Shown in pieces: positions 1 to 64,000 of a stretch of 64,000 bases of DNA (positions are counted from its first letter, which is position 1; the number at the start of each line of letters is the position of its first letter). Source of the DNA: Xanthomonas maliensis (GTDB lineage Bacteria > Pseudomonadota > Gammaproteobacteria > Xanthomonadales > Xanthomonadaceae). The position numbers and the translations under genes were made by a program. A model generated the notes under the pieces. The model saw only the letters and a list, made by a program, of their open reading frames with translations. It ran no database searches and was not told where the DNA came from. Where the stretch lies: the NCBI RefSeq assembly GCF_009192945.1, contig NZ_NSET01000021.1, forward strand, positions 124,001-188,000. Reading direction: 5' to 3'.

Positions 1-526
1 GGCTGCGGCCGCCGAAGGCGTGCTTGCCGCCGAAGCGGTGGCACGTGCGGGCAGCGACGATCTGGTCGCCACCGTCGGCCGACTGGCGCTGCGCCCGGGA
101 GCGACCAATGTGGTGCCCGGCTGGGTGGAGTTCTCGCTGGACGTGCGCGCGGCCAGCGCCGATGTCCGCGATGCTGCCGCCACGCAGATCCAGCAGCGCC
201 TGCAGGCCATTGCCGACGCCCGTGGCGTGGGTGTCGAAGTGCAGACCGTGCAGGCGCTGCCGGCCAGTCCCTGCGCACCGGCCCTGGTGGCACAGGTGGA
301 GGCCGCGGTGCGCGCGCAGGGACTGCCGGTACGTCGGCTGGTCTCCGGTGCCGGCCACGATGCGATGGTGATGTCCGCACTGTGCCCGACGGCGATGCTG
401 TTCGTGCGCTGCGCCGGTGGCATCAGCCACCATCCGGACGAACATGTCGACCCGGCCGATGCCGAGGTCGCGTTGGCGGTCATGCGCCACTTCATCGATC
501 ACCTGGGAGCGTCTCTTGTCACCTGA
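1..526 (+). CDS. Allantoate amidohydrolase (M20 family), 3' part
   Basis: C-terminal 174 residues of an M20-type amidohydrolase; the 5' end lies outside the window and the open frame runs in from base 2. The C-terminal metal-site motif GISHHPDE and the upstream GAGHDAM motif are typical of the allantoate amidohydrolase / N-carbamoyl amino acid hydrolase branch. Allantoate is the likely substrate because the next five genes make it from urate and use its product. It would hydrolyse allantoate to ureidoglycine, ammonia and CO2 in the cytoplasm. Its stop codon lies inside the start of the next gene, so translation is probably coupled. The family is clear from sequence; choosing allantoate over a carbamoyl amino acid is inference from context. 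Confidence 0.85.
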   Translation, partial: AAAAEGVLAAEAVARAGSDDLVATVGRLALRPGATNVVPGWVEFSLDVRAASADVRDAAATQIQQRLQAIADARGVGVEVQTVQALPASPCAPALVAQVEAAVRAQGLPVRRLVSGAGHDAMVMSALCPTAMLFVRCAGGISHHPDEHVDPADAEVALAVMRHFIDHLGASLVT

Positions 527-1772
527 TCTGCGGCATCTGCATACCTTTGGCGAACTCGATCCACCGCAACGGTTGCTGATGGGGCCGGGTCCTGTCAACG
601 CCCATCCGCGGGTGCTGCGCGCGATGGCGGCCGACCTGCTCGGCCAATTCGATCCGGAAATGACCGCCTACATGAACGAGGTGATGGCGTTGTACCGGCC
701 GCTCTTCGGCACCGAGAACCGCTGGACCTTTATGGTCGATGGCACCGCCCGCGCCGGCATCGAGGCGGCGCTGGTGTCGCTGGTGCGCCCGGGCGACCGC
801 GTGCTGGTGATCAACTTCGGCCGCTTCGGCCTGTTGCTCACCGAAATCCTGCAGCGCATCGGTGCAGAGGTGCAGAGCGTCGACGCGCCCTGGGGCGAGG
901 TGGTGCCGCAGGCGGCGATCGCCGATGCGATCGAACGGGTCGCGCCCAGCGTGGTCGCCACCGTGCATGGCGATACATCCACCACCATGGCGCAACCGCT
1001 CGATGGCCTGGGTGCGCTGTGTCGTGCAGCCGGCGCGCTGAGTTACGTCGATGCCACCGCCACCCTCGGCGGCATGGAGATCGCCAGCGACCGCTGGGAC
1101 GTGGACGTGGTCACCGGCGGCCTGCAGAAGTGCCTGGGTGGGCCATCCGGCTCGGCGCCGATCACGGTCTCCGCGCAGGCGGCCGAGGCGATCTTCGCGC
1201 GGCGCCATGTCGAGCGCGGTATCGCCCGTGCCGATATCGCCGATGGCAGCGGCCTGCGCATCGGCTCGAACTATTTCGATCTGGCGATGATCATGGATTA
1301 CTGGTCGGACAAGCGCCTGAATCACCATACCGAGGCCACCAGCATGTTGTACGCCGCCCGCGAGTGCGCGCGTGTCGCGTTGCAGGAAGGCCTGCCGACG
1401 CGTTTCGCCCGTCATGCCGCCGCCGGCCGCGCGGTGGTGGCCGGCGTGCGTGCACTGGGGCTGCAGGTCTTCGGCGACGATGCGCAACGCATGCACAACG
1501 TCACCGGCGTGGTGATCCCGGCCGGCATCGATGGCGAGGCCGTGCGGCGGCGCATGCGCGAGGATTTCGAGATCGAGATCGGCACCGCGTTCGGGCCGCT
1601 GCAGGGGCGCATCTGGCGCATCGGTGCGATGGGCTACAACGCGATGAAGCACAAGGTGCTGCTCACCCTGGCCGCACTGGAAGCGGTGCTGCGCGCCGAG
1701 GGCCACGTCTGCACCCCGGGGCTGGCCGTGGACGCCGCGCTGGCCGCCTGGCACATGGAGCCGGTGACATGA
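516..1772 (+). CDS. pucG: (S)-ureidoglycine--glyoxylate aminotransferase
   Basis: Class V PLP-dependent aminotransferase of the alanine/serine-glyoxylate type, 418 residues. Lys205 in the GGLQKCLGGPSG motif is the expected Schiff-base lysine, and LLMGPGPVNAHPRVL near the N-terminus is the usual family opening. I chose the TTG at 516 because GGGAG (505-509) sits six bases upstream and the known family N-terminus follows directly; the longer open frame from 417 lies inside the preceding gene. PucG transfers the amino group of ureidoglycine to glyoxylate, giving oxalurate and glycine. The stop overlaps the next start (ATGA). A generic alanine-glyoxylate aminotransferase is the alternative, but the operon favours PucG. 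Confidence 0.9.
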   Translation: MSPDLRHLHTFGELDPPQRLLMGPGPVNAHPRVLRAMAADLLGQFDPEMTAYMNEVMALYRPLFGTENRWTFMVDGTARAGIEAALVSLVRPGDRVLVINFGRFGLLLTEILQRIGAEVQSVDAPWGEVVPQAAIADAIERVAPSVVATVHGDTSTTMAQPLDGLGALCRAAGALSYVDATATLGGMEIASDRWDVDVVTGGLQKCLGGPSGSAPITVSAQAAEAIFARRHVERGIARADIADGSGLRIGSNYFDLAMIMDYWSDKRLNHHTEATSMLYAARECARVALQEGLPTRFARHAAAGRAVVAGVRALGLQVFGDDAQRMHNVTGVVIPAGIDGEAVRRRMREDFEIEIGTAFGPLQGRIWRIGAMGYNAMKHKVLLTLAALEAVLRAEGHVCTPGLAVDAALAAWHMEPVT

Positions 1773-2656
1773 GCGCGGCGCGCGACCTGGTCGGCTACGG
1801 CGCCACTCCACCGCCCGCGCAGTGGCCTGGCGGTGCGCGCATCGCCGTGCAGTTCGTCGTCAACTACGAAGAAGGCGCGGAAAACTGCGTGCTCAATGGC
1901 GATGCCGGCTCCGAAGCATTCCTGTCGGACATGGTCGGCGCGCAATCGCATCCGGCGCGCGCCATGGCGATGGAAAGCCTGTACGAATACGGCAGCCGTG
2001 CCGGCTTCTGGCGGCTGCACCGGCTGTTCAGCGCGCGCAGGGTGCCGGTGACGGTGTTCGCGGTGGCCAGCGCCCTGGCCCACAATCCGGAGGCGGTCGC
2101 CGCCATGCAAGCGGCCGAATGGGAGATCGCCAGCCATGGGCTGCGCTGGATCGACTACCAGACCATCGCCGAAGACGTCGAACGCGCACACATCGCCGAG
2201 GCGATCGCCCTCCACACCCGCATCACCGGCGCCCGGCCGCTGGGCTGGTATCAGGGCCGCAGCAGCCCCAACACCGCGCGGCTGATCGCCGAGGACGGCG
2301 GCTTTCTCTACGACGCCGACAGCTATGCCGACGACCTGCCCTACTACGACCGTCGCCATGGTCGCGCGCAGCTGATCGTGCCTTACACCCTGGACGCCAA
2401 CGACATGAAGTTCGTCGCCTACAACGGATTCGCCGACGGCGAGTCGTTCTTCCGCTACCTGCGCGATGGCTTCGAACAATTGCGCAGTGAGGGTGGGCGC
2501 ATGTTCTCGGTCGGCCTGCATGGCCGCATCGCCGGCAGGCCGGCACGCGCGGCGGCGCTGGCGCGTTTCATCGACCACGTGCTCGCCAGCGGCGATGCGT
2601 GGGTCGCGCGTCGCATCGATATCGCCCGCCATTGGCTGCAGGTGCACCCACCATGA
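1769..2656 (+). CDS. puuE: Allantoinase PuuE (polysaccharide deacetylase-like)
   Basis: 295-residue protein of the NodB/polysaccharide deacetylase superfamily in its PuuE subclass. The motifs VNYEEGAENC, FAVASALAHNP, ASHGLRWIDY and GWYQGRSSPNT are characteristic of this allantoinase, which is unrelated to the amidohydrolase AllB. It opens the allantoin ring to give allantoate. It starts at the ATG that overlaps the pucG stop and ends in an ATGA overlap with uraD, so it is an internal cistron of a translationally coupled operon. Length and motif order fit the family with no truncation. Confidence is high because the neighbours supply the preceding and following steps. Confidence 0.92.
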   Translation: MSAARDLVGYGATPPPAQWPGGARIAVQFVVNYEEGAENCVLNGDAGSEAFLSDMVGAQSHPARAMAMESLYEYGSRAGFWRLHRLFSARRVPVTVFAVASALAHNPEAVAAMQAAEWEIASHGLRWIDYQTIAEDVERAHIAEAIALHTRITGARPLGWYQGRSSPNTARLIAEDGGFLYDADSYADDLPYYDRRHGRAQLIVPYTLDANDMKFVAYNGFADGESFFRYLRDGFEQLRSEGGRMFSVGLHGRIAGRPARAAALARFIDHVLASGDAWVARRIDIARHWLQVHPP

Positions 2657-3144
2657 GCCTGGTCGAGCACAACAGCCTGGAGGCCGCCGCGTTCGTGGCG
2701 CGCTACCGCGCGCTGTTCGAGCATTCGCCATGGGTGGTCGAGCGCGCCGTGGAACGACGTCCGTTCGACGACGTGTATCGCGGCTTGATGCAGGTGGTGT
2801 GGGAGGCGTCGTTGGACGATCAGCTCGCGCTGATCCGCGCCCACCCGGAACTGGCCGGCAAGGCGATGGTCGATCGCACGCTCACGGCCGCATCGGCGGC
2901 CGAGCAGGCGGCGGCCGGCCTGGATCGCTTGAGCGAGGACGAGTTCGCGCGTTTCCACGCACTGAACCATGCCTATCGCGAGCGTTTTGGGTTTCCGTTC
3001 GTGATCTGCGTGCGGCTGCACGACAAAGCGGCCATCCTGGAAGCATTGGAACGTCGGTTGCAATCCTCACCCGATACCGAGATCGCCACCGCCATCGCCG
3101 AGATCGGCAAGATCGTGCACCTGCGCCTGGAGGCATTGCCATGA
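2653..3144 (+). CDS. uraD: OHCU decarboxylase
   Basis: 163-residue 2-oxo-4-hydroxy-4-carboxy-5-ureidoimidazoline (OHCU) decarboxylase. The FEHSPWVVERA opening, the IRAHPELAGK segment around the family's catalytic histidine, and the FGFPFVICVR block are the standard landmarks. It decarboxylates OHCU stereospecifically to S-allantoin. The start is the ATG within the puuE stop and the end overlaps the start of hpyO. UraD and UraH normally occur together; here hpyO sits between them, so the oxidase and both follow-up enzymes are made from adjacent cistrons. Confidence 0.95.
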   Translation: MSLVEHNSLEAAAFVARYRALFEHSPWVVERAVERRPFDDVYRGLMQVVWEASLDDQLALIRAHPELAGKAMVDRTLTAASAAEQAAAGLDRLSEDEFARFHALNHAYRERFGFPFVICVRLHDKAAILEALERRLQSSPDTEIATAIAEIGKIVHLRLEALP

Positions 3145-4562
3145 GCCTGGCCCAACTCGAACGCGAACTCGCACGCGAACTGCAGCAATTGGCTCACGGG
3201 GGCGAAGCCTGGGTGCAGGCACGCGTGCACCCGGCCGGGCATGTCTACGACGCGGTGATCGTCGGCGCCGGCCAGAGCGGCCTGGGCGCAGCTTTCGCAC
3301 TGCAGCGCGAGCGCGTGTACAACCTGCTGGTCATCGATGAGAACCCGCCGGGGCTAGAAGGCCCATGGGTGACCTACGCGCGCATGCAGACCTTGCGGAC
3401 GCCCAAGCACATCACCTCGATCGATCTCGGCATACCGGCGCTGACCTTTCGCGCCTGGTGGGAAGCGCAGCACGGCACCGCCAGCTGGGACGCGCTGGAC
3501 AAGATCCCGCGCGGCAGCTGGATGGACTATCTGCGCTGGTACCGCACGGTGCTGCGGCTACCGGTCCGCAATCACACGCGCTTGGCGCGGGTCGAGCCCA
3601 ACGTGGCGCCTGGCATCCACCGGCTGCACTTGGCAATGGGCGCGCCGCTGCTCGCGCGCAAGCTGATCCTGGCCACCGGCATCCAGGGCGGCGGCCAATG
3701 GCAGGTTCCGGCGGAGATCGTGCAGGCGCTGCCGGCGCAGCGCTATGCGCACACCTCCAGCCACATCGATTACGCCGCGCTGGCGGGCCGGCGAATCGGC
3801 ATCCTCGGCGGCGGCGCCTCGGCGTTCGACAACGCCTGCCATGCGCTGGAGCAAGGCGCCGCCTGTGCAGAGGTGTTCGTCCGCCGCAGCGAACTGCCGC
3901 GTATCAATCCGTTCCGTCACATGGAGCAGGCCGGCATCATTCCGCGCTTCCTGGCGCTGCCGGATGCGGACAAGTACCGGATGATGGCCAGCTTCTTTGC
4001 GCACAACCAGCCGCCGACCAACGACACCTTCCAGCGCGCCTGTGCGCAGCCGGGATTCTCGCTGCATCTGGGCGCGCCCTGGCTGTCGCTGGTCGAGCGC
4101 GACGACGCGGTGGTGGTGCGCACCCCGCAGGGCGAACACCACTTCGATTTCCTGGCCATCGCCACCGGCCTGGTCACCGATCCGCAGCTGCGTCCGGAGC
4201 TGGCCGCGTTGTCCGGGCGCATCGCCTGCTGGGCCGACCGCTATCGACCACCGGCTGGCCAGGCCAACGCGATGCTCGACGCCCATCCCTACCTCGGCCC
4301 GGGCTTCGAGCTGCTGCCGCGTAGCGACGACGACGCTGCCGCACTGCATGGCCTGTTCGCCTTCAACTATTCGGCGCTGATCAACCATGGTCCATCGGCC
4401 GCTGCATTGTCTGGCCTGAAGGTCGCGCTGCCGCGGTTGGCGCGCGCAGTGGCCGACCAGTTGTTCGTCGACGACCGCCAGAGCATCGTCGAGCGCTATC
4501 TGGCCTACGACCAGGCCGAGTTCGTCGGCCAATGGCCGCAGCCGACCCAGGCGGTGGCATGA
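3141..4562 (+). CDS. hpyO: FAD-dependent urate hydroxylase, HpyO type
   Basis: 473-residue flavoprotein monooxygenase-like enzyme. The N-terminal dinucleotide fold has GAGQSG (about residues 42-47) and a second Rossmann motif, GILGGGASAFDNA, lies near residue 215. HpyO was described from Xanthomonas campestris as a non-homologous equivalent of the urate hydroxylase HpxO; family knowledge and the position between uraD and uraH support this call. It would use NAD(P)H and O2 to convert urate to 5-hydroxyisourate. No urate oxidase of the uricase or PuuD type occurs in the window, so this gene fills the missing first step. It starts in an ATGA overlap with uraD and ends the same way with uraH. Without the context it would be only an FAD/NAD(P)-binding oxidoreductase. 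Confidence 0.85.
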   Translation: MSLAQLERELARELQQLAHGGEAWVQARVHPAGHVYDAVIVGAGQSGLGAAFALQRERVYNLLVIDENPPGLEGPWVTYARMQTLRTPKHITSIDLGIPALTFRAWWEAQHGTASWDALDKIPRGSWMDYLRWYRTVLRLPVRNHTRLARVEPNVAPGIHRLHLAMGAPLLARKLILATGIQGGGQWQVPAEIVQALPAQRYAHTSSHIDYAALAGRRIGILGGGASAFDNACHALEQGAACAEVFVRRSELPRINPFRHMEQAGIIPRFLALPDADKYRMMASFFAHNQPPTNDTFQRACAQPGFSLHLGAPWLSLVERDDAVVVRTPQGEHHFDFLAIATGLVTDPQLRPELAALSGRIACWADRYRPPAGQANAMLDAHPYLGPGFELLPRSDDDAAALHGLFAFNYSALINHGPSAAALSGLKVALPRLARAVADQLFVDDRQSIVERYLAYDQAEFVGQWPQPTQAVA

Positions 4563-4891
4563 GCACACTATCCACTCACGTGCTGGATACCGCCCGCGGC
4601 CGCCCCGCGGCCGGCATCGTGCTGCGGCTGTTTGCCGGAGACCAGCTGGCGTTCGACGGGATCACCGATGCCGGCGGGCGCTGCCCGGCCCTGGCGGCGT
4701 TGGCGCTGCCGCCGGGCCGGTATCGCCTGGAGTTCGAGGTTGCCGGATATTGGCGCGCTGCCGGCGTACCGCTGGCCGAGCCTCCCTTCCTCGACCTGAT
4801 TCCGATCGCCTTCGGCATCGCTGAGCCGGGCCATTACCACGTGCCGTTGCTGCTTTCGCCCTATGGCTATTCCACCTATCGCGGCAGCTGA
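4559..4891 (+). CDS. uraH: 5-hydroxyisourate hydrolase (transthyretin-like)
   Basis: 110-residue transthyretin-fold hydrolase. STHVLD at the N-terminus carries the conserved histidine (His7), and the protein ends in the diagnostic YRGS tetrapeptide that distinguishes HIU hydrolases from transthyretins. There is no signal peptide, so it acts in the cytoplasm. It hydrolyses 5-hydroxyisourate, the HpyO product, to OHCU for UraD. It is the last gene of the purine operon. The next gene starts about 100 bases downstream and is unrelated. Confidence 0.95.
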   Translation: MSTLSTHVLDTARGRPAAGIVLRLFAGDQLAFDGITDAGGRCPALAALALPPGRYRLEFEVAGYWRAAGVPLAEPPFLDLIPIAFGIAEPGHYHVPLLLSPYGYSTYRGS

Positions 4892-4991
4892 GCGCAGCAT
4901 CGGCGTCGACGGACCACGGCGCACACACCGGCTGTCACCGGCGGCCGGTACAATGGCGCGCTCCGGCAAGCGGCCGGGCCCCGGAATCGAC

Positions 4992-5465
4992 ATGATCCAC
5001 AACGATGTACTGCGCAGCATTCGCTACATGCTCGATCTGAGCGAGGACCGGGTGGTGGACATCGCCCGGCAGGCCGATCCTGACTACGCCGTCGAGCGGC
5101 CGCAGGTGCAGGCCTGGCTCAAGAAGGAGGACGAGCCTGGTTTCGAAGCCTGCCCGGACGCGATGCTGGCGCGCTTCCTCGATGGCCTGGTGCTGCGCTT
5201 CCGCGGCCGCGACGAGAGCCAGCCGCCGCGCCCGATCGAGACGCGGGTGAACAACAACCTGGTGCTGAAGAAGCTGCGCGTGGCCTTCGAACTGAAGGAC
5301 CTGGACATGCATGCCATCTTCGCCGGCGCCGGCTTCCCGCTGTCCAAGCCGGAGTTGTCGGCGTTGTTCCGTCAGCCTGGTCACAAGAATTTCCGGCCCT
5401 GCGGCGACCAGTTGCTGCGCGCCTTCCTCAAGGGCCTGACCGCGCGCATGCGCGAAGCCGGCTGA
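4992..5465 (+). CDS. DUF1456 / YehS family protein
   Basis: 157-residue protein with two tandem helical repeats of the DUF1456 (YehS) type, the first opening with MIHNDVLRSIRYMLDL and the second with NNLVLKKLRVAFELKD. The family is widespread in gammaproteobacteria, with no established biochemical role. I chose the ATG at 4992 because homology starts there; the open frame extends to 4863 but overlaps uraH and has no ribosome binding site. No signal peptide or membrane segment is visible. It appears to be a separate unit from the purine operon. Confidence 0.85.
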   Translation: MIHNDVLRSIRYMLDLSEDRVVDIARQADPDYAVERPQVQAWLKKEDEPGFEACPDAMLARFLDGLVLRFRGRDESQPPRPIETRVNNNLVLKKLRVAFELKDLDMHAIFAGAGFPLSKPELSALFRQPGHKNFRPCGDQLLRAFLKGLTARMREAG

Positions 5466-5589
5466 GCCACGCCGCGCCAGCGACGTTGGGCGCGGCGGCA
5501 TACCGCCGCAACGGCCAGCCGCCGCAGTGGCGCTGATGCGCAGGGGCGGCGTCGCGCCGGTCCGGTGCGGCCCGTTATCCTTGCCGCGC

Positions 5590-8091
5590 ATGAATGCTCC
5601 CGCCTTTCCGATCTCGCCGCTGCTGCCGCAGCTGTGCGCCAGTCTCGTCCGCCACCCGCGCCTGGTGCTGGAAGCACCGCCCGGCGCCGGCAAAACCACC
5701 CAGGTACCGCTGGCCCTGCTGGATGCACCCTGGCTGGACGGGCGCCGCATCGTGATGCTGGAGCCACGCCGGGTCGCCGCGCGCAGCGCCGCGCAGTTCA
5801 TGGCGCGCCAGCTCAACGAGCCAGTCGGCGAGACGGTCGGCTATCGCATCCGCTTCGATAACAAGACCTCGGCGCGCACCCGGATCGAAGTCGTCACCGA
5901 AGGCATCCTGACCCGCATGCTGCAGGACGATCCGATGCTGGAGGGGGTCGGCGCGCTGCTGTTCGACGAATTCCACGAACGCCATCTGGCCGGCGACCTC
6001 GGGCTGGCGCTGGCGCTGGATGTGCAGGCACAGGTGCGCGACGACCTGCGTATCGTGGTGATGTCGGCCACGCTCGACGGCGAGCGCCTGGCCGAGTTTT
6101 TGGAGGCTCCACGGCTGAGCAGCGCCGGACGCAGCTTCCCGGTGGAGATCGCGCATTTCCCCGCACGGCGCGACGAGGCGCTGGAAGCGCAAACGCGGCG
6201 TGCGGTCGAACATGCGCTCACCACCCATCCCGGCGATGTCCTGGTGTTCCTGCCCGGTCAACGCGAAATCGCGCGCGTGCTTGGCGTACTGCAGAGCGCG
6301 CTGGACCCGGCGCTGCAGGTGCTGCCGCTGCACGGCGAGTTGTCGGTGGAAGCACAAGGCCAGGTGCTGCAGCCCGATCCGCAGGGTCGCCGACGCGTGG
6401 TGTTGGCGACCAATGTCGCCGAATCCTCGGTGACCTTGCCCGGCGTGCGAGTGGTGATCGACAGCGGCCAGGCGCGCGAGCCGCAGTACGACCCGAACAG
6501 CGGGTTTTCGCGACTGGACGTGGTCACCATTTCGCAAGCCTCGGCCGACCAGCGCGCCGGCCGTGCCGGCCGCGTCGCCAGCGGCTGGGCCTACCGCTTG
6601 TGGCCGCAATCGCAGCGGCTGGAGCCGCAGCGGCGCGCCGAGATCGGCCAGGTCGAACTGGCCGGACTGGCACTGGAGCTGGCGGCCTGGGGCAGCACGG
6701 CGCTACGTTTCGTCGATCCGCCACCGGCCGGCGCGATGGCCGCTGCCGGCGAACTGCTGCAGCGGCTGGGTGCCCTCAGCGCGGCCGGTGGAATCAGCGC
6801 GCTGGGGCGACGCATGCTGGCGCTGGGCACCCATCCCCGCTTGGCGGCGATGCTGGCGCAAGCCGGCGCGCCAGCACGGCTGGCGCTGGCCTGCGACCTG
6901 GCGGCGCTGCTGGAAGCCCGCGACCCGCTGCGGCAGGGCGGCGATGCGCTGGCGGCGCGCTGGCGTGCGCTGGCCGGCTTCCGCCACGGGCGCAGCGGTG
7001 CCGAGGCCAGCCGCAGCGCACTGGCGGCGATCGACAGTGCGGCCAAGCAATGGCGGCGCCGGCTGCGCTGCGACCTGGCGCCACCGAACAGCGTGGAGGC
7101 ACATGCGCTCGGCGATCTGCTGGCGCATGCCTTCCCCGATCGGATCGCCGCACGCCATCCCGGCGATCCGCTGCGTTACCTGCTGGCCAATGGCCGCAGC
7201 GCGCGCCTGTTCGAGCACAGCGACCTGCGCGGCGAGCCCTGGCTGGTGATCAGCGAGCTCCGCCACGAGGCCAAGGACGCGCTGTTGCTGCGGGGTGCGC
7301 CGGTGGATGAGGCCTACCTGCGACAGACCTTCCCCGACCGCTTCGTGCAACAGGACGTGGTGCTGTGGGATGCCGACAAACGTGCGCTGGTGGCGCGCCG
7401 GCAATCCAGCTTCGACCGCATCGTGCTCGACAGCCGCCCGGCCGGGCGGGTCGATCCCGCGCAGGCGGCAGGCGCGCTCACCGAGGCGGTGCGCCAGCTC
7501 GGCCTGGACGCGCTGCCCTGGACCGAAGGGCTACGCCAATGGCGCGCGCGGGTGCAGTCGCTCCGTACCTGGATGCCCGAGCTGGCGCTGCCGGACCTGT
7601 CCGACGATGCCCTGCTGGCCACGCTCGACGACTGGCTGCGCCCCGCCTTCGTCGGCAAGACCCGGCTGGACGCGTTGGACGAAGCCAGCCTGGGCGATGC
7701 GCTCAAGGCGGCGCTGCCGTGGGAGCGGCGCCAGGCCATCGATCGCCACGCGCCAGCGCGGATCGGCGTGCCCTCGGGCATGGAGCGGCCGATCAGCTAT
7801 GCGCTCGACCACCTCGGTCAGCCGCTGTCGCCGGTGCTGGCGGTCAAGCTGCAGGAACTGTTCGGGTTGGCCGACAGTCCCCGGGTGGCCGACGGCCACA
7901 TTGCGCTCACCTTGCACCTGCTCTCGCCCGGTGGCCGTCCGCTGCAGGTCACCCAGGATCTGAAGAGCTTCTGGGCCAACACCTATCCCGACGTGAAGAA
8001 AGAAATGAAGGGCCGCTATCCGAAGCATCCGTGGCCCGACGATCCCTGGACCGCCACTGCCACCCACCGCGCCAAGCCGCGTGGCACCTGA
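5590..8091 (+). CDS. hrpB: ATP-dependent helicase HrpB
   Basis: 833-residue DEAH-type helicase. Walker A is PPGAGKTT (about residues 30-37), the motif II box is DEFH at 126-129, and motif III is SATLDGERLAEFL. The RAGRAGRVASGWAYRLW block is motif VI. The C-terminal HrpB extension is complete and ends with the KKEMKGRYPKHPWPDDP block that is almost universal in HrpB. It starts at the ATG at 5590, where the homology begins. HrpB is a putative RNA-dependent ATPase of uncertain substrate; it is distinct from the Xanthomonas type III secretion regulator that has the same name. Confidence 0.95.
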   Translation: MNAPAFPISPLLPQLCASLVRHPRLVLEAPPGAGKTTQVPLALLDAPWLDGRRIVMLEPRRVAARSAAQFMARQLNEPVGETVGYRIRFDNKTSARTRIEVVTEGILTRMLQDDPMLEGVGALLFDEFHERHLAGDLGLALALDVQAQVRDDLRIVVMSATLDGERLAEFLEAPRLSSAGRSFPVEIAHFPARRDEALEAQTRRAVEHALTTHPGDVLVFLPGQREIARVLGVLQSALDPALQVLPLHGELSVEAQGQVLQPDPQGRRRVVLATNVAESSVTLPGVRVVIDSGQAREPQYDPNSGFSRLDVVTISQASADQRAGRAGRVASGWAYRLWPQSQRLEPQRRAEIGQVELAGLALELAAWGSTALRFVDPPPAGAMAAAGELLQRLGALSAAGGISALGRRMLALGTHPRLAAMLAQAGAPARLALACDLAALLEARDPLRQGGDALAARWRALAGFRHGRSGAEASRSALAAIDSAAKQWRRRLRCDLAPPNSVEAHALGDLLAHAFPDRIAARHPGDPLRYLLANGRSARLFEHSDLRGEPWLVISELRHEAKDALLLRGAPVDEAYLRQTFPDRFVQQDVVLWDADKRALVARRQSSFDRIVLDSRPAGRVDPAQAAGALTEAVRQLGLDALPWTEGLRQWRARVQSLRTWMPELALPDLSDDALLATLDDWLRPAFVGKTRLDALDEASLGDALKAALPWERRQAIDRHAPARIGVPSGMERPISYALDHLGQPLSPVLAVKLQELFGLADSPRVADGHIALTLHLLSPGGRPLQVTQDLKSFWANTYPDVKKEMKGRYPKHPWPDDPWTATATHRAKPRGT

Positions 8092-8204
8092 GCTCGCACG
8101 CGTGGTTTTCCGAACGGCAGCCAAATCGCCGGGCCTGTGCTGACACCCTTTATACGTCCGACCCCACAGACTGCGGCCACGATACTCAGAAAGGAGCCGC
8201 CCCC

Positions 8205-8636
8205 ATGAGCAAGCTGACTGTGATCACCGAACGCGCGCTGGAACGCGCCCTGGAACTGGCAGGCACGGCGGGCGACCACCTGCGCCATGCCGCCTCGAAC
8301 GCCGGCGACCAGGCCCGTCATGCGGGTAATAGCCTGCGCCACCTTGGCCCGGGCGCCAGCGACTGGCTCAAGACCGGCGCTGCCCTCGGTGCGGTGCGGA
8401 CCGGCAGCAAGGCGGCGACCCGCCTGGTCAAGCGCAATCCTGCGGTGACGGTTGCCGCCGCGGTCGCTGGCCTGGGCCTGATCGGCTATGCCGTCTATCG
8501 CAAGCGCAAGCGCGACCAGGACGTGATCGGCGGCAATGTGCATCGTCTGGACCGCGACAGCGCTGGCAACGCCAACGCCCGCCGGGCCGCGTTTCAGCGC
8601 CGCAATGCGGTGACGCCGAGCGACGGCATCGAGTAA
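8205..8636 (+). CDS. Small single-pass membrane protein of unknown function
   Basis: 143-residue protein I do not recognise. Residues 1-55 are rich in Ala, His and Arg with amphipathic spacing. One hydrophobic segment lies at about 80-98 and is followed at once by a strongly basic stop-transfer run (YRKRKRD), predicting one transmembrane helix with the basic tail in the cytoplasm. A clear AAGGAG precedes the ATG. A strong terminator hairpin follows 34 bases after the stop, so this looks like a monocistronic gene. The layout resembles small stress-type membrane proteins such as the YqjD/ElaB group, but there is no close motif match. Confidence 0.7.
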   Translation: MSKLTVITERALERALELAGTAGDHLRHAASNAGDQARHAGNSLRHLGPGASDWLKTGAALGAVRTGSKAATRLVKRNPAVTVAAAVAGLGLIGYAVYRKRKRDQDVIGGNVHRLDRDSAGNANARRAAFQRRNAVTPSDGIE

Positions 8637-8669
8637 GTCGCTCGCTCCGAAAGCTGTCACTGCATCAGG

Positions 8670-8697
8670 CAACGCCACGGCTCGCGCCGTGGCGTTG
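8670..8697 (+). terminator. Hairpin terminator after the small membrane protein gene
   Basis: Perfect 12-bp stem (8670-8681 with 8686-8697) and a four-base loop, 34 bases past the stop codon. It is followed on the plus strand by only a short T-containing stretch (tcgttt). It is probably an intrinsic terminator, and could also stop leftward transcripts. Confidence 0.7.
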
Positions 8698-8964
8698 TCG
8701 TTTCCGGCCTCGCTCGGCGGCGTGGCCTCAGCGCTGCAACCGCGCAGGCCGGGCAGCAGCCCTTCGCGCTTGTGACCTGCCGATCGCATGCGATCACCAG
8801 CGCTCGCAGATCACAGCACGCGACAGGATTGCCTCCCTGCACGCCACCAAAAATGCATCCTGCAAGCCACGCACCCCACGTCTGCGGCGCGCCCATCACA
8901 TCACTGGCTCGATCGAGGCCTGCGCTGCTGCGCTGACGGCGAGCAACCGTTCCGCATGCAGAGG
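8698..8964. other. Non-coding gap before rluE
   Basis: Between the terminator hairpin and the end of rluE there is no open frame with a credible ribosome binding site and family-like protein, and no repeat or RNA gene was recognised. The short open frame at 8788-9114 runs antisense into rluE and is compositionally a shadow. Confidence 0.6.
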
Positions 8965-9567
8965 CTAGCGCACGCGTCGCGGCCGTCTGCGCGCCGCATC
9001 CGGCTGGCGCGGCGACTGCATCGCCTGTGCTTGCGCGACACGCCACTGGCCCGGTTGCAAGGTCTCCAGCGTCCAGTCGCCGATCGCCACCCGCACCAAT
9101 CGCAGCGTGGGTAAACCGACCGACGCGGTCATCCGGCGCACCTGACGATTGCGTCCCTCGCTGATCGTCAGCTCCAGCCAGCTGTCGGGCACGCTTTTGC
9201 GTACACGGATCGGCGGATCGCGCGGCCACAGCGTGGGCGCCGGTTCCAGCGCGCGAACCTTGGCCGGACGGGTTGGGCCATCGTTGAGCAGCACGCCGTC
9301 GCGTAGCGCCTGCACCTGGCTCGGCTGCGGCTGCCCCTCGACCTGCACCCAGTAGGTCTTGGGCAGTTTGTGCCGAGGATCGGTCAAGCGGTGCGCCAGT
9401 GCGCCATCGTCGGTGAGCAGCAACAAGCCTTCGCTGTCGTGGTCCAGCCGCCCGGCCGGATAGATCTCAGCAGGCAATCCGAACTCGGCCAGGGTGCGCC
9501 GTGGTGGCTGCGAGCGATCGCTGAACTGCGATAGCACGCCATAGGGTTTGTTCAACAGCACCAGCAT
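8965..9567 (-). CDS. rluE: 23S rRNA pseudouridine synthase, RluE-like
   Basis: 200-residue RsuA-family pseudouridine synthase lacking the N-terminal S4 domain, which is the RluE layout. The catalytic aspartate is Asp42 in GRLDHDSEGLLLLT; EGRNRQVRRM is the conserved C-terminal motif. It would isomerise a uridine in the peptidyl-transferase region of 23S rRNA (U2457 in E. coli). The C-terminal tail (about 15 residues, rich in Arg and Pro) is basic and may bind RNA. It is transcribed leftward toward the terminator region near 8.7 kb and appears monocistronic. Confidence 0.9.
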   Translation of the reverse strand: MLVLLNKPYGVLSQFSDRSQPPRRTLAEFGLPAEIYPAGRLDHDSEGLLLLTDDGALAHRLTDPRHKLPKTYWVQVEGQPQPSQVQALRDGVLLNDGPTRPAKVRALEPAPTLWPRDPPIRVRKSVPDSWLELTISEGRNRQVRRMTASVGLPTLRLVRVAIGDWTLETLQPGQWRVAQAQAMQSPRQPDAARRRPRRVR

Positions 9568-9651
9568 GCGCGGTCCATCACGGGCAATGAGTCAACAACA
9601 AAGCATTCGAACCGCAATGCGACAGCGTCGGTGCCGTGTGCCTGACACGCG

Positions 9652-9690
9652 CACGCGGGGGCGGGCCGTCGCACACGCCCCCACGCGCCA
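9652..9690 (-). terminator. Possible terminator hairpin after the methyltransferase
   Basis: A GC-rich inverted repeat (GCGGGGGCG on the left, CGCCCCC on the right) lies about 25 bases past the stop of the leftward methyltransferase gene. The stem is imperfect and there is no clear T-run, so it could equally be a structured spacer. Confidence 0.35.
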
Positions 9691-9713
9691 GCACGATCGG
9701 GACCTGCCAGCGC

Positions 9714-10568
9714 TCAGCGCTTGACGAACTTGAGCGTCATGCGGTCGCTCTCGCCAATCGCCTGATACTTGGCGTCGTCGGCCTTCTCGTGGTTATTGCT
9801 CGGCGGCAAGGTCCACACCCCGTTGGGGTAGTCCTTGGTATCGCGCGGATTGGCATTGAGCTCGCTCTTGCCCGCCAGCTTGAAACCGGCGGCTTCGGCC
9901 ATCGCAATCACCTGTGCCTGGCCAACGTAGCCGCTCTTGTCGTCGGCCGGTACATCGGCCTTGGCGCGGTGCTCCACCACCCCCAGCACACCACCCGGCT
10001 TGAGCACCTTGTAAAAGCCCTGGAACATCGCCTCGGCGTTGCCGGCCATGCGCCAGTTGTGCACGTTGCGGAAGGTCAGCACCAGGTCGGCGGAATTGTC
10101 CGCCCCGAACACCGGCGCACTGGGCGCATAGGCGACGATGGTCGGCGCGCCATAAATCTGCGGCTTGGCCTTGAGCTTGCTCTCCAGCTCGTCGCGCGCG
10201 CGCTGCGCGTAATCGCGACTGCGACCTTCCGGCACCGCACCCGGATCGACGACCGCCGCCACATACTTGCCCTTCTCGCGCAGATAGGGCGCCAGGATTT
10301 CCGAATACCAACCGCCCCCGGGCGTGATCTCGATGACGGTCTGGGTGGGCTTGATGCCGAAGAAGGCCAGGGTCTGGCCCGGATGGCGATAGATGTCGCG
10401 CTTGGCATAGACCTGGTCGCGCCAGCTACCATTGATTGCCGCCTGCAGCGCGGCGTCCGGTGCCGGCAGACTCGCGGTATCGGCGGGTTTGGTGGCTGCC
10501 GCTTCCGGCACGCACAGTGCCACTGCCAGACTCATCACACATGCACAGGCCAGCTTGTTGCCGATCAT
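9714..10568 (-). CDS. Class I SAM-dependent methyltransferase with signal peptide
   Basis: 284 residues. The first 26 or so look like a Sec signal peptide (basic start, hydrophobic core, cleavage after an Ala-rich stretch). The rest is a Rossmann methyltransferase of the COG4798 'predicted methyltransferase' type: motif I is TVIEITPGGGWYSEIL, and LTFRNVHNW and LKPGGVLGVVEHR are later landmarks. The substrate is unknown. Export is odd because S-adenosylmethionine is cytoplasmic; either the leader is only a membrane anchor or the protein has lost SAM-dependent function. Transcribed divergently from the aldo-keto reductase at 10785, across 216 bases. Confidence 0.8.
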   Translation of the reverse strand: MIGNKLACACVMSLAVALCVPEAAATKPADTASLPAPDAALQAAINGSWRDQVYAKRDIYRHPGQTLAFFGIKPTQTVIEITPGGGWYSEILAPYLREKGKYVAAVVDPGAVPEGRSRDYAQRARDELESKLKAKPQIYGAPTIVAYAPSAPVFGADNSADLVLTFRNVHNWRMAGNAEAMFQGFYKVLKPGGVLGVVEHRAKADVPADDKSGYVGQAQVIAMAEAAGFKLAGKSELNANPRDTKDYPNGVWTLPPSNNHEKADDAKYQAIGESDRMTLKFVKR

Positions 10569-10784
10569 TGCAGCGTCCTCCGCGGAAAAAGTAGCGCGAG
10601 CCTAGCACGTGACCGCGGCCACGGGCGGCGGCGATGGGCCGGCGCTGTAGATGGGTGTGATGCACCCGTTCAATTCACGTGAGTCGAGCAGCGCGATGGA
10701 CGGAACGCTGCATCCACGCCCCGAATCACACGCAACTTAGGTGGCGATGACTATCCTGTGCCGGTTCGCAACAGGAGCCGTGTG

Positions 10785-11756
10785 ATGCCTCAATCCCGTG
10801 CGCTTGGCCGCTCCGGCCTGCAGATCCAACCGATCGTCTTCGGCGGTAACGTGTTCGGCTGGAGTGCCGACGAGGCGACCTCGTTCGCCTTGCTCGATGC
10901 CTTCGTCGATGCGGGATTCAACCTGATCGATACTGCCGACGCCTATTCCGGCTGGGTGCCCGGCAATCGCGGGGGCGAATCGGAAACCATCATCGGCCGC
11001 TGGCTGGCGCGCAGCGGCAAGCGCGACCAGGTCGTGATCGCGACCAAGGTCGCCAAGTGGAGCGAGCATCCCGGACTATCGCCGGACAACATCGCCGCGG
11101 CGGTGGAGGATTCGCTGCGTCGTCTGCAGACCGATGTGATCGATCTGTACCAAGCCCACGAGGACGACGAGTCGATCCCGCTGGAGGCGACCTTGGCCGC
11201 GTTCGGCCGCTTGATCGAACAAGGCAAGGTGCGCGCGATCGGTGCATCCAATTACAGCGCTGCACGCCTGCGCGATGCGCTGGATGTTTCCGAGCAATAT
11301 GCGCTCCCGCGTTACGAGAGCTTGCAGCCGGAATACAACCTCTACGATCGCGCCGGTTACGAAGCGGAACTGGAGCCGCTGGTGCGCGAGCGCGGACTGG
11401 GCGTGATCAGTTATTACTCGTTGGCCAGCGGCTTTCTCAGCGGCAAATACCGCAGTGCCGACGATGCCGGCAAGAGCACCGCGCGCGGCGCGGCGGTGGT
11501 CAAGCAATACGTCAATCCACGTGGCTTGCGCATTCTGCAAGCACTGGACGATATCGCCGCCAGCCACACGGCCACGCCTGCGCAGATTGCGCTGGCGTGG
11601 TTGATCGCGCGTCCCAGCCTGACCGCCCCGATCGTCAGCGCCACCAGCGTCGAGCAATTGCACGATGTGCTCGCTTCGGCGCGCATCGCGCTGAGTCAGG
11701 CGCAGATCTCCCAGCTCGACGATGCCAGCGCGCAGGCCTCGGACGCCGCTGTCTGA
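10785..11756 (+). CDS. Aldo/keto reductase
   Basis: 323-residue TIM-barrel NADPH oxidoreductase. DTADAYSGW carries the Asp/Tyr of the active site and VIATKVAKW the lysine; DLYQAHEDDESIPLEATL is typical of the AKR subfamily close to YajO/Tas and not of the short dkg type. GGAG at 10774-10777, seven bases before the ATG, decides the start over the in-frame GTG at 10782. It reduces aldehydes or ketones; the substrate is unknown. First of three reductase genes in a row, but a T-tract hairpin separates it from the second. Confidence 0.9.
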   Translation: MPQSRALGRSGLQIQPIVFGGNVFGWSADEATSFALLDAFVDAGFNLIDTADAYSGWVPGNRGGESETIIGRWLARSGKRDQVVIATKVAKWSEHPGLSPDNIAAAVEDSLRRLQTDVIDLYQAHEDDESIPLEATLAAFGRLIEQGKVRAIGASNYSAARLRDALDVSEQYALPRYESLQPEYNLYDRAGYEAELEPLVRERGLGVISYYSLASGFLSGKYRSADDAGKSTARGAAVVKQYVNPRGLRILQALDDIAASHTATPAQIALAWLIARPSLTAPIVSATSVEQLHDVLASARIALSQAQISQLDDASAQASDAAV

Positions 11757-11805
11757 GCCACCGCTGGACGCGCAGGCCGGCGTGCGCGCTTGACGACCTC
11801 ACCCT

Positions 11806-11840
11806 GGGTGGCGCGCCTTCGCGCCCACCCGCGTTTTTTT
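11806..11840 (+). terminator. Intrinsic terminator directly before the CurA-like gene
   Basis: Stem GGGTGG-CGC paired with GCG-C-CCACCC (11806-11830, one bulged C), loop about six bases, then GCG and seven consecutive T (11834-11840). The AAGGAG of the next gene starts only two bases further on. This is a textbook terminator for the aldo-keto reductase, but its position inside what would be the next gene's leader also fits an attenuator or read-through control. Confidence 0.8.
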
Positions 11841-11853
11841 GCAAGGAGTTCCG

Positions 11854-12882
11854 ATGTCCCCCGTCATCAACCGCCGTATCGTCCTGGCGTCACGCCCACA
11901 AGGCGAACCGACCGCCGACAATTTTCGCCTGGAAGACGTCGCACTGCCGGCAACCGGCCACGATCAGATCCTGGTCCGCAACCGCTTCCTGTCGCTGGAT
12001 CCCTATATGCGCGGACGCATGGACGATGGCCCTTCCTATGCGGCACCGGTCGCCATCGATGCGGTGATGGAGGGCGGTACCGTTGGCGAGGTACTGGAAT
12101 CGCATCATCCCGATTACCAGGCTGGCGATCTGTTGGTCCTGCCCGGCGGCTGGCAGACGCATACCTTGCTCACGCCCGCTGCGCCGCTGCGCAAGCTGCC
12201 AAAGGAGCAGGGCGTGCCGGCCAGTACCGCACTCGGTGTCTATGGCATGCCTGGCTTCACCGCCTATGCCGGTTTGCACGAGATCGGCAAGCCGCAGGCC
12301 GGCGAAACGCTGGTGGTGGCCGCGGCCAGCGGGCCGGTCGGCGCAACCGTTGCGCAATTGGCGCGCCTGCAAGGCTTGCGGACGGTCGCCATTGCCGGTG
12401 GTGCGGAAAAGGTCGCCTACCTGCGCGACACGTTGCAGGTGGACGTTGCGCTGGACCACCGTGCGGAGGACTTCGCAGCGCAGCTCCGCGCCGCGACCCC
12501 CAACGGTATCGACATCTATTTCGAAAACGTCGGCGGCAAGGTATTCGATGCCGTGCTGCCGCAGCTCAACACGTTTGCCCGCATGCCGGTCTGCGGCATG
12601 GTCGCCACCTACAACCGTCGCGGCCAGACGCTGCCCGGCCCCGACCGCCTGCCGGACTTCATGGGCTTGATGCTGCGCAAGCGCCTGACCGTGCGTGGCT
12701 TCCTGCAGCAGGATTTCATTCGCCTGATGCCGGCCTTCGTGCGCGAGATGGGCCAATGGCTACGCGAGGGCCGCATCCACTACCGCGAGCATCTGCTGCA
12801 TGGTCTGGATAGCGCACCGCAAGGCCTGATCGGCCTGCTGCGCGGCGACAACTTCGGCAAGGTGGTCGTCGCGCTGGATTGA
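11854..12882 (+). CDS. NADP-dependent medium-chain oxidoreductase, CurA-like
   Basis: 342-residue zinc-independent member of the MDR superfamily. [12 protein letters not shown] and [11 protein letters not shown] are signature blocks of the leukotriene B4 12-hydroxydehydrogenase / curcumin reductase (CurA) subgroup; [14 protein letters not shown] is the NADP-binding glycine motif. It would reduce the C=C bond of alpha,beta-unsaturated carbonyl compounds with NADPH. It starts at the ATG at 11854, eight bases after AAGGAG. It is followed after 44 bases by dkgB, and together they suggest detoxification of reactive carbonyls. Confidence 0.9.
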
Positions 12883-12926
12883 GCGCCGCCACCCTGCCCC
12901 GCTTTCCCCTGACGCAAAGGAGCATC

Positions 12927-13730
12927 ATGACTGTCCCCGCCTTCGGCCTTGGCACGTTTCGTCTCAAGGATCAGGTCGTCATCGACTCGGTCCGTCACGC
13001 GCTGGAGCTTGGCTATCGCGCGATCGACACCGCGCAGATCTATGACAACGAAGCCCAGGTCGGCCAGGCCATTGCCGCGGCGCCTGTGCCGCGCGAGCAG
13101 ATCTACCTGACCACCAAGATCTGGGTCGACAAGTTCCAGCGCGATGCGCTGCGGGCCAGCCTGCAGGAGAGCCTGCACAAGCTCGGCACCGACCATATCG
13201 ACCTCGCCTTGATTCATTGGCCTTCGCCCAAGGGCGAGGTGCCGATGCGCGAGTATCTGCAGGCCCTGGCCGATGCCCAGCGAGACGGGCTGACGCGCGC
13301 GATCGGCGTGTCCAATTTCACCATCGCGTTGATGCGCGAGGCGATCGACATCCTCGGTGCAGAGGCGATCGCCACCAACCAGATCGAAGTGCATCCCTAC
13401 CTGCAGAATCGTGCGCTGATCGCCTTTCTGCGCGAACAAGGCATCCATGTGACCTCGTACATGACGCTGGCGGTCGGCGAGGTGCTGAAGGATCCGGTGA
13501 TCCAGGCCATTGCCCAACGCCATGACGCCACGCCTGCGCAGGTCACGCTGGCCTGGGCGCTGCAGCAGGGATATTCGGTGATCCCGTCCTCGACCAAGCG
13601 GGCCAATCTGGAAAGCAACCTGAAAGCACAACAGCTGCAGCTGAGCGCGCAGGACATGGCCGAGATCGCCACGTTGGACCGCGGGCAGCGGCTGGCCAAT
13701 CCGCGCGCCATCGCTCCTGACTGGGACTGA
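12927..13730 (+). CDS. dkgB: 2,5-diketo-D-gluconate reductase B-like aldo/keto reductase
   Basis: 267 residues, the short AKR5-type length. The catalytic tetrad is visible: Asp and Tyr in [15 protein letters not shown], Lys in YLTTKIWVD, and His in LIHWPSP. DkgB reduces 2,5-diketo-gluconate and methylglyoxal-like aldehydes with NADPH. AAAGGAG precedes the ATG at 12927; the longer frame from 12879 overlaps the end of the previous gene. Probably co-transcribed with the CurA-like gene. A hairpin 20 bases past the stop ends the unit. Confidence 0.88.
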
Positions 13731-13749
13731 GTCCTCGTTTCGAACGTGT

Positions 13750-13775
13750 CCTGCGCCATCGAACGATGGTGCAGG
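13750..13775 (+). terminator. Hairpin after dkgB
   Basis: A 12-bp stem (13750-13761 with 13764-13775, one G-T pair) closes on a two-base AA centre, 20 bases past the dkgB stop. There is no T-run, so termination strength is uncertain. Confidence 0.5.
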
Positions 13776-13874
13776 TCTCGGCGCGCGACCGCTCGTCGCC
13801 GCGTGCTGGCTTGCAGGTGATGAGCGCTGCTAGGGTGCCGCCACAGGGGCCGTTCCACTCACGGAGTCCGACCG

Positions 13875-14183
13875 ATGCAGACCACGTCCGTTCAGACCCG
13901 CCGCAGTTCCCGTTTCGACGTCGATGCCGAACTCGCCTATTGGCGCAACGTGCATGCCGAGGGCCATCTCGGCGGCTATGAATTTGGCGATTACGCCCGT
14001 CTGCTGACGCTGGGCTATGACATCTATCTGGCCTATCCGCGCGCCAGCGAAGCGCAGCTGTACCGCGTACTGCAGGATGGCTATTACCGTGCGTTGCCGA
14101 TGCTGACGATTCCCTGGGACCAGGCACGATGGATCGTGCGCCACGCCTGGCATCATCTAGAAGAATCCGCAGTGCGCCATTGA
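13875..14183 (+). CDS. Conserved hypothetical protein
   Basis: 102-residue soluble protein rich in aromatic residues (many Tyr and Trp), beginning MQTTSVQTRRSSRFDVDAEL. No signal peptide, membrane helix or known motif is visible. CGGAG sits shortly before the ATG and codon use matches its neighbours, supporting a real gene. The body LAYWRNVHAEGHLGGYEFGD and the regular helix-like pattern suggest a small helical domain. No function is proposed. Downstream lie two hairpins (14208-14230 and 14247-14264). Confidence 0.65.
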   Translation: MQTTSVQTRRSSRFDVDAELAYWRNVHAEGHLGGYEFGDYARLLTLGYDIYLAYPRASEAQLYRVLQDGYYRALPMLTIPWDQARWIVRHAWHHLEESAVRH

Positions 14184-14246
14184 AAGCGGGCAGGATGGCA
14201 CGCCTGCGCCCAGGCGGAATCGCCCTGGGCTACCGTGGCAGTGGTC

Positions 14247-14264
14247 GGCTAGCGCCCGCTAGCC
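14247..14264. terminator. Hairpins between convergent small genes
   Basis: A perfect 7-bp stem GGCTAGC/GCTAGCC with a four-base loop lies between the genes at 13875 (rightward) and 14312 (leftward). A second, bulged stem occupies 14208-14230 (GCCCAGGCG with CGCCCTGGGC). Neither has a T-run. They probably mark the convergent transcript ends. Confidence 0.4.
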
Positions 14265-14311
14265 AGGCCATCGGCAAGGGACACCGCCAATGCGGTATCC
14301 ACGGATTGTCG

Positions 14312-14728
14312 TCAGTGCGGCAAACCGGCTGCAACCGCCTGCCTGTCGAGACGGTGCTTGTCCGCTAACGCCTGCATGCCCTGCAAGGTCGCGGTGATCA
14401 AGCTGGCATAGCGCAGGCGCCAGAGCTGGGCGCGGTCGCCTGCGTCCTGTGCATTGCCCAGGCCGTCGAGCACCTGCGGCAAGCGACGGTCGGCCAATGC
14501 CGAGGGCGCCAGATACGGCTTCTCCGGCGCGATCACATCCACCGGTGCCCGCCAGTCGTCGGCCACATGCTGGGCGATGCCAGCCAGATGCGACAGCTGG
14601 TGCATGCCGATCAAGGTCTCATGCAACATTTCCCGGCACGCCCATTGCCAGAGCGCCAGCTTTTCCGAGGGATCCTGGGCGATCTCGGTGAGTGCCCTGT
14701 CCACTTTCTCGATGCGTGAATCAAGCAT
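14312..14728 (-). CDS. Hypothetical helical protein
   Basis: 138-residue, mostly helical cytoplasmic protein with no motif that I recognise. It has a very strong ribosome binding site (GGAGG, six bases before the ATG), which supports expression. The spacing of Trp, Leu and Ala in LALWQWACREMLHETLIGMH suggests a helical bundle, and the middle segment WRAPVDVIAPEKPYL looks like a loop. No signal peptide. It has no operon partner; about 430 bases of non-coding DNA lie upstream. Confidence 0.65.
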   Translation of the reverse strand: MLDSRIEKVDRALTEIAQDPSEKLALWQWACREMLHETLIGMHQLSHLAGIAQHVADDWRAPVDVIAPEKPYLAPSALADRRLPQVLDGLGNAQDAGDRAQLWRLRYASLITATLQGMQALADKHRLDRQAVAAGLPH

Positions 14729-15113
14729 TGCCGACCTCCGATGCTGCTATGCAACATACTTCACCATACCCCGTGAGAATTCGGTGAGCCAGACGTTTGG
14801 GCGACGTCAGTGCAGCGATCTCAGACAGGGTTCACGCTTTGCCAGGGAGGTCCTGCAGCGGCGCGAACGGAGGTGGGCATCTTGGGGCGCCGATCATGTG
14901 AAGGCGACTGCGCATCACATGCGGCGGATCGATCTTTGGTGCCGCTGAATGCGGCCAGCGGCACGGGCGACAGGCGAACGGAAGACACCCGCTCGGGGCG
15001 TCATCTCGACAGCGGCCGATGTGTCCGAGCAGCGGCCACGGCCACAAGGCCAACACGTACCGCCAGCGACCCATCCGGTCGATCGTTCGACGCGGGACGA
15101 TAGCGGTGAGGTC
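14729..15113. other. Non-coding stretch upstream of the hypothetical gene
   Basis: No convincing gene: open frames here (for example 14810-15103) lack ribosome binding sites and have Arg/Ala-biased shadow translations. The first 60 bases hold the promoter region of the leftward gene at 14728. Nothing else was recognised before the ohr terminator. Confidence 0.6.
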
Positions 15114-15148
15114 GTGCCTGCATCGCGCCGGCGGCGCGATGCAGGCAC
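15114..15148 (-). terminator. Terminator hairpin of ohr
   Basis: A perfect 16-bp stem (15114-15129 with 15133-15148) and a three-base GGC loop, starting ten bases after the ohr stop codon. There is no T-run, but the stem is among the most stable in the window. It fits the end of the leftward ohrR-ohr unit. Confidence 0.65.
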
Positions 15149-15157
15149 ACGCAGCGA

Positions 15158-15586
15158 TCAGGCCAGGGTGAGGGTCACATCGATATTGCCGCGGGTGGCG
15201 TTGGAGTACGGGCACACCTGGTGCGCCTTGTCGACCAGCGCCTGCAGCTCGGCCTTGTCCATGCCCGGCACGGCGATACGCAGTTCGACCGCGATGCCAA
15301 AGCCGCCCGGAATCTGGCCGATGCCGACGCTGCCATCGATGCTGATCTCGCCCGGCAGCTTGAGCTTGTCCTGCGCTGCCACCGCCTTCATCGCACCGAT
15401 GAAGCAGGCCGAATAACCGGCAGCGAACAGCTGTTCGGGATTGGTGCCATCGCCACCGGCGCCGCCCAGCTCGCGCGGGGTCGACAGCTTGACGTCCAAC
15501 GCCTTGTCCGAGGACACGGCACGGCCTTCGCGGCCACCCGTCGCAGTGGCGTGGGCGGTGTAGAGGATCTTTTCGGGTGAGGCCAT
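15158..15586 (-). CDS. ohr: Organic hydroperoxide reductase Ohr
   Basis: 142-residue OsmC/Ohr-family thiol peroxidase. The two redox cysteines are Cys61 ([11 protein letters not shown]) and Cys125 ([11 protein letters not shown]), the same numbers as in the characterised Xanthomonas Ohr. It reduces organic and fatty-acid hydroperoxides with lipoylated protein as electron donor. The start is the ATG at 15584-15586 giving [19 protein letters not shown], the family N-terminus; the open frame extends further upstream through the intergenic region without meaning. It lies downstream of ohrR on the same strand, 94 bases away. Confidence 0.97.
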
Positions 15587-15627
15587 GGTGGTTCTCCAGG
15601 GTGAGCGCGATTGCGCGGTGATTAATA

Positions 15628-15652
15628 CACTACTAAATAGTGCGCTATATTT
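15628..15652. promoter_or_regulatory. Candidate OhrR operator before ohr
   Basis: Overlapping inverted repeats in the AT-rich ohrR-ohr gap: CACTA-CTAAA-TAGTG (15628-15642, perfect 5-bp arms) and AAATAnnGCGCnnTATTT (15635-15652, 14 of 18 symmetric). The second resembles the palindrome upstream of ohrR. OhrR of Xanthomonas is known to bind and repress at this gap; the exact boundaries given here are inference. Confidence 0.55.
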
Positions 15653-15680
15653 ATCTGACGGTTTTTGGGTGGTGTGCCCG

Positions 15681-16136
15681 TCAAACGGTCTCCAGATTGG
15701 AGCGTAGCTGCTCCAGTGACTGCTTGAGGTGACGCAATTCTTCCAACGAGCAGGCAGAGGCGCAGAAGACCTGCGCTGGCACCTTGCCCGCCTTGGCGCG
15801 CAGTGCGCGTCCGGCATCGGTCAGAGCGACGATGACCTGGCGCTCGTCGCTGGCCGCTCGCGTCCGGCTGACGAGGCCGGCAGCCTGCAGCCGCTTGAGC
15901 AGCGGCGTCAACGTCGCCGAATCCAGCGACAGACGCTGGCCGATGTCCGACACGCTGCGGCTGTCCTGTTCCCACAGCACCAGCATGACCAGGTACTGCG
16001 GATAGGTGAGCTCCAGGTCTTTCAACAGGCCACGATAGAGCTTGTGCATCGCCAGATTCGTCGAATACAGCGCAAAGCACAGCTGGTTGTCCAGCTTGAG
16101 CAGAGCGGCTTCGGTGGGAGTGTCGCTGCGTTCCAT
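15681..16136 (-). CDS. ohrR: Organic-peroxide-sensing MarR repressor OhrR
   Basis: 151-residue MarR-family winged-helix regulator. The sensing cysteine is Cys20 in [10 protein letters not shown]. Cys125 and Cys129 (VFCASACS) match, with an offset of two, the Cys22/Cys127/Cys131 set of the 2-Cys-type Xanthomonas OhrR, in which peroxide drives an intersubunit disulfide and release of [19 protein letters not shown] is the wing region. It represses ohr and itself; oxidation relieves repression. The AT-rich palindrome at 16163-16178 upstream is a likely autoregulatory site. Confidence 0.95.
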
Positions 16137-16162
16137 GCGGCTAATTTAGATCGCAGAAAATT

Positions 16163-16178
16163 AAATAGCAAGCGATTT
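16163..16178. promoter_or_regulatory. Candidate OhrR operator upstream of ohrR
   Basis: Palindrome AAATNGCWWGCNATTT, 27 bases before the ohrR start, in a markedly AT-rich patch. Its half-site resembles the repeat in front of ohr, which fits autoregulation. Confidence 0.5.
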
Positions 16179-16277
16179 ATTTGTCCGAGCCTGCTATTGG
16201 CTGAATGTCGGCAGGCGGTGTCCTCTGTGTCTCGCCAGCCTCGTCCTAGGATGGGCAACCCTGTGTGGAGAAGCCCC

Positions 16278-16679
16278 ATGCGTCGCCCTCTCGGTGTGCT
16301 GGCAGTGCTGGCGTTGTTGTTGGGCATGCCGGTATTGGCGTCGACGCCCAGCAAGACGGTGGCCGTCGGACCTAGCGTCATCGGCCCCGGAATGCAGGCG
16401 CTTCAGGCCGAGCAAGGACGCCAGTGTCCATCGATGGCGATCGACCGATTGGCGCCGGCCGACCTGCTCGATGCCGAGGAGCGCTTCCGCGACGCCTTGT
16501 CGGCCGCCGAGCGGCAACGGCTGGATCGGCAACTGCCGCAGGATCGCGATGGCCCGGCGCGCTGCGCGCAACGCAATGGCGCCAGTTGCCCGGGTGAGGC
16601 CTATCTGGAAGAAATCGCCGGTGCCGGCCTGATGCCGCGCTTTGTGGCCAGGCTGTGCGCAGCCGACACGGCGCACTGA
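16278..16679 (+). CDS. Secreted hypothetical protein
   Basis: 133 residues. The first 22 form a signal peptide (MRRPLGVLAVLALLLG then cleavage near VLAS), so the mature protein is periplasmic. The mature part has four cysteines (two near CPSM and CAQRNGASC, one near the C-terminus) that could pair as disulfides, plus a charged segment rich in Asp and Arg. No known domain was recognised. It is divergent from ohrR and converges with zapE across 22 bases. The start is the only ATG before the signal sequence. Confidence 0.65.
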   Translation: MRRPLGVLAVLALLLGMPVLASTPSKTVAVGPSVIGPGMQALQAEQGRQCPSMAIDRLAPADLLDAEERFRDALSAAERQRLDRQLPQDRDGPARCAQRNGASCPGEAYLEEIAGAGLMPRFVARLCAADTAH

Positions 16680-16701
16680 GCGCCGCGCCCGTTGATCGCG
16701 C

Positions 16702-17796
16702 TCAGGCGCGGTGGCCCGTCGCCAGGTACTCGGCGCTCTGCATCTCGATCAGCCGCGAGGCAGTGCGCTCGAACGCGCCGGCCAAGCGCTGGCCGCTGTA
16801 CAAGCCCGGCGGTGCAGCGTGCGCCGTGCAGACCAGGTTGACGTGGCGGTCGTACAACTCGTCGATCAGATTGACGAAGCGCCTCGCGGCGTCCTCGTTC
16901 ATGCGATCGAAGTGCGGGATGCCGCCCAACAACACGGTGGTGAACTCGCGCGCGATCTCGATGTAATCCGAGGGCCCGCGCGGCCCCTCGCACAAGGCCG
17001 TGAAGTCGAACCAGGCGATGCTCTTGCCGCGTGCACGTACAGCGATCTTGCGCGCTTCGATCTCGATATTGCCGGCGCGCGCCTCGGCATTGCCGCTGAG
17101 TTCGGCCCAGCGCTGTGCCAGCCACGGGTCGGACTGCGCATCCAGCGGCGTGCGGTAGACCGGCGAGCGGGTCAGCGCGCGCATGCGGTAGTCTTCGGTG
17201 CCTTCGGCATAGAGCTCGACGCAGAACTTCTGCAGCAGCGCGATCGCCGGCAGGAAACTGTCGCGCTGCAGGCCGTTGGCGTACAGATTGTCCGGGGCGG
17301 TGTTGGAGGTGGTGACCAGAGTCACCCCTTCGGCAAACAACCGCTCCAGCAGGCGCGCCAGCAACATGGCATCGCCGATGTCGGTGACGAAAAACTCGTC
17401 CAGCACCAGCACGCGCAGATTCTCGCGCCATTCCTGGGCGATCTTGGCCAACGGATCGCTCTGGCCGGCATGCTCGCGCAGCCGCTCGTGCACACCGCGC
17501 ATGAAGCGATGGAAATGCGTGCGGTACTTCTGCTTGATCGGCAGCCCGTCGTAGAACAAGTCCACCAGGAAGGTCTTGCCGCGCCCCACTCCGCCCCAGA
17601 AATACAGCCCGCGCACCGGCTCGGGCTTCTTCCAGAATGCCGACAGGCGATCCAGCCAGCCGTCCTGCGCGCTGTCCACCAGCGCCTCGTGGATCCGATC
17701 CAGCTCGGCCAGCGCCGGCTGCTGCGCCGGATCGGCGCGCCAGTCGCCGCGCTGCACGCCGGCGGCGTAGCGCTGCGAAGGGGTCATGTCACTCAT
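16702..17796 (-). CDS. zapE: Cell division ATPase ZapE (AFG1 family)
   Basis: 364-residue AAA+ ATPase. Walker A is GGVGRGKT (68-75) and Walker B is LVLDEFFVTD near residue 135; TSNTAPDNLYANGLQR is the sensor/arginine-finger block. Length and block order match bacterial ZapE, which modulates Z-ring stability late in division. The start is the ATG at 17794-17796; a second in-frame ATG lies three codons downstream. It follows an alpha/beta hydrolase gene on the same strand 79 bases upstream, possibly one transcript. Confidence 0.93.
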   Translation of the reverse strand: MSDMTPSQRYAAGVQRGDWRADPAQQPALAELDRIHEALVDSAQDGWLDRLSAFWKKPEPVRGLYFWGGVGRGKTFLVDLFYDGLPIKQKYRTHFHRFMRGVHERLREHAGQSDPLAKIAQEWRENLRVLVLDEFFVTDIGDAMLLARLLERLFAEGVTLVTTSNTAPDNLYANGLQRDSFLPAIALLQKFCVELYAEGTEDYRMRALTRSPVYRTPLDAQSDPWLAQRWAELSGNAEARAGNIEIEARKIAVRARGKSIAWFDFTALCEGPRGPSDYIEIAREFTTVLLGGIPHFDRMNEDAARRFVNLIDELYDRHVNLVCTAHAAPPGLYSGQRLAGAFERTASRLIEMQSAEYLATGHRA

Positions 17797-17875
17797 CGTG
17801 TCTCTCCGCGGGCCGGCGGCGGCCTTGCCCGCTCAACGGCGCATCGCCAGGCGATGCGCATGGGCCATGCCGCGG

Positions 17876-18538
17876 TCAGACTGCGGCCGGCAACCAACGC
17901 CGGACACCATGCTGGATCGCCCCGCGCAGGTCGATCAATTTGCGGTGGAAAAAGTGGCTGGTATCGGGCATACGCACCAGCTCGGGCTGCTGCTCCAGCG
18001 TCTGCAGCCAGTCGTAGACTGCCTGCGGATCGACGATCTCGTCGGCATCACCCTGGATCACCAACCACTGCTCCGGCGGCTGCAGATCGCTGAAATCCCA
18101 GCGCCCAGCCGGCGGTGCGATCGAGATCAGCGCCTGCGGCGCCAAGGCCTCGGCCGCACGCAGCGATACATAAGCGCCGAAGCTGAAACCGGCCAGCCAC
18201 AGCGCATCCTGCGGACGCTGGCGACGCACCCAGTCGGTGACCGCGCGCAGGTCCTCCTGCTCGCCCTCGCCGTGATCGAAGCTGCCGGCCGAGCCGCCGA
18301 CGCTGCGGAAGTTGAATCGCACCACGGTGATGCCCAGCTCGCGCAGCGCGCGCGCCGCCATGGTGACGACCTTGTTGTGCATGCTGCCGCCCTCGGTAGA
18401 GAGCGGATGGCAGACGATGGCCGTGATCGCTTGCGGGATGACGTCCGGCTCAGGCAGGTCGACGGCCACCTCGAGCGGACCGACTGGCCCGTCCAGCGTC
18501 AGTGCGGTGGATTCGGTGGGAAATGAGGGATTGGACAT
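17876..18538 (-). CDS. Alpha/beta hydrolase (dienelactone hydrolase-like)
   Basis: 220-residue single-domain alpha/beta hydrolase. The nucleophile elbow is GFSFGAY (Ser119), the conserved HPLSTEGGSMHNKVV block is near the N-terminus, and the C-terminal histidine lies in PDTSHFFHRKL. This is the COG2945 group (YheT/KANL3-like small hydrolases) of unknown substrate. It starts at the ATG at 18536-18538; the frame extends upstream but overlaps the divergent transporter gene. Divergent promoters lie in the 66 bases to 18605. Confidence 0.85.
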   Translation of the reverse strand: MSNPSFPTESTALTLDGPVGPLEVAVDLPEPDVIPQAITAIVCHPLSTEGGSMHNKVVTMAARALRELGITVVRFNFRSVGGSAGSFDHGEGEQEDLRAVTDWVRRQRPQDALWLAGFSFGAYVSLRAAEALAPQALISIAPPAGRWDFSDLQPPEQWLVIQGDADEIVDPQAVYDWLQTLEQQPELVRMPDTSHFFHRKLIDLRGAIQHGVRRWLPAAV

Positions 18539-18604
18539 CGCGTCATAATAGCCGCCCCGCCGGCCAGCTTCATCGCCCGGCCTGCACACTTCAGCGTCCT
18601 GCCC

Positions 18605-19489
18605 ATGCACTTCCTGGTCTTTGCCGTCCTTTGCAGCGTGTTGGTGTCGGTCCTGCTGAAGCTGGCGCCACGCCATCGCATCGACGCGATGCAGGCGATC
18701 GCCTGGAACTACGCCATGGCCAGCGTGCTGGCCGCACTGCTGCTGCGGCCATCGTTCGCTGCGCTGCGCGATCCGCATACGCCCTGGGGCGCGCTGTTTG
18801 CGTTGTCGCTGGCGCTGCCCGGAATTTTCCTGGTGCTGGCGGGTTCGGTACAACGCGCCGGCATCGTGCGCAGCGATGTCGCCCAACGGCTGTCGCTGCT
18901 GCTATCGCTGGCTGCCGCCTTTGTATTGTTCGGCGAAACCGCCAGCACGGAGAAACTGGCCGGCCTGGTCTTGGGCGTGCTGGCGATGGCCGGCATCGTG
19001 CAACGTCCACGCACGACCGCGCCGGCATCGGTTGCGCGCGGCAACGACGAGGTGCCAGCGCGCGCTTGGCCGTGGTTGCTCGGCGTGTGGGCCGGCTTTG
19101 CGTTGATCGATGTATTGCTGAAGACGGTGGCGCGCTCCGGCACGCCGTCGCTGACCGCGCTGACGCTGTGTTTTGTGCTGGCCTTCGTCTGGCTGCTGGG
19201 CGCGCAGTGCCTGCGTCCGCGCGCAGCGCGCCGGCCGGATCTCCGCAGCCTCGCTGCCGGCCTGCTGCTGGGCGTGCTCAACTTCGGCAATATCCTGTTC
19301 TACGTGCGTGCGCACCAGTCTCTTCCCGACAGCCCGGCCACTGTGTTCGCGACCATGAATATCGGCGTGGTCGCGCTCGGCGCCATCGTCGGAATTGCCG
19401 CCTTCGGCGAGCGCACCACGCCGGCCACCCGGATCGGGCTGGGGCTGTCAGTGCTGGCGATCGGACTCATCGCCTGGAGCGCGCGCTAA
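18605..19489 (+). CDS. DMT-superfamily (EamA-like) transporter
   Basis: 294-residue integral membrane protein with about ten hydrophobic segments arranged as two repeats, each of about five helices, separated by a charged cytoplasmic stretch near residues 135-150. This is the drug/metabolite transporter layout. The short loop FGE(R/T) appears in both halves (LFGETAST and AFGERTTP), as is usual in EamA proteins. The substrate cannot be predicted. It is monocistronic and converges on the CobW gene. Confidence 0.85.
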   Translation: MHFLVFAVLCSVLVSVLLKLAPRHRIDAMQAIAWNYAMASVLAALLLRPSFAALRDPHTPWGALFALSLALPGIFLVLAGSVQRAGIVRSDVAQRLSLLLSLAAAFVLFGETASTEKLAGLVLGVLAMAGIVQRPRTTAPASVARGNDEVPARAWPWLLGVWAGFALIDVLLKTVARSGTPSLTALTLCFVLAFVWLLGAQCLRPRAARRPDLRSLAAGLLLGVLNFGNILFYVRAHQSLPDSPATVFATMNIGVVALGAIVGIAAFGERTTPATRIGLGLSVLAIGLIAWSAR

Positions 19490-19515
19490 AGGCGCACGCT
19501 CCGGCGGCGGTCCGC

Positions 19516-20841
19516 TCAACGCGCCCAGTGCGGAAACGGGTCGGGCAAGTCCAGCCAACCGATCGGGCCTTGTCGCAATTCCTGGTCGCTGAGCAGGCAG
19601 GCATCCAGCGCAGCGCGCGTGCGCGGCGCATCCATGTCGACACCAATCACCGCCAGCTCCTGTCGACGATCGCCCCAGAGCGGGTGCCACAAGCGCTGCA
19701 TCGCCGCGTATTCGCCGGCATCGCCGACCTCGTGCACCTCCGGCAGCGGTGCGGTCCAACAGCGGGTCTGCTGACGCTGCCAGCCGAGATCCGTGTACGG
19801 CAGCGGCGTCGGCCCGGTCTGTACCGGCTGGCCGACGCATTGCGCATCGACACGATGACGCGCAGCGAACCAGAAGCCGGCGGCATGGGTCTGGGTCGCC
19901 CCGCCCACGCTGGACAATTCGCCCACCCAATCCATGCGACTGGCCAGCCAGAAGAACCCCTTGCTGCGGATCACCTGCGGTAGACCACTGTGCACCAGTT
20001 GCGCGAACCGCTGCGGATGGAACGGCCGGCGCGCGCGGTAGACGAAGCTGGTAATGCCGTATTCCTCGGTCTCCGGGGTGTGCTCGCCGCGCAGTTCCTG
20101 CATCCAGCCAGGTGCCAGCTGGGCGCGGGTGAAATCGAAACGTCCAGTGTCCAGCAGGGCCGATAGCGGCACTTCGCCGCGCTGCGCCTCGACGATCTGT
20201 GCCTGGCGGTTGAGCGCGCGCAGCACGGCATGCAGGCGCGCGCGTTGGGCGGGGTCGATCAGGTCGCACTTGCTGATCACCAGCACATCGGCAAACTCGA
20301 CCTGTTCGCCGAGCAGTTGCACCAGCCCGCGCGTATCGTCCGGACCGGCTTGCTGGCCGAGCTCGGCCAGCGTCGCGGCCGAGCCGAAATCGTCCAGGAA
20401 CCGGCTGCCATCGACCACCGTCACCATGGTGTCGAGCCGGGCGATATCCGACAGGCTGAAGCCATCGGCATCGCGCACCGCAAAGGTGGCCGCCACCGGC
20501 ATCGGCTCGGCGATGCCGGTCGATTCGATCAACAGATAGTCGTAACGGCGTTGCTCGGCCAATCGACGCACTTCCTGCAGCAGATCGTCGCGCAAGGTGC
20601 AGCAGATGCAGCCGTTGCTGAACTCCACCAGGGTCTCCTCGGTACGGCGCAGCGCAGCGCCGCCGTCGCGCACCAGTTGCGCATCGATGTTGACCTCGCT
20701 CATGTCATTGACGATCACCGCCACCCGCAGGCCCTCGCGGTTGTGCAGCAGACGGTTGAGCAGGGTGGTCTTGCCGGCACCCAGGAAGCCGGACAGCACG
20801 GTGACAGGCAGGCGCGGGTCGCGCGGCGGAGAAAGGGGCAT
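19516..20841 (-). CDS. CobW/COG0523 GTPase, putative zinc metallochaperone
   Basis: 441-residue G3E GTPase. The P-loop is GFLGAGKTT (18-26), the metal-binding CXCC is Cys78-x-Cys80-Cys81 in [12 protein letters not shown], and VISKCDL is the NKxD equivalent. The C-terminal CobW domain is complete. The Zur-box-like palindrome 19 bases upstream indicates induction under zinc starvation, placing this in the ZigA/YeiR type of zinc chaperones and away from cobalamin synthesis. The start is the ATG at 20839-20841; upstream frame continuation crosses the operator and the divergent gene. Confidence 0.9.
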
Positions 20842-20859
20842 ACGCGTGGCCTCAGTGAA

Positions 20860-20880
20860 AAGTGTTACTCTATAACACTT
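20860..20880. promoter_or_regulatory. Zur-box-like operator between cobW and merC
   Basis: Perfect inverted repeat AAGTGTTA-CTCTA-TAACACTT, 8-bp arms and 5-bp spacer. It contains the GTTA...TAAC core of proteobacterial Zur boxes. It lies 19 bases before the leftward CobW gene and 20 before the rightward MerC-like gene, so one repressor dimer pair could shut off both. Zinc control is inferred from motif and neighbours. Confidence 0.75.
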
Positions 20881-20899
20881 GCGCCCTGGAGCACGATCG

Positions 20900-21319
20900 A
20901 TGCGCCCCCCCACCGCCCTGCTGGATGGCTCGGCCATCGCGCTGTCCAGCCTGTGCCTGCTGCATTGCCTGGCGCTGCCGCTGCTGGCCAGCGCGCTGCC
21001 ACTGTTGGGGACATGGAGCCAGGCCGAATGGGTGCACGTGGTGTTCGCCACCCTCGCCGTCCCGCTGAGTGGCTATGCTCTATGGAGCACCCATCGTCGC
21101 CAGGCCCTGCCGCTGGCGGTCTGGACGTTGGCGATCCTGGGATTGGCCGCTCTGGTGCTGGGTGCCAGCGAGCAGGTCCCGCCATGGCTGGAAACCCGCA
21201 TCACCGTCGGCGGCAGCCTGCTGCTGGCCAGCGCGCATCTGCTCAACCTGCGTTGGCGTGGCCGGCCAGCGTGCCGGCACCGACCACGGTCAGGCGAGCG
21301 GTCCAGCAACCCGCGGTGA
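20900..21319 (+). CDS. MerC-domain membrane protein
   Basis: 139 residues with four hydrophobic segments and the [12 protein letters not shown] block containing the paired cysteine/histidine motif seen in MerC-type proteins. It would sit in the inner membrane. In this setting it more likely handles zinc or a related metal under Zur control than mercury, since there are no other mer genes. It starts at the ATG at 20900, next to the shared operator. The C-terminal 20 residues are basic and cytoplasmic. Confidence 0.8.
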
Positions 21320-21513
21320 CGCCACTGCAGCGGTGACGGGCATGGATTGCCGCGTAGCGGCAGCTTGGCGTCAGATCCATGCCACAGACGCCATGCGCGC
21401 CGGTCGGGAGGCCGTGCATCGCGACGACATCGTGTGGCAACGGCATGGGCGGCACAGGCAGAGGGCGCACCCCATCCACTCACCGTCGCGCAAGCGGCGC
21501 CACGTCGGTACCA

Positions 21514-21543
21514 CGCAGGCGCGCCCTTCGGCACGCGCCTGCG
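21514..21543 (-). terminator. Terminator hairpin of the ExeM-type nuclease gene
   Basis: Perfect 10-bp stem CGCAGGCGCG/CGCGCCTGCG with a ten-base loop, starting nine bases past the stop of the leftward nuclease gene. There is no T-run. Confidence 0.5.
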
Positions 21544-21552
21544 CTGGGCGAG

Positions 21553-23271
21553 TTAGAGCGCGAAGCCCAACAGCAACGGATCGTGATCGGAACTGCGCCA
21601 CGGGCCAGGCACGTTGCGTTCCGCGTAACCGGCATCGTCCATCGCGTCCGCGTTGACATGCCACTCGGCGGCGCCGCGCAACTGCTTGGCCATCGCCGGG
21701 CTCAGCAGCGCATGATCCAGCCGCCCACTCAGCCCGTTGTAGACGTAGCTGTAGGGCTGCCTGACCCCGGCGACCGCAAAGGCATCCTGCCAACCGCTGG
21801 CGCGCAGGCTGCGCACAGGGGTTTCCATCGCATAGGCGTTGAAGTCGCCGAGCATGACCGCCAGCCGGGTCTGCGCATGGGTCGGATCGGTCTGTAGCCA
21901 CTGGTGCAGCCGCTTGGCCGACTCGGTGCGCGTGGCATTCCAGCAGGCCTGGCCATCGCCCTGGTCGGCATCGGCGCCACTGGCCTTGCCGCAGCCCTTG
22001 GACTTGAGGTGGGTCGCCACCATCACGAAGGTCGCGCCGCGCTTGCTCCGGAACGCCTGCGCCAGCGGCACGCGGCTATGGTCCTCAAACGGACCGCCGG
22101 TCAGGGTGGCCGGCGCGCCCACCGGAGTGACCTCGCCGCTGCGATAGATGATGCCGACCCGGATGGCGTCCTGGCCGGGACCATTGCCGGCATCGACGAA
22201 GTGCCAGTCCTTGTGCGGGCCGGCCGCGTTGAGCGCATCGACCAATTGCGCGAGCGCGGCGTCGGGCCCATAGCCGTCGTTCTCCAGCTCCATCAGCGCA
22301 GCGACATCGGCCTGCAACGGCACGATGGTCGCCACCAACTTGGTGAGTTGAGCATGGAATTGCGCCGGCGTGCGCGCGCCGCGCTTGGTCGGAAAGCCAC
22401 CGCCGCGGCCATCGCCATTGAAGAAATTCTCCAGGTTGAACGAGGCGATACGCAGATCGCCCGCCACCTGCGGCGCGGCGGGTATCGGCTGCCGGGACAG
22501 CGTCAGCGGCGCCAGCACCTGGATACGGTAGCGGCCGTCGTAGCGTTGATCGACGATGCCGTCGATACCCTTGAGCAAGCTGCCGACCTGCAACTCGGCA
22601 TCGCCAGGCAGGTAGCCGGCGCCCTTGGCCGCACGGCCACGCCGGCCATCGTCGAGCAACACCCGACGACGCGCCACATCCTGTTCTGCCTCCGCGAACG
22701 CAGGGCTGCCGATGGCCGCCACTTCGCTGGGTTGCCACAAGCGTCCACCGAAAGCAGCGACCAATTCGCCATCCTGCGCCAAGCGATCGCCACCGTTGAG
22801 CGTCAGCACCGGGATCCGCACATGCTCGCCCTCCAACGCCTCCCAGTTCGCCGGCGGGCCACTGAGCATGCGCACCGGGACCGGCTGGCCGCTGGCAAGC
22901 CGCTCGATCGTCTCGGCGTCCACCGTGGTCAGACTCCCATCGCCGCCGGCGCTCACCTCGCGCACGGTACCGACGATGCGCACGCGATCGCCCACGGCCA
23001 GTTCGGCATTGCCGGCACCGGTGACGAACAGACCGTGCGAGCGGCGCGGCTCGCTGCCGGGTTGCTGCACGAACAGCCCACCCAGACCGACGCGGGTATC
23101 GGCAGTCACGATGCCCTCCACCTCCACCCGCCGCCCATCGAAGGGACTGCGGGTGTCCTCGCCCTGCACGTCGGCGATGGACAGCCGCTGCGGCGCCGGA
23201 TCGGCGGCATGGCAGAGTAGAGGACTGAGCAGGCTGATCAGGCCGAGCACGGCCAGCGAACGACGCACCAT
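21553..23271 (-). CDS. ExeM/NucH-family extracellular nuclease
   Basis: 572 residues. A signal peptide covers about 1-24 (ending LLCHAA). Residues 25-260 form the ExeM-type OB-fold region. From about 265 (RIASFNLENFF) to the end is an endonuclease/exonuclease/phosphatase domain with the metal and catalytic motifs MELENDG, LGDFNAYA and SSDHDPLL. It would degrade extracellular DNA for nutrition or biofilm turnover. GGAG six bases before the ATG at 23269-23271 decides the start. There is no C-terminal GlyGly-CTERM anchor, unlike some ExeM homologues. Confidence 0.9.
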   Translation of the reverse strand: MVRRSLAVLGLISLLSPLLCHAADPAPQRLSIADVQGEDTRSPFDGRRVEVEGIVTADTRVGLGGLFVQQPGSEPRRSHGLFVTGAGNAELAVGDRVRIVGTVREVSAGGDGSLTTVDAETIERLASGQPVPVRMLSGPPANWEALEGEHVRIPVLTLNGGDRLAQDGELVAAFGGRLWQPSEVAAIGSPAFAEAEQDVARRRVLLDDGRRGRAAKGAGYLPGDAELQVGSLLKGIDGIVDQRYDGRYRIQVLAPLTLSRQPIPAAPQVAGDLRIASFNLENFFNGDGRGGGFPTKRGARTPAQFHAQLTKLVATIVPLQADVAALMELENDGYGPDAALAQLVDALNAAGPHKDWHFVDAGNGPGQDAIRVGIIYRSGEVTPVGAPATLTGGPFEDHSRVPLAQAFRSKRGATFVMVATHLKSKGCGKASGADADQGDGQACWNATRTESAKRLHQWLQTDPTHAQTRLAVMLGDFNAYAMETPVRSLRASGWQDAFAVAGVRQPYSYVYNGLSGRLDHALLSPAMAKQLRGAAEWHVNADAMDDAGYAERNVPGPWRSSDHDPLLLGFAL

Positions 23272-23304
23272 CAAAGACTCCAAAGGCTGGGAAGACAAAC
23301 GCAA

Positions 23305-23325
23305 ACGCCGCCCGGAAGGCGGCGT
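23305..23325 (-). terminator. Terminator of the cytochrome c5 gene
   Basis: Perfect 8-bp stem ACGCCGCC/GGCGGCGT with a five-base loop, 22 bases past the cytochrome stop on the minus strand. It is followed on that strand by a T-biased stretch (TTGCGTTTGTC), weak but typical for GC-rich genomes. Confidence 0.6.
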
Positions 23326-23346
23326 CTGGCGACACGGCTCGGGGGC

Positions 23347-23865
23347 TTACTTCAGGTTGGACAGCATCCAATCCACCGTGGCACGGACCTGCTCTTCGGT
23401 CAGCGCCGGGTTGCCGCCCTTCGGCGGCATGATGCCACCGTCCGGACCGGTGTAGCCCTCGATGGCATGTTTGTACAAGGTGTCCTTGCCCTGCGCGATG
23501 CGCGCATCCCAGTGCGAATGATCCAGCGTCGGCGCCTTGCCCACGCCATTGGTATGGCACGCCGTGCACAGGTTGTTGAAGATGGTCTTGCCATCGGTGG
23601 TGCCACCGTAGGCGGTCTGCGACGCGGCCTTGGCGAGCGCGGCCGCTTGTGCGGCGGCCTGTGCAGCGGCACCGGTGGTGCCGGCATAGACGGCGCCGGA
23701 CGGTGCGATACGTTCCTGCACGCGCTTGGCGGCAGTGGGCGACACTTCGTCGGGGATCACGCGTTGCAGGTAGGCGGCCAGGGCGATCAAGCCCAGGGTG
23801 ATCAGTACCAGCAATCCAATCACCATCGAGAATTTCTTCAGGAACTCGAGGTCGTAATTCCGCAC
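23347..23865 (-). CDS. Membrane-anchored cytochrome c5
   Basis: 172 residues. One transmembrane helix at about 13-34 anchors the protein, followed by an Ala-rich linker (about 60-85) and a class I c-type haem domain. The haem motif is Cys100-T-A-Cys103-His104, and Met146 (GGIMPPKGG) is the likely sixth ligand. Cytochromes of this type carry electrons between respiratory complexes in the periplasm; some in Xanthomonadaceae and Neisseria are di-haem but this one has a single CXXCH. It is monocistronic between two hairpin/AT-rich regions. Confidence 0.9.
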   Translation of the reverse strand: MRNYDLEFLKKFSMVIGLLVLITLGLIALAAYLQRVIPDEVSPTAAKRVQERIAPSGAVYAGTTGAAAQAAAQAAALAKAASQTAYGGTTDGKTIFNNLCTACHTNGVGKAPTLDHSHWDARIAQGKDTLYKHAIEGYTGPDGGIMPPKGGNPALTEEQVRATVDWMLSNLK

Positions 23866-24071
23866 GCGCTCACTCCTGGCTTATTGGTCGGGACCTCTGC
23901 TGACGCCGGAGTATAAGCACAGTGCGCACCGCTCCGACCACTGTTGCGGCGTGCAACGCACGTAAGCCGCACGGCGTGCGCATTACAGCGCATCAGACCG
24001 ACACATCGGCACCGGCACCCAGCGGAAATTGCGGCAATGCCGCATGGTGCGCTGGTGTCGTTGCTGGAATT

Positions 24072-24090
24072 GCGTATCATTCCCAATAAT
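24072..24090. promoter_or_regulatory. Possible Fur-type site before the DUF4198 operon
   Basis: The AT-rich stretch tgcgtatcattcccaataa contains one good Fur half-site on the minus strand (AATGATA) and little symmetry. Iron regulation would fit the downstream genes, but the match is partial. Confidence 0.3.
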
Positions 24091-24141
24091 CCCGGACCCA
24101 CGCGCCGTGGCAGACCGGTCCCGTCTTTGGAGGAGCCCGCG

Positions 24142-24786
24142 ATGAAATCCCTGTTGCTGTCCTGCCTGGCCTTGGCCAGCCTGAGCCTGTCCGCCCATGC
24201 GCATGAAATCTGGATCGAACGCGATGGCAGCGGCCCGGTGCGCATCTATTTCGGCGAGCCGGCGCAGGAAACGCTCGACCATGGCCAGGACGAGATCAAG
24301 CGCGTGACCAGACCCAGCGTGTTCGGCAGCGTCGGCAAAGCCGGCCCGCTGCAGCGCGGCAGCGACTACCTCACCGCGCCGCTGTCCGGTGCTGGCGATG
24401 CCTGGTTGCGCGACGACGCGGTGTTCGAGCCCTGGAAGGGCGAGTCCGGCAGCTACGAGGCGGTGAGCTATTACGCCCGCGCCGGGCGCACCACGCCCTC
24501 GGCCAAGCTCGACCTGGAGCTGGTGCCCACCGCTGCCAATGCCGACACGCTGAGCGTGCTCTACCGCAATGCGCCGTTGGCCAAGGCCGAGGTGACGCTC
24601 ATCGATCCGCAGAAATGGCAGAAGACGCTGGTCGCCGACGCACAGGGCAAGGTGACGCTGCCTGCGCTGCGTTCCGGCCGCCACATCCTGGTGGTCAGCC
24701 ACAAGGAACCGGTCAGCCGCGAGGTCGGCGGCAAGCCGGTCAGCCTGGTCCACCACATCAGCACCCTGACGTTCCTGGCCGAATAA
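24142..24786 (+). CDS. DUF4198 periplasmic protein
   Basis: 214 residues with a 20-residue signal peptide (cleavage after SAHA, leaving HEIW). The mature chain is a DUF4198-type beta-sandwich; this family is related to the periplasmic component of nickel/cobalt uptake and often sits next to TonB-dependent siderophore receptors. GGAG precedes the ATG at 24142. It is the first gene of a four-gene unit with DUF3649, PepSY and DUF3325 proteins, all linked in other genomes to iron acquisition. The substrate is unknown. Confidence 0.85.
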   Translation: MKSLLLSCLALASLSLSAHAHEIWIERDGSGPVRIYFGEPAQETLDHGQDEIKRVTRPSVFGSVGKAGPLQRGSDYLTAPLSGAGDAWLRDDAVFEPWKGESGSYEAVSYYARAGRTTPSAKLDLELVPTAANADTLSVLYRNAPLAKAEVTLIDPQKWQKTLVADAQGKVTLPALRSGRHILVVSHKEPVSREVGGKPVSLVHHISTLTFLAE

Positions 24787-24799
24787 TCTCCGCCGCTCG

Positions 24800-25111
24800 A
24801 TGTCCGCCGCCATGTCATCGTCGCTGCCCTGGTTCAAGCGCCCCTGGCTGGGCGTGCTTGCGCGCACGCTGGTGGCGATCGTTGGCGGTTATGCGCTGGC
24901 CAGCGCCACCAATCTGCTGCTGGCGCTGGCCTTGCCGATGCCACGCAGCGAAGCGGTGCTGACCAGCATGTTGGTCGGCATCGTGGTGTGCGCGTGTGCG
25001 CCGTTGTGGGCATTCGCCACCGCCAGCGTCTGGCGGGCATGCTGGGGGATCACCGTGCCGACGGCGATCCTGTTCGCGCTGGCCGCGTGGCTGCAACGGA
25101 GTGCCGCGTGA
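24800..25111 (+). CDS. DUF3649 membrane protein
   Basis: 103 residues with three predicted membrane helices (about 17-40, 50-72 and 80-98). It matches the DUF3649 family, described as iron-transport associated because it neighbours PepSY and siderophore-receptor genes. The start could be 24800 or the ATG four codons later; neither has a clear ribosome binding site. The end overlaps the GTG start of the PepSY gene (GTGA), implying coupled translation. Confidence 0.75.
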   Translation: MSAAMSSSLPWFKRPWLGVLARTLVAIVGGYALASATNLLLALALPMPRSEAVLTSMLVGIVVCACAPLWAFATASVWRACWGITVPTAILFALAAWLQRSAA

Positions 25112-26724
25112 AACAGGGCTTTCGCCAGTCGATGGCCTGGCTGCATACCTGGACCGGCCTGCTGGTCGGCTGGGTGCTGCTGTTGATCTTCATGGGCGGC
25201 ACGGCCAGCTACTACCGCGACGAGATCAGTCGCTGGATGCGCCCGGAGCTGCCCACCACCACGGTCAGTCAGCAGACCGCCTTGCGCAGTGCCGAGCGCT
25301 ACCTGCAGACGCATGCCGCCGATGCGGTGAGCTGGAACATCACCCTGCCGGAGGCACGCAATCCGGTGCTGTCGATGTATTGGCAGAACCCTGCACCTGC
25401 GGCCGGTGCTGCGTGGGGTACGCGCGCAGCGTATGGCACGGCCATCGTCGATCCGGCCAACGGCGAGCCGATCGCCGCGCGCGACACGCTGGGCGGCGAG
25501 TTCTTCTACCGCCTGCATTTCGACCTGCATTACCTGCCAGTGGTGTGGGCACGCTACATCGTCGGCTTCTGCGCGATGTTCATGCTGGTGGCCATCATCA
25601 GTGGCGTGATCACCCACAAGAAAATCTTCAAGGACTTGTTCACCTTCCGCCCCGGCAAAGGCCTGCGCTCGTGGCTGGACTTCCACAATGTCAGCGCCGT
25701 CACCGCCCTGCCCTACCACGCGATGATCACCTACACCGGCATCGTGACCTTGATGTTCATGTACCTGCCATGGGGCATCAAGGCGCAGTACCCCGATGGC
25801 GAGATGCACTTCTACGAAGAGGCGGCCAATCGCGTTGCCGACACGCGCGCAGCGGCCGGCACGCCCGCGCGAATGCTGCCACTGGAGCAATTCGTCGAAC
25901 GCGCACGCAACGATCTGCGTGGCGGGCAGATCGGGGGAGTGGCAGTCAGCGCCCCCAACGATGCGCACGCTGCGGTGGCAGTGATCCAGCGCGCCGACGC
26001 GTTATCGGTCGATGCGCCGTCGCTGCTTTACGACGCGGTCAGTGGCCAACGCCTGCAACGCAGCGGCGCACCGGGAGCGGCCAGCCAGACCCGCGGGGTC
26101 ATGGTGGGCCTGCATGTGGCGCACTTCGCTGGCGGCGGCCTGCGCCTGCTGTTCTTCGGTTCCGGCCTGCTCGGCTGCCTGATGGTGGCCAGTGGCGTGG
26201 TCATGTGGGCGGTGAAGGAGCGTCCCCGGCACTTGAAGGCCGGGCGCATCGGCTTTGGGCTGCGCTTGGTCGACGCGCTCAACATCGGCACCGTCGCCGG
26301 CCTGCCGATCGCGTTTGCCAGCTTCTTCTGGGCCAATCGCCTGCTGCCGATCGCGTTGCCGGAGCGTGCGGCGATGGAAGCGCATCTGTTCTTCGTTGCC
26401 TGGGGCGGCGCGCTGCTGGCCGCCTTCGTCTGGCCGCGGCGAGCGATGTGGAGTTGGCAGCTGTATCTGGGCGCGGCCTTGTTCGCGCTGGTCCCGTTGC
26501 TCAACGCTGCGACCACCTCGATCCATCTGGGCACGACGCTGCCGGCAGGGCAATGGGCGCTGGCCGGCGTCGACCTGGTCTGCCTGGGCTTGGGCGTGTG
26601 CCTGGGCGTGGCCGGCTGGCGGCTGCACCGCTGGAAGGCCCCGCAACCGGCAGCCGCGCGGCGCGCGCGCGCAGCTGCCGCCGCCACTCCACCCGTCGAC
26701 CTGCCGGCACAGGAGGGCGCATGA
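25108..26724 (+). CDS. PepSY-associated transmembrane protein (iron uptake type)
   Basis: 538 residues with a first helix at about 12-33, a periplasmic PepSY-like region with SAERYLQTHA, then a further helix around 155-175 and a cluster in the C-terminal third. HLPVVWARYIVGFCAMFM and HFDLHYLP are typical of this family, several members of which act as ferric-siderophore reductases (the FsqB/PiuB group); conserved histidines in the helices could bind haem. It starts at GTG 25108 with GGAG six bases upstream, overlapping the DUF3649 stop. The long Ala/Arg-rich tail is cytoplasmic. Confidence 0.85.
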   Translation: MKQGFRQSMAWLHTWTGLLVGWVLLLIFMGGTASYYRDEISRWMRPELPTTTVSQQTALRSAERYLQTHAADAVSWNITLPEARNPVLSMYWQNPAPAAGAAWGTRAAYGTAIVDPANGEPIAARDTLGGEFFYRLHFDLHYLPVVWARYIVGFCAMFMLVAIISGVITHKKIFKDLFTFRPGKGLRSWLDFHNVSAVTALPYHAMITYTGIVTLMFMYLPWGIKAQYPDGEMHFYEEAANRVADTRAAAGTPARMLPLEQFVERARNDLRGGQIGGVAVSAPNDAHAAVAVIQRADALSVDAPSLLYDAVSGQRLQRSGAPGAASQTRGVMVGLHVAHFAGGGLRLLFFGSGLLGCLMVASGVVMWAVKERPRHLKAGRIGFGLRLVDALNIGTVAGLPIAFASFFWANRLLPIALPERAAMEAHLFFVAWGGALLAAFVWPRRAMWSWQLYLGAALFALVPLLNAATTSIHLGTTLPAGQWALAGVDLVCLGLGVCLGVAGWRLHRWKAPQPAAARRARAAAAATPPVDLPAQEGA

Positions 26725-27056
26725 ACGCGCTACCGGTCTTGGCATTGAATTTTTCCGCCCTGGTCGCGTTGTGCCTGGCGATGGACAAGCACCATGTGGA
26801 GGTCCGCGCACGCACACCGACGACCGCCGGCGCCAAGCGATTGCGGGCGCTGGGTTGGCTGGTGTTGTTGCTCGCCTTCGCCCTGGCTGTCCACGCGCAA
26901 GGCTGGGGGATCGGCAGCCTGCTGTGGCTGGGAACGCTGACCGCCACCGCGGCGTTGCTGGCGCTGTGGTTGCTGCCGTATCGGCGCAGGCTGATCGTGC
27001 CGGCAGCCGTCGCCGCACCGCTGCTGGCGGCGGTCACCACGCTGCTGTTGCGCTGA
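26721..27056 (+). CDS. DUF3325 membrane protein
   Basis: 111 residues with three to four hydrophobic segments and a short charged loop near residues 20-45 (MDKHHVEVRARTP). It matches the DUF3325 family that regularly ends DUF3649-PepSY clusters. It begins in an ATGA overlap with the PepSY gene and probably forms a membrane complex with it. The product has no known activity of its own. Confidence 0.8.
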   Translation: MNALPVLALNFSALVALCLAMDKHHVEVRARTPTTAGAKRLRALGWLVLLLAFALAVHAQGWGIGSLLWLGTLTATAALLALWLLPYRRRLIVPAAVAAPLLAAVTTLLLR

Positions 27057-27075
27057 GCCACGCGGTCGCAGCGCC

Positions 27076-27603
27076 CTACGGCGCCTGCGGAGGAACCTCC
27101 CAGCTCCGGCCGTCGCGTGGCAGCCGACCATCGTCGAGCACCTGCAGCACGCGTTCGGGCGGCACCCTGTCCAGGAACAGCGCCACATTGACGCCACCGG
27201 CCAGCGCCACGCTGGGAAAGATCACGCCAGGGATATCGGCCTCGCGCAGCAGGTCGCCCAACACCCAACTGACCGGCTCGACCTTGTTGACCAGCGCCTT
27301 GCGCCAATCCTCGGCCCAGTCGGCCCACAGCGGGTCCCAGTCGGCATCGAGCAGCCGCAGATCGGCCAGCGCCGGCAACTGCGCGGCATAGGTCACCAGG
27401 GTGAACGGCGGCAGGAACGGTGCCGCTTGCCCATATTCGGCGGCGGCGGTTTGCAGCTCCATCGCAAGGTAAAGGGCAGGTTGTCCAAAGCGATTGAAGC
27501 GCCCGCCCGAGCGCGCCGCACCGGCACCGCTCAGCGGCTCGGCGGCCCAACGCGGGGTGAAGGCGCGATACAGCGTGCACGCGGCCGGGGCGCTCAGCCT
27601 CAA
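27076..27603 (-). CDS. RES-domain toxin
   Basis: 175-residue RES-family protein. The invariant residues appear in order: Arg in TLYRAF (Arg13), the GGRFN turn, a tyrosine and glutamate in ALYLAMELQ, and serine in VIFPSVA. RES toxins such as MbcT and P. putida Res degrade NAD+. The start is a TTG whose last two bases form the first two of the antitoxin's TGA stop (TTGA), giving translational coupling. Together with the upstream gene it forms a typical Xre-RES toxin-antitoxin pair. The end abuts the DUF3325 gene convergently. Confidence 0.88.
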   Translation of the reverse strand: MRLSAPAACTLYRAFTPRWAAEPLSGAGAARSGGRFNRFGQPALYLAMELQTAAAEYGQAAPFLPPFTLVTYAAQLPALADLRLLDADWDPLWADWAEDWRKALVNKVEPVSWVLGDLLREADIPGVIFPSVALAGGVNVALFLDRVPPERVLQVLDDGRLPRDGRSWEVPPQAP

Positions 27604-27974
27604 CCAGCGGCTCCCGCAGCCACGGTGCGCAGATAGGTCAAGGCGTCGTCGGTACGGCCCTGCTTGACGACTTCCAGCAAGGTGGCGAATTCGAACGCGG
27701 GAATCGGCGTGTTCTTGAGATGGAAGACCAGCTGGCGCTCGTCCGGTTGAATCTGTGCCATGGCCACCAGCAAGCGCGATAGATTGCGCAGCAAGTCCTG
27801 CACGCGTGGACTCTCCGGATGCACTCGCAGACTATTGCGATGCACACCGGCCAGCTCGGCCAGTTCCTGTTGCGACAGGTCCAGCAAGCCGGCCATCGCG
27901 GTCGGCGACAGGATGGTCCGGCCAGGAACGCGTAGGCGCTCGGTCAAGGCCAGAGGATTGAGGACGGCAACCAT
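27600..27974 (-). CDS. Xre/MbcA/ParS-type antitoxin (DUF2384)
   Basis: 124-residue antitoxin of the Xre-RES type: an N-terminal helix-turn-helix region (LSQQELAELAGVHRNSLRVH) and a C-terminal toxin-binding part resembling DUF2384. GGGAG precedes the ATG at 27972-27974. A promoter with a perfect TATACT -10 box overlaps a repeat element just upstream, suggesting autoregulation. It is translated just ahead of the RES toxin. Confidence 0.85.
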   Translation of the reverse strand: MVAVLNPLALTERLRVPGRTILSPTAMAGLLDLSQQELAELAGVHRNSLRVHPESPRVQDLLRNLSRLLVAMAQIQPDERQLVFHLKNTPIPAFEFATLLEVVKQGRTDDALTYLRTVAAGAAG

Positions 27975-27992
27975 GTGCGGCTCCCTTGTTTT

Positions 27993-28008
27993 GCACAGTA
28001 TACGCACA
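27993..28008 (-). promoter_or_regulatory. Promoter/operator of the Xre-RES pair
   Basis: On the plus strand, two GCACA units (27993-27997 and 28004-28008) flank the palindrome GTATAC. Read on the minus strand this contains TATACT, a good -10 box, 24 bases before the antitoxin start. Such an arrangement fits Xre binding over its own promoter; this is inference. Confidence 0.5.
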
Positions 28009-28055
28009 TTAATCGGAAACAAGAACGCACAGCGCCAACCGGGGTCAGCCGCGAC

Positions 28056-28673
28056 TTAGCGTCCTTCGCTGGCGCCGACCGCGCGCAGGCAGAACCCGCA
28101 GATGGCCTCCACCAATTGATCGCCCTGCTGGCGATCGCCACGGCTGGGCGCGATCGGGCCGACCAGGGCCTCGGTAAAGGCACCAACGATGCAAGCAGCC
28201 GCCGCATCCAGCGGCTGCTCGGCGAACTCGCCGGTATCGACACCCTCGGCAAGCAGATTGCGGAACACCTCGCCAAACAGCCGTCGGCCGCGGATGCGCT
28301 CGGCATCGACCTCGCCCTCCACCGGTTCGGCGATGAAGGCGTAGGCCAACGCCGGGCCGGCCAGGGCACGCCGCACGAAGGTCGCGATCGCCAGCCGCAG
28401 GCGTGCGCTGGCACTGCCAGGCTGCTGCACGATAGCGCCCAACACGGTCAGCTCGTGCTGGACGGCCGCATTGAGAACTTCGACGAACAAGTCAGCTTTT
28501 GACGGAAAATGACGATAGATCTGCCCGGTGGACACCCCGGCAGCCGCCGCGACCGCGGTGATGGGAGCATTGCGGTAGCCGCCGGCGGCGATCAACCCGC
28601 GCGCCGCGCGCAGGATGCGCTCGCGATTGCCGGCCAGGCGTTCTTCCATCAGGGCGGAGCGTCGATAAGCCAT
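28056..28673 (-). CDS. TetR-family regulator, probably of the liu genes
   Basis: 205 residues. The N-terminal helix-turn-helix is ITAVAAAAGVSTGQIYRHFPSK (about 38-59), followed by an all-helical ligand domain. It is divergent from liuA across 130 bases, so it probably controls leucine/isovalerate breakdown. This differs from Pseudomonas, where the MerR-type LiuR does so. The ligand may be an acyl-CoA intermediate such as isovaleryl-CoA, as in other TetR regulators of acyl-CoA pathways; this is inference. The start is the ATG at 28671-28673. Confidence 0.82.
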   Translation of the reverse strand: MAYRRSALMEERLAGNRERILRAARGLIAAGGYRNAPITAVAAAAGVSTGQIYRHFPSKADLFVEVLNAAVQHELTVLGAIVQQPGSASARLRLAIATFVRRALAGPALAYAFIAEPVEGEVDAERIRGRRLFGEVFRNLLAEGVDTGEFAEQPLDAAAACIVGAFTEALVGPIAPSRGDRQQGDQLVEAICGFCLRAVGASEGR

Positions 28674-28688
28674 AGGTGTGATTTGTAG

Positions 28689-28701
28689 TTCAATTTTTGA
28701 A
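28689..28701. promoter_or_regulatory. Candidate TetR operator between the regulator and liuA
   Basis: Perfect inverted repeat TTCAA-TTT-TTGAA in a very AT-rich patch, 15 bases before the regulator start. A nearby repeat of TAGTTCA (28686-28692 and 28705-28711) may extend the site. Confidence 0.45.
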
Positions 28702-28803
28702 TTTTAGTTCACTTTTTTTTCCAGGACCGCTACGCTGCGCACAACGCCGCGCGGTCACCACCGCCTCCCTCCGGCACGTCCCGCATCCTTGTGGAGTCGC
28801 TGT

Positions 28804-29967
28804 ATGCATGTGCCGTCCCTGAATTTCGAGCTGGGCGAGGAGATCGATCTGCTGCGCGAAAGCGTGGCGGCCTTCGCCAGCCACCATATCGCCCCGCTTG
28901 CCGAAGCGGCCGATCAGGACAACCAATTCCCTACCCCGTTGTGGCGCCAGCTCGGCGAACAAGGGCTGCTCGGGCTGACCGTCGAAGACACCTATGGCGG
29001 CAGCGGCATGGGTTACCTCGCCCATGTGGTGGCGATGGAGGAGATCTCCCGCGCCAGCGGCGCGATCGGTCTGTCCTACGGCGCCCACTCCAACCTGTGC
29101 CTCAACCAGTTGCGCAAGAATGCCAGCGATGCGCAGAAGCAGCGCTATCTGCCCAAACTGTGCAGCGGCGAGCACGTCGGCGCGCTGGCGATGAGCGAGA
29201 CCGGTTCCGGATCGGACGTGGTGTCGATGAAGTTGCGCGCCGAGACGCGCGGCGACCGCTACGTGCTCAACGGCAGCAAGATGTGGATCACCAATGGTCC
29301 CGATGCCGACGTCCTGGTGGTGTACGCCAAGACCGATCCGAGCGCCGGTGCCCGCGGCATCACCGCCTTCATCATCGAAAAAGGCATGGCCGGCTTTTCC
29401 ACCGCACAGAAGCTGGACAAGCTGGGCATGCGCGGCTCCAACACCTGCGAGCTGGTGTTCGACGAGTGCGAGGTACCGGCCGAGAACGTGCTGGGCGCGG
29501 TCAACGGCGGCGTACGCGTGCTGATGTCCGGGCTGGATTTCGAGCGCGTGGTACTGGCCGGTGGCCCGCTCGGGCTGATGTCCGCTGCCATGGACGTGGT
29601 GCTGCCCTACATCCATGAGCGCAAGCAGTTCGGCCAACCGATCGGCAGCTTCCAGCTGATGCAGGCCAAGCTGGCCGACATGTACGTGGGCCTCAATGCC
29701 TGCCGTGCCTACGTCTACGCCGTGGCGCGCTCCTGCGATGCCGGCCGCACCACCCGCCAGGACGCCGCTGGCGCCATTCTCTACGCTGCCGAGAAGGCCA
29801 CCTGGCTGACCGGCCAGGCGATCCAGATCCTGGGCGGCAACGGCTACATCAACGATTATCCCACCGGGCGCCTGTGGCGCGATGCCAAGCTGTACGAAAT
29901 CGGCGCCGGCACCTCGGAGATCCGCCGCATGCTGATCGGCCGCGAGCTGTTCGAACGCACCGCCTGA
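28804..29967 (+). CDS. liuA: Isovaleryl-CoA dehydrogenase
   Basis: 387-residue acyl-CoA dehydrogenase. Landmarks are [33 protein letters not shown] (FAD/substrate region), and [15 protein letters not shown], which by analogy with human IVD likely holds the catalytic glutamate. [20 protein letters not shown] closes the protein. It converts isovaleryl-CoA to 3-methylcrotonyl-CoA in leucine breakdown. The start is the ATG at 28804 ([13 protein letters not shown]). It leads the liu operon; liuB follows after ten bases. Short/branched acyl-CoA dehydrogenase is the alternative, but the carboxylase neighbours favour isovaleryl-CoA. Confidence 0.93.
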
Positions 29968-29977
29968 CGGAGGTCCC

Positions 29978-31588
29978 ATGAGCGTGATCACCAGCCAGCT
30001 GCAGGTCGGCAGCGACAGCTTCCAGCACAACGCCGCCGCATTGCGCACCGTCGTGGAGGATTTGCGCCGCACGCTGGCGCAGACCGCGCTCGGCGGCAGC
30101 GAGGCCGCGCGTGCCAAACACACCGCGCGCGGCAAGCTGCTGGCGCGCGAGCGCATCGACGCACTGCTGGATCCAGGCAGTGCACTGCTGGAAATCGCCG
30201 CACTGGCAGCACATGGCATGTACGACGATCAGGTCCCCTGTGCCGGCGTGGTGGCTGGCATCGGCCGGGTGAGCGGCGTCGAATGCGTGATCGTGGCCAA
30301 CGACGCCACCGTCAAGGGCGGCACCTACTATCCGATGACGGTCAAGAAACATCTGCGCGCGCAGGAGATCGCCCAGCAGAACCGCCTGCCCTGCATCTAC
30401 CTGGTCGACTCCGGTGGCGCCTTCCTGCCGCTGCAGGACGAGGTGTTTCCCGATCGCGACCATTTCGGGCGGATCTTCTACAACCAGGCCACGCTGTCGG
30501 CGCAGGGCATTCCGCAGATCGCCTGCGTCATGGGGTCGTGCACGGCCGGCGGCGCGTATGTCCCGGCGATGAGCGACGAGACGGTGATCGTCCGCGAGCA
30601 GGGCACCATCTTTCTCGGCGGCCCGCCGCTGGTGAAGGCGGCGACCGGCGAGGAAGTCAGTGCGGAGGAGTTGGGCGGCGCCGATGTGCACACGCGTATT
30701 TCCGGCGTTGCCGATCACTTCGCCGAGAACGACCTGCAGGCGCTGGCGCGCGTTCGCGCCATCGTCGCCAACCTCAACTGGCGCAAGCCCGCCGCTCCGC
30801 TGGCGGTGCGCGCACCATTGCCGCCGCGCTATGCAGCCGAAGAACTGTACGGCGTGATTCCCGCCGATACGCGCAAGCCGTTCGACGTGCGCGAGGTGAT
30901 CGCCCGCATCGTCGACGATTCGCGCCTGGACGAGTTCAAACCACGCTACGGCAGCACCCTGGTCACTGGCTTCGCCCACCTGCATGGCTACCCGGTCGGC
31001 ATCGTCGCCAACAACGGCATCCTGTTCTCCGAATCGGCGCTCAAGGGGGCGCACTTCATCGAGCTGTGCAGCCAGCGCGGCATTCCGCTGGTGTTCCTGC
31101 AGAACATCACCGGCTTCATGGTCGGTCGCAAGTACGAACACGGCGGCATCGCCAAGGATGGCGCCAAGTTGGTGATGGCGGTGGCCTGCGCGCAGGTGCC
31201 CAAGTTCACCGTGGTGATCGGCGGCTCATTCGGTGCCGGCAACTACGGCATGTGCGGTCGCGCCTATTCGCCGAATTTCCTGTGGATGTGGCCGAACGCG
31301 CGCATCGGCGTGATGGGCGGAGAGCAGGCGGCAAGCGTGCTGGCCACGGTGCGCCGCGACGGCATCCAGGCCAAGGGCGGCGGATGGTCGGCGGAGGAGG
31401 AGGACGCCTTCAAGGCGCCCATCCGCGAACAGTTCGAACAGCAAGGCCACCCTTACTACGCCAGCGCACGGCTATGGGACGACGGCGTCATCGACCCGGC
31501 CGACACCCGGCGCGTGCTGGCCCTGGGCTTGTCGGCTGCCTTGAATGCGCCGATCGCAGCCACGCGCTTCGGCGTGTTCCGGATGTGA
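29978..31588 (+). CDS. liuB: 3-methylcrotonyl-CoA carboxylase, carboxyltransferase (beta) subunit
   Basis: 536-residue carboxyltransferase with two crotonase-like halves. The N half has [19 protein letters not shown] and [18 protein letters not shown]; the C half has [24 protein letters not shown] and [24 protein letters not shown]. These are standard for the methylcrotonyl/geranyl-CoA carboxylase beta type. It moves the carboxyl group from biotin to 3-methylcrotonyl-CoA. GGAGG precedes the ATG. The biotin-bearing partner is liuD, 285 bases downstream; the hydratase liuC that usually sits between is missing. Confidence 0.93.
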
Positions 31589-31873
31589 GGCGATGGAGCC
31601 CGCACGCAGGCCGGCTTGCTTCTGCGCGCGCAGTGTGCGGCTTGCCGCCGTCGCAACCCACCGCCACGACGGCTGCGCGTCGATTGCGGCCGCCGGTTCA
31701 TCGGCGCGCGCCTGCGACCAGCGGCTGATACGTCGGCAGCGCGCCGGTAGAAGCCAAGCATTCCAGCACGCCACACCGGCACACGCTTTAGTCGCGACAC
31801 CGACCTTCCCGACCCGCCGACCGACCGGTCGCCAGATCATCCGCCATTGCGGCGACTTGCCGAGATCCTGCTC
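31589..31873 (+). other. Spacer between liuB and liuD
   Basis: 285 bases with no credible gene. It is too short for a 260-residue hydratase and shows no recognisable fragment of one. Open frames here are Arg/Ala-rich shadows. A promoter for liuD may lie here, but none was identified. Confidence 0.55.
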
Positions 31874-33901
31874 ATGACCGCGCATGCTTCCACCGGCTCC
31901 AGCGACCCGCGCTACTTCGCCAAGGTGCTGATCGCCAATCGGGGCGAGATCGCCTGCCGCGTCATCGCCACCTGCCGCAAGCTGGGCATCGCCACGGTGG
32001 CGGTGTACTCGGATGCGGACCGCGATGCGCGCCACGTGCGGCTGGCCGACGAAGCCGTGCACATTGGCGCCTCGCCTGCACAGCAGAGCTATTTGCGCGC
32101 CGAGGCGATCCTGGCTGCCGCGCGCGCCACCGGCGCGCAGGCCATCCATCCTGGCTATGGCTTTCTGTCGGAAAACGCCGACTTCGCTGAGGCCTGCGCG
32201 CAGGCCGGGGTCGTGTTCATCGGACCACCGCCGGCGGCGATTCGCGCCATGGGCGACAAGAGCGCAGCCAAGGCACTGATGCAGCAGGCCGGCGTCCCGC
32301 TGACGCCGGGCTACCACGGTCACGAACAGGCGCCGGCGCATCTGCGCGCGCAGGCCGATGCAATCGGCTATCCGGTGTTGATCAAGGCCAGTGCCGGCGG
32401 CGGCGGCAAGGGCATGCGCCGGGTCGATGCCGGCGAGGCGTTCGAGGAGGCCCTGGCCAGCTGCCAGCGCGAGGCGCAGTCGGCGTTCGGCAACGCACAC
32501 GTGCTGGTGGAGAAATACGTCGAACGTCCGCGTCATATCGAGATTCAGGTGTTCGGCGATACCCATGGCGAGGTGGTGTATCTGTTCGAGCGCGACTGCT
32601 CGGTGCAGCGACGCCATCAAAAGGTGCTGGAGGAAGCGCCCGCCCCAGGCATGAGCCAAGCACGACGCGCGGCCATGGGCCAGGCCGCGGTCGATGCCGC
32701 ACGTGCGGTCGGCTACGTCGGCGCGGGCACGGTGGAATTCATCGTCGGCCCAGACGGCGGGTTCTATTTCATGGAAATGAACACCCGGCTGCAGGTCGAG
32801 CACCCGGTCACCGAACTGATCACCGGCACCGACCTGGTCGAGTGGCAGCTCCGGGTGGCGGCTGGCTTGGCCCTACCCTGCGCGCAGCAGGATCTGCAGA
32901 TCCACGGTCATGCCATCGAAGCGCGTCTGTATGCCGAGGACGCCGATCGTGGCTTCCTGCCCTCGATCGGCAGCTTGCGCCAGCTGCAGTTGCCCAACGA
33001 GAGCCGGCATGTCCGCGTCGATGCCGGCGTCGCGCAGGGCGACACCATCAGCCATTACTACGATCCGATGATCGCCAAGTTGATCGTGTGGGATCACGAC
33101 CGCTCCGCTGCGCTGGCGCGGATGCGCGCCGCATTGGCGCAGTTCCATGCAGTGGGCGTGACCACCAACGGGGCATTTCTGTCGCGGCTGGTCGCAACCG
33201 ATTCCTTCGCGTCCGCCAATCTGGACACCGCCCTGATCGAGCGCGAACACGCCGTCCTGTTTCCCGAAGCGCGCAGCCCCGACAGCGCATGGTGGTGCCT
33301 GGCGGCGGTGTTGATTGCCGATGCATTGCCGGCGGCGGCAGTTGATCCGGCCGATCCGTACTCGCCGTGGCAGCATCATGATGGGTGGCGCATCGGTGCG
33401 CATGCGGCGCAGCGGGTGATCCTGGAGGCAAACGGCGAGCGCCGCTCACTCGATGTGCGCCGACATGCCAATGACTGGCACGTCACCTCGGCAAGCGAAA
33501 CGCATACATTGCGCTACCACTTGCATGGCACAGCGCTGCGCGTGGAGATGGACGGCCGGCAATGGCACGCGCAGGCGTTACGCGATGACACCCTGCTGAC
33601 CCTGGTCGGCGAACGCCAACGCGCAGCCTTCCGACACCACGATGCGCTGCTGGAAGCCGATCAACCCGCGCAGGACCAGGGTGGGCTGACCGCGCCGATG
33701 CCAGGCCGGATCGTTTCGCTGGCCGCAGCGGTGGGTCAGCCAGTCGCCCGTGGACAGGCCCTGGTGGTACTGGAAGCGATGAAAATGGAGCACACCCTGC
33801 ATGCACCCAGCGATGGCACCGTGCAGGCGTACCTGGTGGCCGAAGGCGATCTGGTGGCCGACGGTGCGGCGCTGGTGGAATTTGTGTCCACCTCTGCGTA
33901 A
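31874..33901 (+). CDS. liuD: 3-methylcrotonyl-CoA carboxylase, biotin (alpha) subunit
   Basis: 675 residues. The N-terminal biotin carboxylase domain starts VLIANRGEIACRV; the ATP-grasp glycine loop is KASAGGGGKGMRRV and FMEMNTRLQVEHPVTE is the active-site block. The C-terminal BCCP domain carries the biotinyl lysine Lys637 in EAMKMEH. The middle segment (about 480-600) is the BT domain linking to the beta subunit. It carboxylates biotin with ATP and bicarbonate. The ATG at 31874 is 21 bases before the family start and has only a weak ribosome binding site. An acetyl/propionyl-CoA carboxylase alpha subunit is excluded mainly by the liuB neighbour. Confidence 0.92.
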   Translation: MTAHASTGSSDPRYFAKVLIANRGEIACRVIATCRKLGIATVAVYSDADRDARHVRLADEAVHIGASPAQQSYLRAEAILAAARATGAQAIHPGYGFLSENADFAEACAQAGVVFIGPPPAAIRAMGDKSAAKALMQQAGVPLTPGYHGHEQAPAHLRAQADAIGYPVLIKASAGGGGKGMRRVDAGEAFEEALASCQREAQSAFGNAHVLVEKYVERPRHIEIQVFGDTHGEVVYLFERDCSVQRRHQKVLEEAPAPGMSQARRAAMGQAAVDAARAVGYVGAGTVEFIVGPDGGFYFMEMNTRLQVEHPVTELITGTDLVEWQLRVAAGLALPCAQQDLQIHGHAIEARLYAEDADRGFLPSIGSLRQLQLPNESRHVRVDAGVAQGDTISHYYDPMIAKLIVWDHDRSAALARMRAALAQFHAVGVTTNGAFLSRLVATDSFASANLDTALIEREHAVLFPEARSPDSAWWCLAAVLIADALPAAAVDPADPYSPWQHHDGWRIGAHAAQRVILEANGERRSLDVRRHANDWHVTSASETHTLRYHLHGTALRVEMDGRQWHAQALRDDTLLTLVGERQRAAFRHHDALLEADQPAQDQGGLTAPMPGRIVSLAAAVGQPVARGQALVVLEAMKMEHTLHAPSDGTVQAYLVAEGDLVADGAALVEFVSTSA

Positions 33902-34000
33902 CGGCGCATGCGAGGGTGACCAACGGCACGTTCGCCTGCGCGCGTGCCGCCGTTAGCGTGGCACATCGGCCGGCCCGGCCGCATTGCCATCGGAGGCCCC

Positions 34001-36085
34001 ATGCAACGCCTGATTCTTGTTTCCAGCATGCTGCTCGCCCTGTCTGCCTGCGGGGACAATGCCGGGTCTGCCCCCGAAAAGGCTGCAACGCCTGCGCCAG
34101 CGGCGGCGGCACCCGCAGCGCCGCCTGCGCTGATCACCCGCGATGCGCTGTTCGGCAATCCCGAGCGTGCCAATGTCAGCATCAGCCCCGACGGCAAATA
34201 CCTCAGCTGGGTGGCGCCACTGGAGGGCGTACTCAATGTCTGGGTTGCACCGGTGGATGCGCCCGATCAGGCACGCGCGATCACCAAGGACACCGCACGC
34301 GGTATCCGCAATTATTTCTGGACCTATCAAGCCAACACCTTGCTCTACCTGCGCGACAACGGTGGCGATGAGGATTTCCATCTGTACTCGGTCAATCTGG
34401 CCGATGGCAGCAGCAAGGATCTTACCCCGTTCGACAAGACCAATGCCGAGGTGTATCGGGTCAGCGCACAGCATCCCGAATCGATCATGGTTGGCATGAA
34501 CGATCGCGATGCCAAGTGGCACGACCTGTATCGCGTGGACCTGGCCTCCGGCACGCGCACGCTGGTGCAGAAGAATACCGACAGCCTGGATACGTACCTG
34601 CTCGACGGCGACTACCGGCTGCGTTACGCCACCCGCGCTACGGACGATGCCGGCAGGGAGCTGCTGGTGCCCGATGGCCACCGCTGGAAGAGCGTGGACC
34701 GGATTCCGTTCGAGGATGTCTCCAACACTGCGCCAGACGGCCTGACCGAAGATGGCAAGACGCTGTACATGCAGGATTCGCGCAACCGCGATACCGCCGC
34801 GCTGTACGCCATCGACACCACGAGCAATGCGCGTACGTTGCTGTTCGAAAACCCGCACGCCGATGTCGGCGCCACCTTGAACGACCCCAAGACCGGCGCG
34901 ATGCAAGCGGTGTCCACCGACTATTTGCGCGAGGAGTGGAAGCCGCTGGATAACGGCATTGCCGCGGATCTGCAGAAACTCAAGTCGCTCGGCGGCGGCG
35001 ATGCCAGCGTGGCCGCGCGCACGCTCGATGACCGCATCTGGATCGTTGGCTATTCCGCGGCAGAAACCCCGCTCACCTACTACCGCTATGACCGCGCCGA
35101 TGGCGGCAAGCTGACCAAGCTGTTCTCCGCGCGACCTGCACTGGATGGCAAGCCGCTGGTGCCGATGTGGCCGCAGGAGCTGACCGCACGCGATGGCCTC
35201 AAGCTGGTCAGCTACCTCACCCTGCCCGCCGAAGCCGATACCAACCATGACGGCAAGGCCGATAAGCCGGTGCCGTTGGTGCTGTTCGTCCACGGTGGCC
35301 CGTGGGCACGTGACAGCTACGGCTACAGCCCGTACCAGCAATGGCTGGCCAACCGTGGCTATGCGGTGCTATCGGTGAACTTCCGTGGCTCCACCGGCTT
35401 CGGCAAGGCCTTCACCAATGCCGGCAATGGCGAGTGGGCCGGCAAGATGCATGACGACTTGCTCGATGCGGTGCAATGGGCGGTCAAGCAAGGCGTCACC
35501 AAGCCGGATGACGTCGCCATCATGGGGGGCAGCTACGGCGGCTACGCCACCCTGGTCGGCATGACCTTTACCCCGGACGCATTCAAATGCGGCGTGGACA
35601 TCGTGGGCCCGGCCAATCTCAACACCTTGCTCGGCACCGTACCGCCGTACTGGGCCAGCTTCTACAAGCAGCTGACCCGGCGCATGGGCGACCCCGCTAC
35701 CGAAGCCGGCAAGCAGTGGCTGGCCGAACGCTCCCCGCTCACCCATGTCGACAAGATCAGCAAGCCGCTGTTGATCGGTCAGGGCGCCAATGATCCTCGG
35801 GTCAAGCAGGCCGAAAGCGACCAGATCGTCAATGCGATGAAGGCCAAGAACATTCCGGTCACCTACGTGCTGTTCCCGGACGAAGGCCATGGCTTCCGCC
35901 GCCCGGAAAACAGCAAGGCGTTCAACGCAGTGACCGAAAGCTTCCTGAGCCAATGCCTGGGCGGTCGCTTACAACCGATCGGTGCGGATCTGGAAGGCTC
36001 CAGCATCACCGTGCCGGAAGGCGCCGACAAGATCAACGGCCTGAGCGAGGCCTTGAAGACGCATACGCAGGCGATCAAGCGGTAG
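34001..36085 (+). CDS. S9-family prolyl oligopeptidase-like lipoprotein
   Basis: 694 residues. A lipobox LSAC gives a lipidated Cys17, so the mature enzyme is anchored in the periplasm, followed by an Ala/Pro-rich linker (20-45). Residues 50-420 form the beta-propeller. The C-terminal alpha/beta-hydrolase has the nucleophile Ser511 in GGSYGGYAT, an aspartate in GANDPRV and a histidine in DEGHGF. It cleaves short peptides. It is followed by a long palindrome at 36127-36178. The last 30 residues extend past the usual S9 end and are of unknown role. Confidence 0.92.
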   Translation: MQRLILVSSMLLALSACGDNAGSAPEKAATPAPAAAAPAAPPALITRDALFGNPERANVSISPDGKYLSWVAPLEGVLNVWVAPVDAPDQARAITKDTARGIRNYFWTYQANTLLYLRDNGGDEDFHLYSVNLADGSSKDLTPFDKTNAEVYRVSAQHPESIMVGMNDRDAKWHDLYRVDLASGTRTLVQKNTDSLDTYLLDGDYRLRYATRATDDAGRELLVPDGHRWKSVDRIPFEDVSNTAPDGLTEDGKTLYMQDSRNRDTAALYAIDTTSNARTLLFENPHADVGATLNDPKTGAMQAVSTDYLREEWKPLDNGIAADLQKLKSLGGGDASVAARTLDDRIWIVGYSAAETPLTYYRYDRADGGKLTKLFSARPALDGKPLVPMWPQELTARDGLKLVSYLTLPAEADTNHDGKADKPVPLVLFVHGGPWARDSYGYSPYQQWLANRGYAVLSVNFRGSTGFGKAFTNAGNGEWAGKMHDDLLDAVQWAVKQGVTKPDDVAIMGGSYGGYATLVGMTFTPDAFKCGVDIVGPANLNTLLGTVPPYWASFYKQLTRRMGDPATEAGKQWLAERSPLTHVDKISKPLLIGQGANDPRVKQAESDQIVNAMKAKNIPVTYVLFPDEGHGFRRPENSKAFNAVTESFLSQCLGGRLQPIGADLEGSSITVPEGADKINGLSEALKTHTQAIKR

Positions 36086-36126
36086 CGACGTCGGGTCCAA
36101 GGAAGGCGCAGACCTCGACAGGCTTG

Positions 36127-36178
36127 CGATGGTATGCCGTGCGAATCCTCTAGAGAGATCGCACGGCGTACCCCATCG
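36127..36178. repeat. Long near-perfect palindrome between the S9 peptidase and the peptide locus
   Basis: About 52 bases that read nearly the same on both strands: outer arms CGATGG...CCATCG, then GCCGTGCGA paired with TCGCACGGC, centred on CTCTAGAG. Only a two-base bulge and a few central mismatches break symmetry. It could form a cruciform or a strong RNA hairpin stopping transcripts from both sides, since the flanking genes converge here; it also looks like a REP/BIME-type unit. There is no T-run. Confidence 0.6.
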
Positions 36179-36264
36179 TCCGGAGACGTTACGCCATGCG
36201 CGTTGCACGGTGCGCGACACCTGATGCGCGCATCGGTCATCGCCGTATAGGCCCGGCCAATTCG

Positions 36265-37497
36265 CTATCCGCGCAAGGGACCCGAGTCGGCACCTTCGAT
36301 ATCCACTGCCGAAGTCTGTTCTGGGTCGCCGTCCGGCAACGACCAGATCCTTCCATCCGGATCCAGCTCCGTGGTGACCATGTGCGCACCGCGCAGGCCG
36401 AACCCGCACACCGCCAAGACGCCTTGCGTGATGGGATCCAAGGACAACGCACGCTCCAGGTACTTCTCGTTGATCGCCCCCGTGATGAAGGCGCCCAGCC
36501 CAAGATCCGTCGCAGCCAAGTAGAGCGTTTGCGACAGGTGACCAGCCTCCATCGCAATCACCCGGTAGGCCTTCGCATGCTGCCGATACTTCCAGAACGT
36601 GCGCGCGAACCGCGGCACCAGCGCGACCAGCACCTGCGCATCGGCGAACCAGTGCTGCTGCCCGACGGCTTCCATGACGAACGTGCGCGTCAAGTCGATC
36701 CCCGGCAATCGCTCCAAGACATGTGTATCGGCACGATAGTGATAGACACCCGCCGCCAATCCGACCACGTTTTGCACGAGCAGATAGGCCTCGATCGGAT
36801 GCAAGCCGCCGCCGGAAGGAACACTCTTCTTGAGGAACACCAGGTCCTCCCCAATCTTGATGCTCGACTTGGCGGCGAAAACACGCTGCAGCATGTGGGA
36901 GAGGGTTTCGAGGGGCAGCGCACGATCGAGGTCGAAGTTGCGGCAAGTAACCCTGCGCCCGAGCAGCGCATCGAAATCGCCATAGACGACCGTCGGGAGC
37001 GTCACTACCTGGTCGGCGGCGATAGCGCGCTCCTCCGCTTCCGCCGGAGGGGGCCCAAGCGTCCGCCGCATTTGTTCTATCGTCTCGGTCCCCGAATCCT
37101 GGGAATTCTTGACCGAATCGACCCCCTCCCAGCGGGTGAAGGCATGCAGCACGGCCGCGAGCGGATGCCAGTGTGCTGCCCGCAGCCTGTTGTCCTGCAG
37201 CGCGGCTGAAGATTCGGGTTGCGACTCGTCCAACACCAGACCCACCGAGATCAAGCGATCGACGACCGCTGCGTCGCAGTCTAAGGACGACCGCTCGGTC
37301 CAGCGGTTCGCACTCAGCAACCCAAGCGCTTCGCGCTCCTGTCCATCCACTGGCACCGGTGCATCCAGATGTGGCGCCAAGGCCAACCACTGTAATTCAT
37401 GGCACAGTCCATTACCCCCGCGCAACAGAGATTCAACCGCGAACGTTACCTTCTCGCTCGGCTCCAACAGGAGCACCGCACATCGCTTGATACGCAT
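36265..37497 (-). CDS. SagB-type dehydrogenase of a putative peptide maturation system
   Basis: 410 residues. Residues 1-180 are a variable region, seen in the SagB-related family of 'putative peptide maturation dehydrogenases'; residues about 185-390 are a flavin nitroreductase fold. The block SVPSGGGLHPIEAYLLVQNV and the GVYHYRADTHVLERL strand are typical of SagB/ThcOx enzymes, which oxidise azolines to azoles in ribosomal peptides. GAGG, seven bases before the ATG at 37495-37497, decides the start; the TTG one codon earlier is less likely. It is divergent from the precursor-like gene. No YcaO cyclodehydratase is nearby, so its substrate bond is unknown. Confidence 0.82.
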   Translation of the reverse strand: MRIKRCAVLLLEPSEKVTFAVESLLRGGNGLCHELQWLALAPHLDAPVPVDGQEREALGLLSANRWTERSSLDCDAAVVDRLISVGLVLDESQPESSAALQDNRLRAAHWHPLAAVLHAFTRWEGVDSVKNSQDSGTETIEQMRRTLGPPPAEAEERAIAADQVVTLPTVVYGDFDALLGRRVTCRNFDLDRALPLETLSHMLQRVFAAKSSIKIGEDLVFLKKSVPSGGGLHPIEAYLLVQNVVGLAAGVYHYRADTHVLERLPGIDLTRTFVMEAVGQQHWFADAQVLVALVPRFARTFWKYRQHAKAYRVIAMEAGHLSQTLYLAATDLGLGAFITGAINEKYLERALSLDPITQGVLAVCGFGLRGAHMVTTELDPDGRIWSLPDGDPEQTSAVDIEGADSGPLRG

Positions 37498-37589
37498 CAA
37501 AATTCCTCGGTCCTACCTACTAAGTTGAAGGCAAGCCCATAGGAAGGCGACACCTTGTAGTCGTAAACATCGCCAGCACCAGAATGCTG

Positions 37590-37617
37590 TTGCAGAAGCT
37601 CCGCAACTGGCTATAGT
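37590..37617 (+). promoter_or_regulatory. Possible promoter of the precursor peptide gene
   Basis: TTGCAG (37590-37595), 16 bases, TATAGT (37612-37617), about 56 bases before the start codon, in a locally AT-richer region. It overlaps a GTTGC...GCAAC inverted repeat. Sequence match only. Confidence 0.35.
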
Positions 37618-37673
37618 TGCAGCACGTTTGACGCGCTCATTCTAATCTTCCTTTCGTCGTCCTTGGAGCACCG

Positions 37674-37976
37674 ATGCTTACGATGCAACCCGCAGTCGCC
37701 AAGAATCTTGTCGATCTCCTGTCCACTGACGATGCGTTCCGCGCACTGTTCGTTAGCGATACCGTAGCCGCACTCTTGCAGGCTGGTTATACGCCAGTGC
37801 CTGGTGACGACCTTGAAGTGTTCGCCAAGGAATGCTGCAAAGACATCAAGCTGGCCGATAAAGCAGCTATCGCCGCCGCCCTCGAAGCGACTCAAGCGAT
37901 GCTAATCAAGGGCATCAATCAGACCGTGCCCAGTATCGGCAGTGGGACATCTTGTGTACCACGAACGCTGAAGTAA
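37674..37976 (+). CDS. Putative RiPP precursor peptide (NHLP-related)
   Basis: 100 residues. The leader-like part has DLLSTDDAFRALFVSDTVAA, the pattern of the 'putative modified peptide' family (TIGR04509 type) related to nitrile-hydratase leader peptides. The C-terminal 20 residues (NQTVPSIGSGTSCVPRTLK) are rich in Ser, Thr and one Cys (Cys94), suitable for modification. Two further cysteines, Cys54-Cys55, lie mid-chain. GGAG five bases before the ATG at 37674 supports the start; Met4 is an alternative. It has no GG cleavage motif. It is divergent from the SagB-type dehydrogenase and convergent with the cyclase gene. Confidence 0.75.
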   Translation: MLTMQPAVAKNLVDLLSTDDAFRALFVSDTVAALLQAGYTPVPGDDLEVFAKECCKDIKLADKAAIAAALEATQAMLIKGINQTVPSIGSGTSCVPRTLK

Positions 37977-38096
37977 GCCAGCTTGTCATTTCTTCACTAG
38001 GCGCGTCATTAGAATTAATCAACGGCCTCCTGGCGTCTACGCCTTAATCCGTCGATCCACTTGCTTCTGACAAGGACGTCGGTGACTCCAATAGGA

Positions 38097-40604
38097 TCAT
38101 TTTTCGGCCCCAACCTGGGCGGTGATGGCCTTTAAATCAATGACGTTGAGCGACTGTAGGCAGTAACCACATTCGACTTCCGCATATGCCAAGCCCGCGC
38201 GCCCGGCGATCCATCCTGCTTGCAGACGCGCACGACCAACATCACCAAGTTGCTGGGCTGCCTTCATGGCAGCGACTCGCGTCTGGAAGCGCGAGGCATC
38301 ATCCAAAAATGGCTCAAGCAGCTTTAGCGCCTGGTCTGGATGGTGAGCAGCGGTAAGGCTTTCAGCTGCAACCACCGCACTGAATTCCCTGACCGGTCGA
38401 TTATCTGGCGCCCTTCCACTGGCTTCGATGCTGCGCACAATGGTCGCTGCGCCAGAGCTGTCACCTGCGCGCAATGCGATCAAGGCCGCGGCCAGCGCAG
38501 TAACGACGTCGTCTGTTGCATCCATTAATTGGTTACTCCGTAGCGCAGCTACCGCAAGCTTTGCCCCTTCACGCGCAACCTTCGACGCGGAAAGGTCGTC
38601 ACCCGCAGCCAGGTGGGCAGTTGCCAGCGGCACGTAATAACTCAGGCGATTAAATCCCTTTTGCTGATCGCTCGCGGCCATCCCGCGCTCCGCGCACGCC
38701 AGGGCGTAAGTCGCCTCACCTGCATCAATTGCGATCGCCACGCGCGTCATATCAGCATGGAAGTCATTCGGGTCCACCTGCTGCAGCAGCTGCTTTGCCA
38801 ACTGGAAATCTCGTCTTGCTGCCGCAACCGCAGCGCGGCGTACCGTGGCCGATGCATACCCGCCATCGGCGGCAGCTTTAAACGCGCGATCTGCACCAAC
38901 GTAATCGCCGAGTGCAAACAGAATTCTTCCAAATATGTCTTTGGCCACCGAGGAAGAATCCACCTTGCTCTCTGCTGAGGCTTTTGCATACGGCATAGCC
39001 TGCTTGAAGCGATTAGTGGTGTAGAAGCTGAGTGCAGCGTTATTCAGTGCGGGTTGATAGTCGGGATAAAGCTCAGCCATTTGGGCCCAGGCGTCGGCCG
39101 CTGCGAACGGATCCACAAGACGGATGCTCAGTATCTTGGCGTACATGGCCTCACGCGCCGGTAGCCGCGAGGTCAGGTTCTGGGCTGTTCGCAACGCCCG
39201 GTTCGCCTGCGGATAGTCTGCCAGGAGGAAATTCGCCCTCGCCTGACCGAGCCACGCCAGGGCGAAGTTGCTGTCGATATCGGTCGCGCTGCTATAGAAA
39301 CCGAGCGCACCCTGCGGATCGCCTTTGAAATAGCGCTTCTGACCCAGGGCGAAAGCGCGCAAGGCATCCATGCTGGCGGTCGTGACCTCCGGCAGCGGCA
39401 TCGCGTTGTCACGCACGCTACCGATGGTTTCACCCAATTGCTGGCGCAGGTCGCCCGTCACCGTATCGACCGCATCCAGCACGGACCGATTGTTCGCATA
39501 CGCGGAGCTCACCGCCAGGGTTTGCTGAGTCCGCGGGTCGATGATTTCGACCGAAAACCGCTTGCGTCCGCCGACATCCGCGATCGACGGCAACAGCACG
39601 GCATGAGCGCCGGCACGCAGTGCAACTGCTGAGGCATTCCCCCGGTCCAGTAAATCCTTGCTCGGATCTTTGCGCATCAGCCCAAGCAAACCGCGGGTTT
39701 TGTCGTCACTGAGGACATTGACGTAGCGCGACTGCTCCAGACTGATGCGGAATGCTTGATCGACCGCCCCGTCGAGCGTTGCGTTGCCTGTCAGGTTGCG
39801 CAGGTCGCCCATGACCACCCAGTCCCTTTCGGAGAACGCAATCGCAGGTTCCGGCCTGGTGAAGAACCACAGTAGGAATGCGGCAGCGGCGAAGACCACC
39901 GTCTCGGTGATCAAGGCGGACGGACGGCGCCATAACGGAATCTCGCGCCAAGCCTTGGCAGACGTCCTGGGCATGCGCAGCGGCGCAAATCCCACTTCGC
40001 CAACCTCGTAAATCTCCATCCCTGTCGGCACGCCCTTGAAACGCCAGCGGCCGTGCGACTTCCACAGCAGACGCTCGGCGCGTTCGCCCAGTTCGCGGGC
40101 AGCGCGCTGCACCAGCGATTCGGCGACGGCCGACAGCAGGATCTGTCCGGGACGGGCCATCGACATCAAGCGCGCGGCGGTGGGCTTGGCCAGTCCTTCG
40201 ACTTCCAGCGGCTTGGCCCCGATCTGCACCGCTTCGTCACTGTTGCGCCAGGTCAGCACTTCGCCGACATGCAGCCCCTGCCGGGCGTGCAGCTGCAGGT
40301 TGCGGCGCTTGCCCAACGTCAGCAGGCCCTGGGCGTAATCCAGCGCGAATCCCAGGCCATCGATCGGCCGTTCGAACAACAACAGCAATCCATCCGAACG
40401 ATCGATCAGCCGGCCGTGCCACCGCTGCTGCAGCCGCACGACCAGATGATCGTGCTCGCGAAACAGTTCGGCGGCGGCGCTATCACCGATACGCTCGACC
40501 ATGGCGGTGGAGTCGCACAGGTCGGTCAGCAGCAAGGTGCGCAAACGCGGCGCTTGGATCGCTTCCGCAGCCGCTTCCTTGCGTGCTTGCGTACCCACGG
40601 TCAT
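38097..40604 (-). CDS. Membrane nucleotidyl cyclase with TPR-like region, peptide-system type (XC_0250-like)
   Basis: 835 residues. Residues 20-200 form a class III nucleotidyl cyclase domain with metal aspartates Asp28 (LLTDLCDST) and Asp71 (RSDGLLLLF). One transmembrane helix lies at about 231-249. Residues 255-400 resemble a TolB/FlgO-type domain, and about 410-800 are tandem TPR-like helices. The layout matches the 'putative peptide modification system cyclase' family and the cGMP-forming XC_0250 of X. campestris (An et al. 2013, from memory). The purine-specifying lysine of adenylyl cyclases is not seen (LIDRSDG), fitting a non-cAMP product. The start is the ATG at 40602-40604, two bases after the GGDEF gene. 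The distal half is visibly less GC-rich than the cyclase half. Confidence 0.82.
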   Translation of the reverse strand: MTVGTQARKEAAAEAIQAPRLRTLLLTDLCDSTAMVERIGDSAAAELFREHDHLVVRLQQRWHGRLIDRSDGLLLLFERPIDGLGFALDYAQGLLTLGKRRNLQLHARQGLHVGEVLTWRNSDEAVQIGAKPLEVEGLAKPTAARLMSMARPGQILLSAVAESLVQRAARELGERAERLLWKSHGRWRFKGVPTGMEIYEVGEVGFAPLRMPRTSAKAWREIPLWRRPSALITETVVFAAAAFLLWFFTRPEPAIAFSERDWVVMGDLRNLTGNATLDGAVDQAFRISLEQSRYVNVLSDDKTRGLLGLMRKDPSKDLLDRGNASAVALRAGAHAVLLPSIADVGGRKRFSVEIIDPRTQQTLAVSSAYANNRSVLDAVDTVTGDLRQQLGETIGSVRDNAMPLPEVTTASMDALRAFALGQKRYFKGDPQGALGFYSSATDIDSNFALAWLGQARANFLLADYPQANRALRTAQNLTSRLPAREAMYAKILSIRLVDPFAAADAWAQMAELYPDYQPALNNAALSFYTTNRFKQAMPYAKASAESKVDSSSVAKDIFGRILFALGDYVGADRAFKAAADGGYASATVRRAAVAAARRDFQLAKQLLQQVDPNDFHADMTRVAIAIDAGEATYALACAERGMAASDQQKGFNRLSYYVPLATAHLAAGDDLSASKVAREGAKLAVAALRSNQLMDATDDVVTALAAALIALRAGDSSGAATIVRSIEASGRAPDNRPVREFSAVVAAESLTAAHHPDQALKLLEPFLDDASRFQTRVAAMKAAQQLGDVGRARLQAGWIAGRAGLAYAEVECGYCLQSLNVIDLKAITAQVGAEK

Positions 40605-40606
40605 CG

Positions 40607-41650
40607 CTAGCGCTTGTCCGACGGCAACGGATCGAACACATGCAGACGATTGCCCCCTTGCCGCTTGGCCTCGTACAAGGCAGCGTCTGCGCGGGTATAC
40701 CAATCGTTGTAAGAGGTGGATGCATCGATGGTGCACAGGCCCACGCTGACCGAGCAGCCGTGCTGCGCGTCGGCCATGGCGCCTTGCCGGACCTCGACCG
40801 CGTTGACGATGGATTCGGCGATGTGCCGAACCAGCTCCAGCGACCCTTGCGCCACCAGCACGCAGAACTCGTCGCCACCCAGCCGGCAGGCCAGGTCGCC
40901 TTCGGCGATCACCGAGCGCAGCGCGTGAGCGACGTTCTGCAACACGCGATCGCCGGCCAGATGGCCATGCTGATCGTTGATTTGCTTGAAACGGTCGCAG
41001 TCCAGCAGGATCAGCCCGACGCCCGGCGAGGCGCCGGTGCGGCGGCACTCCTGCAGATGCAGGGTCAGCCCGCGACGGTTTTGCAGGCCGGTCAACTCGT
41101 CGGTGCGGCTGAGCTCTTCGGTGTGGTTGAGCTGGTGCGAGGTGACGTAGAGATTGTCCAGCGCCGCCTCCAGATCGTGGTTGCGACGTCGCAGCTGGCG
41201 GATCAGCAATTGTTCGTTGTTGACCACCCGCACGATCGAGCGGCGCAGGAAATGCGCCACCGTGCCCGGATCGTGATCGACCAGGCGCTGGAAATCGGCA
41301 TGCTTCAGTTCGATCAGACGACTGTCGCTGGCGGCGATGGCACCGGCACTGCGTGCGTGATCGCCGATCAGAAGCCCGAGCTCGCCGAAGAATTCGCCCG
41401 GGCCCAGGTGTTTGAGTGTCAGGTCTTCGCCGAAGTCCAGATCGATCTGGCCGCTGAGCACGATGTACATCTGCGTGCCCACCGTGCCGCGCTCGAACAA
41501 GACCTGCCCAGCCAACACATCCTGCGTCCGTCCGAAGCGCGCAAAGAACGCAAGCTCTTCGGCGGTCATCAGCGCATGCAATCCATCGGTCAGCGTTTTG
41601 ACAACGCTACCCGTCGCTGCGACTGCGCCGGCAGTGTGATGGCAAGTCAT
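40607..41650 (-). CDS. cNMP-binding diguanylate cyclase (XC_0249-like)
   Basis: 347 residues. Residues about 25-145 are a cyclic-nucleotide-binding domain with a phosphate-binding cassette in GEFFGELGLLIGDHARSAGA. A coiled linker (about 148-180) leads to a GGDEF domain with an intact LGGDEFCVL site. The position of the inhibitory RxxD site reads AEGD, so product inhibition is probably lost. In X. campestris the homologue XC_0249 binds cGMP made by XC_0250 and makes c-di-GMP. The stop is two bases before the cyclase start, so the receptor and its supplier are made together. Confidence 0.88.
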   Translation of the reverse strand: MTCHHTAGAVAATGSVVKTLTDGLHALMTAEELAFFARFGRTQDVLAGQVLFERGTVGTQMYIVLSGQIDLDFGEDLTLKHLGPGEFFGELGLLIGDHARSAGAIAASDSRLIELKHADFQRLVDHDPGTVAHFLRRSIVRVVNNEQLLIRQLRRRNHDLEAALDNLYVTSHQLNHTEELSRTDELTGLQNRRGLTLHLQECRRTGASPGVGLILLDCDRFKQINDQHGHLAGDRVLQNVAHALRSVIAEGDLACRLGGDEFCVLVAQGSLELVRHIAESIVNAVEVRQGAMADAQHGCSVSVGLCTIDASTSYNDWYTRADAALYEAKRQGGNRLHVFDPLPSDKR

Positions 41651-41770
41651 TTGCGCCCCTTAGATCGACCTGCAGCGTCGATCCGTGGCGCCATCGTACA
41701 TGAACCTTCCGTTCACAACCAGATCACACCCAGTCTCGCGCACCTAGAGACGAATCGTCGGGTCGCCTTC

Positions 41771-41805
41771 AAAAAAGCCGGGTTCGGACACGTCCGAACC
41801 CGGCT
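41771..41805 (-). terminator. Intrinsic terminator of aceA
   Basis: Perfect 14-bp stem (41776-41789 with 41792-41805) with a two-base loop, followed on the minus strand by TTTTTT. The textbook terminator of the leftward aceB-aceA unit, 25 bases past the aceA stop. Confidence 0.9.
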
Positions 41806-41830
41806 GGATGACCGATCGGCAAGAGCTCGC

Positions 41831-43126
41831 TCAGGCCGCCTTGTCGCTGCGGAACTGCGCTTCTTCGGTGGAACCGCGCAAGGCCGTCGTGGATGACTGA
41901 CCTTGCTGGATCGCCTGAGTCACCGCGTCGAAGTAGCCGGTGCCGACCTCGCGCTGATGCTTGACCGCGGTAAAGCCCAGATCCGCTGCAGCGAATTCGG
42001 CTTGCTGCAATTCCACGAAGGCGCTCATCTGTCGCCGCGCATAGCCGTGTGCCAATTGGAACATGCTGTGGTTCAGCGCATGGAAGCCGGCCAGGGTGAT
42101 GAACTGGAACTTGTAGCCGTAGCTGGCCAACTCGGTCTGGAACTTGGCGATGGTGGCGTCGTCGAGGTTCTTCTTCCAATTGAAGCTGGGCGAACAGTTG
42201 TAGGCCAACAGCTTACCGGGGAATTTGGCATGGATCGCCTCGGCGAAGCGGCGGGCGAACTCCAGGTCTGGCTTGCCGGTTTCGCACCAGATCAGATCGG
42301 CATAGGGCGCATAGGCCAGGCCACGGCTGATCGCCTGCTGCAAGCCATTGCGGGTGCGGAAGAAGCCTTCGACGGTGCGCTCGCCGGTGGCGAACGGGCG
42401 ATCGTTGGCATCGACGTCGCTGGTGATCAGGTCGGCGGCTTCGGCATCGGTACGGGCGATCAACACGGTCGGCACGCCGAGCACATCGGCCGCCAGGCGC
42501 GCGGCATTCAACTTTTCGATCGCCTCACGGGTCGGCACCAGCACCTTGCCGCCCATGTGGCCGCACTTCTTGACCGACGCCAGCTGATCTTCGAAGTGCA
42601 CGCCGGCGGCACCGGCCTCGATCATCGCCTTCATCAACTCGAAGGCATTGAGCACCCCACCGAAGCCGGCCTCGGCGTCGGCGACGATCGGCTGCAGGAA
42701 GTCGATCGAATCGTCGCCCTCGGCGTGATGCAACTGATCGGCACGCAACAGTGTGTTGTTAATGCGCTTGACCACAGCCGGCACCGAATCGGCCGGGTAG
42801 AGCGACTGGTCCGGATACATCTGCCCGGCCAGGTTGGCATCGGCTGCCACCTGCCAGCCCGACAGGTAGATCGCCTTCAAGCCCGCCTTGACCTGCTGCA
42901 TGGCCTGATTGCCCGTCAACGCACCCAGCGCGTTGACGAACGGCGTGGAGTGCAGCGATGTCCACAGCTTGTCGGCGCCCAGTCGCGCCAGCGAGTGCTC
43001 GACGTGCACGGTGCCGCGCAGGCGCACCACGTCGGCGGCGGTGTAGTTGCGCGTGATCCCGGCCCAACGCGGGTCGTTGGCCCACTGCTGCTGCAGTTGT
43101 TCGGCGGTCTGCAGATTGCTGCTCAT
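41831..43126 (-). CDS. aceA: Isocitrate lyase
   Basis: 431 residues, the usual bacterial length. The signature [14 protein letters not shown] contains the catalytic cysteine, and [15 protein letters not shown] holds the metal-binding aspartate. It splits isocitrate to succinate and glyoxylate. The start is the ATG at 43124-43126 with GGAG upstream; the frame extension to 43183 has no homology. It follows aceB by 151 bases on the same strand and ends in a strong terminator. Glyoxylate is also the acceptor for PucG, so the two pathways meet. Confidence 0.97.
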
Positions 43127-43277
43127 CTTGCGTTCTCCTTGGAGTCGGACACGGCGGATGCAACGGAGGGAGTGGCCGGGCAACGCGCGGCCAGCGGCCG
43201 GCCTGGACGCCTGTGGGGCGCCCGGCAGCGAAAAAGGTGGCGGTGGAGCCGCGCGCGTCAGCGGCGCGGACGATGGA

Positions 43278-44894
43278 TCAGTCGATCAAACGGTAGGCCG
43301 GTACGGTGAGGAAATCGGCCAGTCCATCGGCACGACTGAGGTCTTCCAGCAAGGCGATCGCCTCCGGCACGCGGGCGGCACCGACGAAGCTGCCCGCCGC
43401 ACCCAGCCGTGCAGGCAACGCGCGCAGGCTGGCCTGCAGCAGCGGCAGATCGATGGCGGTGCCATCGTCCAGCCGCTGACCGTGATGCAACCACTGCCAC
43501 AACTGCGCGCGGCTGATCTCGGCAGTGGCGGCGTCTTCCATCAGGTTGTGGATCGGCACGCAGCCATTGCCATCCAGCCACGCGGCCAGGTAACGCACGC
43601 AGACTTCGACATTGCTCTCGAAACCGGCACGGGTGATGTTGCCTGGCGACGGGGCGATCAACTGCTCGCGGCTGACCTGCACGTCATGGCGCAGCACGTG
43701 CTGCTGGTGCGGGCCGGGCATGTGCTCGTCGAAGATCTGCATCGCCACCGGGATCAGCGCCGGATGCGCGACCCAGGTGCCGTCATGGCCGGCACTCACC
43801 TCGCGCAGCTTGTCGGCGCGCACGCGCGCCATCGCCTGCTCGTTGGCGGCTTCGTCGTGATTGATCGGGATTTGCGCGGCCATGCCGCCCATCGCATGCG
43901 CACCGCGCCGATGACAGGTCTTGATCAGCAGTTCCGAATAGGCCTTCAGGAACGGCTGGGTCATGGTGACCTGGCCGCGTTCGGGCAGCACGCGGTCGCG
44001 ATGCGCGCGGAAGGTCTTCAGATACGAAAAGATGTAGTCCCAGCGGCCGCAGTTCAGGCCGACGATGCGCTTGCGCAAGGCGTGCAGGATTTCGTCCATC
44101 TCGAACACCGCCGGCAGCGTCTCGATCAGCACGGTCACCTTGATCTGGCCATGCGGCAGGCCGAGCATGGCTTCGATATGCGCCAGTGCGGTTTCCCACA
44201 GCGCCGCCTCCTCCATGCATTGCAGCTTTGGCAAGTACAGATACGGGCCGCGGTCCTTGGCCATCAGCAGGCGGGCGTTGTGGAAGGCGAACAGTGCCGC
44301 ATCGAACAGGCCACCGGCGATCGGCTGGCCGTCGACCAGGACATGCTTCTCGTCCAGATGCCAGCCGCGCGGGCGCACGATCAGCACCGCGCGTTCGTGC
44401 TCGGGTCGCAAGGCGTACTGCTTGCCGCTGGGCGCGGCGAACTGCAGGTCGCCACGCACCGCCGCCGCCAGCGTGCGCTGGCCGGTCAGCAGATTGCGCC
44501 AGGTCGGTGCGGTGGCGTCCTCGAAGTCCGCCATGAACACCTTGGCGCCGGAGTTCAGCGCATTGATGACCATCTTCGGATCGGTCGGCCCAGTGATCTC
44601 CACGCGACGGTCCAGCAGCGCCGCCGGCAGCGGAGCCACCGTCCAGTCGCCATCGCGGATGGCCAGGGTGTCGGCGCGAAAATCCGGCAGTTGGCCGGCG
44701 TCGAAGGCGGCCTGGCGCCGTTGGCGAGCGGCCAACCGCTGTTGGCGCGCCGGCTCGATGGCACGGTGCAGGGAGACCAGCAGGGCCAGGGCGCCGGCGG
44801 GCAGCAGCTCGGCCTGGCCGGCGATCTGGGTGGTCAACGCCAGGCCGGGAGTGGCCTGACGCAGCGGACGGGAAGCGAGTGCGGTGGCAGACAT
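43278..44894 (-). CDS. aceB: Malate synthase A
   Basis: 538 residues. The signature [18 protein letters not shown] and the [18 protein letters not shown] block are those of malate synthase [22 protein letters not shown] is the acceptor-side motif. It condenses glyoxylate and acetyl-CoA to malate. It is the first gene of the aceB-aceA unit, starting at the ATG at 44892-44894 with GGAG near. A divergent LysR gene lies 119 bases away and probably controls it. Confidence 0.97.
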
Positions 44895-44941
44895 AGGTGG
44901 GGGTCCTGTGTATCCGGGACTCCACCGTCGCTCGGGATCAG

Positions 44942-45000
44942 TTATTTGACAAAGCAGTTTTCGCAATGGTGTAAATAAGCTGACTTTATACTTGTGACTT
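44942..45000. promoter_or_regulatory. Regulatory region between aceB and the LysR gene
   Basis: AT-rich stretch with inverted arms TTATTT (44942-44947) and AAATAA (44973-44978), a TGACTT direct repeat (44981-44986 and 44995-45000), and a TATACT box at 44987-44992 that could be the -10 of the LysR gene. LysR regulators often bind such spacers between divergent genes. Confidence 0.45.
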
Positions 45001-45013
45001 CTCGTACACGCCG

Positions 45014-45970
45014 ATGGCGCCAAGCCCTCGTTTTTCCTACAAATCCGATCGGCTCAAACCGCTGCGGGCGTTCTGCCAGACGGTCCGCCTGGGGTCGGTG
45101 TCGCGGGCTGCCGAGGCGCTCTACGTCAGCCAGCCGGCGGTGACGCTGCAGCTGCAGGCCTTAGAGCGTGACCTGGGTGTGCCGCTGTTCGAGCGTGCGG
45201 GACGGCGGCTCACGCCCAGTCGCGAGGGCCAACTGCTGTACGACATGGCCCTGCCGCTGGTGGAGAGCCTGGATGGGCTGGAGGCGAGCTTCCGCGAGAA
45301 GGTGCGCGGCCTGGACGCCGGCGAGCTCAACATCGCCGCCAACAGCTCCACCATCCTGTATCTGCTGCCGCGCATCGTGGAGCACTTCCGCGCCCGGCAT
45401 CCGGATGTCCGCCTGACCCTGCACAACGCCATCAGCGCCGACGGCACCGATCTGCTGCGCGAAGATGCGGTCGACCTGGCGATCGGCTCGATGCTCGACG
45501 TCCCGGCCGACCTGAACTACGCGCCGGTCTATCGCTTCGAACAGCTGTTGATCACTCCGCCCGATCATCCGCTGGCCGCCAAGTCCAGTGTCTCGCTGCA
45601 GGATCTGTCGCCCTATCCGCTGATCCTGCCGCCGCGCCGGCAGGTCACCTACCGCTTGGTGGACCTGGTGTTCCAGCAGGCACGCGTGCCCTATACGGTG
45701 GCCCTGGAAGTCGGTGGCTGGGAAGTCATCAAGCAATACGTGGCGATGGGCATGGGCATCTCGATCGTCACCGCGATCTGTCTCACCGACGCCGACCGCG
45801 ACAAGCTGGCCACCCGCTCGCTGAAGGATTACTTCCCAACCCGCAGCTACGGCGTGGTGGTACGCAAGGGCAAGGTCCTGTCGGCCCAGGCGCGCGCCTT
45901 CATCGAACTGATCCAGCCGGACCTGTTCACCCCGCGTGGCTACGACGAGAGCGGTCCGTCGGAGCGGTAG
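45014..45970 (+). CDS. LysR-family regulator, probably of aceBA
   Basis: 318 residues. The winged helix at the N-terminus is FCQTVRLGSVSRAAEALYVSQPAVTLQLQALERDLG (about 20-55); the C-terminal effector domain contains LPRRQVTYRLVDLVFQQ and GMGISIVTAICL. It is closest in pattern to CysB/Cbl-type LysR proteins. Divergence from aceB suggests control of the glyoxylate shunt; enteric bacteria use the IclR-family repressor instead. The effector is unknown. The start is the ATG at 45014. Confidence 0.88.
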   Translation: MAPSPRFSYKSDRLKPLRAFCQTVRLGSVSRAAEALYVSQPAVTLQLQALERDLGVPLFERAGRRLTPSREGQLLYDMALPLVESLDGLEASFREKVRGLDAGELNIAANSSTILYLLPRIVEHFRARHPDVRLTLHNAISADGTDLLREDAVDLAIGSMLDVPADLNYAPVYRFEQLLITPPDHPLAAKSSVSLQDLSPYPLILPPRRQVTYRLVDLVFQQARVPYTVALEVGGWEVIKQYVAMGMGISIVTAICLTDADRDKLATRSLKDYFPTRSYGVVVRKGKVLSAQARAFIELIQPDLFTPRGYDESGPSER

Positions 45971-46049
45971 CCGCACCACGGCAGCGCGCGGCAGCGGCGC
46001 CCTTGGGCTCTGCTACGGTGGCGGCACGCCCGCTGCACGCCGACCGCCC

Positions 46050-46772
46050 GTGTCCCTGCCCTCCCGCTACGCCGAAGTCGACGCACCACTGGTTCTGCGC
46101 GAGCGCCTGCGCTGCAGTTGGCGTTTCCGCCAGGGCGAGGCCGACACCGCAGCGACGCAGGTGCTGCCCGACGGCTGCGTCGACCTGATCTGGGACGGAC
46201 GGGTGCTGTTCGTCGCCGGACCGGACCACCGCGCCACCGACGCCACGTTGGCACCTGGCAGTGTGCTCAGCGGCGTGCGCCTGGCCGCTGGGGCCGGCGC
46301 CAGCCTGCTCGGCGTGCCACTGCAGGCCATCGCCGACCAGCGCGTGCCGCTGGACGCGCTGTGGGGCGTCCGCGGCCACGACTGGCAGGCGCGACTGGAA
46401 GAGGCCGCCGACCCACTGGCGGCCTTGCACGCGCTGTGCGCCAGCCGCCCGCTGCAGGCCGATCGCGCGATGGCTTGGCTGTTCGCGCAACTGGCCGGCA
46501 GCACGCCGCCGCGGCTGGCCGTGTTGACCGGCACGCTCGGCATCAGCGAACGCACATTGCGGCGACGCAGCCACGAGGCGTTCGGCTACGGCGTCAAGAC
46601 ACTGGCGCGCATCCTGCGCCTGCAGCGCTTCCTGGGCCTGGTGCGCCAGCACCCCAGCCTGACCGCGGCGGCATTCGAGGCCGGCTATGGCGACGCCCCG
46701 CACCTGGTGCGCGACAGCCGGCAACTGACCGGGCTCAGTCCGCGCGAACTGGTGCGGCGCCACGCACGCTGA
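46050..46772 (+). CDS. AraC-family regulator (DUF6597-type N-terminus)
   Basis: 240 residues. The N-terminal part with VLPDGCVDLIWDGRVLFVAGPD is the DUF6597 type; the C-terminal helix-turn-helix pair includes LGISERTLRRRSHEAFGYGVK and FEAGYGDAPHLVRDSRQLTG. I chose GTG 46050 because homology starts at VSLPSRY; the longer frame from 45936 overlaps the LysR gene. It precedes a VOC protein gene by 70 bases on the same strand and may regulate it. The effector is unknown. Confidence 0.82.
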   Translation: MSLPSRYAEVDAPLVLRERLRCSWRFRQGEADTAATQVLPDGCVDLIWDGRVLFVAGPDHRATDATLAPGSVLSGVRLAAGAGASLLGVPLQAIADQRVPLDALWGVRGHDWQARLEEAADPLAALHALCASRPLQADRAMAWLFAQLAGSTPPRLAVLTGTLGISERTLRRRSHEAFGYGVKTLARILRLQRFLGLVRQHPSLTAAAFEAGYGDAPHLVRDSRQLTGLSPRELVRRHAR

Positions 46773-46842
46773 GTTGGCCGTTTTCGCCAAGCCAGGCGCG
46801 CCGCTGCGCGGGACACTGGCGGCTCGTCCACAGGAGCCGCCC

Positions 46843-47193
46843 ATGTCCCACGCCAACCAGCATCACCGCATCGACTACCTGGAATTCGCCGTCGCCGCGA
46901 TCGCCGTGGCCAAGGCCTTCTACGGCCAGGCCTTCGACTGGACGTTCCAGGACTACGGCCCGGACTACTGCGAGTTCCGCGACGGCCGCCTGAGCGGCGG
47001 TTTCTTCCACGGCACGCCGCAGCCCGGCGGCGCCCTGGTGGTGCTGTATTCCCACGATCTCGCCGCCACCCAGGCCCGCATCGAAGCCGCCGGTGGCCGC
47101 ATCGTGCGCCCCGTGTTCGACTTCCCTGGCGGGCGCCGCTTTCACTTCGCCGACCGCGACGGCTACGAGCTGGCGGTGTGGTGCGAGGGCTGA
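46843..47193 (+). CDS. VOC-family (glyoxalase-like) protein
   Basis: 116 residues, a single vicinal-oxygen-chelate module pair. HRIDYLEFAVAAIAVAKAFYGQAFDW and GRRFHFADRDGYELAVWC are the usual start and end. Metal ligands could be His in HHRIDYLE and Glu in YELAVW. It starts at the ATG at 46843 after CAGGAG. The family covers glyoxalase I, dioxygenases and resistance proteins; the reaction here is unknown. It follows the AraC gene on the same strand. Confidence 0.85.
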   Translation: MSHANQHHRIDYLEFAVAAIAVAKAFYGQAFDWTFQDYGPDYCEFRDGRLSGGFFHGTPQPGGALVVLYSHDLAATQARIEAAGGRIVRPVFDFPGGRRFHFADRDGYELAVWCEG

Positions 47194-47226
47194 TGCCCAC
47201 TGCACACGCGCGGCGATGCGGCCGCG

Positions 47227-47865
47227 CTAATCAGGATCGCGCGCGTAGTGCCCGAGGAACATGTCGGCCGCCGACGCGGCGACCTCGGCCTGTTGCGCGG
47301 GGCTGAGCGGCGGCTGGCCCATGCTCAACTGCGGCCAGAACGCGAAGCCCTTGATCAGCGCCTGCAGCTGCTGCGCGGCGAACTCGGGCTGCAGTGGCTT
47401 GAGCCGCCCATCGGCGAGCGCCGCACGCAACCACACCAGGGTGCCCTCCTCCTTGCTGCCCAGGCGCGCGACCAGGTCGCGCGCACGCTCGGGCGCGCGC
47501 AGGCCCTCGACCATCGCCATCCGCGACAGACCCAGGAAGGCGGGATCGTCGAACATCTGCAGCTTCTGCTGCAGCAACTGCAGCAACTGCGCGCGCAGCG
47601 GCTGCTGCGGGGCATAAGGCACACCGACCGTGTCCAGGCTGCGCTGCCATAGCTGCACCAGGATCTCGTCGAACAACGCGTCCTTGCTGGGGAAATGGTT
47701 GTAGACGGTGCGCTTGGACACGCCGGCACTGGCCGCGATGCGGTCCATGCTGGTGGCCTCGAAGCCGTACTGGCGGAATTCGGCGATCGCCGCCTCGACG
47801 ATGGCCTGGCGCTTGCGCTCGGTCAGCCGCACCGGCGTCTTTGCGATGGGAGATGAACTCGACAT
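47227..47865 (-). CDS. TetR-family regulator of the MBL/SDR genes
   Basis: 212 residues. The helix-turn-helix is MDRIAASAGVSKRTVYNHFPSKDALF (about 40-65), with a long Gln/Leu-rich helical domain. The C-terminal region LQALIKGFAFWPQLSMG matches TetR_C-type AefR-like domains. It is divergent from the MBL-fold gene with a perfect operator-like repeat between them. It probably represses the MBL/SDR pair and itself. The ligand is unknown. Confidence 0.85.
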   Translation of the reverse strand: MSSSSPIAKTPVRLTERKRQAIVEAAIAEFRQYGFEATSMDRIAASAGVSKRTVYNHFPSKDALFDEILVQLWQRSLDTVGVPYAPQQPLRAQLLQLLQQKLQMFDDPAFLGLSRMAMVEGLRAPERARDLVARLGSKEEGTLVWLRAALADGRLKPLQPEFAAQQLQALIKGFAFWPQLSMGQPPLSPAQQAEVAASAADMFLGHYARDPD

Positions 47866-47908
47866 AGCGAAATTTTACACCGGGCAGTTTACATTTCCCA
47901 ACATAAAA

Positions 47909-47926
47909 CTACACTGTGTAGTGTAG
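47909..47926. promoter_or_regulatory. Candidate TetR operator between the regulator and the MBL gene
   Basis: Perfect inverted repeat CTACACT-GTGT-AGTGTAG in an AT-rich patch, 44 bases from the TetR start and 28 from the MBL-fold start. Symmetry and place are what a TetR dimer would need. Confidence 0.65.
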
Positions 47927-47954
47927 ATCGCCCGTCGCCTGATGCCGTTCACCC

Positions 47955-49019
47955 ATGGAGACACACGTGTCCAGCTCTTCCACCTCTCCGAGCACCGCCC
48001 CGTATGCCGCCTCGCCGCAGTTTCGCAATGGTCGCTTCCGCAATGCGCTGCCGACCGCGCTCAGCCAGCCCGGCCTATTGGCGGGAGTGCGCCTGCTGTG
48101 GGAAGTGCTGTTCAACAAGCCTGCGCGCGCCGTACCGTCGCAGCCGCTGCCGGTAGTGCCGTTGACTGCGGCGCAGCTGCGAGATGCGCCCGACCGCAGC
48201 CTGTTCCGGCTGGGCCATTCCACTGTGCTACTGAAACTGCGGGGCGGCCTGTGGCTGACCGACCCGGTGTTCTCCCTGCGCGCCTCGCCCGTCCCGTTCG
48301 TCGGACCGAAGCGCTTCCATGCGCCGCCCATCGCCTTGGACGATCTGCCGCCATTGGCGGGCGTGATCCTGTCGCACAACCACTACGACCATCTGGATCG
48401 CGCCACCATTCGCGCCCTGGCCAGCCGAGTCGGTGTGTTCGTCGCTCCGCTGGGCGTGGGCGACCTGCTGGTGCGCTGGGGCGTGGATCCGGCCAAGGTG
48501 CAGCAGCTGGACTGGTGGCAGTCGGTGGATGTCAGTGGCATCACCCTGACCGCCACCCCGTCGCGACATTTTTCTGGACGCGGCCTGTTCGACCGCGACC
48601 GCACGCTGTGGTGCTCGTGGGCGATCCAGGACGACGACCTGCGCCTGTTTTTCAGTGGCGACGGCGGCTACGGTCCGCACTTCAAGACCATCGGCCAGCG
48701 CCTGGGGCCGTTCGACCTGGCGCTGATCGAAAACGGCGCCTACGATGCGATGTGGCCGGACGTGCATATGCAGCCGGAGCAGACCATGCAGGCCTTCGTC
48801 GATCTCGGCGGGCGCAGCTTGTTGCCGATCCACAACGGCACCTTCGACCTGGCCCTGCATGTCTGGTCCGAACCGTTCGAGCGCATCGTCGCGCTGGCGG
48901 CGGCCGCCAAGGTACCGCTGGCCATCCCGCAAATGGGCGAACGGGTGAACGTGCGCCGCCCGGACACCGATCAACGCTGGTGGCGCACGCTGCCCGAAAC
49001 GCTGGTGCTGGCGTCATGA
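47955..49019 (+). CDS. Metallo-beta-lactamase-fold hydrolase (NAPE-PLD/UlaG-like)
   Basis: 354 residues. The zinc-binding motif is His141-N-His143-Y-Asp145-His146, followed by GDGGYGPHF and a distal histidine in LLPIHNGTFDLALH. This is the COG2220 group that includes N-acyl phosphatidylethanolamine phospholipase D-like enzymes. It lacks a signal peptide and has a short Ser/Pro N-terminal tail. The substrate is unknown. It is coupled to the next gene by an ATGA overlap and lies behind a TetR operator. Confidence 0.88.
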   Translation: METHVSSSSTSPSTAPYAASPQFRNGRFRNALPTALSQPGLLAGVRLLWEVLFNKPARAVPSQPLPVVPLTAAQLRDAPDRSLFRLGHSTVLLKLRGGLWLTDPVFSLRASPVPFVGPKRFHAPPIALDDLPPLAGVILSHNHYDHLDRATIRALASRVGVFVAPLGVGDLLVRWGVDPAKVQQLDWWQSVDVSGITLTATPSRHFSGRGLFDRDRTLWCSWAIQDDDLRLFFSGDGGYGPHFKTIGQRLGPFDLALIENGAYDAMWPDVHMQPEQTMQAFVDLGGRSLLPIHNGTFDLALHVWSEPFERIVALAAAAKVPLAIPQMGERVNVRRPDTDQRWWRTLPETLVLAS

Positions 49020-49945
49020 GCGGCTGGACGCTGGCCGATCTACCGTCGCAACGGGCCCGGGTGGCCGTGGTGACCGGCGCCAGTCCCGGCGGGCTGGGGT
49101 ACGAAACCGCGCTTGCCCTGGCCGGTGCCGGCGCCCGTGTCGTGCTGACCGCACGCAACCCCGACAAGGGCGAAGCGGCACGCCAGGCCCTGCTTGCCCA
49201 GCATCCGGAGGCGGACGTGTGTGTGGAGGCGCTGGACCTGGCGCATTTGGCGTCGGTGCGCGCATTCGCCGAGCGGCTGGCCGCGCGCCACGCTGCGGTG
49301 GACCTGCTGATCAACAACGCCGGCGTGATGGCGCCCCCGCAACGGCAGACCACCGCCGACGGGATGGAGCTGCAACTGGGCAGCAACTACCTGGGACATG
49401 TCGCGCTGACCGCGCAGGTGCTGCCTTTGCTGCGTGCGGCGTCGGCACCGCGTGTGGTCAACCTGTCGAGCCTGGCGCATCGCCAGGCGCGGATCGATTT
49501 CGACGATCTGCAGAGCGAACGCCCATACCGTCCCTGGAAGGCCTATGGGCAATCCAAGTTGGCGATGCTGATGTTCAGCCTGGAATTGCAGCGCCGCAGC
49601 GACGCGCATGGCTGGGGCGTGCGCGCACTCGCCGCGCATCCGGGCATCGCACAGACCGCCTTGATCGCCAACGGGCCGGACGGCGCTGGACGGCGCAGCG
49701 CGAGCGGCGTGGCGGTTGGGCTGATGGCCCATTACCTCGGCCATTCGGCCAGCGCGGGTGCGCTACCGACACTGTATGCGGCAACGGCGCCGCAGGCACA
49801 GCCTGGCGGCTACTGCGGACCGGGTGACCTGTTCGAGCTGAAAGGCCACCCGGCGCCGGCCAAGATCGGCCGCCAGGCGCACGACCGGCAGGTGGCGGCA
49901 CGTTTGTGGGAGACGGCGTGTGCGCTGACGGGCGTGGCGTTCTGA
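49016..49945 (+). CDS. Short-chain dehydrogenase/reductase
   Basis: 309 residues. The cofactor motif is TGASPGGLGYETA, then NNAGVM and the catalytic Ser/Tyr/Lys (NLSSLAH and YGQSK). This resembles retinol dehydrogenase/WW-domain oxidoreductase-like SDRs. It starts inside the stop of the MBL gene (ATGA) and so shares its regulation. It would oxidise or reduce a hydroxyl or keto group; together with the MBL hydrolase it may act on a lipid-like compound, but the substrate is not evident. Confidence 0.88.
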   Translation: MSGWTLADLPSQRARVAVVTGASPGGLGYETALALAGAGARVVLTARNPDKGEAARQALLAQHPEADVCVEALDLAHLASVRAFAERLAARHAAVDLLINNAGVMAPPQRQTTADGMELQLGSNYLGHVALTAQVLPLLRAASAPRVVNLSSLAHRQARIDFDDLQSERPYRPWKAYGQSKLAMLMFSLELQRRSDAHGWGVRALAAHPGIAQTALIANGPDGAGRRSASGVAVGLMAHYLGHSASAGALPTLYAATAPQAQPGGYCGPGDLFELKGHPAPAKIGRQAHDRQVAARLWETACALTGVAF

Positions 49946-50144
49946 TCATGCCGTCGGGGCGGCGGACGCGTCGCCCTGGGCTGCGTCTGTAGGTCCTGCC
50001 GGCCGGCACTGCGCTGCGCCGGTAAAGGCATCGCAACAGCCACGCTTTCTGTGGTGTGGCGCTCGTGCTGGCCGACACCGTTCCTGGACGGTGTGCCGCC
50101 CATTCGCGCACGCAAGACAAGCGCTGGCAGATCCGCACGAACGA

Positions 50145-50173
50145 AAACGGGATGACCGATGGCCATCCCGTTT
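50145..50173 (-). terminator. Terminator of the M3 peptidase gene
   Basis: Stem AAACGGGATG/CATCCCGTTT with a nine-base loop, then TCGTTC on the minus strand. It lies 55 bases past the peptidase stop. Confidence 0.65.
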
Positions 50174-50227
50174 CGATCTGCACGCTGCACGGTCTCCGTG
50201 CAGCCATTGTCAGCGCAGCGTCGCTGC

Positions 50228-52393
50228 TTACTCGGTCAAGCCACGGTTTTCCAGCAGCGCCTTGACGCTGGGATCCTTGCCGCGGAAATCGCGATACAGC
50301 GTCGCCAGGTCGACGGTATTGCCACGCGAGAGGATCTTGGCGCGGAACAGATCGCCGTTCTTGCGCGACAGCCCGCCATGCTCCTTGAACCACTCGAAGG
50401 CATCGTCGTCGAGCACTTCCGACCAGAAGTACGCGTAGTAGCCGGCCGAATAACCGCCACCCCAGATGTGGTCGAAATACGTGCTGCGGTAACGCGGCGG
50501 CACCTCGGCCAGATCGACCTTGAAGCGCGTGAGCGCATCGGCCTCGAACTTGCTGACGTCCTGCAACGGCGCATCGGCCGGCTGGGTGTGCCAGGCCAGA
50601 TCCAGCAGCGCGGCCGCCAGGTACTCGGTGGTCGCATAGCCGCTATTGAAGGTCTTGGCCTTGCGAATCTTCTCCACCAGCGCCGCCGGCATGGCTTCGC
50701 CGGTCTGATAGTGCTTGGCGTAGTGGGCGAAGATCTTGGGATCGGAGGCCCAGTGCTCGTTGAACTGCGACGGGAACTCGACGAAATCGCGCGAGGTGTT
50801 GGTGCCGGCCAGCGACGGGTACTTCACCTGCGAGAACATGCCATGCAGCGCATGGCCGAACTCGTGGAACATGGTGGTGACATCGTCGAAGCTCAGCAGC
50901 GCCGGCTGGCCAGCCGCCGGCTTGGTGAAGTTGCAGACGTTGTAGACCACCGGCTTGGCGCCGGTCAGGCCGTCCTGCTCGACGAAATTGCCCATCCAGG
51001 CGCCACCGGACTTGCTGTCGCGCTTGAAGTAGTCGGTGTAGAACAGCGCCAGCGACTTGCCGTCGGCATCGAAGACCTCGTACACCTTCATGTCGGCGTG
51101 GTAGGTCGGGATGTCGGTACGCGGCTTGAAGGTCAGACCGTACAGCTGGTTGGCGGCGTAGAAGACGCCGTTCTGCAGCACGTTGTCCAACTCGAAGTAG
51201 GGCTTGATCTGCGACTCGTCCAGGTCGTACTTGGCCTTGCGCACCTGTTCGGCGTAAAAGTCCCAATCCGAGGCAGCGAGCTTGAAGCCGCCGTTCTGCG
51301 CGTCGATCACCTTCTGCATCTCGCCGATCTCGCGGCGCGCCTTGCCGGTGGCGGCCGGCACGGTGTCGGTCAGCAGCTTGAGCGCCTGGTCGGGCGTCTT
51401 GGCCATCTGGTCGCCCAGGCTGTAGGCGGCGTAGCTGTCGAAGCCCAGCAACTTGGCCTTCTGCGCGCGCAGCTGCGCCAGCCGCTGGATGGTCTGGCGG
51501 GTATCGTTGGCGTCGCCCTTCTCGGCGCGGGTTTCCGAGGCCTTGAGCACCTCCGCGCGCAGTTGGCGATCCTTCAGCGAGGCCAGCACCGGTTGCTGGG
51601 TGGTGTTCTGCAGCGCCAGCAAGTACTTGCCGTCGAGCTTGCGGGCCTTGGCCGCATCGGCAGCGGCGGCGATGTCGCCATCGCTCAGGCCATCGAGCTT
51701 GGCCTTGTCGTCCACCACCACCGCACCGGCCGCGGTGGCGGCCACCAGACGGGTGTGGAACTGGGTGGACAGCGTGGTCTCCTCGACGTTGAGCTTGCGC
51801 AAGGTGGCCTTGTCGGCATCGGACAGTTGTGCGCCGGCGCGCACGAAGCTGTCGTATTGGCGCTCCAGCAGGCGTTTCTGCTCGGCATCCAGGTTCAGGG
51901 TGTCGCGCTGGTCGTACAAGGTCTTGATGCGGGCGAACAGCTTGGGATCGAGGTGGATCTCGTCCTGGTGCTCGGCCAGCTTGGGCGCGACCTGTTCCTG
52001 GATCTTCTGCCGTGCATCGCTGGTATCGGCCTGGACCACGCCGAAGAACACGCTGGACACGCGCGTCAACGTTTGCCCACTGCGCTCCATCGCCTCGATG
52101 GTGTTGGCGAAGGTAGGCGCTTCGCTGCTGTCGGCGATCTTGCGGATCTCGGCCAGGTGCTGGCGCATGCCTTCGTCGAAGGCCGGCAGGTAATGGCTGT
52201 CCTGGATCTTGTCGAAGGGCGGCGCCTGGAACGGCAACGCGCTGGCGCTCAGCAGCGGGTTCTCGCTGGCTTGCGGGGCCTGCGCGGCGGGAGTCTTCTC
52301 GGGCACGGTGGCCTCCTTACCAGGCGACGGTTGTCCAGAACAGGCGGCCAGCGCCAGGGTGATGGCGGCAGCCAGGATGACGGGGCGCGACAT
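50228..52393 (-). CDS. dcp: Peptidyl-dipeptidase Dcp (M3 family), lipoprotein
   Basis: 721 residues. The lipobox LAAC gives a lipidated Cys18 in the periplasm; a short Pro/Ala linker follows. The zinc motif is HEFGH at 510-514 and the downstream Glu is in the FVEFPSQFNEHW block. GYYAYFWSEVLDDDAFEWF closes the catalytic domain. It removes C-terminal dipeptides. The ATG at 52391-52393 with GGAAT before it is the start; the frame to 52546 overlaps nothing but lacks homology. It may work with the periplasmic isoaspartyl peptidase upstream on the same strand. Confidence 0.93.
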   Translation of the reverse strand: MSRPVILAAAITLALAACSGQPSPGKEATVPEKTPAAQAPQASENPLLSASALPFQAPPFDKIQDSHYLPAFDEGMRQHLAEIRKIADSSEAPTFANTIEAMERSGQTLTRVSSVFFGVVQADTSDARQKIQEQVAPKLAEHQDEIHLDPKLFARIKTLYDQRDTLNLDAEQKRLLERQYDSFVRAGAQLSDADKATLRKLNVEETTLSTQFHTRLVAATAAGAVVVDDKAKLDGLSDGDIAAAADAAKARKLDGKYLLALQNTTQQPVLASLKDRQLRAEVLKASETRAEKGDANDTRQTIQRLAQLRAQKAKLLGFDSYAAYSLGDQMAKTPDQALKLLTDTVPAATGKARREIGEMQKVIDAQNGGFKLAASDWDFYAEQVRKAKYDLDESQIKPYFELDNVLQNGVFYAANQLYGLTFKPRTDIPTYHADMKVYEVFDADGKSLALFYTDYFKRDSKSGGAWMGNFVEQDGLTGAKPVVYNVCNFTKPAAGQPALLSFDDVTTMFHEFGHALHGMFSQVKYPSLAGTNTSRDFVEFPSQFNEHWASDPKIFAHYAKHYQTGEAMPAALVEKIRKAKTFNSGYATTEYLAAALLDLAWHTQPADAPLQDVSKFEADALTRFKVDLAEVPPRYRSTYFDHIWGGGYSAGYYAYFWSEVLDDDAFEWFKEHGGLSRKNGDLFRAKILSRGNTVDLATLYRDFRGKDPSVKALLENRGLTE

Positions 52394-52576
52394 GCGTGGG
52401 ATTCCTGATGGTTGGGGTACGGCAATCGCGCACCCTAGCGGGTTTGCACGGTGCTGGCATGTGCCGTTGGATGGGCGAGCGCGACCGCTGGAGTCCCCGG
52501 ACGACGCAGGTCGGTGCGGCGCGCGCGCCGCACCGCCGACGGCCAACGCCTCTCATCTCGACGGGCATCCAACGCT

Positions 52577-53590
52577 CTAGAGCGTCTCGTCCTTGAAGAT
52601 CGCCACATGCGGCACGCCATCGGTCCCGATCCAGCCGCGGTACATGCCTTCGGTGTTGAACGGGAAGGCCGCGTTGCCCTGCGCATCCAGCGCGATCGCC
52701 CCACCATCGCCGCCAGCGGCGGGAATCTGCTGGTCGATCACCGTTTCGGCCGCCTGCTGCAGGCTCTGCCCGGCGTACTTCATCCGTGCGCAGATGTCGT
52801 AGGCGGCCACGGCGCGGATGTAGTACTCGCCCCAGCCGGTGCCGGACACCGCGCACTGGGTGTTGGCGTAGGTGCCGGCGCCGATGATGGGCGCGTCGCC
52901 GACCCGGCCATAGCGCTTGTTGGTCATGCCGCCGGTGGAGGTACCAGCGGCCAGGCGACCGGCGCGGTCCAGCGCCAGCGCGCCGACCGTGCCGAAGTGC
53001 TTGGCGGTCTCCAGCTCCAACTCCGCTTGCGCCTGGCGGTCGCCCGCCTCGGCACGCAAGGCCTTCTGCAATTGCTGCCAGCGCTTGTCGGTGCGGAAGT
53101 AGGCCGGATCCACCAGGGCGATGCCCTGCTCGCGGGCGAATTGCTCGGCACCGGCACCGACCAGCATCACGTGCTTGGAGCGGTCCATCACGCGCCGTGC
53201 CAGCTGGATCGGGTTCTTCACCGTATGCACGCCGGCGATCGCGCCGGCCTTGCCGCTGGCGCCGTCCATGATGGCCGCATCCAGCTCGTTCTTGCCGTCA
53301 TGGGTGAACACCGCCCCGCGCCCGGCGTTGAACTGCGGCGCATCCTCCAGCACGGTGATGGTGGCCGCCACCGCATCGACCGCGCTGCCACCGTCGGCCA
53401 GCACGGCATGCCCGGCCTGCAGCGCACGCCGCATCGCCTCATGCGCCTGCGCCTGTTCGTCGGCACTGAGCCCGGCCTTCTCGACCCCGGCGCCGCCATG
53501 GAGAACCAGCATCGGCTCGACGGCCAGCGCCGGCAGCGCCAGACCCAGGCACAGCGATAACGTCAGCAGGCGGGCACACAGGACGGTCAT
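52577..53590 (-). CDS. iaaA: Isoaspartyl peptidase / L-asparaginase (Ntn hydrolase), periplasmic
   Basis: 337 residues. A signal peptide ends near residue 23 (PALAVEP). The precursor self-cleaves before Thr201 in HFGTVGALALD, and LVLHGGAGVEKAG and TSTGGMTNKRYGRVGD are family motifs. Mature alpha and beta chains hydrolyse beta-aspartyl dipeptides and asparagine. It starts at the ATG at 53588-53590; upstream frame extension overlaps the acyltransferase. It runs leftward to the Dcp gene after 183 bases and may share a transcript with it. Confidence 0.92.
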   Translation of the reverse strand: MTVLCARLLTLSLCLGLALPALAVEPMLVLHGGAGVEKAGLSADEQAQAHEAMRRALQAGHAVLADGGSAVDAVAATITVLEDAPQFNAGRGAVFTHDGKNELDAAIMDGASGKAGAIAGVHTVKNPIQLARRVMDRSKHVMLVGAGAEQFAREQGIALVDPAYFRTDKRWQQLQKALRAEAGDRQAQAELELETAKHFGTVGALALDRAGRLAAGTSTGGMTNKRYGRVGDAPIIGAGTYANTQCAVSGTGWGEYYIRAVAAYDICARMKYAGQSLQQAAETVIDQQIPAAGGDGGAIALDAQGNAAFPFNTEGMYRGWIGTDGVPHVAIFKDETL

Positions 53591-53642
53591 GGCATTGCTC
53601 GTGCGGGGCGGCCGATGGCCGGAAATGCAGGCAGGCGCCGCG

Positions 53643-54278
53643 TCACAGCGTATCGCGATGCTTGCCGCGCCAGGGGCGGTACCAGTGGCGGACGGCGGCG
53701 ATGTCGGCGGCCATGTCGGTACCGGTCCAGAACGGCTCGCCGATGCCGATCGTCTTGCTGGGATAGTCGAAATACACCGGCAGGATCGGCACCTTGGCAT
53801 CGGAGGCGATCTTCCAGAAACCGGCCTTCCATTGCTCCACGCGCTTGCGCGTGCCTTCCGGAGTGATCACGTACCACATCTGCTCGGACTGGCGGATCAG
53901 CCGGACCGCCTGGCCGATCGTGCCCTGGGGCGAACTGCGGTCCAGCGGGATGCCGCCGAGCTTGCGCAACAGCGGACCCAGCGGCCACCAGAACAGCTGC
54001 GCCTTGCCCAGCACGCGTACCTCGAAGCCGAGCGCGAACTTGGCCGCAAAGCCCAGGAAGCCATCCCAGTTGGACGAATGCGGGGCGACGATCATCACCA
54101 GCTTGGGCTCGTCGGGCAGGCGCCCGCGCAGGCGCCAGCCGGTCACCCGCAGCGCGGTCCGGCCCAGCCAACGGATGAACCGTCCGTGGGCGCGCGGCAT
54201 CCGTGGCGGCGACGGTTGCAACAGGATGTCCGCCTCGGCCACGGGCGGCAATGCAGGTTCGACAGGACTCACACTCAC
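53643..54278 (-). CDS. 1-acyl-glycerol-3-phosphate acyltransferase family protein
   Basis: 211 residues. The acyltransferase HX4D motif is His67-SSNW-Asp72, and EGTRKR is the substrate-binding motif. It lacks the clear N-terminal helices of PlsC and resembles a smaller lysophospholipid or lipid-A-type acyltransferase. It begins at a GTG that overlaps the arfB stop (GTGA). Which acceptor it uses is unknown. Confidence 0.85.
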   Translation of the reverse strand: MSVSPVEPALPPVAEADILLQPSPPRMPRAHGRFIRWLGRTALRVTGWRLRGRLPDEPKLVMIVAPHSSNWDGFLGFAAKFALGFEVRVLGKAQLFWWPLGPLLRKLGGIPLDRSSPQGTIGQAVRLIRQSEQMWYVITPEGTRKRVEQWKAGFWKIASDAKVPILPVYFDYPSKTIGIGEPFWTGTDMAADIAAVRHWYRPWRGKHRDTL

Positions 54279-54706
54279 TCCCAGTGGGACGCCGAGCGTC
54301 CACGCTTGATCTGGCTGCGCTCACGCTTGGCATCCAGCCGTCGCAGCTTGGCACCATGACTCGGTTTGGTGGCGATGCGCCGCTTGGGCACCGACAGGCA
54401 GGCGGCGATGATCGCGGCCAGACGTTCGCGGGCGTCGTCACGATTGCGCTCCTGGGTCCGGTAGCGCTGTGCGTCGATCACCAACACGCCTTCGGCGGTC
54501 ATGCGGCGATCGCGCCGCGACAGCAACCGGGCCCGCAACGGCTCGGGCAAGGCGGTGGATGCGGCCACGTCGAAGCGCAATTCCACCGCGGTGGACACCT
54601 TGTTGACGTTCTGCCCGCCGGCCCCGCTCGCGCGCACGAAGCGCTCGACGAGCTCGCTGGGCGGGATCGCCAGGCTCGGGGTGATCTGGATCGGTTCGCT
54701 GGCCAT
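54275..54706 (-). CDS. arfB: Alternative ribosome-rescue factor ArfB
   Basis: 143 residues. The GGQ loop is Gly30-Gly31-Gln32 in GAGGQNVNKVST, and the basic C-terminal tail (from about 110) would enter the mRNA channel of stalled ribosomes. It hydrolyses peptidyl-tRNA on non-stop complexes. It starts at the ATG at 54704-54706; the longer frame overlaps the divergent gene. It overlaps the acyltransferase start. Confidence 0.95.
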   Translation of the reverse strand: MASEPIQITPSLAIPPSELVERFVRASGAGGQNVNKVSTAVELRFDVAASTALPEPLRARLLSRRDRRMTAEGVLVIDAQRYRTQERNRDDARERLAAIIAACLSVPKRRIATKPSHGAKLRRLDAKRERSQIKRGRSASHWE

Positions 54707-54795
54707 GCGCGGGATTGTATCGGGACCGGCGTAGCCGCGCGCGCCAACGGCCGCTCCCGTATGCTGCGAGCGGTTCCCCCTGCAGGATGCTGCCA

Positions 54796-55341
54796 ATGAC
54801 CGCGTTTGCCCCCTTCGCCGCGCTGCGCGCGCACGCCTACCGCCTCGGCCTGCTGGCCCTGCTGATCGCGCCGAGCGCGTTTGCGCAGCCACCCAGCGAT
54901 GCCGAGATCAACCGGCTGCTGGCCGCCTCGCGTGCGCAGACCATGCTCGACACCATGCTGCCGCAGATCGAGGCGATGCAGCAGCAACAGTTCGCCCAGC
55001 TCACCGCCCAGCGCTCGCTCGACGCGCAACAGCAGGCGCAGCTGCAGCGCATCCAGGAGCGCACCCGCCAGACCATCCGCAAGGCCTTGTCGTGGTCCGA
55101 GCTGCGGCCGATGTACGTGGACCTGTACAAACGGTCGTTCTCGCGCGAGGACGTGCTGGCGATGGCCGAGTTCTACGAGAGTTCGGCCGGGCAGAGCCTG
55201 CTGGACAAGACCCCGGCGCTGACCCAGAACCTGATGGTCGCGATCCAGCAGCGGATGCTGCCGTTGTTCGCGGACCTGCAGAAGGACCTGGAGCAGATCG
55301 TCAACACACCCCCGCCGGCAGCGGCGCCTGCCAAGCCCTGA
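54796..55341 (+). CDS. DUF2059 secreted protein
   Basis: 181 residues with a signal peptide (1-30, cleavage after AFAQ). The mature chain carries the DUF2059 helical domain: AQTMLDTMLPQIEAMQQQQ and LYKRSFSREDVLAMAEFYESSAGQ are its usual blocks. AGGA eight bases before the ATG at 54796 decides over the ATG at 54787. It is periplasmic with no known activity. The Pro/Ala tail may be a linker. Divergent from arfB. Confidence 0.85.
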   Translation: MTAFAPFAALRAHAYRLGLLALLIAPSAFAQPPSDAEINRLLAASRAQTMLDTMLPQIEAMQQQQFAQLTAQRSLDAQQQAQLQRIQERTRQTIRKALSWSELRPMYVDLYKRSFSREDVLAMAEFYESSAGQSLLDKTPALTQNLMVAIQQRMLPLFADLQKDLEQIVNTPPPAAAPAKP

Positions 55342-55414
55342 CCACTGCGGCGATCGCCCGGTCGCAAGACGCCGCGGTGATCGCCGGCAATGCCGGTCGC
55401 CACTGCATGCCAGC

Positions 55415-56152
55415 TCAGGCGGCCGCGACCGCCTCCGGCGCTGGCGGCGTCGCCCAGTCGAACAGCGCACAGGCCTTGGCGAACTCGCCTTCCAGCGGCG
55501 CACACACCAGCAGCCGCCGGCCATCGTGCGGATGCGCGAATCCCAGCCGCTCGGCATGCAGCAACATGCGGTGGATGCCGAGCATGCGGAAGGTGCGGTT
55601 GTGGCGCCCGTCGCCGTGGCTGGTATCGCCGATCAGATGGTGCGACAGGTGCTTCAGATGCCGACGGATCTGACGAAAGCGCCCGGTCTGCGGCTGGCAG
55701 CGCAGCAGGGCGTAGCGCGAGGTGGCAAAGCCGGTGGACGGCACTTGCAACTCGCCGGTGGCCAGCCGCTGGAAATGGGTGATCGCCGGCTTCTTGACCG
55801 GCTTGCCGGGCCCGCCGTCGAGGTCGTGATCGACACTGAATCGCAGCTCGGCCGGCCAGCCGCGGCACACGGCCAGATACTCCTTCTGCACGTCCCCGCT
55901 CATCAGCGCCTTGCCCAGCGCACTGGCGGTCTCGCGATCGAACGCCAGCAGCAGGCAACCGCTGGTCGCGCGATCGAGGCGATGCACCAGGAAGATCGGC
56001 CGGCCCAACTGCTCGCGCAGGCGGTCGGCGAGGAAGTCGTCCTCGCCGCGGGCCAGCTTGCTGTCGTGGACCATCAGACCGGCAGGCTTGTCGACAACGG
56101 CCAGGGCGTCGTCCTGGTAGAGGATCTGTAACGGGTCGGGGGCGATGCTCAC
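55415..56152 (-). CDS. truC: tRNA pseudouridine(65) synthase TruC
   Basis: 245 residues of the RluA superfamily, TruC branch. The catalytic aspartate is in VHRLDRATSGCLL, and RHLKHLSHHLIGDTSHGDGRHN is a TruC hallmark. It modifies U65 of certain tRNAs. I prefer GTG 56150-56152 (VSIAPDPLQILYQDD), as E. coli TruC starts close to this; the ATG at 56186-56188 is the alternative. Neither has a strong ribosome binding site. It is leftward, downstream of the O-methyltransferase. Confidence 0.9.
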   Translation of the reverse strand: MSIAPDPLQILYQDDALAVVDKPAGLMVHDSKLARGEDDFLADRLREQLGRPIFLVHRLDRATSGCLLLAFDRETASALGKALMSGDVQKEYLAVCRGWPAELRFSVDHDLDGGPGKPVKKPAITHFQRLATGELQVPSTGFATSRYALLRCQPQTGRFRQIRRHLKHLSHHLIGDTSHGDGRHNRTFRMLGIHRMLLHAERLGFAHPHDGRRLLVCAPLEGEFAKACALFDWATPPAPEAVAAA

Positions 56153-56264
56153 CGGGGGATTATCCGCGTGGTCGACACCGCATGCCACTGTGCCGCCGCG
56201 CCGTATGGCGCATGCCGATCATGCGCCTTGAGGCGAAGGGCGTGGCAGCTCGGCGGGTATAGGC

Positions 56265-56852
56265 TCAAGCCGCACCGCACACCGCCAGCAATTCGCCCTT
56301 GCCCACCGGCACCACGCTGCAGGTGACTGCCGGATCGTCAGCCAGCAGCGCGGTGAACGGCGCCAGTTCGTCGGCATGCGAGAGCGCATTGTCGACCACC
56401 AGCAGGCCACCGCCGCGCAGCACGCGGCGCAATGCCGGCCACCAGCGCACGTACTCGCCACGCGCCGAATCCAGGAAGACCAGATCGATGCTGGCACTGG
56501 CGGCCTGGGTCAGCCACGTGCCGCCGTCGCCGTGTACCAGATCCACTGACGCCGCCAGGCCGCTGCGTGCAAGCGTGGCCTGCGCCAGGGCCACCTTGTC
56601 GGCCGCAAGCTCCACCGTGGTGACGTGCCCACCGATTGCGACGGCCGCTTCGGCCAGCCACAGCGTCGAATAACCGTTGGAGGTGCCGATTTCCAGCACA
56701 CGCCGCGCAGCGGTGGCACGGACCAGTACGGCCAGCAATTGCCCGGTGTCGGGCGTGATATTGAGCATGCGCCGGCCATACTCCAGCTGGTGCGCATCGT
56801 TGTCGCTACCGAACCGTGCCAGGTCGTCTTTCAATGCCTGCAGATCGATCAT
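56265..56852 (-). CDS. O-methyltransferase (CaiE/COMT type)
   Basis: 195 residues. The SAM motif is LEIGTSNGYSTLWLA; DLVFLDSARGEYVRWW is the metal/acceptor-binding block of cation-dependent class I O-methyltransferases (Methyltransf_24/O-MT type). GAGG, five bases before the ATG at 56850-56852, decides the start over two upstream GTGs. The acceptor is unknown. It lies next to ubiB but probably is not part of ubiquinone synthesis. Confidence 0.85.
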   Translation of the reverse strand: MIDLQALKDDLARFGSDNDAHQLEYGRRMLNITPDTGQLLAVLVRATAARRVLEIGTSNGYSTLWLAEAAVAIGGHVTTVELAADKVALAQATLARSGLAASVDLVHGDGGTWLTQAASASIDLVFLDSARGEYVRWWPALRRVLRGGGLLVVDNALSHADELAPFTALLADDPAVTCSVVPVGKGELLAVCGAA

Positions 56853-56950
56853 CACCACCTCGCAGGGGACGGCTTCGTCATCATGCCGCTGTAGGCGCTG
56901 CCGCTACCCAGCCGGATGCGGCAGGCTACCTGTCGCGGTGCTTGAGTGCT

Positions 56951-58624
56951 TCAGCGCCGCAACCAGGCGACCAGCAGCGCTGCCGAACCGGCGCCGCCGC
57001 TGATCCAGCTCCACACCGGCACCGTGCCCAGATACCAGCCATCCGGATGCAGGCCGTAGAGCACAGCCGCGACGACCAGTAACCCGCTGCCGGTGATGGC
57101 AGTGACCACGCGCGTCTGCAACCTGCGCAGGCTCAGGTCCAGGGCGAGCAGTTCGGGCGAGCGAATGTCGATCTGATGACGGCCTTCCACCTGCTGCTTC
57201 AGCCAGCTGTGCACCAGCCGCGGCATGTCCGGCGCATGGGTCATGATCTCTGGCAGACGCTTGCTCAGTTCGCGCAGCACGCGGCGTGGGCTGTAACGCT
57301 CGCGCAGGATGCGTTCGAGCACCGGTCGCGCCACTGCCCAGATATCCAGCTTGGGGTCGAGTTGCCGGCCCACGCCTTCGATATTGAGCAGCGTTTTCTG
57401 CAGCAAGATCAGCTGCGGCTGCAGCGTCAACTCATAGCGCTGCGCCACGCGGAACAATTTGATCAGCACCTGCGCCAAGGAAATTTCCGACAACGGCCGG
57501 GTGAAATACGGCTCGCACACCGAGCGCGCGGCCGCTTCCAGCTCGTCGATGCGCACGTTGCTGGGCATCCAGCCAGCCTCCACGTGCAACTCGGCCATGC
57601 GGCGGTAATCCTTGTGGAAGATCGCCATGAAGTTCTCGGCCAGGTAGTACTGATCTTCCTGCGAGAGCTGGCCCATGATGCCGAAGTCCAGCGCGATGAA
57701 GCGCGGATTGAGCCGCCGCTGCGGATCGCTGTCGACCCAGATGTTGCCGGCATGGGCATCGGCATGGAAGAAGTTGTCGCGGAAGACCTGGGTGTAGAAC
57801 ACCCGCACGCCCTTGGCGGCCAGCGCGCTGCGATCGATGCCGGCGGCATCCAGCTTGGCGATGTCGTCGGACGGAATGCCGTAGACGCGTTCGAGGGTGA
57901 GCGCGCGCTCGGCGGTATGCGACCAGATCACCTCCGGCACATACAGGTCGTCCGAGCCCTGCCAGAAGCGCCGCAACACGCTGGCGTTGGCGCCTTCGCG
58001 CTGCAGGTCCAGTTCGGCCGACAAGGTGGACTCGATCTCGGCCACCACTTCGCGCGGGCGGATCTTGTCGGCGCGCGGGTGGGTGCGTTCGACCAGCAGC
58101 GCCAGCGAACGCAGCAAGGCGATATCGGCATCGATCTGCCGTTCGATGTCCGGCCGCAACACCTTGACCACCACCTCGCGCCGGACACCGTCGGTGTCCG
58201 GCGGCAGCGTGGCCGCGTGCACCTGGGCGATCGAGGCCGAGGCCAGCGGAGTGGTGTCGAAGGCGGCGAACGCGACGTCGATCGGCCGGCCCAGCGCGCG
58301 CTCGACGATCAAGCGCGCAGCCTGCCCGTCGAACGGTTTGACCCGGTCCTGCAACAGGGTCAGCTCCTCGGCCACGTCCGGCGGAATCAGGTCGCGCCGG
58401 GTGGAAAGGATCTGCCCGAACTTGACGAAGATCGGTCCCAGCTCCTGCAGCGCCAGACGCAGCCTCGCCCCGCGCGACTGCGCAGCAATCTCGGCGCTGG
58501 CGCGCGGGACGAACGGCTTGGCCAGGCGCAGCCAGCGCTCGGCCGGTGTGCCCTGCAGCAGATCGTCCAGGCGGTAGCGCAGGATCACCCGGCCGATCCG
58601 GCTGGCCCGCACGATCGCCTTCAT
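56951..58624 (-). CDS. ubiB: Ubiquinone biosynthesis kinase-like protein UbiB
   Basis: 557 residues. The KxGQ motif of the UbiB family is [10 protein letters not shown], followed by the nucleotide loop ASIAQVHAA and the AxHAGN block [18 protein letters not shown] is the metal motif. Two C-terminal hydrophobic segments (about 500-555) anchor it in the inner membrane. It supports coenzyme Q assembly as an atypical ATPase. Its start overlaps the ubiJ stop (ATGA). Confidence 0.94.
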
Positions 58625-59265
58625 GCCGACGCTCCTGGCTGACCCAGGCGGCTCACACGTGCCGCCAGACGCTCGACGTCGTCGCGCAGCGCATCGACAT
58701 CGTCGTAAAAGGCATCCAGCTCGGCGCGCGGCACCACATCGCGCGATTCCTCGGTCACGTACTCGGCCGCACTCTGGGCCAGGTCGGCGGCGCTGCGACG
58801 CGCCTGCAGCAACGCCGCGCGCACTGCCATGGCCACCTGCACACCGACGATCTCGCCGAACACCGCCACGAACGGCAGCTGCCAGTCCGGATCGTAGCGG
58901 CCGGCCAGTTGCTGCAGCTGACGCGCCAACTCGGCGTCGCCGGACACCTTGAGCCGGCCCGCCGGCGCGCCCTGGCGGCGCGCGTTGGCCAGCAGCGGCA
59001 ATTGCCCGAGCAAGCCGGCCAGGCTGCTGCGCACCGCCAGGTCCGGCTCCTGGCTGGCATCCACCGGCCCGACCAGCAGGCCGCGATCGTGCACCTGGAT
59101 CTGCAAGGCCAGCGCCGGTGCCTCCAGGGTCACGGCAATGCGTTGCCCTTCCAGCGGCAGCAAGGCATCGCGGGTATCCGGATCCAGCGCCAGGGCGCGG
59201 TTGAGTGCGGCCTGCAAGGCGCGGCCGGCGAGCGGTTTGAGCGAATCGAGGAAGGAGGCAGCCAT
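58621..59265 (-). CDS. ubiJ: Ubiquinone biosynthesis accessory protein UbiJ
   Basis: 214 residues. A SCP2-type lipid-binding domain (about 15-110) is followed by a coiled-coil-like tail with alternating Asp, Val and Arg. UbiJ binds lipids in the Ubi complex with UbiK. The usual ubiE-ubiJ-ubiB set is here reduced to ubiJ-ubiB, since ubiE is not upstream; a divergent ddl lies there instead. The start is the ATG at 59263-59265. Confidence 0.9.
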
Positions 59266-59370
59266 CGGGCCATTCTACCGCCCCGGCGTGTGACAGCCGG
59301 CCGGCGTCGCACTTTCGGCCTCCATCGCGCGCAGGCATCCTTGCCGCCTGGCATGACGGATGGAGAGGCA

Positions 59371-60477
59371 ATGCGCAAGCTGCGGGTGGGATTGATCTTC
59401 GGCGGTAAGTCGGCCGAACACGAGGTGTCGCTGCAATCGGCGCGCAATATTCTCCAGGCGCTGGACCCGGCACGGTTCGAACCCGTGCTGATCGGCATCG
59501 ACAAGCAAGGCCAATGGCATCTCAGTGCCGCCGATGGCTTCCTGCTGGCGGCCGACGATCCGGCGCGCATCGCCCTGCACCGCAGCGGGCGGGCGTTGGC
59601 GGTGCTGCCCGGCGCCGAACAGGCGCAGCTGCAGGCGGTCGACTCCGGACAGGCACTGGCGCAGATCGACGTGGTGTTGCCCATCGTGCACGGCACGCTG
59701 GGTGAAGACGGCGCCTTGCAAGGTCTGCTGCGCATGGCCAACCTGCCCTTCGTCGGCTCCGGCGTGCTGGGCTCGGCGGTCGCGATGGACAAGGACATGG
59801 CCAAGCGGGTGCTGCGCGATGCCGGCCTGGCCGTTGCGCCGTTCGTCTGCTTCAACCGTCATGAGGTCGCACAGGCCGACACGGAGGCGCTGAGCGCGCA
59901 GCTCGGCCTGCCGCTGTTCGTCAAACCGGCCAACCAGGGGTCCTCGGTCGGAGTCAGCCAGGTCCGCAGCGCGGACGCCCTGCGGCCGGCGCTGGAACTG
60001 GCACTGCGCTACGACCACAAGGTGCTGGTCGAAGCCGCCATCGCCGGGCGCGAAATCGAATGCGCCATCCTCGGCAATCACACACCGCAGGCCAGCGTCT
60101 GCGGCGAGGTGGTGGTGCACGATGCCTTCTATTCGTACGACACCAAATACATCCACGCCGACGGTGCCGAGCTGGTGATTCCCGCCGACATCGATGCGCA
60201 GACGCAGCAGCGCATCCAGCAGGTCGCGCTGCAGGCGTATCGGGCATTGGACTGCGCCGGCATGGCGCGGGTGGACGTGTTCCTGTGCGCGGATGGCCGC
60301 ATCGTCGTCAACGAGATCAATACGCTGCCGGGATTCACCCGCATCAGCATGTATCCCAAGCTATGGGAGGCCAGCGGACTGGACTATCGCAGCCTGATCA
60401 CCCGCTTGATCGAGCTGGCGCTGGAGCGACATGCCGACGATCGCCTGCTGCGCAGCGTGATCGCGCCATCGCATTAG
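59371..60477 (+). CDS. ddl: D-alanine--D-alanine ligase
   Basis: 368 residues. The start motif is [15 protein letters not shown], the ATP-grasp region is [15 protein letters not shown], and [19 protein letters not shown] is the C-terminal signature. The length and this end indicate the DdlA type. It joins D-alanines for peptidoglycan precursors. The ATG at 59371 with GGAGAGG before it was chosen; an in-frame ATG at 59353 precedes it. It is outside a division cluster and monocistronic. Confidence 0.94.
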
Positions 60478-60539
60478 GCGGCAGCGCGTATAGCTCCGAT
60501 CCGCGGCAGGTCGGCATCACGATCGACGAGGCGCTAGTG

Positions 60540-60556
60540 CACAAGCAGACTCATCC
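60540..60556 (+). repeat. Direct repeat, left copy
   Basis: CACAAGCAGACTCATCC; the right copy at 61376-61392 differs at one base (G to A). The pair encloses the orphan gene at 60645-61253 and could mark an insertion. Confidence 0.5.
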
Positions 60557-60644
60557 GCCACTGCAGATCGTCGGCTCCTCGGTGCAACGGACCCGTCTCG
60601 ATAACGCGCCGGACCTGCACCGGGCTTCCCGACATCGCCCCCAC

Positions 60645-61253
60645 TCAACAGCGCTGACCCAACGTCACAAACCCTTGTGTGTCTGGATTGAAAAAGACAT
60701 AGGCGTGCGAGCTGTCATGGTGTAGGCCAGTGGTATCGATCTGGCCGACGAATATCAAGGGCTTGCCCTCTTCAATTGGCCAGTCCGGCGACTGCAGCCA
60801 GTTGGGCGGCCTCTTCAGATAGCGGAAGTCATCTTTGATTCTGGCCTTCAACCTGCTGAGTTCTGCCTTGGGATGATCATCGGATTGACCATTCAGAACG
60901 TTAGCCAGGTAGTCGCCCGTCAATCTCAACCACTTCGGTTGCGCCTGGAGTAGCAGATTGAACAGCCGCTCGTACCGTGGGTCCTTTGTATGGGCGACGG
61001 CCTGGCTGTTGAGAAATTCCGAGAGCAGTGCCTGCGTATTGAACAGCGACTCGGCACTGGCGTAGTCCTGCACAATGAGGAACGCATGCAGGGTGGGTTC
61101 GACAACGTAGTCCGGCAGAACGAAGTCCGTGTCTAGACACTCCGGTAAATCGGGGGACTCATATAGCCACCGCACAAAGTCCTGTGCAGGGAGTGATCCC
61201 TCGACAAAGGCTTTGATGGTTTCAAGATGGCTTGCGCGGTCATGAGGGGTCAT
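60645..61253 (-). CDS. Orphan hypothetical protein, possibly immunity-like
   Basis: 202 residues with no recognised function. The N-terminal half has a helical pattern (TIKAFVEGSLPAQDFVRWLYE); the C-terminal part (PPNWLQSPDWPIEEGKPLIF, then VYVFF-like HAYVFFNPDTQG) resembles immunity or DUF1963-type beta folds. Its bases are visibly less GC-rich than its neighbours. It is enclosed by 17-bp direct repeats, suggesting transfer. No toxin gene is adjacent. The start is the GTG/ATG near 61253 giving MTPHDRASHLET; confidence in the gene is good, in the role low. Confidence 0.7.
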   Translation of the reverse strand: MTPHDRASHLETIKAFVEGSLPAQDFVRWLYESPDLPECLDTDFVLPDYVVEPTLHAFLIVQDYASAESLFNTQALLSEFLNSQAVAHTKDPRYERLFNLLLQAQPKWLRLTGDYLANVLNGQSDDHPKAELSRLKARIKDDFRYLKRPPNWLQSPDWPIEEGKPLIFVGQIDTTGLHHDSSHAYVFFNPDTQGFVTLGQRC

Positions 61254-61375
61254 GCTGATCTACCGGGGTTGTCTGATGTTCTCGCACTGCGGGAGCCATC
61301 GCCGACAGGCAGGCAAGGAAGGGCGCGGGCAGCCTAGCGAATCGACGGCCGCAGCGCGATGGCGACGTCTCGGCC

Positions 61376-61392
61376 CACAAGCAAACTCATCC
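61376..61392 (+). repeat. Direct repeat, right copy
   Basis: CACAAGCAAACTCATCC, matching 60540-60556 in 16 of 17 bases, on the other side of the orphan gene. Confidence 0.5.
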
Positions 61393-61440
61393 ATTGTGAG
61401 CAATCATTGCGTTGCGCTCATGCGGTGCCACTAACGCAAA

Positions 61441-61466
61441 CGGCCCGCCTCCGAAGAGACGGGCCG
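61441..61466 (-). terminator. Terminator of the DUF1328 gene
   Basis: Stem CGGCCCG/CGGGCCG with a 12-base loop; on the minus strand it is followed by TTTGCGTT. It lies 41 bases past the DUF1328 stop. Confidence 0.6.
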
Positions 61467-61506
61467 CTGCCACCGGCTGCGACGCGACTGCGAGCCGGCG
61501 TGCCGA

Positions 61507-61665
61507 CTACACTCGGCCGCGGCGGAACATCGAGATCACGGCCAGGATCAGAAACACCACGAACAGGATCCAGGCGATGTTGGTCGCCGCACCGGCGATG
61601 CCGCTGAAGCCCAGCACGGCGGCAATGATGGCGATGACGAAAAAGATGATGGCGTAATGCAGCAT
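61507..61665 (-). CDS. DUF1328 small membrane protein (YtjA type)
   Basis: 52 residues, two hydrophobic helices and a basic end (FRRGRV). [19 protein letters not shown] and [15 protein letters not shown] match the DUF1328 family of tiny inner-membrane proteins without known function. It was not long enough for automatic listing but its motif and start are clear. It ends with TAG at 61507 and has a terminator behind it. It follows oleD on the same strand by 63 bases. Confidence 0.88.
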
Positions 61666-61728
61666 GGCAAGTGTCCAGAAGTTGTCGTGCCGAATCGGCG
61701 CAGGCGTATCTTGTGGACTTGCCGGTCT

Positions 61729-62739
61729 TTAATCGGTGATGGAGATGTCGCCGCCAGATGAGGATGCCAGCCGGCGCAATCCCTCCGCGATGCTGATCTG
61801 CGGGACATAACCGAAGTCACGCCGCGCCGGCTCCATGCTGTACCAATGCGGCGTGCACAGCTGCTCGACCAGGAAGCGCGTCAGCGGCACTTCGCCAGGC
61901 AGACGCAACAGTGGCCATAGCGTTTCGCACACCGCGCCGATGCGATACGCGGTCTTGAACGACAGACTGCGCGTCACCGGCGGCGCGCCCACCGCGCCCA
62001 GCAAGCGATTGAGCAACTCGCGCATCGGCAACGGCTCGCCGTTGGAAATGAAATAGGCGTTACCCGCACAGGCAGCGCCGGGATGCAGATGATCGAAGGC
62101 ATCGAAATGCGCCTGCGCGGCGTTGTCGATATAGGTGCTGTCCACCAGGTTGCCGCCATCGCCGACCAGCCGCAGCCGACCAGCGCGCGCGCGCGCCGCC
62201 AACCGCGGCAGCAGATGGTTGTCGCCCGGCCCCCAGATCAGCCGCGGACGCAATGCGACGGTGGCCAGCTGCGCATCGTTGGCCGCCAGTACCGCGCGCT
62301 CGGCGATCGCCTTGGTCGCCGCGTATGGCGCGCGCAGGTCATCTCCGTACGGCACCTCGTCGGCACCCAGGCCTTCGACCGGGTGGGTGGCGCGGTGGGT
62401 CACGCTGGGCGTGGAGGTGTAGATCAGTCGCGTCACGCCGTGTGCGCGGCAGGCGTCGAGCACGTGCTGCGTGCCCACCACGTTCGGTTGGTGGTAGCTG
62501 TCGTAGCTGCCCCAGGCGCCAGCCTTGGCAGCGTTGTGGAAGACCGCATCGGCGCCAGCCAATGCATGCTGCAGCGCGGGCGCGTCGGTGAGGTCGCCGC
62601 GCACCTGCGCGACCCCCAACGCCTGCAGCGCCGGATAGTGGCCGCGGTTGTAGCTGACGACCTGATGCCCACGCGCAACCAACCCGCGGCAGAGCGCCTG
62701 GCCCAGGAAACCACCGCCGCCCGTCACCACAATCTTCAT
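61729..62739 (-). CDS. oleD: 2-alkyl-3-oxoalkanoate reductase OleD
   Basis: 336 residues of the extended SDR / 3-beta-HSD type. The cofactor motif is [15 protein letters not shown], the catalytic Tyr/Lys lie in APYAATK with a serine in YTSTPSV. I recall the X. campestris OleD sequence as nearly the same in these blocks. OleD reduces the beta-keto acid from OleA in olefinic hydrocarbon synthesis. No oleA, oleB or oleC is seen in the window; leftward the next gene is DUF1328. The start is the ATG at 62737-62739. Confidence 0.85.
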
Positions 62740-62934
62740 CGCGTCCTACCGCTTGCACCAGGGCGCACACGATAGCCGGGGCCGCTGGCGAAGGCGATGC
62801 CGGCCTGGCGCGACCGCCCAGGCAGCGCGGCAAGGCCTTGATCCTGTTGGACTTCATAATTCTTCATCGTGGCATCAGGCACTTCAGCACGGGGCATGGC
62901 GCAGTGCGCGCACCCTTCCGACCGGAGTTCCATC

Positions 62935-64000
62935 ATGTCGCCCTTGCCCTGGCTGCTCTGTGCCGCGCTCGCGCTCGCCCTTCCCCAAGCCCCTGCCGTG
63001 ACGTCGTCCAGCGCGACCGCCCCACCGGCGCTGGACGACGGCTGGGCGGTGGCCGATGCCGGCGCCCAAGGCTGGCACCTGGCCACCCTCGCCGGCCTGG
63101 AACAGGCCATTGCCGATGGCAAGGCGCCGGACACCAGCAGCGTCCTGATCGTGCGCGACGGCGCGCTGGTCTACGAGCACTATTTCGGTGGCGCCGACCG
63201 CCAGACCTTGCACGACGCCCGCTCGGCGACCAAGAGCGTGACCGCGCTACTGGTCGGTGCGGCGATCGCCCGCGGCCAGCTGCCCGGTGTGCAGGCCAAG
63301 GTGTATCCCTATTTCAGCGACCGCCAGTGGCTGCACGACGACCCGCGCAAGCGCGCGATCACCGTGGAAGATCTGCTGACGATGAGCTCGCAATGGGAAT
63401 GCGACGACGACAACGCCTTCTCCACCGGCAACGAGGAACGCATGTATGTCAGCGCGGACTGGACCCAGTTCGCGCTCGACCTGCCGATCAAGGGCTATGC
63501 GCCGTGGATGCGGCGCCCGCAGGACAGTCCGTACGGCCGCGCCTTCTCCTACTGCACTGCCGGCAGTTTCCTGCTCGGCGCAGTGCTGGAGAAGGCCACC
63601 GGGCAGCCGTTGCAGGACTTCGCCGCGCAGGCCCTGGAGCGACCGCTGGGCATCGTCGATGCGCATTGGCTGCGGTCGGCAGAGGGCGTGGGCATGGGCG
63701 GCGGCGGTACCCGCTATCGCAGCCGCGATCTGGCCAAGTTCGGGCAGTTGCTGCTCGATCAAGGCCGCTGGCAGGGTCGGCAGGTGCTGCCGGCCGCGTG
63801 GATCGCGGCGATGACGCAGGTGCATGCCCAGGCCCGCGACGATGCCGACTACGGCTATCAGCTATGGCGATTCCGCTTTCCGGTCCGCGGCGTCGCGCGC
63901 GGGGTGTGGGCGATGTCCGGCAACGGCGGCAACGATGTCTTCGTGCTGCCGGAAGAGCGCCTGGTCGTGGTGATCACCCGCCGTGCCTACAACCGGCCGC
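62935..64000 (+). CDS. Serine hydrolase of the beta-lactamase/transpeptidase-like family, 5' part
   Basis: 355 residues visible; the frame is open to the window edge. The first 21 form a signal peptide (MSPLPWLLCAALALALPQAP). The active-site motif is Ser97-A-T-Lys100 in DARSATKSVTALL, and a tyrosine follows in YGRAFSYCTAGSFLLG. This is the class C beta-lactamase-related (AmpC/EstB) group of periplasmic esterases and peptidases. CGGAG nine bases before the ATG supports the start. The substrate is unknown. Divergent from oleD. Confidence 0.85.
   Translation, partial: MSPLPWLLCAALALALPQAPAVTSSSATAPPALDDGWAVADAGAQGWHLATLAGLEQAIADGKAPDTSSVLIVRDGALVYEHYFGGADRQTLHDARSATKSVTALLVGAAIARGQLPGVQAKVYPYFSDRQWLHDDPRKRAITVEDLLTMSSQWECDDDNAFSTGNEERMYVSADWTQFALDLPIKGYAPWMRRPQDSPYGRAFSYCTAGSFLLGAVLEKATGQPLQDFAAQALERPLGIVDAHWLRSAEGVGMGGGGTRYRSRDLAKFGQLLLDQGRWQGRQVLPAAWIAAMTQVHAQARDDADYGYQLWRFRFPVRGVARGVWAMSGNGGNDVFVLPEERLVVVITRRAYNRP

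What the first reader, a model, noticed from the sequence alone, without database searches (positions are those of the whole stretch)
36265..41650. Peptide-maturation locus fused to a cGMP/c-di-GMP relay
Four genes form one block: a SagB-type dehydrogenase (36265-37497, minus), a 100-residue precursor-like peptide (37674-37976, plus), a membrane class III cyclase with a long TPR-like half (38097-40604, minus), and a cNMP-binding GGDEF protein (40607-41650, minus). The first three match, by pattern, the TIGRFAM set 'putative peptide maturation dehydrogenase / putative modified peptide / putative peptide modification system cyclase'. The last two match the X. campestris XC_0250/XC_0249 pair, where cGMP feeds c-di-GMP synthesis. 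A ribosomal peptide made or sensed through this relay would be a new signalling circuit. There is no YcaO, LanM or radical-SAM gene, so the chemistry is open.
Basis: partly seen in the sequence, partly recalled or inferred. Interest (0 to 1): 0.85.

Follow-up and report, generated by a model that had tools for sequence, protein, structure and literature searches.

The report
Swappable peptide-sensing cassette on guanylate cyclase
In Xanthomonas and its relatives, a known internal signalling relay carries an interchangeable front end, made of a small peptide, an enzyme that probably modifies it and the outer half of a membrane receptor; this looks like a strain-specific chemical language and suggests what the relay listens to.

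Summary
The four genes are real and belong to the families named: TIGR04511, TIGR04509 and TIGR04510 score above cut-off, next to a cNMP-GGDEF gene. Of 299 genomes of the order, 84 have any of the three families over cut-off and 80 have all three. The window pair carries every residue published as critical for the X. campestris cGMP/c-di-GMP relay XC_0250/XC_0249. New here: the locus is a mosaic. The cyclase domain, the cNMP-GGDEF gene and the flanking genes are nearly constant between related strains, while the predicted periplasmic TPR half of the cyclase, the peptide and the dehydrogenase change together as one cassette. In one pair the flanks average 98-99% DNA identity and 3.6 kb of cassette 52%; the break falls at the membrane span. 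Cassette types cross species and genus borders. Best reading: a polymorphic peptide-receptor system, like agr or ComQXPA in logic, in which a SagB-type-oxidised peptide is sensed by a membrane guanylate cyclase feeding c-di-GMP. Peptide expression, chemistry, export and binding are not shown. No YcaO was found in the genome.

The parts
36265..37497 (-). SagB-type dehydrogenase (TIGR04511); cassette part
   Evidence: 542.6 bits, cut-off 240; invariant R183, T185, R187, W303, K304, Y305 in 113 of 113 homologues
37674..37976 (+). 100-residue precursor-like peptide (TIGR04509); cassette part
   Evidence: 86.6 bits, cut-off 34; related peptides evolve with dN far below dS within types
38097..40604 (-). 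membrane guanylate cyclase homologue (TIGR04510), orthologue of XC_0250
   Evidence: 1113.7 bits, cut-off 400; D41, D71, L73, A150, L157, A161 present at the published numbers
40020..40553 (-). cyclase homology domain, residues 18-195; constant relay part
   Evidence: 83-100% identical in 406 Xanthomonas-group pairs
39861..39917 (-). predicted membrane span, residues 230-248; start of the variable part
   Evidence: hydropathy; sharpest identity drop at residues 228-247 in 6 of 9 pairs, at 202, 267 and 274 in the other three
38100..39869 (-). predicted periplasmic half, residues 246-835 (TolB/LpoB-like part by eye, then TPR); cassette part
   Evidence: TPR part averages 32% identity between types and 80% within; TPR matches
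36086..39917 (.). variable cassette (sensor half + peptide + dehydrogenase), ends approximate by comparison with relatives
   Evidence: DNA identity 52-59% in the cassette against 87-99% in the flanks in nine chosen pairs of other strains
40607..41650 (-). cNMP-binding GGDEF protein, orthologue of XC_0249; constant relay part, two bases before the cyclase start
   Evidence: PF00027, PF00990; PDB 5h5o over 129 residues, 232 bits; F73, E90, L91, H98, V142, N145, E146 present; spacing
34001..36085 (+). S9 dipeptidyl-peptidase lipoprotein gene, conserved flank (same lipoprotein site as XC_0253); not part of the mechanism
   Evidence: PF00326; XC_0253
41831..43183 (-). isocitrate lyase, conserved flank; not part of the mechanism
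   Evidence: NF011645 809.9 bits

Best explanation
A polymorphic peptide-signalling receptor. The small ribosomal peptide is oxidised by the SagB-type dehydrogenase. Its C-terminal part leaves the cytoplasm and is recognised in the periplasm by the TPR half of the membrane guanylate cyclase. Binding sets cGMP synthesis by the cytoplasmic domain; cGMP activates the adjacent cNMP-GGDEF protein, and c-di-GMP changes biofilm and gene expression. Strains differ in the cassette (peptide, enzyme, sensor half) and share the relay, so each type would mainly hear its own peptide. Shown by others for the X. campestris proteins: cGMP synthesis by XC_0250, cGMP binding by XC_0249 and its raised c-di-GMP synthesis (PMC3770947). 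Shown here: the conserved gene set, the cassette/relay mosaic, largely concordant types, conserved key residues. Inferred: oxidation of the peptide, its export, binding to the TPR half, type specificity.
For: (1) Co-occurrence: 80 of 84 genomes with any of the three families have all three; GGDEF next to the cyclase in 109 of 118 loci. (2) Mosaic: 29 Xanthomonas-group loci, between types (types defined by TPR identity of 55% or more, single linkage) cyclase domain 93%, GGDEF 90%, isocitrate lyase 93% but TPR 32%, peptide 33%, dehydrogenase 47%; a second genus group of 18 loci shows the same. (3) Of 40 pairs with cyclase domain >=97% and GGDEF >=95%, 26 have TPR <45% and 14 have TPR >=55%, none between. 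(4) DNA profiles of nine pairs in three genus groups: flanks 87-99%, cassette 52-59%, drop inside the cyclase gene, recovery past the dehydrogenase; L034/L033 proteins identical to residue 231. (5) TPR, peptide and dehydrogenase trees share 44-48 of 85 splits; each shares 8-15 with cyclase-domain, GGDEF or isocitrate lyase trees. (6) Nominal X. arboricola: three types among four strains. (7) One hydrophobic span, net charge higher on the cyclase side in 114 of 114 loci with a span in place. (8) Within five types the last 25 peptide residues are the most conserved part, and peptides show dN far below dS. (9) Relay residues intact.
Against: Adjacent genes would be exchanged together even without interacting. 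No exporter, protease or GG-type cleavage site is seen in the locus (by eye); the two C39 exporters of the genome are unlinked. Topology rests on hydropathy only. Concordance is not perfect across genera: at least eight pairs have TPR <45% with dehydrogenase >=65% (list cut at eight), two have TPR <45% with peptide >=65%, two have TPR >=55% with dehydrogenase <60%. Relay trees agree little among themselves too (15-24 of 85 splits), so low split sharing with them is partly weak signal. Nine of 118 loci have no GGDEF gene found, six of them with more than 6 kb of upstream DNA; one genome has cyclase and GGDEF without peptide or dehydrogenase (L089). Type 1's C-terminal conservation is only slightly higher than the rest (0.90, 0.88, 0.84). 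The dehydrogenase substrate is unknown.
Confidence: 0.55

Rival explanations
1. Antagonism rather than communication: the peptide is a bacteriocin-like product, and the cassette is a set of toxin, maturation enzyme and cognate recognition, with the cyclase reporting or regulating it.
For: Allelic cassettes are also typical of antagonism loci (general knowledge). A related small protein with a SagB-type gene, Os1348, affects antibiotic activity in Pseudomonas (PMC7726476, passages). One genome (L072) has 9 TIGR04509 matches and 5 TIGR04511 matches and no GGDEF found.
Against: No immunity gene or dedicated exporter recognised in the locus; in 109 of 118 loci the cassette is joined to a signalling relay; the variable receptor half is spliced onto a conserved cyclase domain.
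Confidence: 0.15
2. Only the sensor half is under selection, for outside ligands (plant, phage or environmental molecules); peptide and dehydrogenase travel along by linkage.
For: The genes are contiguous and exchanged tracts of 3-4 kb would carry all of them. TPR is the fastest-changing of the longer parts (dN 0.150 against 0.104 for the dehydrogenase in type 1).
Against: The three families occur together in 80 of 84 genomes; duplicated sets carry cyclase, peptide and dehydrogenase twice (L107, L115, L116); the exchange ends near functional borders.
Confidence: 0.12
3. Intracellular maturation complex: the TPR half is a cytoplasmic scaffold that holds peptide and dehydrogenase, and the cyclase reports peptide processing; the family name 'peptide modification system cyclase' points that way.
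For: Family name TIGR04510; TPR folds often bind peptides (general knowledge); no signal peptide or exporter in the locus.
Against: Hydropathy and charge put the TPR half outside.
Confidence: 0.1

Closest known systems
XC_0250/XC_0249 cGMP to c-di-GMP pathway of X. campestris (An et al. 2013, PMC3770947; parts 1-2 of 4 read, plus a word search)
   Same: Orthologous pair; all published catalytic and cGMP-contact residues present. Locus tags leave two genes between XC_0250 and XC_0253, the S9 peptidase, as here.
   Different: The paper's text has no hit for 'peptide', 'dehydrogenase' or 'operon' and calls the TPR domain uncharacterised. The cassette and its exchange are not described there in what I read.
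agr of Staphylococcus and ComQXPA of Bacillus (recalled, no call)
   Same: Signal, processing enzyme and sensor domain vary together between strains while the output machinery is constant.
   Different: Receptor is a guanylate cyclase with a TPR sensor, not a histidine kinase; enzyme is a SagB-type oxidoreductase; Gram-negative hosts; secretion not shown.
Os1348/OS3 cluster of Pseudomonas sp. Os17 (PMC7726476, passages)
   Same: Small alpha-helical protein of the NHLP clan with a SagB-type dehydrogenase gene; window peptide matches NF038399 weakly (21.5 bits, cut-off 40).
   Different: Below the family cut-off; OS3 has a predicted peptidase and transporters and no cyclase or GGDEF in what I read.
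SagB/McbC/CyaGox dehydrogenases
   Same: Nitroreductase-fold domain: CyaGox E 5e-16, McbC E 9e-9; W-K-Y motif invariant (its role in McbC is recalled).
   Different: No YcaO in the genome, so the usual azoline substrate is not available.
Pycsar anti-phage cyclases
   Same: Nucleotide cyclase plus cyclic-nucleotide-binding partner.
   Different: Cyclase has no PADLOC match; only the cNMP domain resembles effectors (PycTIR 1.4e-9); partner is an intact GGDEF protein.

Membership tests
TIGR04509/04510/04511 peptide-modification set | All three models above curated cut-off and adjacent | tested here: met
XC_0250-type guanylate cyclase | D41, D71, L73, A150, L157, A161 | tested here: met
   residues
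XC_0250-type guanylate cyclase | GTP to cGMP activity | not testable with these tools
   shown for XC_0250 only
XC_0249-type cGMP receptor | cGMP-contact residues F73, E90, L91, H98, V142, N145, E146 and an intact GGDEF motif | tested here: met
   GGDEF in the sequence
YcaO-dependent azole RiPP (TOMM) | YcaO cyclodehydratase in the genome | tested here: not met
RiPP | modified, cleaved core peptide | not testable with these tools
   no mass spectrometry
Os1348 family (NF038399) | score above cut-off 40 | tested here: not met
   21.5 bits
Polymorphic peptide pheromone system (agr/ComQXPA kind) | signal, processing enzyme and sensor domain vary together, output part constant | tested here: met
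   exceptions across genera
Polymorphic peptide pheromone system (agr/ComQXPA kind) | two-component histidine kinase receptor | tested here: not met
   receptor is a cyclase; works like, not filed as member
Polymorphic peptide pheromone system (agr/ComQXPA kind) | secreted peptide bound by the receptor, type specificity | not testable with these tools
   needs experiment
Pycsar | PycC cyclase match and a known effector domain | tested here: not met

The most novel reading that the evidence does not exclude
Bacterial receptor guanylate cyclases for ribosomal pheromones: a Gram-negative peptide language in which oxidised peptides of many allelic types are read by swappable TPR sensors, spliced at the membrane onto one constant cGMP to c-di-GMP relay and kept diverse by selection and horizontal exchange across the order.
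Probability: 0.5. Interest if true: 0.93.

Novelty: new variant of a known kind. Interest (0 to 1): 0.82.

Why it matters
What switches on this bacterial cGMP relay is not stated in the papers seen; a 2019 review still calls the TPR half uncharacterised (PMC8042644, passages). The mosaic names a candidate ligand, the neighbouring peptide, and predicts type specificity, which is directly testable. If true it would join RiPP-like chemistry, cGMP and c-di-GMP in one circuit and add a polymorphic peptide language to Gram-negative bacteria, with three types among four strains named X. arboricola.

Tried and rejected
Clp/CRP-like sites upstream of the dehydrogenase as a feedback link: 4 of 100 loci with at most 2 mismatches, 5.2 expected from shuffles; rejected.

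Cys-derived azole as the common product: no YcaO, and type 2 peptides such as L032 have no Cys; not assumed.

Anti-phage system: no PADLOC match for cyclase, peptide or dehydrogenase.

Reading X. campestris directly: the named scan kept the best 80 of 277 relatives and no X. campestris record was among them; among the GGDEF proteins of my loci none equals the 5h5o chain, best 96.9%. That 5h5o is XC_0249 is my inference; the listing says only 'Diguanylate cyclase'. No paper found names XC_0251 or XC_0252.

Structure prediction and fold comparison: not available.

Rows dropped: L194 (broken cyclase) was left out. In one search it was kept; it forms its own TPR cluster and is the likely cause of the between-type maxima of 97% (peptide) and 99% (dehydrogenase). 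L174 and L182 of type 1 (no full dehydrogenase found) were left out of the dN/dS sets. One search used the 103 loci with all parts, another the 88 of these in the own family that also have isocitrate lyase. The nine pairs were chosen because their types differ.

A note of mine says 7 of 9 breakpoints lie at residues 228-247; recounted it is 6 of 9.

Full report
What is there. The window lies in a 5.2-Mb assembly. The four ORFs are present and match TIGR04511, TIGR04509, TIGR04510 and cNMP+GGDEF above cut-off. The GGDEF stop codon lies two bases before the cyclase start; in 27 other Xanthomonas-group loci the gap is three bases in 26 and an overlap in one, so the two relay genes look like one operon. 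The peptide gene lies antisense between cyclase and dehydrogenase, and this order is the commonest among the 118 loci with a cyclase. A minority have peptide and dehydrogenase on one strand facing the cyclase (nine loci, among them L033 and L064).

Co-occurrence. 299 genomes of the order were searched with each family; each is over cut-off in 82; 80 of the 84 with any have all three. In a sample of 398 genomes of the phylum TIGR04511 exceeds its cut-off in 8, all of the own order; weaker matches occur elsewhere. A cNMP-GGDEF gene stands beside the cyclase in 109 of 118 loci; of the nine without, three have under 3 kb of upstream DNA.

Link to the known relay. The cNMP part matches PDB 5h5o over 129 residues (232 bits). 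All cGMP-contact and cyclase residues reported by An et al. 2013 (parts 1 and 2 of 4 read) are present at the same numbers. Two papers give XC_0253 as a dipeptidyl aminopeptidase (passages), one with a lipoprotein site LSA16-C17. The S9 gene beside the window cassette has LSA-C at the same position (from the Met of MQRLIL). The tags leave two genes between XC_0250 and XC_0253, the room peptide and dehydrogenase take here. This is inference from numbering; those genes were not read.

The mosaic. Types were defined by TPR identity of 55% or more (single linkage), so only the other columns are a test. Xanthomonas group, 29 loci, 406 pairs: between types cyclase domain 93%, GGDEF 90%, isocitrate lyase 93%, TPR 32%, peptide 33%, dehydrogenase 47%; within types TPR 80%, peptide 77%, dehydrogenase 83%. 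Second group (it includes Xanthomonas sp. NCPPB 1128 and F10), 18 loci, 153 pairs: between types 95, 92, 96 against TPR 30, peptide 35, dehydrogenase 44; within types 83, 87, 85. The first group has seven clusters (15, 6, 4 and four single loci, one a broken copy), the second six. Of 40 pairs with near-identical relay, 26 have TPR under 45% and 14 have 55% or more. DNA profiles of nine chosen pairs (six in the first group, two in the second, one Stenotrophomonas-group pair) show flanks of 87-99%, cassettes of 52-59% and recovery past the dehydrogenase. Unalignable contig-end windows in the same profiles give 53-62%, the background. The clearest pair, L034/L033, has upstream 97.8%, cyclase domain 99.6%, cassette 52.4%, downstream 98.8%; its cyclases are identical to residue 231, the start of the predicted span. 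Among nominal X. arboricola, NL_P126, pv. juglandis with pv. guizotiae, and pv. populi carry three types with cyclase domains 98-100% and GGDEF 93-99% identical.

Two evolutionary modules. Spearman correlations of identities within genera (681 pairs): TPR-dehydrogenase 0.78, TPR-peptide 0.77, peptide-dehydrogenase 0.73, TPR-cyclase domain 0.19, cyclase domain-GGDEF 0.76; partial values for the first three given cyclase domain and GGDEF are 0.77, 0.77, 0.73. Over all 5253 pairs the contrast is weaker (0.73, 0.58, 0.61, 0.41, 0.85), and some cross-genus pairs break concordance, for example L062/L081 with TPR 44% and dehydrogenase 82%. Trees of 88 loci: cassette parts share 35-48 of 85 splits among themselves and 8-15 with cyclase domain, GGDEF or isocitrate lyase; these three share 15-24 among themselves, so their signal is weaker. 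Genus labels change 13-15 times on relay and flank trees, 19-23 times on cassette trees, about 55 on shuffled labels. Outside its own type the TPR half of L064 is nearest to L033 of another genus group (44%) and 29% identical to L200 of its own group, whose cyclase domain is 97% identical. Median synonymous divergence within types is two to three times higher in TPR and dehydrogenase than in the relay (type 1: 1.36 and 1.12 against 0.53 and 0.58), though less so for the peptide (0.85; equal to GGDEF in type 8a). This fits old, exchanged types.

The peptide looks like a real gene: within four types dN is well below dS (0.117 against 0.85 in type 1), and the last 25 residues are the most conserved part in five of five types, by a small margin in type 1. 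113 of 113 dehydrogenases keep R183, T185, R187, W303, K304, Y305. No YcaO in the genome. Two unlinked C39-peptidase ABC exporters exist.

Mechanism. The cyclase has one predicted span with the charge bias of an inside N-terminus (114 of 114 with a span in place; 107 of 118 have a single hydrophobic peak), which puts the TPR half outside. The variable parts are those that would have to fit a peptide; the constant parts make and read cGMP. I take the cassette for the specificity module of a peptide-sensing guanylate cyclase. Expression, oxidation, export, binding and specificity are not shown. Linkage alone, antagonism and an intracellular maturation complex remain possible.

Literature. Searches: XC_0250/XC_0249, the three family names, Xanthomonas with RiPP/SagB/NHLP, with guanylate cyclase, peptide, quorum sensing and tetratricopeptide, with cyclic GMP and RiPP, with pherotype, and neighbouring locus tags. 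From listings and the passages opened, none describes this cassette or its polymorphism. The library holds open-licence papers only.

Noticed in passing
L048:10535-12460 and L066:10566-12491: Intact 641-residue ORFs downstream of the dehydrogenase match the sensor half of the cyclase without the cyclase domain; perhaps remnants of an earlier cassette or decoy receptors.
   Followed up: partly
L072: Nine TIGR04509 matches (eleven ORFs by my own profile, two perhaps pieces of one) and five TIGR04511 matches with one full cyclase and no GGDEF gene found.
   Followed up: no
L047: Five closely similar peptides in tandem, dehydrogenase and cyclase, no cNMP-GGDEF gene found.
   Followed up: no
L194/L213 (X. 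phaseoli ATCC 49119), L174/L239 (X. vasicola), L037: Cyclase in pieces in L194/L213; no full dehydrogenase found in L174/L239; dehydrogenase in pieces and no cyclase in L037: the locus decays in some strains. Intact copies exist in other strains.
   Followed up: no
L089: Cyclase and cNMP-GGDEF present without peptide or dehydrogenase.
   Followed up: no
L107, L115, L116: Two full sets of cyclase, peptide and dehydrogenase side by side.
   Followed up: partly
L286, L287 (own genome, other contigs): Two C39-peptidase ABC exporters, each behind a gene that by eye looks like an HlyD-type partner; possible exporters of small peptides.
   Followed up: partly
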